45,242 bases of DNA from Candidatus Uhrbacteria bacterium. GTDB lineage: Bacteria > Patescibacteriota > Patescibacteriia > 2-12-FULL-60-25. Both the position numbers and the translations under genes were made by a program. Under the pieces are notes generated by a model. The model worked only from the letters and a program-made list of their open reading frames with translations, ran no database searches and was not told the origin of the DNA. Below are positions 1 through 45,242 of the stretch, in pieces (position 1 is the stretch's first letter; every line of letters begins with the position of its first letter). The stretch is from contig JAUSEV010000047.1 of assembly GCA_030649995.1 (NCBI GenBank), positions 1 to 45,242 on the forward strand, written 5' to 3'.

Positions 1-1
1 G

Positions 2-43
2 GTCGATGTCTTGTTTGGACATAGCGAGAAGTGTAGTAGTCAT
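2..43 (-). CDS. IS transposase, N-terminal fragment cut by window edge
   Basis: Read on the minus strand from the ATG at 43, the sequence encodes MTTTLLAMSKQDID and then runs off the window. The ATG follows directly on the inner end of the 99 bp inverted repeat that recurs at the other end of the window, which is the expected place for a transposase start. An opening of the form LLxMSxxDI resembles ISNCY/IS481-like transposases with an N-terminal helix-turn-helix, but 14 residues are too few to settle the family. The gene points outward, away from the window. Confidence 0.6.
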   Translation of the reverse strand, partial: MTTTLLAMSKQDID

Positions 44-142
44 TCTCTGATTGTGACACGGGAGCCTAAGACTCCCGTGACGTATCAGAAATGTGACATT
101 CTAACTTCCCGCAAAAGGGACATTACAACTTCCGTGGGACAG
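44..142. repeat. Left copy of IS terminal region (99 bp, inverted relative to right end)
   Basis: These 99 bases are the exact reverse complement of 45144-45242. The two flanks diverge immediately outside, placing the element boundary at about 141/142, with tip TGTCCC read inward. Inside are two tandem copies of a GACATT-N2-AACTTCC motif (95-109 and 119-133), probably transposase binding sites, and a small hairpin, ACGGGAG-CCTAAGA-CTCCCGT, at 58-78. The ATG of the partial transposase abuts the inner end. Confidence 0.85.
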
Positions 143-199
143 GGCAATCAAGGCAAATCAAGGCATTCTCACTTCCGTTTGACAGTCATCCTAATTTTA

Positions 200-239
200 T
201 TGACATCCATTTTTAGATAGGTTATTTTAAAGATAACCT
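200..239 (+). promoter_or_regulatory. Promoter with overlapping palindromic operator for the TA pair
   Basis: A -35 box TTGACA (200-205) and a -10 box TATTTT (223-228) are separated by 17 bp. A perfect inverted repeat AGGTTAT-N7-ATAACCT (219-239) covers the -10 box. A palindrome over the promoter is the usual arrangement for autoregulation by Phd/YefM-type antitoxins. The antitoxin ATG follows at 260 without a Shine-Dalgarno sequence. Confidence 0.7.
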
Positions 240-259
240 TAAGATTATTATTAATAACT

Positions 260-481
260 ATGGATAACGTTATTGGGTTAAAGGAACTCCGAGAGAATCT
301 TGGGAAGTACGAGAAGAAGATAAAAACAGGACGATCATTCATTGTCATGAAGCGCTCCAAGCCGATATTCACGATCGGTCCGGTTGATACGGAAGAGTGG
401 GAAACGGTGATTGATTTTACGAAATTCCGCAAAGGAGGCATTCCGGCAAGTGAATTGATCGAGATGCTTAAAAATCTCTGA
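260..481 (+). CDS. Type II antitoxin, Phd/YefM-like
   Basis: This 73-residue protein has the look of a Phd/YefM antitoxin. An N-terminal DNA-binding part contains LKELRENLGKYEKKIKTGRS followed by FIVMKRSKPIFTIGP, matching the family pattern of a helix followed by a short strand rich in 'vl.r.gkPva.i'. The acidic and hydrophobic C-terminus (VDTEEWETVIDF onward) would wrap the toxin. It would neutralise the toxin encoded 2 bp downstream and repress the shared promoter through the palindrome at 219-239. The start is fixed by the palindrome-bearing promoter just upstream. The pair lies next to the IS end at 142, typical of accessory DNA. Confidence 0.8.
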   Translation: MDNVIGLKELRENLGKYEKKIKTGRSFIVMKRSKPIFTIGPVDTEEWETVIDFTKFRKGGIPASELIEMLKNL

Positions 482-483
482 TT

Positions 484-732
484 ATGGTTGATAGGATGAG
501 AAAAATTCTTAAACAACTTCCGCCAAAGCAGCACGTACAGCTTTTAGAAGCTATTCAAAGAATAATGGCAGATCATTTGATTGGACTCGATGTCAAAAAA
601 CTTCAAGGACGAAACGACCTCTATCGTGTCAGAAAAGGGTTATTTCGCATTATTTTTCGTAAGATTTTAAATGGAGAGAATGCGATTATTGCCGTAGAAC
701 GCCGCTCGGACACGACCTACAGGGAATTTTAA
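484..732 (+). CDS. RelE/ParE-family toxin
   Basis: The 82-residue protein fits the RelE/ParE fold. It has an N-terminal helical hairpin (MRKILKQLPPKQHVQLLEAIQRIM), then LKGxxx-YRVRKGxFRIIF (here VKKLQGRNDLYRVRKGLFRIIFRK), and a C-terminal strand with IIAVERRSDTTY. RelE-type toxins of this shape are ribosome-dependent mRNA interferases; the basic and aromatic residues YRVRKG and ERRSDTTY are in the usual catalytic positions. The start codon lies 2 bp after the antitoxin stop, so the genes are co-transcribed and probably translationally coupled. An alternative start at Met5 would remove only four residues. Confidence 0.82.
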   Translation: MVDRMRKILKQLPPKQHVQLLEAIQRIMADHLIGLDVKKLQGRNDLYRVRKGLFRIIFRKILNGENAIIAVERRSDTTYREF

Positions 733-785
733 TTTTGAGTGCCTTCCCCAAGAAGAAAGTATCGAGGGGAAAAATCATGCGTCGC

Positions 786-815
786 TTGGCCTCGAATAAG
801 TATTTGATGTATCAT
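786..815 (+). promoter_or_regulatory. Promoter for DoxX-like gene, near-leaderless
   Basis: A -35-like TTGGCC (786-791) and a -10 TATCAT (810-815) are separated by 18 bp. The expected transcription start near 822 is only about two bases before the ATG at 824, implying an almost leaderless mRNA. Confidence 0.5.
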
Positions 816-823
816 ACGAACAT

Positions 824-1207
824 ATGAACCACACAAAACTCATTCATTGGATTTTGAGGATCGCGGTTGCCGGCGAATTTATCGGCCACGGCGTTCTTGC
901 CTTACAGGGCAAACAGCAATGGGTAAAATGGTTTTCGCTGTTTGGCGTTTCCGATGCTCATCTTGCCACCCAACTTTTATTTTTTATCGGGGTCGTAGAT
1001 ATCACGCTCGCCATTCTCCTCCTCATAAAACCAATCCGCCTCGCGCTTCTTTGGATGGTTTTCTGGGGATTCTGGACAGCACTTATTCGTCCTCTTGTCG
1101 GTGAATCCATTTGGGATTTTATTGAACGCTTCGCAAACTGGGGAGCTCCGCTCGCCCTTCTTTTGTTGATCGGTTGGCCTAAACATCCGCGTGAATGGTT
1201 GAAATAA
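824..1207 (+). CDS. DoxX-like small integral membrane protein
   Basis: This 127-residue protein has four predicted membrane helices: about residues 8-26, 45-66, 70-90 and 102-118. The first carries the RIAVAGEFIGHGVLAL pattern that resembles the DoxX family (first helix R-x-x-x-G-x-x-F-x-x-H-G). DoxX proteins are quinone- or redox-linked membrane proteins of poorly defined function. The predicted promoter lies immediately upstream, and the MFS gene follows after 16 bp, so the two are probably co-transcribed. A second, clearer DoxX protein is encoded at 11655. Confidence 0.7.
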   Translation: MNHTKLIHWILRIAVAGEFIGHGVLALQGKQQWVKWFSLFGVSDAHLATQLLFFIGVVDITLAILLLIKPIRLALLWMVFWGFWTALIRPLVGESIWDFIERFANWGAPLALLLLIGWPKHPREWLK

Positions 1208-1223
1208 ATTTTAGCACGGATCT

Positions 1224-2471
1224 ATGCGTTTTCGTCAGGTTCTTTTCGTTTTATTTCCTTTGTGGATCTTCGCGTTTCTTTTTAAGTTCGGGGGTGGGCT
1301 TCATTACACCCTTCTGCCCACCATAGGCGAACGGATTTTTCCCATTTGGCTGGTCGGATTGTTGATAGGCGGCTCCTCGTTTGTGCAAATTATTTTGGAT
1401 GTTCCGACCGGATATCTGTTGGATCGGTTTGGCTATGTGAGGCTTTTAAAGTTGGGCACGGCCGTTTTTTGCGTGGGCGCTTTTTTTCTGATTTTCGGCC
1501 TTCAGCCTTGGACGTATTTTGTCACCCTTATTTGTTCCGCCGTCGGATGGCTTTTTTGCAGTCCGGGAATCGATGCCTATGTTCTCACGATGGCGCCAAA
1601 AAAATTCGCCGGACAATTTATGGCCATGCGCGACGTGGTTGAATCTGGCGGCATTGTGGCGGGTATGGGCGTTCTTTCTTTGGTTATTCATTTTTCCGTG
1701 CCGGTGTTAGGCGCGATCGTCGCGGCGATTCTTGTCGGAGCCATTCTCGCGTTAATGCGCACGCCATCGGAAAGGGGATCCGTGCATGAGGAAAAAAAGA
1801 TCGCGCATCAAGCCTTTTATGTTCGCCGGCATTTTATTCATCACATGATTTCGGCGCTCAAAAAACTTAATCCGGCCAGCACCCTTTTGCTGTTGTCCGG
1901 ATTCAGCAGCGCGGCTTTTTACGGCATCGTGTGGTTTGTGATTCCGTTACTGATCGCGCGCACTGTAGAAAGCGGGACGTTGAGCCTTGGCTTGGCGATT
2001 TTTGACGTGTCGGTTCTCCTGATCGGTTTTTTTCTTGGACGCTTGACGGATCGTTGGAGTAAGCGGTGGCTGGTATTTTGGGGGCTGCTCTTGTTTGCGG
2101 TGATGGCGCTTTTGCTCGGATTTCATTTTGGATGGTTGTTTCTTGTTTTTGGATTTTTAGCTACGACCGGAGACGAGATGGCCAGTATTTCTTTGTGGGC
2201 ATGGCTTCATCATCTGGACAAAGAACACGCGGAGGACGGTTTGATTTCCGGACTCATCAATTTGGCGCAGGATCTCGGTTGGACCGTCGGGCCTATTATG
2301 GCCGGCTTTCTGTTTCAATTCGTCGGCCCTTCGTGGACCATCGCTTCCGGCGCGTTGTTGATTTTTATGACGTGGGTGATTGCGGTATTTTTAACCCATA
2401 CGATTCCATCACCTCAAAAAATTTTGCCGCCGCCGGTTTATCTTCCGCGACAAAGGAGACATAAGCGGTAG
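1224..2471 (+). CDS. Major facilitator superfamily transporter
   Basis: The 415-residue protein shows about 12 hydrophobic helices in two halves joined by a charged loop (about residues 185-215, RTPSERGSVHEEKKIAHQAF). The loop after helix 2 has DVPTGYLLDRFGYVRLLKLG, the MFS signature 'D.P.G.l.Dr.G.r..l'. A related motif, GFFLGRLTDRWSKRWLV, occurs in the second half. The N-terminal helix starts directly (MRFRQVLFVLFPLWIFAFLF). MFS proteins move small molecules by secondary transport; nothing here identifies the substrate. The gene lies in the DoxX transcription unit and is followed by the palindrome split by the IS256-type element. Confidence 0.9.
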   Translation: MRFRQVLFVLFPLWIFAFLFKFGGGLHYTLLPTIGERIFPIWLVGLLIGGSSFVQIILDVPTGYLLDRFGYVRLLKLGTAVFCVGAFFLIFGLQPWTYFVTLICSAVGWLFCSPGIDAYVLTMAPKKFAGQFMAMRDVVESGGIVAGMGVLSLVIHFSVPVLGAIVAAILVGAILALMRTPSERGSVHEEKKIAHQAFYVRRHFIHHMISALKKLNPASTLLLLSGFSSAAFYGIVWFVIPLLIARTVESGTLSLGLAIFDVSVLLIGFFLGRLTDRWSKRWLVFWGLLLFAVMALLLGFHFGWLFLVFGFLATTGDEMASISLWAWLHHLDKEHAEDGLISGLINLAQDLGWTVGPIMAGFLFQFVGPSWTIASGALLIFMTWVIAVFLTHTIPSPQKILPPPVYLPRQRRHKR

Positions 2472-2539
2472 TGGCAAAGACGCGTGATTGATTTTTGTCA
2501 GTCAATCGAAAATGAGACACATCAAACTCTAGCTATAGC

Positions 2540-3595
2540 GGGATAAAGAAAGAAATTCTGTGGTTCGTGAACTTATATACACCAGTGAATACGGGCGTAT
2601 TTGAGTGAATTCACATAGAGTTCGCGTGTTATGAAACATTTACACGTGAATACGAGGTGTTTGCATGCATCTATCGTCATCCATGGCCTGCGGCGCAGGC
2701 GATGCACCGCCTGCAGAAAAACATGGACGATACGCAAAAAGAAACAGGGAAGAAAACGGAAACGTCTCTCCAAAAATGTTTTATGCCGCTATCTTGCCGG
2801 GAAGTCCGTGCGTACCCCACCACATGTTTTGCGCGCCACAAGAGACCTCTTTGTTCGTACAACCCCTTGGCCTGACCTTACGGAGATCATCGGTCCTTGT
2901 GTACTGATCGTGGATGCGTTGCATATTCGTACATCCGTCTACACGGCGATTATTCATGTATTGCTTCTCAAGCCTATCCATGAAGAACGTGCCTTTATTC
3001 TTCCTTTCTGGACAGGAACCAAGACGGAAAGTAAAGACTCATGGCGCAGGGCATTTGAAGCACAGATACCTCCCATGCTCCGTTCCCGTATTAAAGCCTT
3101 AGTTTGTGACGGAAAATCAGGCCTTCCAGAACTCGCCCGCGAATATGGCTGGGTGGTCCAACGATGCCAATTTCATCTCATCGCGCGTCTCCAACTTAAA
3201 CGCTCGAAATATGCGCTTTCTCGTCATCGCAAGGAAGGTGTGAGACTCTATGAACTCGCAAGAACTATTTGTGATACAACGTCTCAAAGAAAACTACAAA
3301 AGGCTCTTCAAACCCTTTTGCGTATCGTTCGCTTGGAAAAGAATCGTCATTTGAAAACCATCCTTTCCGGACTCGTGAAACATCATCAAGATTATCGTAC
3401 CTACTTAGCGCATCCCGATCTTTGTCTTCCCACGACTACGAATTCTGTCGAAAGCCTGAATAGTCTCATTCGTGACCTCCTTTATCGCATGAGAGGTTGC
3501 AGAATATCAGATTCCGTTCTTTTGTGGATCGAAGCTCTTCTGAAATACCGATCACATATTCATATACAAAACCACAGAGATTAATCCTTTAACCC
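2540..3595 (+). mobile_element. IS256-type insertion sequence, 1056 bp, 8 bp target duplication
   Basis: The ends are imperfect inverted repeats of about 25 bp. Read inward the left tip begins GGGATAAAG and the right tip GGGTTAAAG, and both reach TCTGTGGT at the inner end. The element is flanked by 8 bp direct repeats GCTATAGC, the duplication size usual for the IS256 family. It carries a single full-length transposase gene with an intact DDE set, so it looks recent and potentially active. The insertion point is the dyad centre of a palindrome. Confidence 0.85.
2631..3584 (+). CDS. DDE transposase, IS256 family, zinc-binding variant
   Basis: The 317-residue transposase fills most of the element. 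The N-terminus has a basic zinc-ribbon-like segment (GLRRRRCTACRKTW), partly degenerate because only one of the two expected N-terminal cysteines is seen (CLHAS). Catalytic acidic positions are visible in VLIVDALHIRT, in ALVCDGKSGL and in TNSVESLNSLIRD. The C-x2-H motif (CQFH) between the second Asp and the Glu is typical of the IS256/MULE group. The start is fixed by an in-frame stop at 2616-2618. No frameshift is seen, so the enzyme is probably functional. Confidence 0.85.
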   Translation: MKHLHVNTRCLHASIVIHGLRRRRCTACRKTWTIRKKKQGRKRKRLSKNVLCRYLAGKSVRTPPHVLRATRDLFVRTTPWPDLTEIIGPCVLIVDALHIRTSVYTAIIHVLLLKPIHEERAFILPFWTGTKTESKDSWRRAFEAQIPPMLRSRIKALVCDGKSGLPELAREYGWVVQRCQFHLIARLQLKRSKYALSRHRKEGVRLYELARTICDTTSQRKLQKALQTLLRIVRLEKNRHLKTILSGLVKHHQDYRTYLAHPDLCLPTTTNSVESLNSLIRDLLYRMRGCRISDSVLLWIEALLKYRSHIHIQNHRD

Positions 3596-3618
3596 GCTAT
3601 AGCTAGAGTTTGATGTGT

Positions 3619-3877
3619 GTGGTTTTTAACAGTTAGGTTCAATACCTCGCCATCGCGGCGTCAGCCACCCACCTCCACCTCCACCTCCACCTCCACCTCC
3701 ACCTCCACCTCATCCTACCCTCTCACTGCCTACCGGCAAGCAGGTCTTATTAGGAGAGGGTTTTCCATGATTATTTCTGATAGTTTTTTTCGAAGGAGGC
3801 TTCGGCTATGAGTACATTTGACTTGATTTCATGTCGAAGGTCAGCCGAAACGGAATGAGAGGATATGGCGGGAAAAG
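3619..3877. repeat. Intergenic repeat region with hexamer microsatellite
   Basis: This gap holds no convincing gene. The segment 3671-3710 is a tandem hexamer (ACCTCC, about 6.7 copies). Downstream, ACCCTCTC and GAGAGGGT can pair around an inner CCTACCGGCAAGCAGG hairpin. At 3789-3850 pieces of a TTCGGCT/AGCCGAA inverted element recur that also appear near 8265 and inside murB (18126-18214). The short frame across the hexamer reads as a Thr/Ser-rich repeat and is not a plausible protein. Confidence 0.6.
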
Positions 3878-4978
3878 TTATTTTTCCGTCACGAACATGC
3901 TTTGCAGAATTTTTTCATACGTTGCAGCATCAAGTTTTGGATTGGCGGCAACAACAAAATAGCGAGTGAAACCGTCTTTGGCGCGGAAGTCCGTGACTTT
4001 GTGGCGGCTATTGCGCCACAAAGGTTGATCCGGAAAATTTGGCACGCCGGTTTTCTTTTCAATCTCATAACGCCGCGCCGTGTAGATGCGCTCACCAATC
4101 GTTAGATTTTTGGTTGAATGGATGTTGACCGTCGAGAGCGTCAAAAAATCTTTCGCGTCAAAATAGCGGATAAAAATTTGTGAACGCTCGCGCGCCGAAC
4201 CGTTTCCGGAAGCATCATACACGTTCAACGCTTGAAGAGACGTGAGATATTCGATGTCCCAACCGTCGGGAATGGAAAAAGAAAGGTGGACAAACGGGGT
4301 GGCCAGTTGCGGGGCGTGGAAGAAGTTATTTGAAACAATCCACATGTCACGGTTTATGCTCAACGCGCCGTATTTCACAAAAAAATCAAATGGATTCAGC
4401 CAGCCGTCAAGTTCTTTTGATGTTTTTACATAACCCGCGAGTTTGACCGTACTCCCTTCCCACAGACCAAAATGCAAATGTTGCCGTTCGCCGTCCGTGT
4501 CTCTCGAACGTGCCTCGCCTAAATTTGCCAAAAATTGTCCTCGCTTCACTTGATCGCCAACCTTGAGGTTTGAGGAAGCGATCGCGATATGACCATAAAG
4601 AGAAGAAATTACTTTTCCATCAAGCTCGTGTCGCAAGACGATCACGCCGCCATAACCGGATACGCGCGAGGAAAAAATGACTTGACCGTCAGCCACGGCT
4701 CGAACCGGTATGAGCTGCACCTCACCGGGACCTAAATCTTCCGGTGCCACTTCGCTGTCTTCTCCGGTGTGATATCCGTGAAAGCGATCAGAAAAATATT
4801 CGCCAAAACGCTTGTACGTCGGGTTATATCCGGCGATGCCTCCATCAAGAGGCAGTACGACCTGCGACTGTGTGACGCTGACCGTTGGACCGGTGGTCGT
4901 GCCGACCTCTGGCGCAGCGCGCGAAATACACCCGGCACCGAGGACGGTCAGCAAGAAAAAGAGAGCGATGATTTTCAT
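3878..4978 (-). CDS. M23 (LytM-type) metallopeptidase lipoprotein
   Basis: From the ATG at 4978 the protein has 366 residues. It opens with a lipoprotein signal (MKIIALFFLLTVLGAGC, Cys17 as lipidation site), which decides the start; the reading frame stays open far upstream through the helicase gene only by chance. The LytM domain shows the zinc ligands HxxxD in HGYHTGED (His70, Asp74) and HxH in QHLHFGLW near residue 155, so it should be a catalytically competent peptidoglycan endopeptidase. The roughly 170-residue C-terminal part (from about WIVSNNFFHAPQ) is unrecognised. It diverges from the DEAD-box helicase 42 bp away. It would be anchored on the outside of the membrane and act on the cell wall. 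Confidence 0.88.
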   Translation of the reverse strand: MKIIALFFLLTVLGAGCISRAAPEVGTTTGPTVSVTQSQVVLPLDGGIAGYNPTYKRFGEYFSDRFHGYHTGEDSEVAPEDLGPGEVQLIPVRAVADGQVIFSSRVSGYGGVIVLRHELDGKVISSLYGHIAIASSNLKVGDQVKRGQFLANLGEARSRDTDGERQHLHFGLWEGSTVKLAGYVKTSKELDGWLNPFDFFVKYGALSINRDMWIVSNNFFHAPQLATPFVHLSFSIPDGWDIEYLTSLQALNVYDASGNGSARERSQIFIRYFDAKDFLTLSTVNIHSTKNLTIGERIYTARRYEIEKKTGVPNFPDQPLWRNSRHKVTDFRAKDGFTRYFVVAANPKLDAATYEKILQSMFVTEK

Positions 4979-4979
4979 C

Positions 4980-5008
4980 TTGACTTTATAGCAGATTTTT
5001 GTTATCCT
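4980..5008 (+). promoter_or_regulatory. Promoter for DEAD-box helicase
   Basis: A TTGACT (4980-4985), 17 bp spacer and TATCCT (5003-5008) place transcription start near 5015, about six bases before the ATG at 5021. This supports the choice of that ATG over the longer upstream reading frame and implies a very short leader. Confidence 0.5.
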
Positions 5009-5020
5009 TCGCAATATCAT

Positions 5021-6328
5021 ATGCCAAACACCACACCGATCGCGCAAGGATTTTATGGACTGGGGATTGCTCCAAAGCTCCTCGATATTCTTGATCAGCT
5101 TAAATATAAGACACCGACTCCCATTCAACAGCAATCCATTCCGATCGCCATCGCAGGCACGGATGTGATGGGCATCGCGCAAACCGGTACCGGGAAAACG
5201 CTGGCTTTTGGCATTCCGCTTATTCAGCGTTTGGCGCAGATCAAGGGCATGGGGCTTGTGGTTCTTCCAACCAGAGAGCTCGCTCTTCAGGTTGACGAAG
5301 AGTTTCGAAAAATCGGTCGCGGGATCGGATTGCGTACGGCGGTGTTGATCGGCGGAGCATCCATGTATCATCAGCTGCAGGATATTAAGCGAAAACCTCA
5401 CGTGTTGATTGTTACGCCCGGACGGCTCATCGATCACCTGGATCAAAAGACCGTGCGTCTCGACACGGTTTCCATTCTGGTGCTTGACGAAGCGGACCGC
5501 ATGCTTGACATGGGTTTTGCGCCGCAGATAAAACGGATTCTTCAGGCGGTTCCAAAAGAACGGCAAACCATGCTGTTTTCCGCCACCATGCCAGGGGAGA
5601 TCGTTCACTTAGCGAGTTCCTATATGAAGTTGCCGGTGCGAGTCGAGATCGCTCGAGCCGGAACCGCTGCGGAAAATATCACGCAAGAAATGTTCGTCGT
5701 CAAAAAAGAAGACAAACTTCGTTTACTGGAAAAAGTACTAACGGAACATCGCGGGAGCGTGTTGGTTTTTTCTCGCACAAAACATGGAGCCAAGAGAATC
5801 ACCAGATCGGTGCAGATCATGGGCCACGCGGCCGCGGAAATTCATTCCAATCGTTCGCTCAATCAACGACGCGAGGCGTTGGAAGGTTTTAAGAGCGGTA
5901 AATATCGCGTGCTTGTGGCAACCGACATCGCGGCACGAGGCATTGATGTAAAAGGCATTGAGCTGGTCATCAATTTTGATCTTCCGGATCAAGCGGGGGA
6001 CTATGTTCATCGCATCGGTCGAACGGGACGCGCCGGCAGGAGCGGTCACGCCATTTCTTTTGCCACCCCTGATCAGGGGCGCGATGTTCGTGAAATAGAA
6101 AAATTGACGCGTACCATGTTGCCGGTCGCAAAATTGCCGGAACTTCCGCCGCACCGCGCGCAACCGTCCATGCCGGTCGAGAGAAGATTTTCCAGGGCTC
6201 CTGTCGGTCGCGGCTATTCTCACGCGCGATCTTCTTCGTCACCATCGCGTTCTCATCACGGCGGACGGCCGTTTCGAGGATCGGGATCAAGCTCCTCTCG
6301 CGGAGGCGCGAGGAGGAGATTCCATTAA
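5021..6328 (+). CDS. DEAD-box ATP-dependent RNA helicase
   Basis: The 435-residue protein carries the helicase motifs in order: Q-motif (TPTPIQQQSIP), motif I AQTGTGKT (residues 53-60), PTRELALQ, TPGRL, VLDEADRMLDMGF, FSATMP, then VLVATDIAARGIDVKG and YVHRIGRTGRAGR in the second RecA domain. The last 55 or so residues form a basic Ser/Arg/Gly-rich tail (HARSSSSPSRSHHGG, RGGARRRFH), as in RhlE/DbpA-like helicases that contact RNA non-specifically. It probably acts in ribosome assembly or mRNA turnover. The start is chosen because the promoter lies just upstream and MPNTTPIAQGFYGLGI resembles a normal helicase N-terminus. Confidence 0.93.
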   Translation: MPNTTPIAQGFYGLGIAPKLLDILDQLKYKTPTPIQQQSIPIAIAGTDVMGIAQTGTGKTLAFGIPLIQRLAQIKGMGLVVLPTRELALQVDEEFRKIGRGIGLRTAVLIGGASMYHQLQDIKRKPHVLIVTPGRLIDHLDQKTVRLDTVSILVLDEADRMLDMGFAPQIKRILQAVPKERQTMLFSATMPGEIVHLASSYMKLPVRVEIARAGTAAENITQEMFVVKKEDKLRLLEKVLTEHRGSVLVFSRTKHGAKRITRSVQIMGHAAAEIHSNRSLNQRREALEGFKSGKYRVLVATDIAARGIDVKGIELVINFDLPDQAGDYVHRIGRTGRAGRSGHAISFATPDQGRDVREIEKLTRTMLPVAKLPELPPHRAQPSMPVERRFSRAPVGRGYSHARSSSSPSRSHHGGRPFRGSGSSSSRGGARRRFH

Positions 6329-6345
6329 ATATTTTTTTCATCGTT

Positions 6346-6975
6346 ATGATGCAAACCGTTTCTTTTCAAGAACCAAAAGGACGCAAACGCGTTGATCCAT
6401 TAGATTACGATATTCTTCAACGCAATGAACACATGGCCGCTGAATGGACCCATGCCTTTCAAGAAGCAAAAAAGCATGCCGCTGTGGAAGCAAAGGTTTT
6501 TCAAGAGTTGACGGATGCGATGGAAAGCCAAGGCAACACGAATCAGAAAGAGCTTTATGCCAAGCTTAAAAATTATAGCGCGCTTCATCTGAAAGCGTTG
6601 GATCGCGGTCTCTATCACCGCGTTGAAGATCTTTTGTATAAATTACGACAAATCGAACGAACGACGGTTCGTGATCCGCATCGTGTGATGCAACTGCGCG
6701 GTATGATCGCTGATCTGGAGCGGGAAAAGGCAACGATGGATTCGGATTTCCAAACTCAATCCGTTGAAAAATTTCGTTTGGCGGAGGAAAAGGCTTGGAA
6801 AGAGGTTGTTGAATCTCATCAAGAATGGTCAAATCGACACGGAGGAGAGATGGAACAAGTGTTTGCGAATTTTGCGAATAGAGTAGGGGTCGTTCGGAAG
6901 TCGGAAGATCAGGTTTTTGATCGGGCGGCGGCTGATAAAACACGCAAAGAAAGCGGACGTCAACAAGCCGCCTAA
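6346..6975 (+). CDS. Uncharacterised coiled-coil protein
   Basis: This 209-residue protein is almost entirely charged and helical, with heptad-like stretches (for example EVEDLLYKLRQIERTTV and residues 120-175, rich in Glu, Lys, Gln and Arg). It has no signal peptide, membrane segment or cysteine. It follows the helicase by 17 bp on the same strand and precedes the transglutaminase-like gene by 11 bp, so a shared transcript is likely. I do not recognise a family. A structural or adaptor role is only a guess. Confidence 0.65.
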   Translation: MMQTVSFQEPKGRKRVDPLDYDILQRNEHMAAEWTHAFQEAKKHAAVEAKVFQELTDAMESQGNTNQKELYAKLKNYSALHLKALDRGLYHRVEDLLYKLRQIERTTVRDPHRVMQLRGMIADLEREKATMDSDFQTQSVEKFRLAEEKAWKEVVESHQEWSNRHGGEMEQVFANFANRVGVVRKSEDQVFDRAAADKTRKESGRQQAA

Positions 6976-6986
6976 ACTTTAAGCGC

Positions 6987-7631
6987 ATGCGGAAAGAAAT
7001 TTTTACGCGAGAGGAATGGAAATTGCTTGGTTCGCTTTATACTCCCCGAAAAATTCAGGATTTTCTCAACCGACTGCCGATCAATTTTGAACCGGAAGGC
7101 GACACATGTTTGTCGCCTCGACGCGTGTTGCGAGAACGTCGCGCGCATTGCATTGAAGGCGCGATGTTGGCGGCGCTTGCGTTGCGATTCCACGGGAAGA
7201 AACCGCTCGTGGTTGATCTCACCGCCTCGGATCATGACGACGACCATGTGATCGCGATATTTCGTCAACACGGGTGTTGGGGCGCAATCTCAAAAAGCAA
7301 CCACATCACGCTCCGGTATCGCGAACCGGTGTATCGCACCGTTCGCGAACTCGTGATGTCGTATTTTCATGAATATTTTACGCAACGCGATCGCAAAAAA
7401 ACGTTGCGTTCCTATTCGATGCCGGTCAACCTCTCGCGTTTTGATCGTCGCGATTGGATGACGGCGGAAGAAGATGTTTGGGATGTTCCGGAATATCTGT
7501 GCGAGGTTCGTCACTTTTCCATTTTATCGCGCGCGCAAATTCAAACACTACGGCCGGTTGATCAAATCGAGAAAAAAGCGGGGGAGATCGTGGAGTGGAG
7601 AAAAAACCGCCCTTTGATCAAAAAAGCATGA
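6987..7631 (+). CDS. Transglutaminase-like cysteine protease-fold protein
   Basis: The 214-residue protein has the elements of a transglutaminase-like triad. A Cys occurs in RRAHCIEGAMLAALALR (Cys55) at the start of a helix, a His in DDDHVIAIFR (His87), and a polar pair Asn105/His106 in the next strand (AISKSNHITLRYREPVY). This order (C on a helix, then H and D/N on strands) matches the transglutaminase/arylamine N-acetyltransferase-like superfamily. The substrate is unknown. There is no signal peptide, so it is cytoplasmic. Its stop overlaps the start of the next gene (ATGA at 7628-7631), indicating translational coupling with the histidine phosphatase. Confidence 0.65.
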   Translation: MRKEIFTREEWKLLGSLYTPRKIQDFLNRLPINFEPEGDTCLSPRRVLRERRAHCIEGAMLAALALRFHGKKPLVVDLTASDHDDDHVIAIFRQHGCWGAISKSNHITLRYREPVYRTVRELVMSYFHEYFTQRDRKKTLRSYSMPVNLSRFDRRDWMTAEEDVWDVPEYLCEVRHFSILSRAQIQTLRPVDQIEKKAGEIVEWRKNRPLIKKA

Positions 7632-8230
7632 CTCAACTGTATCTTCTGCGCCATGGACATGTGGAAAATCCGCAGCAGGTTTTTTGTTCGGAAGGTTTTC
7701 CTTTGTCGGATCAGGGAGCTCAAGAGATTGTTCGACTCGCTCATGATTTTCAAACCGCAGACATTTCCATCAACGCGATTATTTCTTCGCCGTATTTGCG
7801 TACGCGAGAGACCGCGGAAATTATGGTGCAGGCCATGAATTTGCCGGAAGTCGTGTTTGATGATCGGTTAAAAGAGTGGCAGGTGGGGTCGTGGTTTGAT
7901 CGTCCGTTTACGGAATTTTATGCGGCGACAAAATACGATCAAGAACCTCCGCCGTCCGTACTTCCGTCGGAAGTAGAATCGTTACACGTGATGGCAGATC
8001 GCATGGTGTCCGCTATTCTGGAATATGAAAAACAGTTTCGCGGAAAATCTATTTTGATCGTTTCGCATCGTGAACCGTTGGTGACAGCGCTTTTGTCATT
8101 TCAACAAAAATCATTTGATGAAGTCCATCACGTCTCTTTCTCCATGGGCTCGGTGTGGAAACTCGAATTTGATGAAAAAGGCACTTTCATCAAAACAGAA
8201 AAAGTTTTTGATGAGAGTGGGGGAACGTAA
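7628..8230 (+). CDS. Histidine phosphatase (phosphoglycerate mutase-like)
   Basis: The 200-residue protein begins MTQLYLLRHGHVENP, the phospho-accepting RHG motif of the branch-2 histidine phosphatase superfamily (His9). Further expected parts are visible: SSPYLRTRETAEIM (substrate-binding Arg and helix), the acidic WQVGSWFDRPFTEF region and the second catalytic His in LIVSHREPLVTALL. The start is the ATG overlapping the preceding stop; the longer frame starting at 7595 would lie inside the upstream gene. The family removes phosphate from sugars, nucleotides or proteins; the substrate cannot be read from the sequence. It is the last gene of the unit starting at the helicase. Confidence 0.88.
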   Translation: MTQLYLLRHGHVENPQQVFCSEGFPLSDQGAQEIVRLAHDFQTADISINAIISSPYLRTRETAEIMVQAMNLPEVVFDDRLKEWQVGSWFDRPFTEFYAATKYDQEPPPSVLPSEVESLHVMADRMVSAILEYEKQFRGKSILIVSHREPLVTALLSFQQKSFDEVHHVSFSMGSVWKLEFDEKGTFIKTEKVFDESGGT

Positions 8231-8414
8231 CCTTCTCTTTTTAACTCCCCTAACCCCGTTTCGGCTGAGCTCACGGCCGAAGCCTCTTGTGTCAAGAGGG
8301 GGATCTGATTGAATTCGATTCCTCCTCTTAGCTTAAGAGGAGGTGAGGAGGAGTTAAAAGATAAAAGGGTTATGAGTCTGCGGAAAAGAAAAATTAAATT
8401 CCAATTGAGGTTTA
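8231..8414. terminator. Complex inverted-repeat region between convergent genes
   Basis: No gene is seen. The region can fold into several nested stems. The strongest is CCTCCTCTTA-GC-TTAAGAGGAGG near 8320-8345. Another pairs TTCGGC with GCCGAA around 8262-8282. A third pairs the outer TTTTTAACTCC (about 8238) with GGAGTTAAAAG (about 8352). It separates the plus-strand phosphatase from the minus-strand Nudix gene and likely terminates transcription from both sides. The TTCGGCTGAGCTC segment recurs in the repeat inside murB. Confidence 0.55.
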
Positions 8415-8870
8415 TCATTGAACCACGCGCAGTGCTTCTTCGCAATAGAAAATGACTGAAGGTTTGAGAGCAAACTCGGGACGACGCAAATCCTCGCGCG
8501 TGAACCAGCGAATGGCCGCATGTTCGTCAGGTGCCAACCTCGGCTCAAACGTCAACGCGCGTCCATAATATACGAGAACGACATGGCGATGCGTCGGATT
8601 GATGTCATGGATGTTTACCCCGCTCGGACGATACAAAAATTTTGTGCCCGGTGAATCCATGCCCGGTTTTTCCGCCATGATCTCGACTTCGAGCCCGCAT
8701 TCTTCTGTTATTTCCCGTTGCAAAGCCTTATCAGGATCTTCATCGAGTTCGATGTGACCGCCGATCGGTAGCCATTTTTTCAACTCTCGATGATCCACCA
8801 ACAAGACTTTTTGATCATGGACGATATAACAGGAAACCGTAAAATCTATTTTTTCGTGAATGTGGCTCAT
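8415..8870 (-). CDS. Nudix hydrolase
   Basis: From ATG 8870 the protein has 151 residues. The Nudix box G-x5-E-x7-REUxEExGU is complete as GHIELDEDPDKALQREITEE followed by CGLEV, so the Mg2+-binding glutamates are present. The family hydrolyses nucleoside diphosphates linked to another moiety. RHVVLVYYGRALTFEP and DEHAAIRWFTREDL are the usual later Nudix strands. A longer frame adds 14 residues (MYKKNPLGVRWADP) but its start lies within the divergent promoter region, so the ATG at MSHIHEK is preferred. TAAGAT upstream (minus) could serve as its -10 box. A second Nudix gene lies at 23524. Confidence 0.88.
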   Translation of the reverse strand: MSHIHEKIDFTVSCYIVHDQKVLLVDHRELKKWLPIGGHIELDEDPDKALQREITEECGLEVEIMAEKPGMDSPGTKFLYRPSGVNIHDINPTHRHVVLVYYGRALTFEPRLAPDEHAAIRWFTREDLRRPEFALKPSVIFYCEEALRVVQ

Positions 8871-8884
8871 AGGGTCAGCCCATC

Positions 8885-8913
8885 TTACCCCAAGCGGGTT
8901 TTTCTTGTACAAT
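8885..8913 (+). promoter_or_regulatory. Promoter for NDH-like gene, leaderless
   Basis: A weak -35 (TTACCC, 8885-8890), 17 bp spacer and a good -10 (TACAAT, 8908-8913) lie just upstream. The ATG at 8920 begins seven bases after the -10 box, so transcription should start at the A of the start codon itself. Confidence 0.55.
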
Positions 8914-8919
8914 GTTTGG

Positions 8920-10089
8920 ATGAAGTCAAAACAGGTGGCGATTGTTGGCGCGGGATTTGTCGGCTTGCTTGTTGCTCGTTTGCTGCGGATCCGTTTGCCG
9001 CATCAGGTCACCGTCACGTTGATTGATTCCAAGGACCATTTTTTATTTACTCCGCGTTTGATTGATTTGTTGGCAGGGGAGCATCCAACATCCTTACGCA
9101 TCGACATCCAAGCTTTTGCCAAAAAATACGGGTTTGATTTTGTGAAAGCGGAAGTCAAGCATGTGGATCGGGCCACGCAACAGGTGAGCTTTGAAGAGAC
9201 AAACGGTTCTTTACGCAAGATGACCTATGATAAGGTGGTGGTGTGTTGCGGGGCGCGTCCCTCCTTTTATGATGTTCCGGGAGCGCGGCAGTATGCTTTT
9301 CCATTGAAAGCGATTGAGCATGTGGAGCGCATTCACGCGCAAGCCAACGTTTTGTTATCTCGCGCGCGGCTCGCGACAAAGGAAAAAGAAAAGCGAGCCT
9401 TATTGTCATTTGTCGCGGTCGGTGGAGGCGCGGCCGGTATTGAAGCTTTGTTTGCGCTTCGACAATATGTGTTTGGCCTTTGCGTGGGCTCGGAAGAAGA
9501 GGTGAAACCGTATATGTCGTTTGCGCTTGTCCAAGCGGCGCCGCAGATTCTTTCGGGTTTTGAGCCCACGGTCGTGGCATGCTCCATGATGGAATTATCA
9601 AAAGCCGGAGTGAAAATTTTTATTGGGGAACCTGTGACGCACGTCGCCTCGGATTATTTAGTAACCGGCAGAACAGAACGTATTCCGGCACAGCTTATCT
9701 TGTGGTGCGCGGGTTTGGAGGCGCATGATTTATCGATAGATCCGGACGCGCATCGTCGTCCAAGCGGTTTTATTCCCGTAGACGCGTATCTTCGTGTTGA
9801 TGAAAACATGTTTGCGGGCGGAGACGTTGCATTCTACCGAGAAAAAAATTTGGTGATGCCAAAGAACGCTCAAACGGCTTTTCTCATGGCTTACAATATC
9901 ACGGAAAACATCGTCCGTTCGCTCCATCATCAAAAACTCCGGCCGTTTCATTATGTTTCACACGGAAACATTTTGCTTTTAGGCAAGACCGGCATTTTAG
10001 ATTTGAACGGGGTGTGTCTGCATACGCGACTCACGCCTTGGATTCGCGATCTGTTTTATCGCTTCCGCTACTGGCAGATGACGCACTAA
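8920..10089 (+). CDS. NDH-2-like FAD-dependent pyridine nucleotide oxidoreductase
   Basis: The 389-residue protein begins with an FAD-binding Rossmann motif (VAIVGAGFVGLLVARLL, GxGxxG at 10-15). It has the second nucleotide site around FVAVGGGAAGIEALFALRQY and the C-terminal FAD motif VDAYLRVDENMFAGGDVAFY. LILWCAGLEA and the NAQTAFLMAYNITENI helix are typical of type II NADH:quinone oxidoreductases, which pass electrons from NADH to membrane quinone without pumping protons. No clear membrane helix is seen; attachment would be by the amphipathic C-terminus. It is followed after 29 bp by the PQQ-like protein. The leaderless promoter supports this start over the frame beginning at 8860. Confidence 0.85.
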   Translation: MKSKQVAIVGAGFVGLLVARLLRIRLPHQVTVTLIDSKDHFLFTPRLIDLLAGEHPTSLRIDIQAFAKKYGFDFVKAEVKHVDRATQQVSFEETNGSLRKMTYDKVVVCCGARPSFYDVPGARQYAFPLKAIEHVERIHAQANVLLSRARLATKEKEKRALLSFVAVGGGAAGIEALFALRQYVFGLCVGSEEEVKPYMSFALVQAAPQILSGFEPTVVACSMMELSKAGVKIFIGEPVTHVASDYLVTGRTERIPAQLILWCAGLEAHDLSIDPDAHRRPSGFIPVDAYLRVDENMFAGGDVAFYREKNLVMPKNAQTAFLMAYNITENIVRSLHHQKLRPFHYVSHGNILLLGKTGILDLNGVCLHTRLTPWIRDLFYRFRYWQMTH

Positions 10090-10118
10090 GAGCTTATAGT
10101 AAGTTCATACTTCATTTT

Positions 10119-11534
10119 ATGTCCAGAAAGTTTAAAAATTATTTGCGTACGGCGTTTGTTCTTTGTGTTTTTCTGATCATTGTTGTTGGTGTCGTCGCTC
10201 TTCATTTAAAGAAACGGTCGATCCAACCACAGGTATCAAGCACGGCCTCGACCTCAACAGAGGGATTGTTCGCACCAGAGATCCCCATCAATGAATATTG
10301 GGATTACGCCAATCTGCAGGGGCTTCGTCTGTATGTGAACAACACGGATCGCAATGTTATTTACGCGTTGAACGATCGCGGCAAAATCGCGTGGGTCATT
10401 CAGGGCAAGGATTATGGCATTGATGGATATGAGATCAGGCACAGCAATCATCAACTGTTTCTGACCGGCAGTCACTGGGATTCTTTGAAGGGGCATTATT
10501 CCACCCTTTGGGTGTTTGGCATGGATGGAAAGTTACGTTGGAAACATTTATTTGACGGCTATCTCGATATGCCGAAAATGCTGTTGATGGATTCTTTGAT
10601 GATCCTAGAAAACTCCTCAATGAATACCTGCGACAGGGGATGTGGTATCACTTGTAAAAAACAGGTTGAAACAGAAATCTGTCACAGTGACGCATTGTGG
10701 GCCTTTGATGTTGACACCGGTCGACTCGTGTGGAAAAACACGACGCGCGATTTTTATCCGTGGCTTCTAGAACGCGCATCAGATGGAAATATTGTCACGC
10801 GATCCGGTGGTGTTGGACCCGGTCGTTGGAGACACGACTATACGGTCAGCAGTACTACCGGCGTTATCAAATCGCACTCTGCGATTGTGAATGATGTTGA
10901 GTTTGGACAAGATCGTAAGCATCTTATTTGGGATGAAAATGCACAAACAGTTGCGCTCACCATGCCCTATTCGTCTACTACTTATTGGACAGTAAAACGA
11001 TCGCACCCGTTGTATAAACTTGTACTTAAAGGCAAGACTACGGGACTGGAATTTTATGTGTTGGACGATCTGATCGTGGCCAGACTTCATGTGAAGGAGG
11101 GGATAATGTATGGTATCAACAAGATGAACGGAAAAATTTTGTGGACGAAAAATTTTGATTCTCCACAATGGAGTTCCTGGAAGTTTAAGACGCTCAACCA
11201 GACCATGGTGATGGAGATGACTCACCATTCACGCTGTGTGGACATATGTGATACCTGCCCAAAGAACTCCTCCATCTGTTTTGACACAGCAGAACCTAAA
11301 GAGTGTACGGTGTGCAAGGGTAAGGAAGAGAGTGCGCCCGGCTACTCACGTATGCAAATCTGGGGCGTGGATGCAAAAACGGGAAACGTTCTCTGGAAAT
11401 TTAACGGAGAAAAAAATTATTTGTACATTGACGCGTTGGATAAGGATCGCGGTACGGTCACGATCGATGATTATAAGGGCGCGACTAGCACCTTCCGCGT
11501 TCTTGATATTTTGACCGGCCGCGAGCTGCCGTAA
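10119..11534 (+). CDS. Membrane-anchored PQQ-like beta-propeller protein with cysteine clusters
   Basis: The 471-residue protein has one N-terminal membrane helix (about 10-33, YLRTAFVLCVFLIIVVGVVAL), so the body should face outward. It contains repeated blades with PQQ-like signatures: LWAFDVDTGRLVWKNTTRD, MYGINKMNGKILWTKNF and IWGVDAKTGNVLWKFNG. Two cysteine-dense insertions stand out: NTCDRGCGITCKKQVETEIC near residue 169 and a second of eight cysteines from CVDICDTCPKNSSIC near 373, plausible disulphide knots. PQQ-like propellers are often structural scaffolds, such as BamB, rather than enzymes; no quinoprotein residues are identifiable. A different start at 10014 would overlap the oxidoreductase and is rejected. 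Confidence 0.72.
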   Translation: MSRKFKNYLRTAFVLCVFLIIVVGVVALHLKKRSIQPQVSSTASTSTEGLFAPEIPINEYWDYANLQGLRLYVNNTDRNVIYALNDRGKIAWVIQGKDYGIDGYEIRHSNHQLFLTGSHWDSLKGHYSTLWVFGMDGKLRWKHLFDGYLDMPKMLLMDSLMILENSSMNTCDRGCGITCKKQVETEICHSDALWAFDVDTGRLVWKNTTRDFYPWLLERASDGNIVTRSGGVGPGRWRHDYTVSSTTGVIKSHSAIVNDVEFGQDRKHLIWDENAQTVALTMPYSSTTYWTVKRSHPLYKLVLKGKTTGLEFYVLDDLIVARLHVKEGIMYGINKMNGKILWTKNFDSPQWSSWKFKTLNQTMVMEMTHHSRCVDICDTCPKNSSICFDTAEPKECTVCKGKEESAPGYSRMQIWGVDAKTGNVLWKFNGEKNYLYIDALDKDRGTVTIDDYKGATSTFRVLDILTGRELP

Positions 11535-11572
11535 TTTTCACAAGGCTCAACCTTCGAACTTTAATCCTTTTT

Positions 11573-11637
11573 TTGGCAGATAACACATTAAACGTGTATA
11601 ATCGATCAATAGCTAGTTACTAGTTACTAATTCCTAT
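11573..11637 (+). promoter_or_regulatory. Promoter plus heptamer repeat ahead of DoxX gene
   Basis: TTGGCA (11573-11578), 18 bp spacer and a perfect TATAAT (11597-11602) form a strong promoter. The roughly 46-nt leader contains a 7 bp tandem repeat (AGTTACT, two copies and a degenerate third, about 11615-11635) and a pyrimidine-rich stretch up to the ATG at 11655. There is no Shine-Dalgarno sequence. Confidence 0.65.
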
Positions 11638-11654
11638 TTTTTTATTCTTTTCCT

Positions 11655-12101
11655 ATGTCAGACGTCAACAAGAATACCTGCGCGCATGATGGTTTAAGTT
11701 GGGGACTGCTTGCGCTTCGTATCGCTATAGGTGTCATTTTTATTCAGCATGGTTGGGGAAAATTGTTTGGAGATGCGCCAGGAATGGAGGTGTTCACCGG
11801 CATGGTGGGTCGTATCGGATTTTTTGCCCCGGCGCTTTTTGCTTACGCGGCGGCGTTGAGCGAATTTGTCGGTGGGATTGCCGTATTGCTTGGCATCTGG
11901 ACGCGATGGTTTAGCGCCCTCATCGGCATCGTGATGTTTGTGGCGTTCGTGTTTGTCAAAAAATTCGCTTTTCCGGCAGGGGATGCGGACTTCGCGCTCC
12001 TCGCGATCGCCATTACGCTCACATTAACAGGCCCGGGTATGTTCTCCTTGGCTCGTTACTTCGGCAAGGAGAAAGCGTGTTTGGCCTGCGAGACGAAGTG
12101 A
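11655..12101 (+). CDS. DoxX family membrane protein
   Basis: The 148-residue protein has four membrane helices and the DoxX pattern: LLALRIAIGVIFIQHGWGKLFG in helix 1, then FAYAAALSEFVGGIAVLLGIWTRW and a C-terminal helix ending ARYFGKEKACLACETK. DoxX proteins occur in membrane complexes linked to thiol and quinone redox chemistry; the two closely spaced C-terminal cysteines (CLAC) might take part but this is speculative. It has its own strong promoter. Transcription should end at the 12204-12243 palindrome. Confidence 0.85.
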   Translation: MSDVNKNTCAHDGLSWGLLALRIAIGVIFIQHGWGKLFGDAPGMEVFTGMVGRIGFFAPALFAYAAALSEFVGGIAVLLGIWTRWFSALIGIVMFVAFVFVKKFAFPAGDADFALLAIAITLTLTGPGMFSLARYFGKEKACLACETK

Positions 12102-12203
12102 TGCGTGATGTCGAAAATTTTCCGTCTATTTATTACGATCAACTGCAGCAGAAATGAGTTCGGGATATTCAGGTGGTGGATGAGTCATGGGAAAGGCTTT
12201 AAA

Positions 12204-12243
12204 AAAACATCAAACTCTAGCTATAGCTAGAGTTTGATGTTTT
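12204..12243. terminator. Perfect 40 bp palindrome, probable bidirectional terminator
   Basis: A gap-free dyad of 40 bp has the layout AAAACATCAAAC-TCTAG-CTATAG-CTAGA-GTTTGATGTTTT. Flanking A and T runs give it the form of a Rho-independent terminator in both directions. It sits between the convergent DoxX and aminopeptidase genes. The central 34 bp equal the palindrome reconstructed at the IS256-type insertion site, and two related palindromes lie at 28699 and 37604. Confidence 0.8.
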
Positions 12244-12254
12244 GTAAAATTGAG

Positions 12255-12292
12255 AAAAAAAAGATCCTGATTCACGTTGGTGATTCAGGATC
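12255..12292 (-). terminator. Intrinsic terminator of the aminopeptidase gene
   Basis: Read on the minus strand, a 13 bp stem with one internal mismatch (GATCCTGAATCAC pairing with GTGAATCAGGATC) closes a four-base loop and is followed by eight T. It begins 17 bp after the aminopeptidase stop. Confidence 0.85.
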
Positions 12293-12308
12293 GAGAGTTG
12301 CTTGTCTT

Positions 12309-14114
12309 TCAGATCTTCGCGAGGCGCTTTTCCGCCTCTCCCAAGATGCGTTCCACCTGCGCTGTGGCGATCGGGTGGTAGCCCGACCGGACGCGTGCGA
12401 AGACGTTCTGCGCCCATGCCAGACCCGCCATGGTCTTGCTCATCTCCCGATACAGGGGCTGGAGGTACTTGAGCCGACCGACCTTGCTGAGGAAGTTTGC
12501 CACGGCATCGTTCGCGCCCGCGTACCCGGCCTCGATTGCGAGGAGCAGGAATGCGAAGCGCACATCGGCGTTCGCCTTCGTGCTCAACGCGAAGGCACGA
12601 TCAAGCTCTTCGGCGAACTCGGACTTGAGCCCATCGCGCGGCACGAGCTCGAGGTAGAGCAGCCACTGGTTCGAGCTCCATCCCCTGGCCTCATCGCTGG
12701 CCAGGATCCCGTCGGTCTCGGCGTACCTCTCGACTTCGACGATGAGGGGCGACTCGATCTTGGGCGCGTTTTCCGGCAGGCCGAGCCCGCCGATCCAGCG
12801 CCAAGACTTGACTGCCTCGAGCGCGCCCGGCAGTTCCGCGGCCACGAAGTCGAGGAACGTCGCGGTCGTGATGGAGGTGAACCGGAACGTCTCGATGTAC
12901 TTGCGGATGAACGCGTCGAACCGCTCACGGCTCACGGCCTCTTCAACCTTCATCAGGAACTGCGCTCCCTTGCAGTACGGGACGCGCGTGAAGATGTCGT
13001 CCGGATCGAGCGTTCCCGGCACGTAACTTCCGAGTGCCGTGTACTGGTGCATGCCACGCGCCGCCAAATCACGGAAGTCCCGATCCAACTCGCGCTGGAG
13101 GAGCGCCGCCTGGAGCATCATCGCATCGCGGCCGTACAGCTCCTCACAGATGCGCCACTCCACGTAGTTGGTCCACCCTTCGTTCAGCCAGAAGTCGGTC
13201 CATGTGGCGTTGGTCACCAGGTTGCCAGTCCAGCTGTGCGCGAGTTCGTGCGCGATGACGTTCACCATCGATCGATCGCCGACCACGAGCGTCGGGGTCA
13301 GGCAGGTGAAGCATGGATTTTCCATGCCGCCATACGGGAACGAGGACGGCATCATGTTCAGGTCGAACCGTCCCCAGTCGTACATGCCGAAGAGCTTCTC
13401 CGCGGCGACCATCATCTCACCCACGTCCGCGAATTCCGCAGCTGCCGCATCCACCAGTTCCGGTTCTGCATACACGCGGCAACGATTCGTGATGTCGCGC
13501 GATGCGATGTCGCCAATCACGAGCGTGAACAGGTAGCTCGGGATCGGCTTCGTCATCCTCCACATCTCCACGGCCAGACCGTCCTTGATCTCGCGAGAGA
13601 CGTGCTCGTTCGCGGCCATCAACCCTCGTAGCGCCTCCGGCACCGTGAGGCACGCGTTGAACGTGAAGCGCACGCCGGGCGTGTCCTGACACGGAAGGTA
13701 ACTGCGCGCGTGAAGCGGTTCGCCCTGACTGAACAGGTACGAGTGCCGCTTGCCTTGCGTCTGTTCCGGCGTGAGCCACTGCAGACCGGAAGCCTGGGGC
13801 GAAGTCCAGTAGTGAATCTTCACCTGCGGCTTGCCATCCGGTACGGTGAGAGTGAGACACTCGCCGAGTACGGGGTGGGACAGACTGACTTGGTACGTGA
13901 GCGGCTGGTCATCTCCGTCGGTGATACCCGTGATCTCGAGGTTACGCAGGTCGAGATTGGTCTCGCCTCCGCCATCGAAGTCGATCACTGCCAGACAAGA
14001 GAGCCTGCGACCGGCGAAGTCAACCTCTACCTCCCAGCGGAGATGCTTCATCCGTGGTTGACCCGGCCTGTAATACGAATGCGGATCCTTTTCGAAGAGC
14101 CGTTCGTTGCGCAT
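12309..14114 (-). CDS. M1 family zinc aminopeptidase (LTA4 hydrolase-like)
   Basis: The 601-residue protein has the M1 layout. The exopeptidase motif is YGGMENP (residues 261-267) and the zinc site is HELAH (289-293) with the third ligand Glu312 in NEG, an exact HExxH-x18-E spacing. The C-terminal helical part resembles that of leukotriene A4 hydrolase-type aminopeptidases. No signal peptide is present, so it should trim N-terminal residues from peptides in the cytoplasm. The start is supported by a strong Shine-Dalgarno sequence (AAAAAGGAGG, 5 nt before ATG). TTGACA at 14173-14178 (minus) overlaps the glyA stop and may be its -35 box. Codons end mostly in C or G, unlike the neighbours, and it has its own terminator; see the findings on this gene class. 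Confidence 0.92.
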   Translation of the reverse strand: MRNERLFEKDPHSYYRPGQPRMKHLRWEVEVDFAGRRLSCLAVIDFDGGGETNLDLRNLEITGITDGDDQPLTYQVSLSHPVLGECLTLTVPDGKPQVKIHYWTSPQASGLQWLTPEQTQGKRHSYLFSQGEPLHARSYLPCQDTPGVRFTFNACLTVPEALRGLMAANEHVSREIKDGLAVEMWRMTKPIPSYLFTLVIGDIASRDITNRCRVYAEPELVDAAAAEFADVGEMMVAAEKLFGMYDWGRFDLNMMPSSFPYGGMENPCFTCLTPTLVVGDRSMVNVIAHELAHSWTGNLVTNATWTDFWLNEGWTNYVEWRICEELYGRDAMMLQAALLQRELDRDFRDLAARGMHQYTALGSYVPGTLDPDDIFTRVPYCKGAQFLMKVEEAVSRERFDAFIRKYIETFRFTSITTATFLDFVAAELPGALEAVKSWRWIGGLGLPENAPKIESPLIVEVERYAETDGILASDEARGWSSNQWLLYLELVPRDGLKSEFAEELDRAFALSTKANADVRFAFLLLAIEAGYAGANDAVANFLSKVGRLKYLQPLYREMSKTMAGLAWAQNVFARVRSGYHPIATAQVERILGEAEKRLAKI

Positions 14115-14174
14115 GAGCGCCTCCTTTTTTCATCCGTTGAACGCGAGACCACCCTACTAGAATGAAATAAAATG

Positions 14175-15503
14175 TCAAATTCCCGGAATCGGGAACTTTA
14201 AACACAGTTCCTTCACTGCTTGTTTCATCACTTCATAAAAAGGATCGGTCGCGAACGAATCTTTGAATTCTTTGATGGCGATGCGGCGCGCTTCTTTATC
14301 ACTCGGCATCGATACATCTTTGATGTGATCGGTCACGCGCTTTATCCACTCCGCGATCCGCTCCATTTCTTTTTCTCCCATGCCGCGCGTGGTGGCGGCC
14401 GGTGATCCCAGTCGCAGACCGCTCGGATAAAATGGGGAGCTTGGATCAGCCGGGATGGTGTTTTTGTTTGAATAAATTCCGATGCGTTCGAGGGCGAGGT
14501 GAAGGAAGACACCGCGACCGATTCCTGTGGGCGTCAAATCAACGAGAATCAAATGGTTGTCCGTGCCATCGGATACCAGTTTGAATCCATGATTCGTGAG
14601 AGCACTGGCAAGCGTACGCGCATTGTCTACAACGCGCCTCGCGTAGTTTTTGAATTCAGGTTGGTTTGCTTCAAGCAATGCAATACCGATTCCGGCGATA
14701 GTATTCAAATGCGGTCCGCCTTGCAAACCGGGAATGATGGCTTTGTCGATTTTTTCCGCCAGTTCCGGATCTTTATCCAAACCTTTTTGCGTTACCATGA
14801 TCATGGCTCCACGTGGACCGCGCAGCGTTTTGTGCGTCGTGGTGGTTACGAGATGGACATACGGCACCGGACTTTCGTGCGCGCCACCGACGATCAATCC
14901 CGCGATATGCGAAATGTCTGCCACGAGATAAGCGCCAACTTCATCCGCGATGTCCATCATTTCCTTAAAAGGAATCGCCCGCGGGATAGCTGTGCCACCA
15001 CACCAAATGAGTTTTGGTTTATGTTGATGGGCGAGAGTCAGCAGTTCATCAAAGTTCGTTGATCCATCTTCTTTTACATGATACGGAACGCTTTTCCAAA
15101 AGAGAGACGTGGCGGAAAATTTCCAGCCGTGCGTCAAATGTCCGCCGCTCAAGAGATCAAGACCCATGATCGTGTCGCCGGGGTTGCACGTTGCCAGATA
15201 CACGGCAAAGTTGGCAGGACTGCCGGAATATGGTTGGACGTTCGCGTGCGGCACGCCGAATAATTTTTTCGCACGCTCTTGGACAAGGCCTTCCACTTTA
15301 TCAACGACTTCATTACCGGCGTAATAACGCTTGCCCGGATATCCTTCCGCGTATTTGTCGGTGAGGACGGTTCCCAGCGCTTCGAGCACGGCTTTGGACG
15401 AATGGTTTTCTGATGGGATAAGAGTCAACCCTTCTTGTTGTCGCCGGACTTCTTCATCAATAAGGCGAGACATTTCGGGATCGGTTTGAGAGATGGAAAT
15501 CAT
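14175..15503 (-). CDS. glyA: Serine hydroxymethyltransferase
   Basis: The 442-residue protein matches GlyA throughout: LTLIPSENHSSKAVLEALG, YAEGYPGKRYYAGNEVVD, NVQPYSGSPANFAVY, the PLP-binding lysine in TTTTHKTLRGPRG (Lys225) and SNKNTIPADPSSPF near the end. It converts serine and tetrahydrofolate to glycine and 5,10-methylene-THF in one-carbon metabolism. The stop lies within a hairpin: the last codons (FPIPGI) form TTCCCG-ATTC-CGGGAA followed by TTT, a possible terminator built into the coding end. A promoter at 15510-15538 makes the mRNA virtually leaderless and confirms the start. Confidence 0.95.
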   Translation of the reverse strand: MISISQTDPEMSRLIDEEVRRQQEGLTLIPSENHSSKAVLEALGTVLTDKYAEGYPGKRYYAGNEVVDKVEGLVQERAKKLFGVPHANVQPYSGSPANFAVYLATCNPGDTIMGLDLLSGGHLTHGWKFSATSLFWKSVPYHVKEDGSTNFDELLTLAHQHKPKLIWCGGTAIPRAIPFKEMMDIADEVGAYLVADISHIAGLIVGGAHESPVPYVHLVTTTTHKTLRGPRGAMIMVTQKGLDKDPELAEKIDKAIIPGLQGGPHLNTIAGIGIALLEANQPEFKNYARRVVDNARTLASALTNHGFKLVSDGTDNHLILVDLTPTGIGRGVFLHLALERIGIYSNKNTIPADPSSPFYPSGLRLGSPAATTRGMGEKEMERIAEWIKRVTDHIKDVSMPSDKEARRIAIKEFKDSFATDPFYEVMKQAVKELCLKFPIPGI

Positions 15504-15509
15504 GACCGT

Positions 15510-15538
15510 AGGGTAGAAGAGTTGTCGTTTTTCGTCAA
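15510..15538 (-). promoter_or_regulatory. glyA promoter (leaderless)
   Basis: On the minus strand TTGACG (15538-15533), a 17 bp spacer and TACCCT (15515-15510) lie six bases ahead of the ATG at 15503. It overlaps the divergent promoter for the gene at 15564. Confidence 0.6.
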
Positions 15539-15550
15539 AAGAGGTATAAA
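15522..15550 (+). promoter_or_regulatory. Promoter for the 15564-17481 unit
   Basis: TTGTCG (15522-15527), 17 bp spacer and TATAAA (15545-15550) predict transcription start near 15557, seven bases before the ATG at 15564. The -35 region overlaps that of glyA on the other strand. Confidence 0.55.
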
Positions 15551-15563
15551 AGAGGGGTAACTT

Positions 15564-16058
15564 ATGGACGTTTTTGCTGAAACTTTTAACGAAAGCACGA
15601 AATTTTACGAAAATACGAAACCAAGAATTCGCTTTCGTATTTTCGTATTTTTTCGCGTTTTCGTAATTCTTTTACCACCCATTGTGGTGTTTTTGTTACA
15701 CCTTTTGCGGATGATTTTTCTTCCTTTGCATTTTGAACTGGATCGCGTGGCGCATCTTTTTGGCGGTTTAACCATCGCTTGGGCCACGGCAAACTTTTAT
15801 CGTGAGGCTCAAGCTCGCTCTTGGATTCCGCGGTTCTCCATGATCGTTTGGTCTTTTGTGGTGGTGGCGACGGCGGAGCTCATAGGAACATTGTGGGAGT
15901 TTTTGGAATTTTATCTCTTGAATGATCTCGTCCCTCATTTTGGCATGATGTTGCCGGACACGATCGATGATTTGACGTTGGATCTGTTGGGAGCGATTCT
16001 TTTTGTCGCCGTCTTGGCTCCTCGAATGGAAAAATTTTTGAGACGACGAACATCATAA
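15564..16058 (+). CDS. DUF2238/YjdF-like integral membrane protein
   Basis: The 164-residue protein has four or five membrane helices. The motifs FELDRVAHLFGGLTIAWA, ELIGTLWEFLEF and DTIDDLTLDLLGAILF match the YjdF/DUF2238 group, whose function is unknown. The first 35 residues are unusual: the DNA at about 15595-15670 is built of ACGAAA/TTTCGT repeats that are inverted relative to each other (a TACGAAA cluster followed by a TTTCGTA cluster), so part of the N-terminus is encoded by an intergenic-type repeat. It is 7 bp upstream of murC. Confidence 0.7.
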   Translation: MDVFAETFNESTKFYENTKPRIRFRIFVFFRVFVILLPPIVVFLLHLLRMIFLPLHFELDRVAHLFGGLTIAWATANFYREAQARSWIPRFSMIVWSFVVVATAELIGTLWEFLEFYLLNDLVPHFGMMLPDTIDDLTLDLLGAILFVAVLAPRMEKFLRRRTS

Positions 16059-16065
16059 TAGGCCT

Positions 16066-17481
16066 ATGATGAAACCAATACAACACGCGCATCTCGTCGG
16101 CATCGGCGGTATCAATATGTCCGGCTTGGCAAAGTTGCTCGTGCGAGCGGGCATTCACGTGAGCGGTTCGGACACGACCGCTTCTTTGTTGACCAAAGAA
16201 TTGTTGCGCAAGGGGATCAAAGTACAGATCGGCCACAAGGCGGAACACCTTCCGCCGGAAACGGATTTGGTCATTTATTCTTCGGCTGTGCCGGAACAAA
16301 ATTTCGAGCGTGCCGAAGCGCGCCGTCGGAACATCGATCAAAAAAATAATTTTCAGTTTTTGGGCGAGTGGACGAGAGAGCATCGGACGCTCGTCGTATG
16401 CGGAACGCATGGCAAAAGCACAACGACCGCTCTTCTCGGTTTGATGCTCATACAAGCAGGCAAGGATCCGACGGTAGTGGTGGGAAGTCGCGTTCCATCA
16501 TTTCCCGAAGGGAATGTGCGTTTTGGTCAGAGCGACCTGTTTGTGATTGAGGGAGATGAATATGAAAAACATTTTTTGGAGTTTTATCCGAATGCCGTCA
16601 TTTTGAATAATATCGAACTTGATCACACGGATATTTTTTCGGATGTTGCCGCCATGAGTGAGACCTTCCGTCAATTTCTGCATCAGGTTAAAGACGGGGG
16701 GCTCGTCGTCGCCAATGCCGATGATCCTCGGGTGGGAACGTTGATCGGCGAGGAACGCTCGCGTCTGGAATCGCGTGGAGTGAAGATCAAAACCTTTGGT
16801 TTTGGTTCGCACGCGGACGTTCAGATTATCGATCATGTGATTCGTCCGGGAGAACAGACTTTTGCCTGGCGCGATGAGCTTGGTTTGGTGACGCGGCTGT
16901 CCTTGCCTATTCCCGGACGGATGAATGTGATGAATGCCGCCGGGGCCATGGCTCTCGCGACGAGTTTAGGGGTGACGTTGGATGTCATACGTCCGGTGCT
17001 TGCTTCGTTTCGCGGAATTTGGCGACGGTTTGAGAAAGTGGTGGAAGAGAGTGGCATCACGGTCATTTCCGATTATGCCCATCATCCAACGGCCGTGGCC
17101 GCGACGCTCGAAGCCGCGAAGCAATGGTATCCGGGACGTCGCATCGTTCTCTGTTTTCAACCGCATCATCGCAATCGCACGAAACAGTTGTTTGTTGATT
17201 TTATTTCCGCTTTCGATAAAGCGGACGCGGCGATCTTTGCGGAAGTTTATGATGTGACCGGCCGCGAACAAAAAGAGGATGAAGCGGTTTCTTCCCGAGA
17301 TTTGCTCGAGGCGGTCGTGCGTCATGATACGGATCGAGGGATCACGAGACCGCTCGAATACGCGGCAAATCCGGGCGATGCGCTTTCTGCTCTCCATCGG
17401 TTGCGTCAGTCCGGGGATGTAATCATCGTGATGGGAGCGGGTGATATTTTTGAGATTGCGACGGAAGTCATAAAAGGATGA
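16066..17481 (+). CDS. murC: UDP-N-acetylmuramate ligase, MurC (with Mpl-like features)
   Basis: The 471-residue Mur ligase begins with the UDP-binding motif HLVGIGGINMSGLAKLL and has the ATP loop GTHGKSTTT (113-121). The C-terminal domain has RRFEKVVEESGITVISDYAHHPTAV and VLCFQPHHRNRT, all as in MurC, which adds L-alanine to UDP-MurNAc. The central domain (GDEYEKHFLEFYP, AVILNNIELDHTDIFSD) is closer to the recycling ligase Mpl than to standard MurC (EADESD, VTNIEADHLD). With murB directly downstream and no other murC in view, biosynthetic MurC is the better call, but substrate specificity should be treated as open. Confidence 0.82.
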   Translation: MMKPIQHAHLVGIGGINMSGLAKLLVRAGIHVSGSDTTASLLTKELLRKGIKVQIGHKAEHLPPETDLVIYSSAVPEQNFERAEARRRNIDQKNNFQFLGEWTREHRTLVVCGTHGKSTTTALLGLMLIQAGKDPTVVVGSRVPSFPEGNVRFGQSDLFVIEGDEYEKHFLEFYPNAVILNNIELDHTDIFSDVAAMSETFRQFLHQVKDGGLVVANADDPRVGTLIGEERSRLESRGVKIKTFGFGSHADVQIIDHVIRPGEQTFAWRDELGLVTRLSLPIPGRMNVMNAAGAMALATSLGVTLDVIRPVLASFRGIWRRFEKVVEESGITVISDYAHHPTAVAATLEAAKQWYPGRRIVLCFQPHHRNRTKQLFVDFISAFDKADAAIFAEVYDVTGREQKEDEAVSSRDLLEAVVRHDTDRGITRPLEYAANPGDALSALHRLRQSGDVIIVMGAGDIFEIATEVIKG

Positions 17482-17534
17482 GATAAGAGATACGAGATAA
17501 GAGATACGAAATACGAGAACATAAGAACACGAGA
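17480..17534 (+). repeat. Heptamer-period repeat in murC-murB spacer
   Basis: The whole 55 bp spacer is a 7 bp-period array (AGATAAG, AGATACG, AGATAAG, AGATACG, AAATACG) that drifts into 8 bp-period AGAACA units up to the murB ATG at 17537. No ribosome-binding site is present. Confidence 0.75.
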
Positions 17535-17536
17535 AC

Positions 17537-18589
17537 ATGAAAACACTAGAACAGAAAATTGTAGAATACAAATCTCGCGTGCCATCTGTCATAGAGAATG
17601 AGCCGATGGCAAAGCACACGAGTTTTCGGATTGGCGGGCCAGCGCGGATGTATGTCGTCGCTGTCTCATCTGACGCGTTGATCGAAGCGGTTCGTGTGGC
17701 GCAAGATTTGGAAATTCCATTTTATGTTTTTGGTGGTGGATCAAACCTGCTGGTCGCGGATGAAGGGTTCGAAGGTGTGGTGATTCAAGCGGCAAATCGC
17801 GGGTTCGTGATCGAACATGATCGTGTGCAAGTGGAAAGTGGCATGATTACGGTACTGGCCGCGCGCAAAACGGTTGATGCCGGATTGACCGGATTTGAAT
17901 GGGCTGTGGGCGTGCCAGGGACCATCGGTGGCGCGTTATATGGCAATGCAGGTTGTTATGGTGGGGAAATGAAGGATAACGTGTCGTTTGTTGACGCGTA
18001 TCGTCTCAAAGATGGCGTGCGCATTCGTTTGTCGAACGCCGAGTGTCAGTACGGTTATCGCGATAGTCTGTTTAAGCGCGAGCCTCATGTCATTTTGGGT
18101 TGTGAGTTAAAGCTGATTCATTCTTCTGTCATTCCTGCGGAGGACTTCGGTGAGCGACATTCGGCTGAGCTCAGTCGAAGCCTCAGTCGAACCGCAGGAA
18201 TCCATCCGACAGCGCCTTTCGATCAAATTCTACGCGCGCGCAAAGAGAGTCAACCTTTGGATCAATCGAGCGCCGGTTGCGTATTCAAGAATTTTGATTT
18301 TACCGACGAAAGTCAACTCGATATTTTGCGACGGTACGTCAATCAAATTCCCGAGGCAATGCTGCGCGTCAAGCGTCTGTCCGCGGGTTGGCTCGTCGAA
18401 CAGGCGGGGATGAAGGGTCAAAGGATCGGCGATGTGCAGGTGAGTGACAAACACGGTAATTTTTTTCTGAACCGCGGGCACGCGCGAGCGCAAGACGTGA
18501 TCGCCTTGATTTCTCTTGTAAAAATGAACGTGCGTGATAAACTGGGAATTGAGTTGCAAGAAGAAGTGCAATATTTATCACTATCATAG
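17537..18589 (+). CDS. murB: UDP-N-acetylenolpyruvoylglucosamine reductase
   Basis: The 350-residue protein is MurB. HTSFRIGGPARMYVV and FYVFGGGSNLLVADEGF form the FAD-binding domain, GVPGTIGGALYGNAGCYGGEM the core, and YRDSLFK, SAGCVFKN and LSAGWLVEQAGMKG the substrate domain. It reduces UDP-GlcNAc-enolpyruvate to UDP-MurNAc with NADPH. Residues about 196-226 (VIPAEDFGERHSAELSRSLS and following) are encoded by an inserted inverted repeat (18126-18214) that is in frame and lies between the domain-2 strand ending ELKLIHS and the helix with FDQILRARKESQPLD, probably a surface loop. The enzyme is likely still functional. Confidence 0.93.
   Translation: MKTLEQKIVEYKSRVPSVIENEPMAKHTSFRIGGPARMYVVAVSSDALIEAVRVAQDLEIPFYVFGGGSNLLVADEGFEGVVIQAANRGFVIEHDRVQVESGMITVLAARKTVDAGLTGFEWAVGVPGTIGGALYGNAGCYGGEMKDNVSFVDAYRLKDGVRIRLSNAECQYGYRDSLFKREPHVILGCELKLIHSSVIPAEDFGERHSAELSRSLSRTAGIHPTAPFDQILRARKESQPLDQSSAGCVFKNFDFTDESQLDILRRYVNQIPEAMLRVKRLSAGWLVEQAGMKGQRIGDVQVSDKHGNFFLNRGHARAQDVIALISLVKMNVRDKLGIELQEEVQYLSLS
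18126..18214. repeat. Inverted-repeat element inserted in frame in murB
   Basis: The outer arms ATTCCTGCGG and CCGCAGGAAT pair, and an inner near-palindrome TTCGGCTGAGCTCAGTCGAA lies between them. Related TTCGGCTGAGCTC sequence lies at about 8262. The GTCATTC...GAAT(C) ends resemble the elements at 32400 and 42178. It adds about 30 codons to murB without disrupting the frame. Confidence 0.7.
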
Positions 18590-18605
18590 TGAGCTTGTCG
18601 AATCT

Positions 18606-19517
18606 ATGAAAATGCCCGGAGAAAAACCGCCGATACCAACGCCACCGGCAGAACAAGAGCCGGGAGAATGGCAAATTTATCGCCCACCATCTCCGCTGCA
18701 GGTCAAGATTAGAGAGATTCCTTGGGGAAGCATACCCGGTTCTCAAATCGTGGTCACTATTGATGGTTTGGCGGGATGGGAGGCATTTGGTGGTCGAAGA
18801 GATGTTTATTTTGAAGCGGTGAGGGAGATTCTTCGGGATCATAAAATGGAAGAAGGCGATTCCGGATATCGCTTGTGGAATAATCTTGGACGTGATGGCA
18901 CGGCGGATCTCGTGACGGGGACAAACTACGCAAAAACTCCGCTCTTAACCCAATGGTTAACTCCGGCTGCGATTGAGCAACGAGCGAATCAGTTGTCACA
19001 GCAGAAAAATCTGACGCCAGTAGATGCGCTTCCCTTAGAAACTCGCTTACGGTTTTCTACCGTGACTGAGAAAGCTCGGCTTTTGATGAATTTATATCAG
19101 TATGGAAAAACGCAAACTCGTCCAGAACCGCCAAAAGCCGCTTTAGCCTTTGCCACATCCTTAGAGAGTCCGACGGCGATGCGCATCATGTTTTCCGGTG
19201 CAAAGGATGATTTTGTGACGGCCGTAGAAGGCGCTTTGCGGGCGGCAGCAGCAGAGCAAAGATTGGGGATCGAAAAATTGTCCCCTGTGAGCGGCCAAGA
19301 ACCAAAAGATGATTTGACCTATGTCCCATTCGAATTTCGTCTTACAGAAGGAAAAGGGAAGAGGCGCGATGCCACACCGCTAGCTCAAAGGGTTGGCGCG
19401 CTCATGCCAGTTATTGAACAAAAAATTGTGGAGCAACTTTCCGAGCGTTATTTAAAAAGTAATAAAGCAAAAAACGAACTGCGCCTCAAATTACGCGAAC
19501 TCGGTTTTGATCTTTAA
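18606..19517 (+). CDS. Uncharacterised protein, Pro-rich N-terminus
   Basis: From ATG 18606 the protein has 303 residues and no signal peptide or membrane helix. The first 40 residues are Pro-rich (PPIPTPPAEQEPGEWQIYRP); the rest is a mix of charged helices and strands with no cysteine-based or nucleotide-binding motif I can name. The reading frame continues upstream into murB, but the first in-frame ATG after the murB stop is preferred, 16 bp downstream. Its place after murB suggests co-transcription but does not define a function. Confidence 0.65.
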   Translation: MKMPGEKPPIPTPPAEQEPGEWQIYRPPSPLQVKIREIPWGSIPGSQIVVTIDGLAGWEAFGGRRDVYFEAVREILRDHKMEEGDSGYRLWNNLGRDGTADLVTGTNYAKTPLLTQWLTPAAIEQRANQLSQQKNLTPVDALPLETRLRFSTVTEKARLLMNLYQYGKTQTRPEPPKAALAFATSLESPTAMRIMFSGAKDDFVTAVEGALRAAAAEQRLGIEKLSPVSGQEPKDDLTYVPFEFRLTEGKGKRRDATPLAQRVGALMPVIEQKIVEQLSERYLKSNKAKNELRLKLRELGFDL

Positions 19518-19543
19518 TCCTATTTCATTTTTCCTCATTCTCC

Positions 19544-19583
19544 ATTCTTAATTCTTAATTCTTAATTCCTTCTTCCTACTTCC
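19544..19583 (+). repeat. Heptamer repeat upstream of hpf
   Basis: ATTCTTA occurs three times in tandem (19544-19564), followed by 7 bp-period pyrimidine units (TTCCTTC, TTCCTAC, TTCCTCC) up to the ATG at 19589. The spacer has no Shine-Dalgarno sequence. The same heptamer occurs at 39624-39651. Confidence 0.75.
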
Positions 19584-19588
19584 TCCCT

Positions 19589-19921
19589 ATGACCCTCAAC
19601 ATCTCCCACCACGGCATCGAACTCACGCCGGCCATCAAACAATATGTTGAAGAAAAGATGGAGTCGCTGAAAAAGTATTTTGATTCCATTCGTCACATTG
19701 ATGTGGAGGTAGGCATATCCAATCATCATCACCGCAAGGGGAACATTTTTGAATGTAAAACCGTGGTACAGGTTGGTGGTGAAGTGATACGCATGGAAAA
19801 AGAGGCGGATGATCTCTATAAGGCCATTGATAAGGTTCGTGATCATTTGCGTGCCGAGTTGTCAGATTGGAAGAAGCGTCTAGAGGAGCGTTCGATGCAG
19901 AAAGGAAAGAGGGCTTTGTAA
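19589..19921 (+). CDS. hpf: Ribosome hibernation promoting factor, short form
   Basis: The 110-residue protein matches HPF/RaiA. It opens with LNISHHGIELTPAIKQYVEEKMESLKKYF, continues with a strand pattern (HIDVEVGISNHHHRKGNIFECKTVV), and ends with the helix ADDLYKAIDKVRDHLRAELSDWKKR. The basic C-terminus binds the 30S decoding site, inactivating or protecting ribosomes during slow growth. It lacks the long-form dimerisation domain, so it should behave as a short HPF. Confidence 0.9.
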   Translation: MTLNISHHGIELTPAIKQYVEEKMESLKKYFDSIRHIDVEVGISNHHHRKGNIFECKTVVQVGGEVIRMEKEADDLYKAIDKVRDHLRAELSDWKKRLEERSMQKGKRAL

Positions 19922-19999
19922 CATTTTGTTTAAGCGTTGGTATCATTCATCGTGATAGGACTTCGGTCCATCCATTTATTCTTCATTTTTTATTCTTTT

Positions 20000-20680
20000 A
20001 TGAAATTCTATCGTTATGTTGGAGTCGCGACGTTAGCAGGGGCGTTACTGGCCAGTCCGGTGTTTGCCGGAAAAGATAATGGCGTGGGTCAGGCTGCCAG
20101 GGCAGAAGGTCGTGCCATGGCAAAGGAGGTACGCAAGGATGTACGCGAAGTCGTAAAGGACGGTCGCGCGATGATCAAGCGCAACCACAGCCAACTTCAG
20201 CAGTGTAATAAGGTCGGCTGGGAAGCGTATGTAGCCGCAAAACAAGCGGCATTAAATGCCCGCAAGGCGGCGCATAAGTCGGCTCAAGATACATGGATGG
20301 CGGCGAAAGCAACATTTCGTACAGCGCATAATGCCGCGGCAACAGGCGCGTTTAACGCTTCTCGAAAGACGGCGAGGACCACGCTTGAATCGGCAAAACA
20401 AGCTTGCGTTGCAAAAACCGGTGATGAACTCACAGCTTGTCGCAAAGCGGCAAACGACGCTTTTGCAAGCACCATAAAGACCGCTCGTGAGACGCGTGAA
20501 AGTGCCATGAAAGCCGCTTTAACCGCTAAGACCAACGCGCAAAAAGCGTATTCCGCCGCTCAAAAATCACTCATGGACACTTATCTTGCCGCTATGAGGA
20601 CGGCATGGGAAAAGTATGCGGCATCTAAGACCGTTTGTCTGAACGCTGCCGCGGTCAGCGCCACGAGTACGGTAAAATAA
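20000..20680 (+). CDS. Secreted Ala/Lys-rich helical protein
   Basis: From ATG 20000 the 226-residue protein has a clear signal peptide (MKFYRYVGVATLAGALLA, cleavage after SPVFA). The rest is a low-complexity helix rich in Ala, Lys, Thr and Arg, with repeated AAKxxxxxARKxA units between residues 70 and 200. Four cysteines (in LQQCNKVGW, QACVAKTG, TACRKAAN and TVCLNAA) are regularly scattered and may form disulphides. The composition resembles exported, possibly wall- or DNA-associated helical proteins. I recognise no named family. The longer frame from 19937 would put charged residues before the signal and is rejected. A strong terminator follows at 20708. Confidence 0.7.
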   Translation: MKFYRYVGVATLAGALLASPVFAGKDNGVGQAARAEGRAMAKEVRKDVREVVKDGRAMIKRNHSQLQQCNKVGWEAYVAAKQAALNARKAAHKSAQDTWMAAKATFRTAHNAAATGAFNASRKTARTTLESAKQACVAKTGDELTACRKAANDAFASTIKTARETRESAMKAALTAKTNAQKAYSAAQKSLMDTYLAAMRTAWEKYAASKTVCLNAAAVSATSTVK

Positions 20681-20707
20681 TTCATAATTTCAGTCGAAAT
20701 TTCAGCC

Positions 20708-20741
20708 AAAAAACCCCGCCTCTTGCAAGAGGCGGGGTTTT
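20708..20741. terminator. Strong bidirectional intrinsic terminator
   Basis: A 32 bp perfect palindrome (20710-20741), with arms AAAACCCCGCCTCTTG and CAAGAGGCGGGGTTTT, carries A and T runs at either side. It separates the secreted protein gene from secA. Its sequence is unrelated to the CTATAG-centred palindromes. Confidence 0.92.
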
Positions 20742-20751
20742 GATAACGCTC

Positions 20752-20780
20752 TAGACTTTTTAAGTGGAATCAGCTATGAT
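20752..20780 (+). promoter_or_regulatory. secA promoter (leaderless)
   Basis: TAGACT (20752-20757), exactly 17 bp and TATGAT (20775-20780) predict a start at or next to the ATG at 20789, giving a leaderless mRNA. Confidence 0.6.
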
Positions 20781-20788
20781 TTTTGATC

Positions 20789-23515
20789 ATGAACCCTTCT
20801 TTTCTGAACAAATTCTTCGGTGATCCGAATGCCAAGGAAATTACAAAAATCAAACCGTTGATTGATAAGATCAATGCGTTTGAACCAGCGATACAAGGCT
20901 TGTCGGATGAAGCGTTAAAAGGAAAAACCATCGAGTTTCGTTCGCGCCTGACACAAAGCTCGGCCTTGGATGATCTTCTGCCCGAGGCTTTTGCCGTTGC
21001 TCGCGAAGCGGCACGGCGTGTGATTGCGCAACGTCATTATGATGTGCAATTGGTGGGAGGCATAGCCATGCATCGCGGGATGATCGCGGAAATGAGAACA
21101 GGGGAAGGAAAAACGCTGGCCGCAACAGCTCCCGTCTATCTGAACGCGCTCACAGGCAAAGGTGCGCATGTGATAACGGTCAACGATTATTTGGCACGCC
21201 GCGATACCGTGTGGATGGGACAGATTTATCATGCCCTCGGACTCACCGTTGGCTGTATCCAGCACGCGAGCAGCTTTGTGTATGATCCAAATTTTAAGGC
21301 GGAATCCGCGCATGATCCCTCACGCGACGCGACAGGGGCGTTTCGTGTGGACATGGATTATTTGCGACCGGTCTCGCGACGCGAGGCGTACGAAGCAGAC
21401 ATCACTTATGGCACCAACAACGAATTCGGTTTTGATTATCTGCGCGACAACATGGCGATCCGCGCCGAAGATATGGTGCAGCGCGATCTGCATTACGTAT
21501 TGATTGACGAAGTGGATTCCATTTTGGTTGATGAGGCGCGCACGCCGCTCATTATTTCCGCTCCCTCGGAAGAGGCCGGAGATTTGTATCTTCGTTTTGC
21601 CGAGATGGTTCCGCGTTTGACGGAAAAAGATGACTATCAAGTGGACGAAAAATTGCGCGCCGCCACGCTCACGGAATCCGGAATAGCGAAAATGGAAAAA
21701 TGGTTGAATGTGGACAATCTGTACGTTCAAGGAGGGATGAAGCTTGTCCATCACCTTGAGCAGGCGTTGCGCGCTCATACGTTGTACAAAAGAGATCGCG
21801 ATTACGTCGTAAAGGACAACGAGGTGATTATCGTGGATGAATTTACCGGTCGTTTGATGGTTGGTCGTCGGTATTCCGAAGGGTTGCATCAAGCGATTGA
21901 GGCAAAAGAACGCGTGACGATCCAACGTGAATCCATCACCCTTGCCACCATCACTTTTCAAAATTATTTTCGTTTGTACGAGAAACTGGCAGGCATGACC
22001 GGTACGGCCGCAACCGAGGCGGAAGAATTTTCCAAGATATATAAATTGGAAGTCTTAAGCATTCCCACGCATCGTTCCAACCAACGAGCCGATCTTTCTG
22101 ATCGAGTGTATAAAAATGAAATCGGAAAATTTCGCGCCGTGGTGCGAGAGATCAAAGAACGTCACGATCGAGGTCAGCCGATTTTGGTGGGCACGGTCAG
22201 CATTGAGAAAAATCAATTATTGAGTGAATTGCTTACGAGCGAAGGTATTCCGCATCACGTATTGAATGCCAAGAATCACGAGCGAGAAGCGGAAATTATC
22301 GCGCAAGCCGGACGCAAAGGGGCTGTCACGGTGGCGACGAACATGGCCGGTCGAGGTGTGGATATTGTGCTAGGAGGGAATCCATCTGATCCAAAAGAGG
22401 CGGAAGAGGTGTGCCAAGCGGGCGGGCTGTTTGTCCTCGGCACGGAACGTCACGAGTCGCGGCGCATCGATAACCAACTGCGCGGTCGTTCCGGTCGTCA
22501 AGGAGATCCGGGAGCCACGCAATTTTATGTGTCCATGGAGGATGATCTCATGCGCATCTTCGGTTCCGATCGCATGAAGAAGATGATGGATCGTTTGGGA
22601 CTGCCGGAAGATCAGCCGATTGAAAACAGCCTCCTTTCCAAATCCATTGAGGCGGCGCAGAAAAAAGTGGAAGGCCACAACTTCGACATCCGCAAACATT
22701 TGCTTGAATACGACGATGTGCTGAACAAGCATCGCATGACCATTTATCGCAAACGGCGCGAGGTTTTACAATTAGCGCAAGAACCGAGTCTGGACGGGGA
22801 ACGGCCGCTCAAACAAAAAGTTTTGGAGATGGTGGAAGGAGAAGTCGAACGCATGATTTCGGTTCATACAAGCGACGAAGATCCTGCCGCGTGGGAGGTC
22901 GAAAAAATTGAACAGGCAATCACCGCGATTCTTCCCGGTTCGATTGATGCGAGAGGACGTTTGACGATCGAACAAAAAGAATTGGAGGGAAAAGAGGATT
23001 TAGCTAAGCGGCGCACAGATCTTATTCAATCGGTGATGGCTGCGGTCGTGGAGGCGTATGGCAAAGTCGAAGAGGGGTTGGGGGATGCCGCGCTTATGAG
23101 CGAGATGGAAAAAGTTGTGCTCTTGCGTTCGATGGATGAATTGTGGATTGAACATTTGGAATCCATCGAGCATCTTCGTCGCGGTATCGGGTTACAAGGG
23201 TACGGCCAGCGCGATCCGTTGGTGGAATATAAGAAAGAGGCGTATCGCCTGTTTCATCAATTACTCGCGACGGTTCAGGAACGGGTAACGCATACGATTT
23301 TTAAAGTACACATTGCGCGCGAAACCGTAGAACAGGAAACGCGAAGGTTGCCGAGTTTTGGTCGCCCCATGCAATTTTCCGCACCGGTAAAAGAGATGGG
23401 GGAGGCACAGCTTACAGGTGGCAGCTTACAGGTGGCAGCTCCTTCAAAAAAAGTCGGACGAAACGAGCCGTGTCCGTGCGGAAGCGGGAAAAAATATAAA
23501 AAGTGTCATGGATAA
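20789..23515 (+). CDS. secA: Protein translocase ATPase SecA
   Basis: The 908-residue protein shows all SecA landmarks. Walker A is in MRTGEGKTL (GEGKT at 105-109), with [36 protein letters not shown], the cross-linking domain and a second NBF with [13 protein letters not shown] and [20 protein letters not shown]. The helical scaffold has [33 protein letters not shown], and the C-terminal zinc tail is [14 protein letters not shown]. It drives preproteins through SecYEG with ATP. The start at 20789 is supported by the promoter. The linker before the zinc tail contains a 14 bp repeat (23408-23440) encoding [11 protein letters not shown], an in-frame 7 bp-period repeat in a non-essential region. 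Confidence 0.97.
23408..23440 (+). repeat. In-frame heptamer-period repeat in secA linker
   Basis: CAGCTTA and CAGGTGG alternate twice and are followed by CAGCT, a 7 bp-period array within the coding region. It encodes part of the flexible linker ahead of the zinc-binding tail. A related AGCTTAC array lies in truB at 42016. Confidence 0.75.
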
Positions 23516-23523
23516 AATGTTTG

Positions 23524-23946
23524 ATGTCTATGGCTCATGCTCTCGGGATCGCGGTTTGGGGGATCGTCCTCGACCAACATCAAAAAGTGCTTTTGTGTCA
23601 TAGGACGGATCAGGATTTGTGGAATTTGCCCGGCGGGGGTTTGGAAGCCGGGGAGACGCCGTGGGAGGGATGCATCCGCGAAGTCAAAGAAGAAACGGGT
23701 TTTGATGTGGTGATTGAAAAAGTGACGGGTTTGTATTTTAAACCGGAGACGGATGAAATGGGGATGGCGTTTCGCTGTCAGATCACAGGCGGAGCGATGC
23801 GGTTGAATGACGAGGCAGATCAAATAAAATATTTTGCGTTTAAAGATTTTCCCGAGAATACAAATAAGAGGCAGGTGGAGAGAATTAAGGATGCTCTTCG
23901 CGAACCACAAACGGTTCATCTGAAAATACAAACCAAAACAAACTAA
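23524..23946 (+). CDS. Nudix hydrolase
   Basis: From ATG 23524 (nine bases after the secA stop) the protein has 140 residues. The Nudix box is complete in GGGLEAGETPWEGCIREVKE followed by ETGFDV. The N-terminal strand GIAVWGIVLDQHQKVLLCHR and the WNLPGGGLE entry are standard. Starts at 23503 and 23530 are also possible; the former overlaps secA. The substrate is unknown. It lies in the secA transcription direction and may be read through from it. Confidence 0.85.
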   Translation: MSMAHALGIAVWGIVLDQHQKVLLCHRTDQDLWNLPGGGLEAGETPWEGCIREVKEETGFDVVIEKVTGLYFKPETDEMGMAFRCQITGGAMRLNDEADQIKYFAFKDFPENTNKRQVERIKDALREPQTVHLKIQTKTN

Positions 23947-23950
23947 TTTC

Positions 23951-23982
23951 TCATTCGCTCGAATGGTACCATAAGAAAAATG
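23951..23982 (+). repeat. 32 bp direct repeat, copy 1
   Basis: This copy matches 24491-24522 at 30 of 32 positions, exactly 540 bp apart. The core is TTCGCTCGAAT-R-GTACCATAAG followed by five or more A. The two copies bracket the two small zinc-protein genes. Confidence 0.8.
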
Positions 23983-24033
23983 GTTTAAAAAATTTATCAG
24001 AGGATCATTATCATAGAATGCACATAGGAGAAT

Positions 24034-24321
24034 ATGAAAGATAAGAAATTGGTAAAGAAGAAAATTTCAAGTTCGAATTTAGCGCGCAGGTGCGCAGTCT
24101 GTGGAAAGAAGATGCATATCATTTTGTACGATGATCGAACCTATCGAGGAGGGCACTTCTTCGGGAAGATTCCCTTGCATAGAAAAAAGGAAATACAAAA
24201 AGCTATGCAATCAGGCACGCGAAGAGTAAAGTTTGGAAAATTGGTGATGAATGTTCTAAAGGTGGATCCAAAAGTTTATGCTTACGCGGAATATTGGGAA
24301 TGCGAAAAGTGCTATTCGTAA
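24034..24321 (+). CDS. Small zinc-ribbon protein
   Basis: The 95-residue basic protein has two CxxC pairs, one near the N-terminus (RRCAVCGKKM) and one at the C-terminus (EYWECEKCYS), which could bind one zinc. The middle (YRGGHFFGKIPLHRKKEIQKA) is lysine- and aromatic-rich. This architecture suggests a nucleic-acid or ribosome-associated zinc protein, but no family is certain. It has one of the few Shine-Dalgarno-like sites here (AGGAG, 5 nt before ATG) and a TAGAAT -10-like box at 24014-24019. It sits between two 32 bp direct repeats with the 42-residue gene that follows. Confidence 0.7.
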   Translation: MKDKKLVKKKISSSNLARRCAVCGKKMHIILYDDRTYRGGHFFGKIPLHRKKEIQKAMQSGTRRVKFGKLVMNVLKVDPKVYAYAEYWECEKCYS

Positions 24322-24333
24322 TCACTAAAAATT

Positions 24334-24462
24334 ATGCGGAAACAGTATAAAAAGAAAAAAGGTTCTGGTTGCGCTTTATGCAAGCCACATAAACACGGCA
24401 AGGCAAAGCGTTGGCGTCCACAAGAAGTCGTGAAAATGGTTGTGGATAATGAACTTGTGTAA
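24334..24462 (+). CDS. 42-residue basic CxxC microprotein
   Basis: ATG 24334 to TAA 24462 encodes MRKQYKKKKGSGCALCKPHK and continues HGKAKRWRPQEVVKM. The pattern C-x-L-C-K-P-H-K-x-G-x-x-x-R-W resembles a small conserved bacterial protein I have seen annotated only as hypothetical. It starts 12 bp after the zinc-ribbon gene and is probably co-transcribed. The C-x2-C-x2-H arrangement could bind a metal. High Lys and Arg content suggests RNA contact; that is inference. Confidence 0.65.
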   Translation: MRKQYKKKKGSGCALCKPHKHGKAKRWRPQEVVKMVVDNELV

Positions 24463-24490
24463 GCTCTGTTATATGAAAAAAATCATTCTC

Positions 24491-24522
24491 TAATTCGCTC
24501 GAATAGTACCATAAGAAAAATG
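24491..24522 (+). repeat. 32 bp direct repeat, copy 2
   Basis: Second copy of the repeat at 23951-23982, with two substitutions. It lies upstream of the carboxypeptidase gene, as the first lies upstream of the zinc-ribbon gene. It may therefore be a duplicated regulatory segment rather than a recombination site. Confidence 0.8.
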
Positions 24523-24591
24523 TTCACCAAACATTTATGTCAGAAAATAATCTATTCCCATCGGGGAATGAATGCTTTAGAATGAAGCTCT

Positions 24592-25866
24592 ATGGGAAGA
24601 TTTGAAAAATTTTTGAGAGGGGCGATCGTGGTGGGCGTTTTAGGCGGTGGTGGTGTGGCGGAAGGGAAAAATATGCCGCCGCCAGCCGTATTGGCTCGCC
24701 AGGATCTTCCACCGGTTTTGCCGCAGCATATTGAAAAGATCCCTGTTTCAGAGCGTGCGGCGGTGGCTACCAACGCCTTGAGATTTGTGGATCGTATTTT
24801 ATCGGGAAACGGTTCGGCGTTAAAGACTTTTGTCGCTTTGGAATCGGACGAGCAAAATCATCTGGGACCTCAAGTGTTCGAGGCCACGCGTCTTTTTTTG
24901 ACGATGATACGCGGTGAACTTTTGCGGTACAAAGATGTTCTTGATGCGAGGCAGCTGGCGGATTATCAGAGGACACACGGCGTTTTGCGGTCTCGGGGCG
25001 TAGCCTTTCCGGAATATGGAGCGGTGGAGGGGACTCTTCATCAACTTGGAAAAACTTCGGAAGGGCGGCAGCGTTTGTACGCGGCTTATCAAGAAGGAAG
25101 AACAATTCTGTTAAAAACAAAAGAAGCTCCATCGCCATCGGAGGCAAGCGCCCCTCCGGATGCGGGGACGGATGCTCGCAAAAACCCTGATGCTTTATCC
25201 GATGCCGCCGTCGAACTTCCTCAAGGCGCTTTTGGACGCGATCAAGACGGTCAACCGTATGGATGGGGTCTGCAAAATTATCGTTATGTTGAGGGTGATG
25301 CGGATATTCCCGATCTGGTATCGTTCGATGGATTTGAGACGGATGGGAATCCCGTTCGGGTGCGCTTGCGTCAGGAGGCATTTGACGCGCTAGAAAAACT
25401 TCAACAAGAGTTTGAGGAAACCGTTCCTCATGATTCCGTTTTGCGGCAGGTGGGTTTGCATTTGGCGGAGGCGCATCGATCTTATGCGGATCAAGCGGCC
25501 ATCAGAAAAGCCAGGGGTGATTGGGCGGCGTTGCCGGGAAACAGCGAACATCATTTAGGAACGGCTTTTGATCTCACCAACGCCAAATATCGTATTCTGT
25601 ATGAGTGGTTTATGGAACTCAAGCACACATCTCTTGATGCGCAATACGTCCCTCGCGCCATTCGTCACGGAATTATTCCCACGGCGCCGGGTGAAACTTG
25701 GCATTATCGCTATGTAGGCAAAGAGGAGGCGTTGCGTTTTTGGAAAAATTATCGAGAGCAAATTATCTCCAGACATTCTCGCCTCATGCTTGATGTGGAT
25801 AATAAGCTCATGGCGCAATTAAGAGCCAGAGCGAAAATTCAAAAAACCGTTTCGGGGAAGAGATAA
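24592..25866 (+). CDS. D-alanyl-D-alanine carboxypeptidase, M15B/VanY-like
   Basis: The 424-residue protein has a short N-terminal hydrophobic helix (about 8-22, LRGAIVVGVLGGGGVA) for export or anchoring, and an unrecognised helical region to about residue 180. A Pro/Ala linker (SPSEASAPPDAGTDA) precedes a C-terminal VanY domain. The domain has zinc-site motifs SEHHLGTAFDLTN (SxHxxGxAxD) and ETWHYRYVG (ExxWHxxY). LHLAEAHRSYADQAAI matches the substrate-binding strand and helix. It should trim the terminal D-Ala of peptidoglycan stems outside the cell. TAGAAT at 24578-24583 is a likely -10 box, making the mRNA leaderless. Confidence 0.88.
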   Translation: MGRFEKFLRGAIVVGVLGGGGVAEGKNMPPPAVLARQDLPPVLPQHIEKIPVSERAAVATNALRFVDRILSGNGSALKTFVALESDEQNHLGPQVFEATRLFLTMIRGELLRYKDVLDARQLADYQRTHGVLRSRGVAFPEYGAVEGTLHQLGKTSEGRQRLYAAYQEGRTILLKTKEAPSPSEASAPPDAGTDARKNPDALSDAAVELPQGAFGRDQDGQPYGWGLQNYRYVEGDADIPDLVSFDGFETDGNPVRVRLRQEAFDALEKLQQEFEETVPHDSVLRQVGLHLAEAHRSYADQAAIRKARGDWAALPGNSEHHLGTAFDLTNAKYRILYEWFMELKHTSLDAQYVPRAIRHGIIPTAPGETWHYRYVGKEEALRFWKNYREQIISRHSRLMLDVDNKLMAQLRARAKIQKTVSGKR

Positions 25867-25891
25867 AAAAATATCCGCACGAGGTGCGGAT
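25865..25891 (-). terminator. Intrinsic terminator of the PlsC-like gene
   Basis: On the minus strand ATCCGCAC-CTC-GTGCGGAT is followed by AT and a run of T. It starts about five bases after the PlsC-like stop and overlaps the carboxypeptidase stop on the plus strand, so it may serve both convergent genes. Confidence 0.8.
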
Positions 25892-25895
25892 GAGA

Positions 25896-26759
25896 TCATG
25901 GGTTGGGGCGTCGTCGGCGAGCGATGAATGGATTTTTGAAGAACATCCAACGGCGCGCGATCCACAGGCCGAATTCGTTGAGATCGCGCGGCGCGATGTC
26001 GGAAACATCCTCGGCATCCATGCTCCACGTTTCGCCGCACACAAACGGGAGATCCCTGATGCTTTCTTCGTACACGCTCATGCCGATCGTGAGATCGATG
26101 AGTGGCAGTTGGAAGCCTGTCGCCTCCATGATGGTAAAGGTGCCTCCTCGGTCAGGGAACAGGACGTGGAGCTCTGTTGGCGCATCGCCTAGGATTTTCA
26201 CGAATCGCGCACGAGCGTCGTTAATGCGTTCGCGCGTCGGTCTGCGACGATCCGAGAGAATGACGATCGCGCGGTGGAAACGAGATCGCTTTGCCACGCT
26301 TTTTTTGATCGTGCGGATTGCCGCCTCGCGATCATCGCGATTAATGAAAATTCCGCTGCCAAGGATCCGGAGCGGAAGCCCGATGAACACGTTCCGAAGA
26401 TGCTCTCGTTTGAGAACAACGAGGATACGCGGAGCGATGTGGTGTGTCACGAAGTAGAAGAACACGATCAAGCCCAGCGTGGACGGATGGTTGCCTTCGA
26501 CCACCACGGTTCCATCAACTTTGACCCATCTTGTGATTTGGAAGCGCAGACCCAGAAGGCCTTTTAGACAGACATGCATTAGTGTCCACAGCCACCATTT
26601 GGGAAATTTTTCGATCGGGCTTGGGATGAACCGGCCAAGCCACCAATCGAACAGGAGTTTGTAAGGGACGCCTAACGAGATGATCGAAAGGGCCGTGATG
26701 AGGGTAAGAAAGAGCCCCATGGTGATGGCCATGAGCGCTCGCACACGCTTGATGGCCAT
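25896..26759 (-). CDS. PlsC-like membrane acyltransferase with degenerate HX4D motif
   Basis: The 287-residue protein has N-terminal membrane helices (about 8-40) and the general fold pattern of lysophosphatidate acyltransferases. VVVEGNHPSTLGLIVFFYFV corresponds to the block containing the catalytic HX4D, followed by the LKREHLRNVFIGLPLRILGS and FINRDDREAAIRTIKK blocks. The Asp of HX4D is replaced (H-P-S-T-L-G), and the usual FPEGTRS block reads VILSDRRRPTRERI, so catalytic activity is doubtful or altered. It starts at a Shine-Dalgarno site (AAAGGAG). A minus-strand promoter TTGAGT-N17-TATACC lies upstream. Codons are C-rich (mostly TTC for Phe and ATC for Ile) compared with flanking genes, and it has its own terminator. 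Confidence 0.7.
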   Translation of the reverse strand: MAIKRVRALMAITMGLFLTLITALSIISLGVPYKLLFDWWLGRFIPSPIEKFPKWWLWTLMHVCLKGLLGLRFQITRWVKVDGTVVVEGNHPSTLGLIVFFYFVTHHIAPRILVVLKREHLRNVFIGLPLRILGSGIFINRDDREAAIRTIKKSVAKRSRFHRAIVILSDRRRPTRERINDARARFVKILGDAPTELHVLFPDRGGTFTIMEATGFQLPLIDLTIGMSVYEESIRDLPFVCGETWSMDAEDVSDIAPRDLNEFGLWIARRWMFFKNPFIARRRRPNP

Positions 26760-26769
26760 GAGGTCTCCT

Positions 26770-26798
26770 TTGTCAATTCATCTATAAATTGGTATAAC
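26770..26798 (+). promoter_or_regulatory. Promoter for the 26838-28223 unit
   Basis: TTGTCA (26770-26775), 17 bp and TATAAC (26793-26798) each match consensus at five of six positions. The leader to the 24-residue ORF at 26838 would be about 33 nt. It overlaps the divergent promoter region of the PlsC-like gene. Confidence 0.6.
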
Positions 26799-26837
26799 AG
26801 ATATAAGCAAAAAACTCAACTCATCTTATTCCATTTT

Positions 26838-26912
26838 ATGCCGACATGGCTTCTTCTTGTTTTTTGGATCCTCGTGACTTCCGCTTTGGCAAAACGAGCC
26901 TCGGGCCACTAA
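26838..26912 (+). CDS. Possible 24-residue single-span membrane peptide
   Basis: ATG 26838 to TAA 26912 encodes MPTWLLLVFWILVTSALAKR plus ASGH, one hydrophobic helix with a short basic tail. It lies between a good promoter and the next membrane protein gene, which starts 6 bp later. The hydrophobic and positive-inside pattern is coherent, but length alone makes chance possible. It could be a small membrane subunit or a leader peptide. Confidence 0.4.
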   Translation: MPTWLLLVFWILVTSALAKRASGH

Positions 26913-26918
26913 AAGCTT

Positions 26919-27170
26919 ATGGGAATTTTTATTCGTCTCCTCGTAGGTTTTTCTCTGGTTGGTGTTGGAATATTTATCGTGATCCGAACTTGGATTTTTA
27001 TTGATTTTATGGGTCCGTCGTATTGGGCGGAACAAAAGTTTGGGGCCGGCGGAACGAATATCTTCTATAAATTATTGGGGATTGCGGTGGCTCTTTTAGG
27101 CTTTGTCGTCGCCACGAATTTGTGGAATGATTTGTTGGGAGCGACTTTAGGGTCACTCTTCAAACGATAG
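26919..27170 (+). CDS. Small two-helix membrane protein
   Basis: The 83-residue protein has two membrane helices (about 5-24 and 47-66) joined by a loop with IFIDFMGPSYWAEQKFGAGG. No family is recognised, though short proteins of this look are common in Parcubacteria-like genomes. It lies 4 bp upstream of the methyltransferase and probably shares its transcript. Confidence 0.65.
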   Translation: MGIFIRLLVGFSLVGVGIFIVIRTWIFIDFMGPSYWAEQKFGAGGTNIFYKLLGIAVALLGFVVATNLWNDLLGATLGSLFKR

Positions 27171-27174
27171 AATT

Positions 27175-27771
27175 ATGCACCATACCGGAACAGGTCTTAT
27201 TGATCCCAACGAAGTGCTGGAGCGCGTCGGTATTCGGCAGGGCTGGCAGGTTGTTGACTTAGGTTGCGGATCGCTCGGTCATTTTACGATTCCCGCCGCG
27301 CGTTTGGTTGGGGGTTTGGGCAAAGTGTATGCCGTGGATATTCAAAAGCCGGCTCTGCAAGCCGTGGAACGCGCGGCAAGGTACGAACAGTTGTGGAATG
27401 TTCATCCGGTGTGGTCTGATATCGAGCGAATCAATGCGGCTCACATTCCATCGGATGCGGCGGATCTAACACTCATTGCAAACACCTTGCATCAAGTGCA
27501 ACATCAAGCCGGTCTGTGGCAAGAAGCTGTTCGGTTGACTCGTCCGGGAGGATTGATTCTGATACTCGAGTGGAAAAATCAACCAACGGTTCTCGGTCCA
27601 GCGCTTGAGAACCGTCTGTCGCTCGAGGATATTCAATCTTACGGAATCGCGTTGGAACTTTTAGTCAACGAGGTGTTTGAAGCCGGAGATCATCATGATG
27701 CGGTTTTATTTCAAAAGCTGGAGTCAGATGAACCGCGGGTCTTGTCAACTTCTAATCCTTTTACTGTTTAA
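27175..27771 (+). CDS. SAM-dependent methyltransferase, UbiE-like
   Basis: The 198-residue class I methyltransferase has motif I VVDLGCGSLGHFTIPAARLV, the acidic motif II KVYAVDIQKPALQAV, and the post-II LTLIANTLHQVQHQ with RPGGLILILEWKN. This arrangement is typical of small-molecule methyltransferases such as the UbiE/MenG group. The acceptor cannot be told from sequence. It lies within a run of tightly spaced genes for membrane proteins (gaps of 4 and 2 bp), so it may act on a lipid or quinone substrate. Confidence 0.85.
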   Translation: MHHTGTGLIDPNEVLERVGIRQGWQVVDLGCGSLGHFTIPAARLVGGLGKVYAVDIQKPALQAVERAARYEQLWNVHPVWSDIERINAAHIPSDAADLTLIANTLHQVQHQAGLWQEAVRLTRPGGLILILEWKNQPTVLGPALENRLSLEDIQSYGIALELLVNEVFEAGDHHDAVLFQKLESDEPRVLSTSNPFTV

Positions 27772-27773
27772 GT

Positions 27774-28223
27774 ATGTGGAATGCTCTTATTTCATTGGTT
27801 CGTCCAAGTCTTTGGTTCAATCCTTATCCAGTTCCTTTTTTACCATACACCAGCCTCGCGATTCTCGTACTCATGTGCGGTCTGTTGGTGCTTTGGGTTT
27901 TGTGTACGATCTTGATTTATCTCGGACGTCATTCAAAAACATTTGCCACGCGTTGGGGTTTGGATAAAGAGACGCGTCGGTTATTGGATCGTTGGGGTTG
28001 GTATTTTTTATGGGCGGGGATCGTCGGTCTTTTTCTCCGTTGGTGTACCGAAGCCCGTGTGCCGTTGTTTGGGATGCATTTTCTTCTCATCTTATGGTTT
28101 TTGGGTTTTGGTTGGTGGATGTTTGTGATGATTCGCGAGCAGATCAGATCTCGTGCGTCTCGTGTTGATGAACGAAAACGCCAGGCCTATGAACGTTGGT
28201 TGCCAAAAGCGAAGAAATCGTAA
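27774..28223 (+). CDS. Three-helix membrane protein of unknown function
   Basis: The 149-residue protein has helices at about 22-45, 72-90 and 98-117, rich in Trp and Leu (WILVTS-like composition is not shared with the upstream peptide). It ends in a basic tail (RASRVDERKRQAYERWLPKA) likely to lie in the cytoplasm. It begins 2 bp after the methyltransferase stop. The stop (TAA at 28221-28223) falls on the first unit of the following TAATGCG repeat. Confidence 0.65.
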   Translation: MWNALISLVRPSLWFNPYPVPFLPYTSLAILVLMCGLLVLWVLCTILIYLGRHSKTFATRWGLDKETRRLLDRWGWYFLWAGIVGLFLRWCTEARVPLFGMHFLLILWFLGFGWWMFVMIREQIRSRASRVDERKRQAYERWLPKAKKS

Positions 28224-28297
28224 TGCGTAATGGGTAATGCGTAATGCATCACGAGCGTTATCCTTCACCCATTACTCATTACTCATTACTCATTACT
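28221..28297 (+). repeat. Paired heptamer arrays forming an inverted repeat
   Basis: Four 7 bp units (TAATGCG, TAATGGG, TAATGCG, TAATGCA) are followed by a 22 bp spacer and four CATTACT units. The second array is the reverse complement of TAATGAG-type units, so the two can fold into a hairpin of roughly 28 bp. It fills the gap between the membrane protein gene and the YraN gene, whose ATG follows four bases later. Confidence 0.8.
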
Positions 28298-28301
28298 CAC
28301 C

Positions 28302-28661
28302 ATGCCTGATCCTCGTAAACTGACCGGCAGCCGCGGCGAGGAGTTGGCTGCGGTGTTTTTGCAGACCAAGGGTTTCCGCATCATCACAAAAAATTGGACC
28401 TGCCGACTGGGAGAAATTGATGTGATCGCGGAACGCGACGGCGAAGTGCGTTTTGTTGAAGTCAAAACGCGATACTCCATGACCTACGGCTATCCGGAAG
28501 AAGCGATCACACGAACCAAACGGCGACATCTCGCACATGCGATCGAACTCTGGTTGCGAACGGTCTCCTCACCACCGCTCAAATATCAAGCCGATGCCAT
28601 AGCGATTTTAATCGAACCGGGAAAAAAACCGCAAATCGAATGGATTGAGGGGATTTTATAA
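28302..28661 (+). CDS. YraN/UPF0102 family nuclease-like protein
   Basis: The 119-residue protein begins with GSRGEELAAVFLQTKGFRII and continues CRLGEIDVIAERDGEVRFVE then VKTR. The E...D...E-x-K arrangement (Glu in RGEE, Asp in EIDVI, EVK in FVEVKTR) is that of a Holliday-junction resolvase-like nuclease fold. The cellular role of UPF0102 is not firmly established. It is preceded by heptamer arrays rather than a ribosome site and followed by the palindrome at 28699. Confidence 0.9.
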   Translation: MPDPRKLTGSRGEELAAVFLQTKGFRIITKNWTCRLGEIDVIAERDGEVRFVEVKTRYSMTYGYPEEAITRTKRRHLAHAIELWLRTVSSPPLKYQADAIAILIEPGKKPQIEWIEGIL

Positions 28662-28698
28662 TTTTCCCATTAGGATTCGTCAATCAAAAAGACAAAAC

Positions 28699-28732
28699 TT
28701 TCAAACTATGCGCTATAGCGCATAGTTTGAAA
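28699..28732. terminator. Perfect 34 bp CTATAG-centred palindrome
   Basis: The layout is TTTCAAAC-TATGCG-CTATAG-CGCATA-GTTTGAAA with no mismatch. It lies 37 bp after the YraN stop, ahead of a convergent minus-strand gene, and can act as a two-way terminator. The outer CAAAC/GTTTG and central CTATAG match the palindromes at 12204 and 37604 and the IS-split one at 2517-3618; the six-base variable arms differ but are fully complementary. Confidence 0.75.
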
Positions 28733-28786
28733 TATAGAAAAATTTGCAGAAACTTCGCGCAAGAATGATGAAACAGAGAGTGATGA

Positions 28787-28829
28787 GAAAAAATAAAAAG
28801 CCGCACCTCGATCGTGCCGAGAGCGGCTT
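28787..28829 (-). terminator. Intrinsic terminator of the 72-residue protein gene
   Basis: On the minus strand AAGCCGC and GCGGCTT close a stem with inner CTCG/CGAG pairing, followed by an A/T-rich run dominated by T. It starts about 23 bp after the stop at 28853. Confidence 0.8.
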
Positions 28830-28852
28830 CGAATCGATGATGCGGTTGAGAT

Positions 28853-29071
28853 TCAGTACCGAAACCCGGGAGCTTCCCGGTGGGCGTAGCCCATGTGAAT
28901 CGAGTAAAAGATCATGTCCCATATCTGACCGTCACCTTGGCCGGATTGGGATTGGCTCTGGCCGAAGCTGGTGGCCATCAGTTTGATGAACCGACGTCCT
29001 TCTCTCTTCGAGACAGGCCGCTGTTGCTTCAGTTGTGCGACGAGCAGTTCCAGGAAGGGTGTCTCGGGCAT
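28853..29071 (-). CDS. Uncharacterised 72-residue protein
   Basis: This small soluble protein (MPETPFLELLVAQLKQQRPV, then SKREGRRFIKLMATSFGQ and a Gln/Ser/Gly stretch) has no recognised domain. It is supported as a gene by a well-formed cassette: promoter TTGACA-N17-TAGATT (minus, 29131 to 29103), Shine-Dalgarno GAGGAG eight bases before ATG, C-rich codons and a terminator. It belongs to the same architectural class as the genes at 12309, 25896 and 44419. Good expression signals for an otherwise anonymous microprotein make it notable. Confidence 0.7.
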   Translation of the reverse strand: MPETPFLELLVAQLKQQRPVSKREGRRFIKLMATSFGQSQSQSGQGDGQIWDMIFYSIHMGYAHREAPGFRY

Positions 29072-29102
29072 CGTGTTCTCCTCGCGGTTTTATCGCGATT
29101 AA

Positions 29103-29163
29103 AATCTATCAAAATTCAGCCGTTTTGTCAACCATTGACAAAACGTCGAAAATTTGCTACAAA
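29103..29163. promoter_or_regulatory. Divergent promoter pair with palindromic -35 boxes
   Basis: CGTTTTGTCAA (29121-29131) and TTGACAAAACG (29135-29145) form a perfect 11 bp inverted repeat with a 3 bp gap. Each arm is a TTGACA -35 box for one direction. Rightward, 17 bp leads to TACAAA (29158-29163) and the glycosyltransferase ATG at 29176. Leftward, 17 bp leads to TAGATT (29108-29103) and the 72-residue gene. One polymerase would exclude the other, and a dimeric regulator could bind the dyad. Confidence 0.7.
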
Positions 29164-29175
29164 TAAGGGTCATTT

Positions 29176-30339
29176 ATGACCATTATCATGATCGGCCAAA
29201 AGGGATTGCCTGCTCGCTCCGGAGGGATTGAGCGGCATGTTTCGTTATTGGCTTCGGGTTTGGTTGCCGTCGGTCACCGCGTGATCGTGTATGGCCGCTC
29301 GTGGTACGTGGGCACGGGCAAACCTCCGGCGGGAGTCGAACAGAAAGTAACGCGCGGCATTCACACCAAGCACCTGGATGCGATCACGCATACGCTCACG
29401 GCGTTGTGGGATGCGCGTGGCGAGCATCCGGACATCGTGCACTTGCATGGTAGCGGAGTCGAGATGTTGACTCCACTCGCTCGTTTTTTATTTCCGCAAG
29501 CGAAAATTGTTTTCACTTTTCATTCCACAAACCATTCGCTTTCGAAGTGGGGAAATTTCGCCAAAGCGGTTTTGCGTTTGAGCGAACGGTTGGGATGCTT
29601 GTTTGCTGATCGCACGATCGCGGTGTCCGAAGTGATCGCGAGGTATTGCGTCAAAAAGTATGGTTGTCAGGCAACATACATTCCGCATCCGTTTGCCATG
29701 CCATCCGATCAACCGTCCGTTGACGCGCTTGCCGATCACGATTTGCATCCGAATCAATATCTTTTATTTGTCGGTCGTTTGATTCAAGACAAACAGGCTC
29801 ATCTTTTGATTCAGGCTTATCAAGCCGCGAAGCATCAACGGCCGGATCTTTTTGCGGAAATCCCGCTCGCCATTATTGGCGGTGGCGCGTGGACAGATAC
29901 TTATGTCAAATGGTTGTATCAGCTGGCGGCTTCGGTTCCGGGAGTACAAATGTTGGGCGAACGCCACGGGGAAGAACTGCGAAGCTTGCAAGCGCATGCG
30001 CTGGGCCATGTGTTTCCGACTTCGAGCGAAGGGTTGTCGATTGCCGTATTGGAGGCAGGTTCTTATCGTCAACCTGTCGTTATCACGAACTTGCCGCAAA
30101 ATCGTGAAGCGACCGGCGGCCATGCCATAGAAGTTCAGTCGCAGAACGTCCAAGATTTGTCTCGAGGGCTCGTGGAACTCGCTCAACTTTCCAAACGAGA
30201 TCGTGAAGCCAAAGGAGCATTATTTTATCACCATGTGCGCACAAAATTTGACGCGGAGCTTCGCGTGCGGGATATGATCAACGTCTATCAAGAACTTCTT
30301 GCCGACGTTTCGTTTTTGCCGGCGCGTTCTATCGCTTAA
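29176..30339 (+). CDS. GT4-family glycosyltransferase
   Basis: The 387-residue GT-B protein has the N-terminal loop QKGLPARSGGIERHVSLLA and the first-domain strand DIVHLHGSGVEML. The C-terminal donor domain has LLFVGRLIQDKQAHLLIQAY, AIIGGGAWTD and the E-x7-E motif in FPTSSEGLSIAVLEAGSY. It transfers a sugar from a nucleotide donor to a lipid or glycan acceptor, presumably for cell-surface polysaccharide. It is transcribed from the divergent promoter with a leader of about six bases. Its stop overlaps the convergent gene's stop by three bases. Confidence 0.9.
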   Translation: MTIIMIGQKGLPARSGGIERHVSLLASGLVAVGHRVIVYGRSWYVGTGKPPAGVEQKVTRGIHTKHLDAITHTLTALWDARGEHPDIVHLHGSGVEMLTPLARFLFPQAKIVFTFHSTNHSLSKWGNFAKAVLRLSERLGCLFADRTIAVSEVIARYCVKKYGCQATYIPHPFAMPSDQPSVDALADHDLHPNQYLLFVGRLIQDKQAHLLIQAYQAAKHQRPDLFAEIPLAIIGGGAWTDTYVKWLYQLAASVPGVQMLGERHGEELRSLQAHALGHVFPTSSEGLSIAVLEAGSYRQPVVITNLPQNREATGGHAIEVQSQNVQDLSRGLVELAQLSKRDREAKGALFYHHVRTKFDAELRVRDMINVYQELLADVSFLPARSIA

Positions 30340-31001
30340 TGTAATTTTTCATGCGGCGCGGTTTCGCACCACGGCGCGTACACGGATTGATAATAAATTT
30401 GATCTCTTAGCCGTCGGAGAGCCTCCGGCGGCTTGGTGTTTTTGGTTTCTTGCATAAAATGTTCAATAGCCATTAAGGCATCGGCCGCCTTTGCACCGCA
30501 CGCGTTTGATTGAATGGCCCATCGAATTTTTTGAACACGCGGGAGATATTCGTCGAGATATTCGCGTTTATCATCGGGTGATGACCCGCGCCCACCCAAG
30601 ACTTTTGCCCATTTTTCTACCTCGTTGGCCAAGCGATCCGCATCACGGAGAAGCGTTGTAACGTCCGGTCGCGGATGTTTGTCCCAACTGATCGCAAAGA
30701 TGAGTTTGCGCAGTTCGTCCAATTGAGCTTCCGGGGCATTCCCTTGTTTCGCCGCATGGAGATCACGCATCAGCATTTGTTCCCAACGCCATGCCTCTCG
30801 TTCCGCTCCCAAACGTATTTTGGGAGCCGTGTTCAGGTGACCTTGGTTTTGCAAATAATGAATCACATCAACAATGCTACGAAAGTGAGGAAGGGTTCGA
30901 ATATCGACCCGTGGTTGGTGTGGGGCATTTTTTGAAGGCGATGGAGCGGATACGCTTTCTTGAGCATCACCGAGGTTTAGAGGGATTTGTTCCGGTTTCA
31001 T
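30336..31001 (-). CDS. Uncharacterised soluble helical protein
   Basis: The 221-residue protein has a Ser/Pro-rich N-terminal 35 residues and then mostly charged helices (EAWRWEQMLMRDLHAAKQ, RDADRLANEVEKWAKVLG and others). No catalytic or binding motif is recognised and there is no signal or membrane segment. It is the last gene of a minus-strand unit after the rRNA methyltransferase and era, starting 3 bp after the era stop, so it may be translationally coupled to era. Confidence 0.65.
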   Translation of the reverse strand: MKPEQIPLNLGDAQESVSAPSPSKNAPHQPRVDIRTLPHFRSIVDVIHYLQNQGHLNTAPKIRLGAEREAWRWEQMLMRDLHAAKQGNAPEAQLDELRKLIFAISWDKHPRPDVTTLLRDADRLANEVEKWAKVLGGRGSSPDDKREYLDEYLPRVQKIRWAIQSNACGAKAADALMAIEHFMQETKNTKPPEALRRLRDQIYYQSVYAPWCETAPHEKLH

Positions 31002-31004
31002 AGT

Positions 31005-31859
31005 TCAATTAAACCGCTCCGGCCATTTTGGGTCAACTTTGATGTGCAGATCAATATAGTGTTTTTGTTGTGTGGCGCCTTCCAATTCTTTTCGCACGTC
31101 GCTGCCGATCATCTTTAAGGTTTGTCCTTTGGCGCCGATAATCATTTTTTTATACCGATCTTCCGTGGTCCAAATGGTGGCGGCAACATAGCGCACGCCG
31201 CTTGATCGCGTTTCCATTTCTTCCACTTTGACTTTGATGGTATAGGGAAGTTCTTGTTCGAGACGCAAAAAAGTTTTTTCGCGGATCAGTTCCTCCAGCC
31301 ACTTCTCATGACCTTGATCCGTCAACTGTCCTTGCGGATAAAACGGTACGCCTTTCGGGAGAAGCACGTAGAGCGCATCCGTTAGCCGATTAAGATCGCG
31401 TCGTTTGAGCGCGGAAATCTCCAAGGCGGTTTTTTGACCGACATCGGTGGCGCGCATTACATCCAGAAACAAGCGTTGCGAGGCCGGCAGATCGCTTTTG
31501 TTAATGACCAGGATGACTGGCACCGTAATCTTTTGCAGAATGTTTTGTATAGCCGCCTCTTCCTGTCCCGGCTCGCGCGTGGGATCCATCACATACACGA
31601 TCGCGTCAATACCTTCCAGTTGTTCGTGTACCATCTGATTCAGACGCGTAGAGACCGCATCTTTTTTTCCTAAAAAAATTCCCGGCGTATCCACAAAGAC
31701 GATCTGACCTCGCGGATCATGAAGAATGCCACGAACCGGATGGCGCGTGGTTTGGGGTTTGGGCGTCACGATCGCCACTTTTGATCCCACGAGAGCGTTC
31801 AACAGGGTTGATTTTCCTACGTTAGATCGCCCGACGAGAGTCACAAAACCGGATTTCAT
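31005..31859 (-). CDS. era: GTPase Era
   Basis: From ATG 31859 the protein has 284 residues. G1 is VGRSNVGKST (Ser replaces the usual Pro), G2 lies at PKPQTTRHPVRGI, G3 is VDTPGIF, G4 is INKSD and G5 is SALKRRD. The C-terminal KH domain has IIGAKGQTLKMIGSDVRKELE with the GxxG loop. Era binds 16S rRNA 3' end during 30S assembly. A start at 31880 would add MTSYYTS, encoded by the adjacent heptamer-like sequence; the start at MKSGFVTLVG fits the family better. The RNA methyltransferase gene lies upstream in the same unit. Confidence 0.95.
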   Translation of the reverse strand: MKSGFVTLVGRSNVGKSTLLNALVGSKVAIVTPKPQTTRHPVRGILHDPRGQIVFVDTPGIFLGKKDAVSTRLNQMVHEQLEGIDAIVYVMDPTREPGQEEAAIQNILQKITVPVILVINKSDLPASQRLFLDVMRATDVGQKTALEISALKRRDLNRLTDALYVLLPKGVPFYPQGQLTDQGHEKWLEELIREKTFLRLEQELPYTIKVKVEEMETRSSGVRYVAATIWTTEDRYKKMIIGAKGQTLKMIGSDVRKELEGATQQKHYIDLHIKVDPKWPERFN

Positions 31860-31879
31860 AGAAGTATAGTAACTCGTCA

Positions 31880-31976
31880 TTAGTCATTAGTCATTAGTCA
31901 TTAGTAACTAGTAACTAGGAGGACTGAATTGGGATGAATTCTAATTACGAGTTACTAGTTACGAGTTACTAATTAC
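31880..31976 (-). repeat. Paired heptamer arrays upstream of era
   Basis: TTAGTCA-type units (about four) followed by AGTAACT units, then a 25 bp spacer, then GTTACTA/GTTACGA units. Each array has 7 bp period, and the GTAACTAG part can pair with the CTAGTTAC part downstream. The second array runs into the last codons of the methyltransferase gene (stop at 31959). Confidence 0.75.
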
Positions 31977-33179
31977 CAACCTCGTCACCACTTCCACGTG
32001 CGGTGTTTGGGGAAAGAGATCGAGAGCGGCGAGACGGTCAACTCGATAAGAAGTTTTGAACTGTTTTAATTCTTCGACGAGTCGATGATAGTTGCAGGAA
32101 ACATAAACGATCGTCGGCGGCGGTTTTTCCAAAAGGGTTTTGATGACGCGCGGATGAAGTCCGGAGCGCGGCGGATCAAGAATGATCGCGTCGGGGCCGG
32201 GGGAGTTATGATCGAATAATTTTTCGACGGCTCCGGCTCGCCATTCGGTTTTTTGTTCGACTCCGTTTAATTTTGCATTTTGTTTTGCGAGTTCGATCGC
32301 GTGCGCGTCCAATTCAAATCCGACGACCGTCATCCCGCGTTTCGCGCACGCGATGCCAAAAAAACCGAGGCCGCAATACAGATCGAGAATTTTTATTTTG
32401 TCATCCTCGGGCGAGTTCGACGAGACCCGGGGATCCATCGGATGGATTCCCGCCTTCGCGGGAATGACAAAGTTTAAAACGATCTTCTGCAATTCCCCAG
32501 CCATTTTTGTATTCGTTTGGAAAAAGGAATTGGGATGAATCACATAACGCAAACCATTTACCTCCTCGGTTAAAAATTCGTTTCCATGCAAGAGGTTGAG
32601 TGTTTTGGCCAGCGACAGATCCGTTATTTCAGGATTTTCGCCGAGGTAGAGGGTGGTACAAAGGGGAATAAGGCGGCGGGTGATTTCTTGGCGCGCTTGA
32701 TCATCGATTTTTGACAAATCTTTTACGAGAAGCGTAATCATGCGTTCGCCGGTATTTTTGCCGAGACGAATCACCACATAACGCACGAGACCGCGATGGA
32801 ATTTTGCATCCCACGGTTCCAATTTTAAATCGCGCATGAGTTCGCGAACCGTTTGTAAAATGGTGGGTGTTTCTTTATCAAGAAGCAAACAGGTGGAAAG
32901 ATCAACGTAGCGATTCCATGAACCGTATTCTTTGAGACCAACCTCGCCGCGCCAGCCAATGCAATAATCCATGCGGTTGCGATAATAGAATGGATCCGGG
33001 CAAGGCATCACTTTATCTACGCGTTCCGCGTGTCCCGCTTCTTCGAACGCGCGATTGATTAGCGAGCGTTTTTCGTTTAACTGCGCCTCATAGGCCATGT
33101 GCTGCCACAAACAGCCGCCGCACACGCCGGCATGAGGGCAAGGAGGGGTGACGCGCTCATCAAATTTCATTTCACCCAT
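31959..33179 (-). CDS. 23S rRNA (uracil-5)-methyltransferase, RumA/RlmD-like
   Basis: From ATG 33179 the protein has 406 residues. The N-terminal Fe-S motif CPHAGVCGGCLWQ, with CPDPFYYRNRMDYCIGW, is typical of RumA. The catalytic domain has HPNSFFQTNTKMAGEL, LDLYCGLGFFGIACAK (SAM), ILDPPRSGLHPRVI and VYVSCNYHRL with the nucleophilic Cys. It lacks an N-terminal TRAM domain. Residues VIPAKAGIHPMDPRVSSN, with the following PEDD, come from an inserted repeat (32400-32469) just before the SAM motif. An in-frame TTG at 33206 could extend it by nine residues. It heads a unit with era. Confidence 0.88.
   Translation of the reverse strand: MGEMKFDERVTPPCPHAGVCGGCLWQHMAYEAQLNEKRSLINRAFEEAGHAERVDKVMPCPDPFYYRNRMDYCIGWRGEVGLKEYGSWNRYVDLSTCLLLDKETPTILQTVRELMRDLKLEPWDAKFHRGLVRYVVIRLGKNTGERMITLLVKDLSKIDDQARQEITRRLIPLCTTLYLGENPEITDLSLAKTLNLLHGNEFLTEEVNGLRYVIHPNSFFQTNTKMAGELQKIVLNFVIPAKAGIHPMDPRVSSNSPEDDKIKILDLYCGLGFFGIACAKRGMTVVGFELDAHAIELAKQNAKLNGVEQKTEWRAGAVEKLFDHNSPGPDAIILDPPRSGLHPRVIKTLLEKPPPTIVYVSCNYHRLVEELKQFKTSYRVDRLAALDLFPQTPHVEVVTRLVISNS
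32400..32469. repeat. Dispersed GTCATTCCCGCGAAGGCGGG-type repeat inside the rRNA methyltransferase gene
   Basis: Read on the minus strand the element starts TGTCATTCCCGCGAAGGCGG and ends CCCGAGGATGAC, with GGATCCCCGGGTCTC inside. Similar elements lie at 39394-39460 (in frame in the membrane protein gene) and 42178-42273 (intergenic). The VIPAKAGIH translation is a widespread signature of this dispersed repeat in bacterial genomes. Confidence 0.8.
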
Positions 33180-33254
33180 CTTGAGACTTGTTGGAAGAAA
33201 CGTCAATTTTCCTCTCTTGATCCCATCGTTTAATCACGGTAAGGTACGAGGAGC

Positions 33255-33932
33255 ATGAAGATCGTTGCGGTGATGCCGGCGTACCAAGAAGCGTCTCGGA
33301 TCGCAAAAGCGATTCAGGAGGTTTTGCGTTACGCGTCGATCGTGATCGTTGTTGATGATGGATCAGAAGACGAGACCGCGGCCGTCGCGCAAAAGGCGGG
33401 AGCGACCGTATTGCGTCACGCCATCAATCGCGGTCAGGGTGCGGCATTAAAAACCGGGACGCTCGCCGCTCTTCGTATGGGCGCGGAGATCCTCGTTCAT
33501 GTTGATGCCGACGGTCAGCACGATCCGTCATTTATTCCGATGCTGATCGAACCGATCAAAACCGGTCAGGCTGACGTGGTATTTGGTTCGCGATTTTTGG
33601 GAATTGAGGCGGAGGGACTGCCCTCGTCACGACGATGGCTCCTCGGCATTGCCAGATGGTTTAACTCGTTTATTTTAGGTGTCCCTCATCGCATGACGGA
33701 TGCGACAAGCGGGTTGCGCGCGATGACGGCAGAGGCGGCGCGATCCATCAACTTCACGCAAGATCGCATGGCGCACTGTTCGGAAATTTTACGTTTGGTG
33801 ACTCGCTCGTCGCTTCGTTTTCTAGAAGTGCCTGTGAAAATCCATTACACTTCCGCATCGTTGGCCAAGGGGCAAAAATCCACGGACGCTTTCAAAATCG
33901 TGTGGCATTTATTTTTAGGATTTTTTCATTAA
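33255..33932 (+). CDS. GT2-family glycosyltransferase (dolichyl/undecaprenyl-phosphate sugar synthase-like)
   Basis: The 225-residue GT-A protein opens KIVAVMPAYQEASRIAKAIQ, has the nucleotide-binding IVVDDGSEDETAAVA, the metal-binding DxD in LVHVDADGQHDPSFI, and FGSRFLGIEAEGLPSSRRWL. This length and layout fit polyprenyl-phosphate mannose or glucose synthases that make lipid-linked sugar donors. It has a Shine-Dalgarno-like GAGGAG before the ATG and is 3 bp from the DUF2304 gene, a common pairing in surface-glycan clusters. Confidence 0.9.
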   Translation: MKIVAVMPAYQEASRIAKAIQEVLRYASIVIVVDDGSEDETAAVAQKAGATVLRHAINRGQGAALKTGTLAALRMGAEILVHVDADGQHDPSFIPMLIEPIKTGQADVVFGSRFLGIEAEGLPSSRRWLLGIARWFNSFILGVPHRMTDATSGLRAMTAEAARSINFTQDRMAHCSEILRLVTRSSLRFLEVPVKIHYTSASLAKGQKSTDAFKIVWHLFLGFFH

Positions 33933-33935
33933 CCT

Positions 33936-34280
33936 ATGATTATTCAATTCATTCTTTCCATCGTTCTTCTCGGTGCTCTTTTTATGACGTGGCGGCGAGC
34001 GCATCAACAAGCCATTCGATCCTTTGAGGCATGGTTGTGGAGTTTGGTATGGATGGGGGCGGGAGTCATCATCTGGAGGCCGGAAGTGACAAATGTTGTC
34101 GCAAATTTTGTGGGCATAGGTCGCGGCGCGGATCTTATCGTGTATGCTGCGGTGATCGTTCTGCTCATCCTCGTCTTTCATCTTCACGTGGCGCATGATC
34201 GCTTAGAGCGGCAGCTGACAGAGTTGGTTCGACGTGACGCCTTAAAAGAAGTTGAAAGTTTGAAGTTGGAAAATGATTGA
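33936..34280 (+). CDS. DUF2304 membrane protein
   Basis: The 114-residue protein has three membrane helices (about 3-18, 33-48, 66-86) and a charged helical tail (RLERQLTELVRRDALKEV). The layout WRRAHQQAIRSFEAWLWSLVWM followed by GIGRGADLIVYAAVIVLLIL matches DUF2304, typically encoded next to GT2 glycosyltransferases, as here (3 bp apart). A role in anchoring or supplying the glycosyltransferase is inferred from context. Confidence 0.82.
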   Translation: MIIQFILSIVLLGALFMTWRRAHQQAIRSFEAWLWSLVWMGAGVIIWRPEVTNVVANFVGIGRGADLIVYAAVIVLLILVFHLHVAHDRLERQLTELVRRDALKEVESLKLEND

Positions 34281-34289
34281 TTACTTATT

Positions 34290-34379
34290 ATGTCTCTCAA
34301 AGCGGTTTTATTTGATTCCGACGGGATGCTGATGAAATGGAGAGGGCAAAGAAGGACGGTTTGCTCGATAATCAAGTAA
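34290..34379 (+). pseudogene. HAD-superfamily hydrolase N-terminal remnant
   Basis: ATG 34290 to TAA 34379 encodes MSLKAVLFDSDGMLMKWRGQ and nine more residues. The first 14 residues are a typical HAD motif I (hhhhDxDGxL) but the family needs some 200 residues, and nothing similar resumes before or after the RhuM gene. It is most simply the stump of a deleted phosphatase gene, truncated when the downstream RhuM-family gene arrived. Confidence 0.6.
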
Positions 34380-34397
34380 TACTTAGGCAGTAGCTCT

Positions 34398-35450
34398 ATG
34401 AAGAAAAACTCTAAAAAAATCTTCCAAGAAAGTTCTTTTACCGAGATCATCCTCTACACAACGTCAGATGGTGGCATAAAAGTTGAGATATTTCTAAAAA
34501 ATGAAAATATCTGGCTCACGCAAGAGAAAATCGCTCAATTATTCGGGGTAGATCGTTCAGTCGTTACAAAACATCTGGGGAATATCTTGAAAGAAGGCGA
34601 ATTGGTTGAAAATTTAGTTAGTGCAAAATTTGCACATACTGCGGCAGACGGAAAAACATATCAAACACGGTTCTACAACTTGGATGCCATCATTTCCGTC
34701 GGCTACCGGGTCAATAGCCGTCAGGCGACGCTATTCCGCATCTGGGCGACTGAACGGCTACGGGAATATATCATTAAGGGATACACGATGAATGATGAGC
34801 GTCTCAAAGACCCACGTCATATTTTTGGCAAGGACTACTTTGAAGAGCAAATTGCCCGTATCAGGGATATCCGTTCGAGTGAACGGCGTTTGTATCAGAA
34901 GATTACGGATATCTACGCCCAATGCAGTGCCGACTATGCGCTCGACAATGATACGACCAAGCAATTTTATGCAACGGTACAAAACAAGCTTCACTTCGCT
35001 ATCACCGGCAAGACCGCCGCAGAAATCGTAAAGGAACGAGCTGACAGCACAAAGCTAAACATGGGGCTGACGACTTGGAAAAATGCTTCGAAGGGCAAGA
35101 TTCGTGAGTCGGACGTGATCATCGCGAAAAATTATCTGAACGAGGACGAACTCGATCATCTCAATAGAATCGTGACTATGTATCTTGATTACGCAGAGAT
35201 GCAAGCGAAACGTGGGATCATCATGTACATGAAAGATTGGGTGGAAAAGTTGCATGCCTTTTTGCAATTTAACGAAAAGCAAATCCTGACAGACGCCGGT
35301 CATGTCTTGCATGAAGTGGCTGAGTCATTGGCTCTTGGCGAATACGAAAAATATAAAGCCCTCCAAGATCATGACTATATTTCCGACTTTGACGAAGCTG
35401 CAAAGAAATATCTGGAACAGGGTGAGGATGTAAGCGAAGATAAACAATAA
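34398..35450 (+). CDS. RhuM-family (virulence RhuM-like) protein
   Basis: The 350-residue protein matches the RhuM family. The N-terminal half has VEIFLKNENIWLTQEKIAQL, then FGVDRSVVTKHLGNIL, a helix-turn-helix-like segment, followed by YNLDAIISVGYRVNSRQATL and FRIWATERLREYIIKGYTMN. The C-terminal helical half includes FYATVQNKLHFAITGKTAAE. Family members sit on mobile and pathogenicity islands in diverse bacteria with no settled function; a DNA-binding role is inferred. The gene is more AT-rich in its start region than its neighbours, lies inside a glycosyltransferase cluster and follows a truncated HAD gene, all consistent with transfer. Confidence 0.85.
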   Translation: MKKNSKKIFQESSFTEIILYTTSDGGIKVEIFLKNENIWLTQEKIAQLFGVDRSVVTKHLGNILKEGELVENLVSAKFAHTAADGKTYQTRFYNLDAIISVGYRVNSRQATLFRIWATERLREYIIKGYTMNDERLKDPRHIFGKDYFEEQIARIRDIRSSERRLYQKITDIYAQCSADYALDNDTTKQFYATVQNKLHFAITGKTAAEIVKERADSTKLNMGLTTWKNASKGKIRESDVIIAKNYLNEDELDHLNRIVTMYLDYAEMQAKRGIIMYMKDWVEKLHAFLQFNEKQILTDAGHVLHEVAESLALGEYEKYKALQDHDYISDFDEAAKKYLEQGEDVSEDKQ

Positions 35451-35482
35451 TTTTCAAATTCTAAATTTTTTACTTCCTTCCT

Positions 35483-36613
35483 ATGCGCGTCGTTCATCTC
35501 GCTTGCGTTGCTCCGCCTCAAATCGGCGGCATCGGAAGCGTGGCTTTGCGCGAAGTGACGCTTTTGCGCGCGCGAGGGGTGCAAGCCGAATTGATTGTGC
35601 CTTCGTTTGGATCTGGAGACACAACGCCCTCTCGCAGTTTCATGACTCGCGTTCCACCTTATTTCCGAATCGGTCATGCAGCGGCCCTGCCTCATATTGG
35701 GCGACTGGTGGAAGGAGCTGACGTTATCCATTTACATTATCCGTTTTATGGCACCGCCGAACCCTTGCTGTGGGGCACCCTGTCGGCTCCGGTCGTGATG
35801 ACGTTTCACATGGATGCGGTTGCGAGCGGACTCAAAGGGTTGGCTTTTGCTCTTCATCGTCGTTTGATTCAGCCCTCGCTTTTTTCATCGGTCGCGAAAA
35901 TGTTGGTTTCCTCATTTGACTACGCGCGCCACTCATCGCTTCAACCATGGTTCACCGCGAACCCATCGCGTGTTCGAGAAATTCCGTTTGGCGTTGATCT
36001 GGATTCTTTTTCCCCGGGCCCGGATGCCCGTCATCGTTTTCAGTTGCCGATCGGCGCGCCGACTTTGCTTTTTGTTGGCGGTTTGGATCAAGCTCATGCG
36101 TTTAAGGGTTTGACCGATCTTTTCCAAGCGTTTTGCCGGTTAGATTCTGCCGCGCATTTATTGATTGTAGGGGATGGTGATCTAAAATTCACGTATGAAG
36201 AACGGACGCGCGTTTTGGGTATCGCTTCTCGCGTACATTTTTTGGGTCGAGTGGATGATGAAACCTTGCGCGACGCGTATCGCGGTTCAGATGTATTGGT
36301 TTTGCCTTCGACTAACACAGCAGAAGCTTTCAGTCTTGTGGCGCTCGAAGCAGGGGCTTGCGGTACGCCGGTTATCGCTTCCGATCTGCCGGGCGTGCGC
36401 ACGGTCGTCCGTCACGGGGAAACGGGTTTGCTGGTGCCGCCGAAAGATCATGCAGCCTTAGTGTCGGCTCTGGAGCGACTTTTGTCGGATCGCGATCTCC
36501 GTCAAACATTAGGTCGGGCGGCGCATGATTTTGTCACGAAAAATTTTTCTTGGGATAAGCATGTGGACGAGTTGATTGAGGTCTATCAAGAAGTATGCGC
36601 ATTGCGGTTTTAA
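35483..36613 (+). CDS. GT4-family glycosyltransferase
   Basis: The 376-residue GT-B enzyme has VAPPQIGGIGSVALREVTLL at the acceptor-domain start, DVIHLHYPFYGTAEPLLW, and a donor domain with IPFGVDLDSF, LLFVGGLDQAHAFKGL, LIVGDGDLK and the E-x7-E motif in NTAEAFSLVALEAGACGTPV. It likely builds surface polysaccharide. It overlaps the next glycosyltransferase by 19 bp, so the two are coupled. Confidence 0.9.
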   Translation: MRVVHLACVAPPQIGGIGSVALREVTLLRARGVQAELIVPSFGSGDTTPSRSFMTRVPPYFRIGHAAALPHIGRLVEGADVIHLHYPFYGTAEPLLWGTLSAPVVMTFHMDAVASGLKGLAFALHRRLIQPSLFSSVAKMLVSSFDYARHSSLQPWFTANPSRVREIPFGVDLDSFSPGPDARHRFQLPIGAPTLLFVGGLDQAHAFKGLTDLFQAFCRLDSAAHLLIVGDGDLKFTYEERTRVLGIASRVHFLGRVDDETLRDAYRGSDVLVLPSTNTAEAFSLVALEAGACGTPVIASDLPGVRTVVRHGETGLLVPPKDHAALVSALERLLSDRDLRQTLGRAAHDFVTKNFSWDKHVDELIEVYQEVCALRF

Positions 36614-37644
36614 CGAATGATGATCCGCAGCACGCTCGCGGCGGTGCCGGACGGATCGCCGGATTGCAGATCGAGATGCTCCGTACCGCAGGTCATGAGG
36701 TGCGCGTGTGGTGTCCGAAAATTTTGTGGTTGGAAGAATCAAAGTGGCGGCGGCTCTACCATCACCTGAAAGATTTGTGCGCGCGATCGAATATCGTTGC
36801 GGAAATTCGTGATTGGAAGCCTGACGTTCTCGTCACGCACAATTTGACCGGATGTGGTTTTGGTTCACCGAGCGCCATCCAATCGCGGGAAGTCAGATGG
36901 ATACATGTGTTGCATGATGTGCAATTATTTGAGCCGTCCGGAAAAGTTTATGATGCAATGCGCATCACTTTTTGGCAACGTTTGTGGTCTTGCCTGCGCC
37001 GGAGATATTTCGGGACACCGAATCTTGTTTTGTCGCCGACACAATGGTTGATGATCGAGCACCAACGGCGCGGATTTTTTTTACACACACAAACAGAGGT
37101 TTTGCCAAATCCGGCTCCTCCCGTTGAGTTCGTTTCCCGTCAAACGCGCGATCCCTTCCGTTTACTTTTTGCGGGATGGATGACAAAAGAGAAGGGGAGC
37201 CATGTGCTTGATGAAATTGAGCGCGTCACGGGTTGGCAGATCGAAAAAGTGAGCGGTTTGGATCACGAAACGGTGATCAAAAAAATGAAGGAAGCGGATG
37301 TGCTGCTCGTCCCATCGCTCATCGCGGAAAATCAACCTACCGTGATTTTAGAAGCGGCCAGTGTTGGATTGCCCGTGATCGCCTCACGCATCGGCGGCAT
37401 TCTGGAAACCTTAAAAGATTATGCGTTTACTTGTTCATCGAGTGATGCTTATGAGTGGATTCGTGCGATGAAAACACTCAGAGACGAAAAGACGTATCAG
37501 ACAGCCGTCGCGCACATGTATCAACTCGCACAAGAACATGATCCGCGATCGTACGCCGAAAAGTTTTTGACACTGATGACCCCCAAAGGAAAAGAACGGA
37601 AAGAAATTTCAAACTTTTCCTATAGGAAAAGTTTGAAATTTTGA
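36595..37644 (+). CDS. GT4-family glycosyltransferase
   Basis: The 349-residue GT-B enzyme starts with MRIAVLTNDDPQHARGGAGR, with ARGGAG as the glycine-rich loop. It has DVLVTHNLTGCGFGSPSA, LSPTQWLMIEHQRRG, LLFAGWMTKEKGSHVL and the donor motif VPSLIAENQPTVILEAASVG. The last ten residues (SNFSYRKSLK and F) are encoded entirely by the 38 bp palindrome at 37604-37641, so the natural end of the protein was probably rebuilt by that element. It shares a 19 bp overlap with the upstream glycosyltransferase. Confidence 0.88.
   Translation: MRIAVLTNDDPQHARGGAGRIAGLQIEMLRTAGHEVRVWCPKILWLEESKWRRLYHHLKDLCARSNIVAEIRDWKPDVLVTHNLTGCGFGSPSAIQSREVRWIHVLHDVQLFEPSGKVYDAMRITFWQRLWSCLRRRYFGTPNLVLSPTQWLMIEHQRRGFFLHTQTEVLPNPAPPVEFVSRQTRDPFRLLFAGWMTKEKGSHVLDEIERVTGWQIEKVSGLDHETVIKKMKEADVLLVPSLIAENQPTVILEAASVGLPVIASRIGGILETLKDYAFTCSSSDAYEWIRAMKTLRDEKTYQTAVAHMYQLAQEHDPRSYAEKFLTLMTPKGKERKEISNFSYRKSLKF
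37604..37641. terminator. Perfect 38 bp CTATAG-centred palindrome at the end of a coding region
   Basis: The layout is AAATTTCAAAC-TTTTC-CTATAG-GAAAA-GTTTGAAATTT, and TGA follows immediately as the stop of the glycosyltransferase. It lies between convergent genes like its relatives at 12204 and 28699. The conserved frame is CAAAC...CTATAG...GTTTG with different five-base arms. Confidence 0.75.
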
Positions 37645-37665
37645 TTTGTCGGTTCTACGGCAGTT

Positions 37666-39621
37666 TTATTGGAGTTCGAATTTATAAATTTTTACCTTTC
37701 CATTTTCAATGATTTTGGATCGAGTGGTAAGGGCTGTCAGTTGTTCCGCGACGGCTTGTGCGTTCCACCAGTAATCATTTAACACCACATAGACGAGAGA
37801 GCTTTCGCCAAGATTGGCGGCTTGTTTGATGATCGGTAACGCGGGCTTGTTCGTTATGTTTAAGTACATCTGATAGAGCGGACCTCCTGTCGGAATCGGA
37901 TAATAGAAAATATTGTTTGATGTGTAACGCTTGAATCCAAACGCTTCAATGGCTGCGGCGCTGACGGATTGATTTGCTAGTACAGTGTAAGGCTCGCCGC
38001 GCGCATCCCGATCAATCCAGCGCACCGCTTCTTGATCAGCTCGTCCCACGCTCCAGCCATGACCGATCATGGCCGCGTCATGTCGCGGCAGCGCAAGATA
38101 GGCGTGAGCGGCTTGCCAACCGATGAGGAAAATGATGAGCGCGATTTTGAGAAACATTGATCGTGTACGACGCCCTTCCCACCACGAGGCATAACCGGCG
38201 AGGGCAGGAATGAGCAAAAAGAGTTGTGCCAAAATAAAAAAGCGTTCCGCGTAATTTCCGCGTTCATAATCAATCAAAAAAGAAAAATCGCCTGTGAGTT
38301 TGAGGAGAGCACCGGTGGCCACCAAACCGAACGCGATGACGGTCAAAAAAACATATCGACCGCGCGCGGTTGAGTCACGTGTCACTCCAAGAAATGTTCC
38401 GATGAGAAGAACGATAGGAGAAAGATATTGCACAAGGAGGATCCAATCCACCCATAAGACAAAGGTCGAGAAGGGCGGTTGAAGAAGCCGTGGCACTTCG
38501 CGCATAGAAGAAAGCCACTCGATGATGGGAGAAAAATTCCAGTAAATGGGCGTGGCATTTCCTAAACCGGCGATGGTCAAAGCAAGCGGCCCGCTGACGA
38601 TCGCAAGGAGCGCCAACAGCCATTTGATTTTTGAAGAAAAGAGTTTTTGTGACAGGCCGAGCGTAGCAAAGAAAAATGGCAAACCGGCGAGCGGATGAGT
38701 CACGAGCGCCCATAGACTGATCGTGATCGCTGCGACTCGTGCGGCACGATCGTTAGAATGTGCGAGCGCGAGAAAGATGGCCATCATTCCGAGCACGTAC
38801 GCAAACGATTGAGGGGTGGTCGCGATAAACGGGGTCAGGGGAATCAAGAGCGGCAGAAAGGCGATCATGCTCGCGCGGTTTTTTATCGGCAATATCAGCC
38901 AGGCGATGAGAGGAAGAAACGCGATCGAAATAGGAACAAGAAAAATATCAATGGAATTTGGGGTCGTAATGCGTAATGCGTAATGCGTAATGCGAGTTAG
39001 CCAAGTCACAAACACATATTGTCCGAGATAATATGGGGGATGCGGATTGAGAGTGCCGGTCATCAACAAAATTTTTTCGCTGGCGTGATGGAGAAAGCCG
39101 TCAAAACCAAAACCGATTTTGTAGAGAAGGGGAGCGATAAGGGTCACGGAGAGAAGGGCGAGGCTTGAGACCACGGCGACAAGCGAGGTGCATCGATCAC
39201 GCCGCACGAGAAGAATGGCAAGCACGGCGATGAGGCCGATCGCAAACAGCGTGCCGTGAGGCATGAGCGGCCATGGGGTGCGAATGGCATCGGTGGTGGC
39301 GCGAGACCAAGCTGAAAAAATGATGAAAAAAACGGAGAGAAAAGAAAGACAAAGTAATGCGTAATGAGTAATGCGTAATGCTTTTTTTGAATGGTCATCC
39401 TCGGGCGACCGAAGAGAGACCCGGGGATCCAGGCCGGTTTTCTGTCTTCGCAGAAATAACAAAATAATAAATACGATCGCCATCGCGGTACTTAGTACAT
39501 CTGTCCAACCGGTCAACCGTCCACCCGCGTAATACCAGATGACTTGTAAGATGGATTGAACGGCAAGGATCGTGAGAATCGCGAGCACGATCGGCCGTCC
39601 GTATCGTGTGAGATGCTCCAT
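37666..39621 (-). CDS. Large polytopic membrane protein, glycosyltransferase-like
   Basis: The 651-residue protein has about 13-14 membrane helices and a C-terminal extracytoplasmic domain of about 120 residues (GHGWSVGRADQEAVRWIDRD onward). This layout resembles GT-C-type membrane glycosyltransferases, but no DxD/ExD motif can be pointed to with confidence. Three repeat insertions are visible in frame: DPRVSLRSPEDD (39394-39460), RITHYALL (39355-39381) and LTRITHYALRIT (38967-38994), each in loops between helices. It is the last gene of a minus-strand unit after rny and faces the two glycosyltransferases. Confidence 0.65.
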   Translation of the reverse strand: MEHLTRYGRPIVLAILTILAVQSILQVIWYYAGGRLTGWTDVLSTAMAIVFIILLFLRRQKTGLDPRVSLRSPEDDHSKKALRITHYALLCLSFLSVFFIIFSAWSRATTDAIRTPWPLMPHGTLFAIGLIAVLAILLVRRDRCTSLVAVVSSLALLSVTLIAPLLYKIGFGFDGFLHHASEKILLMTGTLNPHPPYYLGQYVFVTWLTRITHYALRITTPNSIDIFLVPISIAFLPLIAWLILPIKNRASMIAFLPLLIPLTPFIATTPQSFAYVLGMMAIFLALAHSNDRAARVAAITISLWALVTHPLAGLPFFFATLGLSQKLFSSKIKWLLALLAIVSGPLALTIAGLGNATPIYWNFSPIIEWLSSMREVPRLLQPPFSTFVLWVDWILLVQYLSPIVLLIGTFLGVTRDSTARGRYVFLTVIAFGLVATGALLKLTGDFSFLIDYERGNYAERFFILAQLFLLIPALAGYASWWEGRRTRSMFLKIALIIFLIGWQAAHAYLALPRHDAAMIGHGWSVGRADQEAVRWIDRDARGEPYTVLANQSVSAAAIEAFGFKRYTSNNIFYYPIPTGGPLYQMYLNITNKPALPIIKQAANLGESSLVYVVLNDYWWNAQAVAEQLTALTTRSKIIENGKVKIYKFELQ

Positions 39622-39623
39622 GC

Positions 39624-39651
39624 TTCTTAATTCTTAATTCTTAATTCTTAA
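39624..39651 (-). repeat. Heptamer array between rny and the membrane protein gene
   Basis: TTCTTAA is repeated four times exactly and continues as TTCCTGC and TTCCTTT to the rny stop. The 42 bp spacer is almost entirely this 7 bp-period repeat. The same heptamer lies before hpf at 19544. Confidence 0.85.
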
Positions 39652-39663
39652 TTCCTGCTTCCT

Positions 39664-41196
39664 TTATTTAGCGTATTCAATGATGCGCGTTTCACGAATC
39701 AACGTGACCCGCACCTCGCCCGGATATTTCAATTCCGCCTCGATCTTGTTCGCGATATCGCGCGCCAATTTTACCGCGCCAAAATCATCAATGGCTTTTG
39801 GATTTACAAACACACGAATTTCCCGGCCGGCTTGAATGGCATAAACTTTGTCCACGCCCTCAAAGGAGGTCGCGACGGCTTCCAATTCTTCCAGTCGTTT
39901 GACGTAAAATTCCAGCGAATCTTTTCGCGCGCCGGGTCGCGCGCCAGAGATCGCGTCCGCCGCTTTTACGATCACCCCTTCGATCGTTTTTGGTTTATCC
40001 TCGTGATGGCTGATAGATTGATAACAGACTTCTTCCGGAAAACCGAATTTTTTCATGATCTGATAGCCAAGCTCCGGATGACTGCCTTGCATGTCGTGAT
40101 CAACGGCTTTGCCGATATCATGAAACAGTCCGCCTTTCTTACACACCGAAACATTGGCATTGAGTTCTTCGGCGAGGAGCGCCGCGATATTGCCGACTTC
40201 CATGGAATGCATGAGCGCATTTTGTCCATAGCTTGTACGGAATTTGAGACGGCCTAAAATTTGAATGAGCTTTGGATCAATGCCGGCCATGGAAATTCCC
40301 ATTTGGAACAACGCGTCTTCTCCGGCTTTTTTGATGTCGATCGCCAAATCTTTTTTTGCTTCTTCCACCGTTTCTTCAATCCGTCCGGGGTGAATGCGTC
40401 CGTCCGCGATCAATTTTTCGAGCGCGCGCTTGGCCACCTGCCTTCGAATGGGGGAAAAACCCGACACGGTGACGACGTTTGGCGTGTCATCAATAATCAA
40501 TTCGCAGCCGGTCAAAAGTTCAATGGCTTTGATATTGCGTCCTTCACGTCCAATGATACGTCCCTTCATTTCCTCGGTTGGAAGTTCAACGTAGGTCGTG
40601 GTCGTTTCCACCACATGAGACGCGGCTTGACGTTGAACCGCGACCGCCAAGATATTTTTTGCACGGCGGTCAATTTCTTCCGATGCCATTTCATCCAATT
40701 TACGGTAACGACTCATGAGCGCGTCTTTGGATTGCTCTTCGATCAACGTCACGATGCGATTGAGCGCCTGTTCGCGAGTCAGTCCGGATACCTCCTCCAA
40801 TTTTTTTGTTTCCTCGATTTTGAGTGCTTCCGCCTGTAACCGAAGTTCCTCGGCTTTGGCTTGTGCCGCTTCGGCCGCAGCTTTTGTTTGATCAATTTCC
40901 AACAGTTTTTTGCCAAAGATATTTTCTCGCTCGATTTGCTGCAATTGTTGAGTTTTTAATTCATCCATCACCCGCTTTTCCTCCACGCGCGCTTCTTCCA
41001 AAATTTTTATGGCTTTTTCTTTTGTCTTCTGCAAAACCTCCGCTTGTTTATCTTCCGCGCTTTTGATAATCGTCAACGCTTTTGCCTCGGCGCTTTCCGC
41101 GGCACGTTTGCCTTTTGTGTCGCGTACATAATAGCCAATACCTAAACCAAAAGCTCCGCCTACCACGGCGATGACCGCAAAAAAAACATAATCCAT
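39664..41196 (-). CDS. rny: Ribonuclease Y
   Basis: The 510-residue protein has the full RNase Y layout. An N-terminal membrane helix (about 3-24) is followed by a long coiled coil to about residue 200 (rich in Glu, Lys and Ala), a KH domain with GRIIGREGRNIKAIELLTGC, and an HD domain with GLFHDIGKAVDHDMQGSHPE and SISHHEDKPKTIEG. It initiates mRNA decay at the membrane. The start at MDYVFFAVIAVVGG is the natural beginning of the anchor. The upstream 163 bp gap to truB holds no gene. Confidence 0.95.
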   Translation of the reverse strand: MDYVFFAVIAVVGGAFGLGIGYYVRDTKGKRAAESAEAKALTIIKSAEDKQAEVLQKTKEKAIKILEEARVEEKRVMDELKTQQLQQIERENIFGKKLLEIDQTKAAAEAAQAKAEELRLQAEALKIEETKKLEEVSGLTREQALNRIVTLIEEQSKDALMSRYRKLDEMASEEIDRRAKNILAVAVQRQAASHVVETTTTYVELPTEEMKGRIIGREGRNIKAIELLTGCELIIDDTPNVVTVSGFSPIRRQVAKRALEKLIADGRIHPGRIEETVEEAKKDLAIDIKKAGEDALFQMGISMAGIDPKLIQILGRLKFRTSYGQNALMHSMEVGNIAALLAEELNANVSVCKKGGLFHDIGKAVDHDMQGSHPELGYQIMKKFGFPEEVCYQSISHHEDKPKTIEGVIVKAADAISGARPGARKDSLEFYVKRLEELEAVATSFEGVDKVYAIQAGREIRVFVNPKAIDDFGAVKLARDIANKIEAELKYPGEVRVTLIRETRIIEYAK

Positions 41197-41359
41197 ATTT
41201 TTATATGGTACGTCGGTTGATGTTTTTCCTTATCTCAAATCAAACCACGAGAATCATGGGTATCGCGATGATGTTTTGGATTGACGAAATAATCATGGGA
41301 GAAAATCGAAGGAAATGCACCGACGTACAACGAAGATTAAATTCAGTAGTTGCAAGGTA

Positions 41360-42124
41360 TCATGGATCAGAACCTTTGTCCAGAAAAAGGAATTTGAGGC
41401 CGTTTTTATCCATATCTTCAAGCGTTTGAGCTTGCTCCACGGAAAAATGACCGATGCGAGTACGGCGCAATTCAATCAAATACGCTCCCGTGTTAAGTGC
41501 GCGGCCGATATCATCAGCCAGTGAGCGGATGTAGGTGCCGGAGGAACAGGTGATGTTTAATTGAAGTAAGGGGAATGTGTAATGCGTAATGCGTAATGAG
41601 GAAATGGTCACACGTTTTATTGGGCGCATTGCTTCGGTGGCTGTGCCGGCGCGCGCCAATTCGTATAATTTTTTCCCTTTTATTTTTTTGGCGGAAAAAA
41701 TAGGCGCGCGTTGATCGTACCCGCCGCGGAATTGGTTGAGGACAGATTCGATGGCATCGCGTAGGGGCAGACCCATGTGTCTGCCCTCCGGCCGGTCGGA
41801 GGGCGAACGCATGGGTTCGCCCCTACCAATCATTGTAATTTTCCCGTTCTTATCAAACGTGTCGCTTGTCGCACCCAGCATCAACGTTGATTCATACTCT
41901 TTATTCCATCCGATGAGCTTGCCAAGTTCTTTCGTCGCCTTGCCCACGCCTAAAATCAAAAGCCCCGTGGCAAACGGATCAAGGGTTCCCGCATGTCCGA
42001 CCTTGGGCGGGTTATAGCTTACAGCTTTCAGGTTACAGTTTATAGATAAAATTTTTCGAATCACATTAACCACATCGTGGGATGTCATGCCCGCGGGTTT
42101 ATCGATCAACAAGAAGCCGTCCAT
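41360..42124 (-). CDS. truB: tRNA pseudouridine-55 synthase TruB, with in-frame repeat insertions
   Basis: The 254-residue protein shows TruB motifs: FLLIDKPAGMTSHDVVN, the catalytic Asp in KVGHAGTLDPFATGLL (Asp49), FRGGYDQRAPIFSAKKIKGKKLYELARAG and CSSGTYIRSLADDIGRAL. Three segments are foreign to the family and each is encoded by a repeat: residues about 27-38 (SINCNLKAVSYN, DNA 42016-42050), 99-123 (IGRGEPMRSPSDRPEGRHMG, DNA 41762-41827) and 176-183 (SLRITHYT, DNA 41580-41600). All keep the frame. The active site is intact, so the enzyme is probably functional; the inserts would lie in loops. Confidence 0.9.
   Translation of the reverse strand: MDGFLLIDKPAGMTSHDVVNVIRKILSINCNLKAVSYNPPKVGHAGTLDPFATGLLILGVGKATKELGKLIGWNKEYESTLMLGATSDTFDKNGKITMIGRGEPMRSPSDRPEGRHMGLPLRDAIESVLNQFRGGYDQRAPIFSAKKIKGKKLYELARAGTATEAMRPIKRVTISSLRITHYTFPLLQLNITCSSGTYIRSLADDIGRALNTGAYLIELRRTRIGHFSVEQAQTLEDMDKNGLKFLFLDKGSDP
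41762..41827. repeat. Inverted-repeat insert in truB
   Basis: TAGGGGC at the left and GCCCCTA at the right pair, GGCAGACCCATG and CATGGGTTCGCC are related inner arms, and CTCCGGCCGG/CGGAG lies near the centre. The element adds about 22 codons in frame to truB. Confidence 0.7.
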
Positions 42125-42290
42125 ATCAGACGTGAATCATGAATCATGAATCATGAATCGTCAAAACGTGAAATTTTGTCATTCCCGCGCAGGCGGGAAT
42201 CTAGCGTGCGAAAGCACAAATAAATAATGCGTTCCCTTTTTTTAGCTGGATCCCCGCATCCGCGAGGATGACAGAAGTCAAATAAGCAGC
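42125..42290. repeat. Repeat-filled gap between truB and infB
   Basis: Three blocks fill the divergent gap. A heptamer array GAATCAT x3 plus GAATCGT spans 42134-42161. A dispersed inverted element runs 42178-42273, with GTCATTCCCGCGCAGGCGGG at one end and CGCGAGGATGAC at the other. The infB promoter follows at 42291. No gene is seen. Confidence 0.75.
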
Positions 42291-42319
42291 TTGACCAAAT
42301 CGTCAAACGCGTCTATGAT
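42291..42319 (+). promoter_or_regulatory. infB promoter, near-leaderless
   Basis: TTGACC (42291-42296), exactly 17 bp and TATGAT (42314-42319) lie nine bases before the ATG at 42329, so the mRNA leader would be only about three bases. It supports the chosen start. Confidence 0.65.
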
Positions 42320-42328
42320 CACACGCAC

Positions 42329-44347
42329 ATGAACGTTACCGAACTTGCGCGACGGTTGCGCGTTACGCCCAATGAATTGTTGACTAAGCTTCCGGCGTTG
42401 GGTTTTGATATTGGGGCGCGCGCCATTAAGGTGGATGATCGCGTGGCGGATCAAATTTATAAAAAATGGTTGGAAAATGTGCGGCGCGAACGGTTGCGCG
42501 ATCAATTGGTGCGCTCCTCTGTTGTGACGCAAGCGGAAGGAAGCGAAGCAAAAAGCGAGGTTGAATTGTCGTCGGTCATCTCGGTGCGTGATTTTGCCGG
42601 AAAGATGGGAATGCCGGTAACACGTGTTATTCAGCAGTTGATGAAAGCGGGAATTCTTGCTTCGCAGAACGAGCGTTTGGACTACACCACCGCCGCCATC
42701 ATCGCCGAAGAATTGGGTTTTCAGGCCAAGCCGGAAGCGGCAGAGGTCGGAGAGAGGGTCGAAACGGTTGAGGCGGCGAATCGCATCAAAACGATCGCTG
42801 AATCCGAAAAGCGCGAAGATCTGGCGCCCCGTCCGCCGGTCGTTGTGGTGATGGGTCATGTGGATCATGGAAAAACGCGCACGCTTGATGCCATTCGCGA
42901 AACACATGTGATGGAAAAAGAATCCGGCGGCATCACGCAACACATCGGCGCGTACACGGTGGAAAAGAAAGGACAAAAAATGACGTTTATCGACACGCCG
43001 GGCCACGAGGCGTTTACGATCATGCGTTCTCGCGGCGCTAAAGTGGCGGACATCGCCATCTTGGTCGTGGCGGCGGATGACGGGGTGCAACCGCAAACCA
43101 AAGAAGCGGTCAACATCATTCAAGCGGCTAAACTGCCGTTTATGGTCGCGTTAAATAAAATGGACAAACCCGAGGCTGATGCGAATCGCGTGATGGGACA
43201 GCTGGCGGAGATCGGCGTAACCGTTGAAGAATGGGGAGGAAAAATTCCTTTGGCAAAAATTTCCGCAAAAAGCGGTCAGGGAATTTCCGAGCTGTTGGAT
43301 TTGATTTTATTGATTGCAGAGGTGGAGCATGATCGCATCATGGCCAATCCGAATCGCAAAGCGGCGGGCACGGTGATCGAATCCCATGTGGATAAGGGTG
43401 AGGGTCCGGTTGCGACCGTTCTTGTTCAGACCGGGACTTTGCATCGCAATGATTGGTTGGGAATCGCCGGAGCGAGCTATGGTCGCGTGCGAGCCATGCG
43501 CGATTGGACGGGGAAGCTCGTGGATGAGGCTTTGCCGGGCATGCCTGTTAAAATTTTAGGCTTCAAAGTGGCACCGGCGGTGGGTGATATTTTGGAAGTG
43601 CCGGATGACCCGAAATCGTTGGAGCAGAAAAAAATGAAGACCTCCCGTCAGGTGGCCGAGGCGTTTACCGCGACCAAAATTCAGCCGGCAGAAGAAGAGG
43701 ACGAGAAAACAACGAAAAAATCGATGCTGCATGTGGTCTTAAAAACGGATGTGTTGGGATCGCTTGAGGCTATTTTGGGCATGTTGGAAAAAATTCAGCA
43801 TGAGCTTGTGGGAGTCGAGGTCATCCAAAAAGGGTTGGGCAATGTCACGGAATCGGATATTGAGCGCGCGGCCAATGCGCGGCCTTCGATCGTGTATGGT
43901 TTTAACGTGATGACCCCGACGGCCGTGGAAGTTTTGGCGCGAGATCAGAACGTGGAAATGAAAACGTGTAAAGTTATCTATGATTTGTTTGATGATGTGG
44001 TGGCGCGTTTGAACGCATTGTTGCCTCAAGAGTTGATCGTGACAGCGCTGGGCGAAGCGGAAATCGCCGCCGTCTTCCGTACAGATCCGGGCAAGATGAT
44101 TTTGGGCGCAAAAGTCAAAACGGGTAAGCTCATCGCAAACGCCAAAGTGCGCGTCTGGAGGGGCCAAGAGCCTGTTGGAGAAGGGATCATCGAATCTCTG
44201 CAAGCAGGCAAGTCGCCGGTCAAAGAAGTTTCTGCCGGGCAAGAGTGTGGCCTGTCATTCAAAGGAAAAATTAAAGTCGCTATTGGAGATCGGTTTGAGG
44301 TGTACACAGAAGAATCAAAAACACGAAAAGTCGAGGCGTTTAGATAA
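42329..44347 (+). CDS. infB: Translation initiation factor IF-2
   Basis: The 672-residue protein has a short N-terminal domain with the IF2_N signature ([20 protein letters not shown] and [20 protein letters not shown]). The G domain has G1 GHVDHGKT (176-183), G2 [13 protein letters not shown]3 [10 protein letters not shown]4 NKMDKP and G5 SAKSGQG. Domains II-IV include [20 protein letters not shown] and the C-terminal fMet-tRNA-binding module. It places initiator tRNA on the 30S. Its own mRNA is predicted nearly leaderless, the type of message whose initiation depends least on Shine-Dalgarno pairing. Confidence 0.97.
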
Positions 44348-44392
44348 AAAAACACCCAGATCAGAGCCGATGCGGCTCTTGGATTCGGGTGT
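44346..44392 (-). terminator. Intrinsic terminator between infB and the 44419 gene
   Basis: On the minus strand ACACCC...GGGTGT and an inner GAGCCG/CGGCTC stem are followed by seven T. It lies about 27 bp after the stop of the minus gene and overlaps the end of infB. Confidence 0.82.
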
Positions 44393-44418
44393 GGGAGAGA
44401 GGGGAAAGAAGCGGCAGA

Positions 44419-45057
44419 TCACTCGACTTCGAAGCTCACGAGTCTGGTCATGCGGATCCCTCCGTAACGATCGAGATCCGTTTGAGCCAGGTAGTCCCGC
44501 AGCATGGCTTGGAGTCTTTGGTGTTGTGCGGGATCGAGTGGGTTGTAGATGCTGCCCAGTTCTTTGGAGAACGTGTTGTTGAACTCGTACAGGTGGTAAC
44601 GTACGAGCCGAAGGATGGAGGTTTTGTTAACCTCCTCATCTCCAATCGGGAGAGTGCGTGGGATCTCTCCGCTCGAGAGAAGGCGCTGGAAATCCGTAAC
44701 TTCGAATTCCACCTGGTACGAGAGTCGGCGCGCTTTGGGGTTGTCCGTGATCAGTTGGACGGTTGCCTTTGCCACGATTCCACTTCGCTGCACGCTGAAA
44801 CACTTATTCCAGCAGAAGACCGCCCATCGTGATACATGCTCGATCTTTCCGTCGCCGTTGAAGCTCACTACGTGGGTTGATTCGTTGCGCAACGCATATT
44901 CCACGTAGAGTGGGGAGAGCATGAAGCCGATGGGGATGACCATCATCAGACCACCGATGATGCGGTTTCGGATCAACTTTTCATCGACGGCGAGGAACAC
45001 TCCCACCAAGCAGAAGATGCATGCGATCACGTACATCCAGAACAGAACGCCTACCAT
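44419..45057 (-). CDS. Uncharacterised membrane-anchored protein
   Basis: From ATG 45057 the protein has 212 residues. Two N-terminal helices (about 3-23, VGVLFWMYVIACIFCLVGVF, and 32-52, IIGGLMMVIPIGFMLSPLYV) anchor a soluble domain of about 160 residues with alternating strands and helices (KATVQLITDNPKARRLSYQV, then EFEVTDFQRLL). The overall form faintly recalls SPFH/band-7 proteins, without a diagnostic motif. The start is fixed by AAGGAGG five bases before ATG; the longer frame adds 19 basic residues ahead of the helix. A promoter TTGACA-N17-TAGTTT (minus, 45133 to 45105) lies 11 bp inside the right IS end. Codons are strongly C-ending, as in the other three genes of this class. Confidence 0.75.
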   Translation of the reverse strand: MVGVLFWMYVIACIFCLVGVFLAVDEKLIRNRIIGGLMMVIPIGFMLSPLYVEYALRNESTHVVSFNGDGKIEHVSRWAVFCWNKCFSVQRSGIVAKATVQLITDNPKARRLSYQVEFEVTDFQRLLSSGEIPRTLPIGDEEVNKTSILRLVRYHLYEFNNTFSKELGSIYNPLDPAQHQRLQAMLRDYLAQTDLDRYGGIRMTRLVSFEVE

Positions 45058-45143
45058 GGAGTCCTCCTTTTTGGTTTGGGTTTTCGAGGTTCGAATTCGA
45101 AAAAAAACTATCACAGAACGGTCATTTTGTCAAATGTAGGGGT

Positions 45144-45242
45144 CTGTCCCACGGAAGTTGTAATGTCCCTTTTGCGGGAAGTTAGAATGTCACATTTCTG
45201 ATACGTCACGGGAGTCTTAGGCTCCCGTGTCACAATCAGAGA
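45144..45242. repeat. Right copy of IS terminal region (99 bp, inverted relative to left end)
   Basis: Exact reverse complement of 44-142. The tip CTGTCCC is at 45144 and the window stops immediately before where the transposase ATG would begin in the outward direction, judging by the left copy. The element therefore lies to the right with its transposase pointing right. Confidence 0.85.

Follow-up and report, generated by a model that had tools for sequence, protein, structure and literature searches.

Insertion at the axis of palindromes by an IS256-related lineage in Patescibacteria, and the Cas2-like genes that such palindromes bracket

Results and Discussion

The insertion sequence at 2540–3595 of the analysed DNA (hereafter the window, a stretch of 45,242 nucleotides from a Candidatus Uhrbacteria contig) splits a perfect palindrome exactly at its two-fold axis, and its closest relatives in other genomes occupy the same position in palindromes of unrelated sequence. 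Very probably, this is a recent simple insertion by an IS256-related lineage that targets perfect palindromes at their two-fold axis and parasitises the REP-like dyads of genes encoding Cas2-like proteins.

The insertion sequence and the palindrome it splits

The element (1,056 bp, plus strand) is delimited by an 8-bp target duplication and terminal inverted repeats and occurs once in its own 1.08-Mb genome. The left repeat GGGATAAAG (2540–2548, plus strand) and the right repeat GGGTTAAAG (3587–3595, minus strand; the last 9 bp of the element read CTTTAACCC on the plus strand) are 9 bp long and match at eight of nine positions. The only open reading frame inside the element (2631–3584, plus strand) encodes a Mutator-type DDE transposase of 317 amino acids with an N-terminal zinc finger, assigned on the basis of PF00872, the NCBIfam IS256 scores and a family alignment. 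Residues 120–282 passed the gathering score of PF00872 (Transposase_mut; 25.3 bits vs. 21), whereas the scores against the NCBIfam IS256 models NF033543 (44.9 bits) and NF048019 (29.5 bits) were far below the cut-offs of 150; therefore, the transposase was classified as IS256-related only. D95, D160 and E274, together with Q177, C179 and H182 (Q-x-C-x2-H), were invariant in the alignment of 10 relatives. The combination of D-D-E with C-x2-H is the signature of IS256/MULE transposases. The element thus shares with IS256/Mutator-type transposases (PF00872, NF033543 and NF048019) the PF00872 match, these residues, short inverted repeats, a single open reading frame and a target duplication of 8 bp, a length also found in most relatives and within the 8–9 bp characteristic of the IS256 family. 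In contrast to those transposases, the protein is shorter, carries an N-terminal CxxC zinc finger and falls far below the NCBIfam cut-offs, and the relatives of the element were met in Patescibacteria only.

The duplicated octamer GCTATAGC is self-complementary and is located at 2532–2539 and 3596–3603, flanked by the left arm ACACATCAAACTCTA (2517–2531, plus strand) and the right arm TAGAGTTTGATGTGT (3604–3618, plus strand) of the split palindrome. Joining the flanks without one duplicate yielded ACACATCAAACTCTAGCTA followed directly by TAGCTAGAGTTTGATGTGT, a perfect 38-bp dyad with a half-length of 19 and with the duplication centred on its axis; the central 34 bp are identical to 12207–12240. 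The sequence and this reconstruction bear out an earlier note on this DNA, which had placed an IS256-type element exactly at a dyad centre formed by the self-complementary duplication and had stated that excision of the element and one duplicate restores a perfect dyad with this central identity. Its statement that random insertion would rarely hit the exact centre also held: perfect dyad centres with a half-length of at least 9 accounted for 4 of ca. 45,200 window positions (8.8 × 10−5), i.e., about 9 in 100,000. The octamer itself occurred four times in the window against an expectation of 0.14.

Alternatively, the palindrome arms might be part of the element, which would then possess terminal inverted repeats of ca. 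32 bp comprising the arms and GCTATAGC, with no pre-existing palindrome; a naive inverted-repeat search indeed returned ACACATCAAACTCTAGCTATAGCGGGATAAAG at both ends. However, the same palindrome is present without the insertion sequence at 12204–12243, where it lies between convergent genes, and elsewhere, and three intact IS-free copies of the split palindrome were found in another host genome, G736. In the relatives, moreover, the arms are wholly different and the inner GGGATR-type ends are kept. The IS-free copies refute this reading, which we regard as extremely improbable. An empty site was also sought in genomes of the same genus, and the MFS and helicase neighbours were found in G002 with neither an insertion sequence nor a dyad between them. 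The gene lying between these neighbours differs in G002 and the identity is only ca. 71%; thus, this locus is not a clean empty site.

Target sites of related elements

With no second copy of the element in the genome that carries it, the generality of its target choice was tested on relatives from elsewhere. A contig scan with the single transposase as the query detected no relatives, whereas a scan of ca. 85,000 prokaryotic species with the alignment as the query yielded 18 loci. Relatives were found solely in Patescibacteria (19 of the 381 genomes of the class), and searches of the plasmid collection and IMG/VR returned no relative of the insertion sequence. Their sites were rebuilt from the inverted repeats and duplications.

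All five elements with intact sites, comprising the window clade of four and L058, were intergenic and lay at the exact axis of a perfect palindrome. These sites represent five genomes with one site each. The half-length was 19 in the window (duplication GCTATAGC), 12 in L054 of a Peregrinibacterium (GCCCGGGC, with one change in the left duplicate), 18 in L055 of a Brennerbacterium (GACGCGTC), at least 9 in L056 of a Kerfeldbacterium, where the contig stops (CCAGCTGG), and 22 in L058 of bin E14.210 (ACATATGT). Insertion at the exact axis is thus a property of the lineage and not of the window copy alone. Coincidence could be invoked for one insertion in one genome, but a chance of about 9 × 10−5 per site, repeated in five genomes, leaves that explanation virtually no probability, and it is refuted by the relatives.

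The five palindromes have no sequence in common, which indicates that the target is dyad geometry rather than CTATAG. The earlier note had considered the CTATAG core as a feature recognised by the transposase and had proposed looking for a CTATAG-centred palindrome at each rebuilt site; palindromes were recovered but CTATAG was not, the centres in L054, L055, L056 and L058 being CCCGGG, ACGCGT, CAGCTG and CATATG, respectively. Recognition of this core would accord with the window target GCTATAGC and with CCTATCGG in a decayed relative in genome G024 (L070, 38% identical), where the middle of an imperfect dyad (6 of 10 central pairs) is occupied by the duplication CCTATCGG/CCTATCGA. Given the four other centres, a CTATAG-reading transposase is very unlikely; the idea is refuted for the lineage and tenable only as a recent specialisation of the window element.

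In the phylogenetic tree, the window element and its three closest relatives (L054, L055 and L056) formed a clade with 100/99 support. L058 fell outside this clade, so that axis targeting is either older and was partly lost or arose twice. A more distant supported clade (L063, L064 and L071) duplicates a AAAAATTT-type sequence, and the remaining distant relatives are located in quasi-dyads or non-dyad targets. Axis targeting is therefore a trait of the lineage and not of the whole family. The earlier note had named copies of the element in non-palindromic targets as evidence against its proposal; such targets were encountered among the distant relatives (AAAAATTT or other non-dyad targets), whereas those of the window clade and L058 were palindromic throughout. 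The suggestion in the same note that the palindromes provide a safe landing site at gene ends fits some of the sites, but further ones were located 5′ of a gene or between genes in tandem.

As a separate observation, the site of L068 reads ATGAAAAAATTT and is located at the start of an apparent signal-peptide gene. With AAAAATTT-type targets in L063, L064, L068 and L071, this clade of insertion sequences may target the first codons of genes for secreted proteins.

Palindromes and Cas2-like genes in the host genome

The motif CAAACT..CTATAG..AGTTTG occurred 16 times in the genome carrying the window element and not once when the pattern was read backwards as a control. Three pairs of dyads spaced 680–800 bp apart each bracket one gene of the same family, the product of which combines a winged helix and a PaaX_M (Cas2-like) domain with a hydrophobic segment at the N-terminus. 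The genome has six PaaX_M genes, all of which have dyads on both sides; the dyad is the same on the two sides in five, and in the sixth (L027) the core and inner arm alone are common. Arms of the solo dyads correspond to particular paralogues, namely ACATCAAACTC to L026, GAGACAAACTC to L028, TTTTCC to L024, and GTGCGC or ATGCGC to L025. The palindrome split by the insertion sequence is of the L026 type, as is the intact solo dyad at 12204–12243 (contig C41 for the paralogue). Two further solo dyads are located in the window, one with ATGCGC arms at 28699–28732, near the type of the C4 paralogue L025 (GTGCGC), and one with TTTTCC arms at 37604–37641, of the type of the C17 paralogue L024. Since the palindromes constitute a REP-like family bracketing Cas2-like genes, the element parasitises an existing palindromic repeat system, similar to the REP-specific insertion sequences of proteobacteria.

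Several features of individual dyads were also observed. The dyad at 37604–37641 overlaps the 3′ end of the open reading frame at 36595–37644, the last residues of which before the TGA are encoded by the dyad (37604–37644); a palindrome has apparently been turned into the C-terminal end of this gene. The solo dyads L002 and L011, both of the GAGACAAACTC type, lie between apparently divergent open reading frames in an operator-like position, most other solo dyads being located between convergent genes. In L002, L010, L012, L015 and other dyads, the symmetry often extends outward past the shared core in a copy-specific manner (e.g., AAAACAT/ATGTTTT vs. GACACAT/ATGTGTC), a pattern suggestive of mutual correction of the arms or of insertion of the dyads into older palindromes.

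Targets of the insertion sequences compared with dyads of PaaX_M genes

Six hosts of the insertion sequences were examined, comprising the five with axis sites and G024, and PaaX_M genes were present in four of them. The target resembled a PaaX_M-gene dyad in all four; the resemblance was clear in two genomes and approximate in the other two. For the window element, this dyad is that of L026. The G736 element is inserted in GTTACC(G)TTAGTGTACATATGTACACTAA(C)GGTAAC, the dyad that brackets L087 and has one additional solo copy. In G735, the match is limited to the inner 10–12 bp: a solo dyad also contains the inner GTCCAGCTGGAC, and GGTCCAGCTGGACC stands beside the gene L083; a copy of TCCAGCTGGA is present there without an insertion sequence. 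In G024, where the insertion sequence is decayed and the dyad imperfect, the core CCGATAGG recurs beside L096, L098 and L102. On contig C9 of G024 (L019, L043 and L070), the intergenic DNA that holds the decayed relative adjoins a PaaX_M gene, and the dyad of this gene is not of the same type as the target of the insertion sequence.

The remaining two hosts, G733 and G734, had no detectable PaaX_M gene even when searched with the family alignment, and their palindromes may be ordinary terminators. The Cas2-like protein is therefore not needed for insertion, a good palindrome being enough, which favours recognition of the dyad itself.

These two genomes also bear on the possibility that the insertion sequences generally target intrinsic transcription terminators, the Cas2-linked dyads being merely the best palindromes available. 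The L054 target AAAAGTGTGCCCGGGCACACTTTTT resembles a bidirectional terminator, and T runs follow several dyads that are flanked by convergent genes. Terminator-targeting insertion sequences are known in other families. However, several dyads lack a T run or are located between divergent or tandem genes (L002 and L013), and typical terminators are looped, whereas all five targets are loopless down to the central base pair. Although terminators as the general target thus remain a plausible explanation, we consider this the less probable one and favour targeting of the perfect dyad.

Generality of the linkage between dyads and Cas2-like genes

Of 286 genomes of the class, 51 carried PF20803 genes, and as many as 10 of these genes were present in one genome. 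Among 34 PaaX_M genes of an independent set whose flanks were usable, 25 shared a dyad-like segment (score of 14 or more) between the two flanks; the corresponding control values were 4 of 257 for mismatched flank pairs from different genomes and 1 of 58 for unrelated genes. REP/RAYT-like systems are marked by a gene that has its own palindrome on both sides and by solo copies of the palindrome at other loci. The bracketing was seen in 6/6 genes of the host genome and 25/34 of the test set, and the solo copies were seen in the host genome. Frequent dyad centres were CGATCG, CGACCG, CGGCCG, CTATAG and CCATGG. The median distance from the end of the upstream dyad to the start codon was 27.5 bp, and the dyad abuts the ATG in places; given this proximity, the upstream dyad probably overlaps the promoter. 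An excess of −10 boxes at the upstream dyad (20 vs. 9, p = 0.06) was suggestive only.

When the units were compared among three genomes belonging to one genus, no flanking genes were in common except for one weak GTPase-like match. Neither of the orthologous regions examined carries a dyad, and at ca. 70% DNA identity no clean empty site was obtained. The non-shared flanks are compatible with mobility of the unit but are not proof of it. No relative of the Cas2-like protein was found in IMG/VR.

The AlphaFold2 model of the Cas2-like protein had a mean pLDDT of 80, with a weak N-terminal third. Its best structural match was Escherichia coli PaaX (Foldseek, 1.1 × 10−7), with Cas2 matching over the C-terminal domain. 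E. coli PaaX (PDB 8a39) and Cas2 are the closest known proteins in both sequence and fold, the common architecture being a winged helix N-terminal to a Cas2-like ferredoxin domain. Compared with E. coli PaaX, the Patescibacteria protein is shorter, has an additional hydrophobic N-terminal segment, perhaps serving as a membrane anchor, and lacks the PaaX C-terminal domain. Scores against the PaaX_trns_reg equivalog (38–50 bits) were below the cut-off of 264.55, whereas those against the Cas2 profile TIGR01573 (26.9–33.8 bits) exceeded the cut-off of 24.5 over ca. 37 residues, although PaaX_M scored better. F107, D108, R117, Q133 and S135 are invariant, and these include the aspartate of FD[IV]PE; judging from these residues, the position of the Cas2 metal-site aspartate may be kept. 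Profile searches with the protein returned PF20803 PaaX_M and Cas2 matches only and none to an HUH/Y1 tyrosine transposase, and the fold was likewise that of PaaX and Cas2.

Possible mechanism and comparison with known systems

Because the five targets share symmetry but no sequence, the transposase probably recognises an extruded or hairpin-like dyad rather than a sequence motif. A symmetric transposase–DNA complex would then cut the two strands across the axis with a symmetric 8-bp stagger. As for the Cas2-like protein, the gene of each paralogue is flanked on either side by a dyad of its own, which also has solo copies at other places in the genome. The protein is inferred to bind its dyad and to repress its own promoter. 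It is possible that the protein is an autoregulator whose operators were copied around. A bolder proposal, which we advance only tentatively and consider rather unlikely, is that a Cas2/PaaX-like protein, instead of an HUH transposase, copies or moves its cognate palindromes and that the insertion sequence lineage uses these loopless dyads as structure-defined, sequence-independent landing sites.

Targeting of REP palindromes by insertion sequences, including their axis, is already known. Elements of the IS3, IS110 and IS4 families split REPs (IS1397, ISKpn1, ISPsy8, ISPa11, ISPpu9, ISPpu10, ISRm22 and ISRm19; Tobes and Pareja 2006, PMC1525189), and the insertion point of ISRm22 (IS4 family) is the axis of palindromy of the REP (PMC1525189). 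The remark in the earlier note that some other families target palindromes is therefore supported, with axis insertion itself documented for ISRm22. Its view that such targeting is unusual for IS256-type elements was only partly right, since five of seven copies of ISRm5 (IS256 family, Sinorhizobium meliloti) have been reported with REPs; this association is of type 2, i.e., near or adjacent to the REP without splitting it (PMC1525189, Table 2). ISRm5 thus resembles the present lineage as an IS256-family element linked to REPs but differs in not being inserted at the axis.

REP-specific insertion sequences resemble the present lineage in that both interrupt repeated extragenic palindromes at a constant position and generate a short target duplication. 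The fixed internal position characteristic of type 1 REP targeting was seen at all five axis sites, and the target is repeated in the genome carrying the window element, in G736 and in G735. Several copies within one genome, all in REPs, are a further type 1 trait; here, the element is a single copy and the comparison was made across genomes. In contrast to the proteobacterial REPs with their conserved sequence, the palindromes targeted by this IS256-related lineage vary in sequence by genome, the perfect dyad alone being constant, and the protein associated with the repeats is Cas2-like and not of the HUH type. The dyad–gene sets share with the REP/RAYT (TnpA-REP) system the scattered intergenic palindromes, a cognate gene with these palindromes on both sides and several paralogue–dyad sets per genome; the product, however, is a PaaX_M/Cas2-like winged-helix protein and not a Y1 HUH transposase, and each set has ca. 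5 copies as opposed to > 100.

Two aspects appear to be new, namely an IS256-related lineage with sequence-independent axis targeting, so far found in Patescibacteria only, and a Cas2-like protein paired with its own palindromes. No description of this clade of insertion sequences, or of a Cas2-like/PaaX pairing with palindromes or in Patescibacteria, was found in the open-licence literature, an absence that is weak evidence given this coverage. Since the targets of this DDE transposase lineage have symmetry in common but not sequence, the recognition of DNA structure by an IS256-type transposase becomes directly testable. The occurrence of Cas2-like proteins with their own palindromes outside CRISPR is widespread but patchy, as judged from the 51 of 286 genomes carrying the gene family, and it bears on how Cas2-like domains entered CRISPR adaptation and on the role of palindromic repeats in minimal genomes. 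Together, axis-inserting elements and the palindromes of Cas2-like genes point to a little-explored two-layer system of mobile DNA.

Two other repeats were observed in the window. A run of CCACCT hexamers is located at 3668–3712, just 3′ of the split palindrome. A dispersed repeat at 8227–8376 includes a stretch of ca. 58 bp (8317–8374) with CCTCCTCTTAGCTTAAGAGGAGG, of which about ten copies with 86%–97% identity are present in G001, a genome of the same genus.
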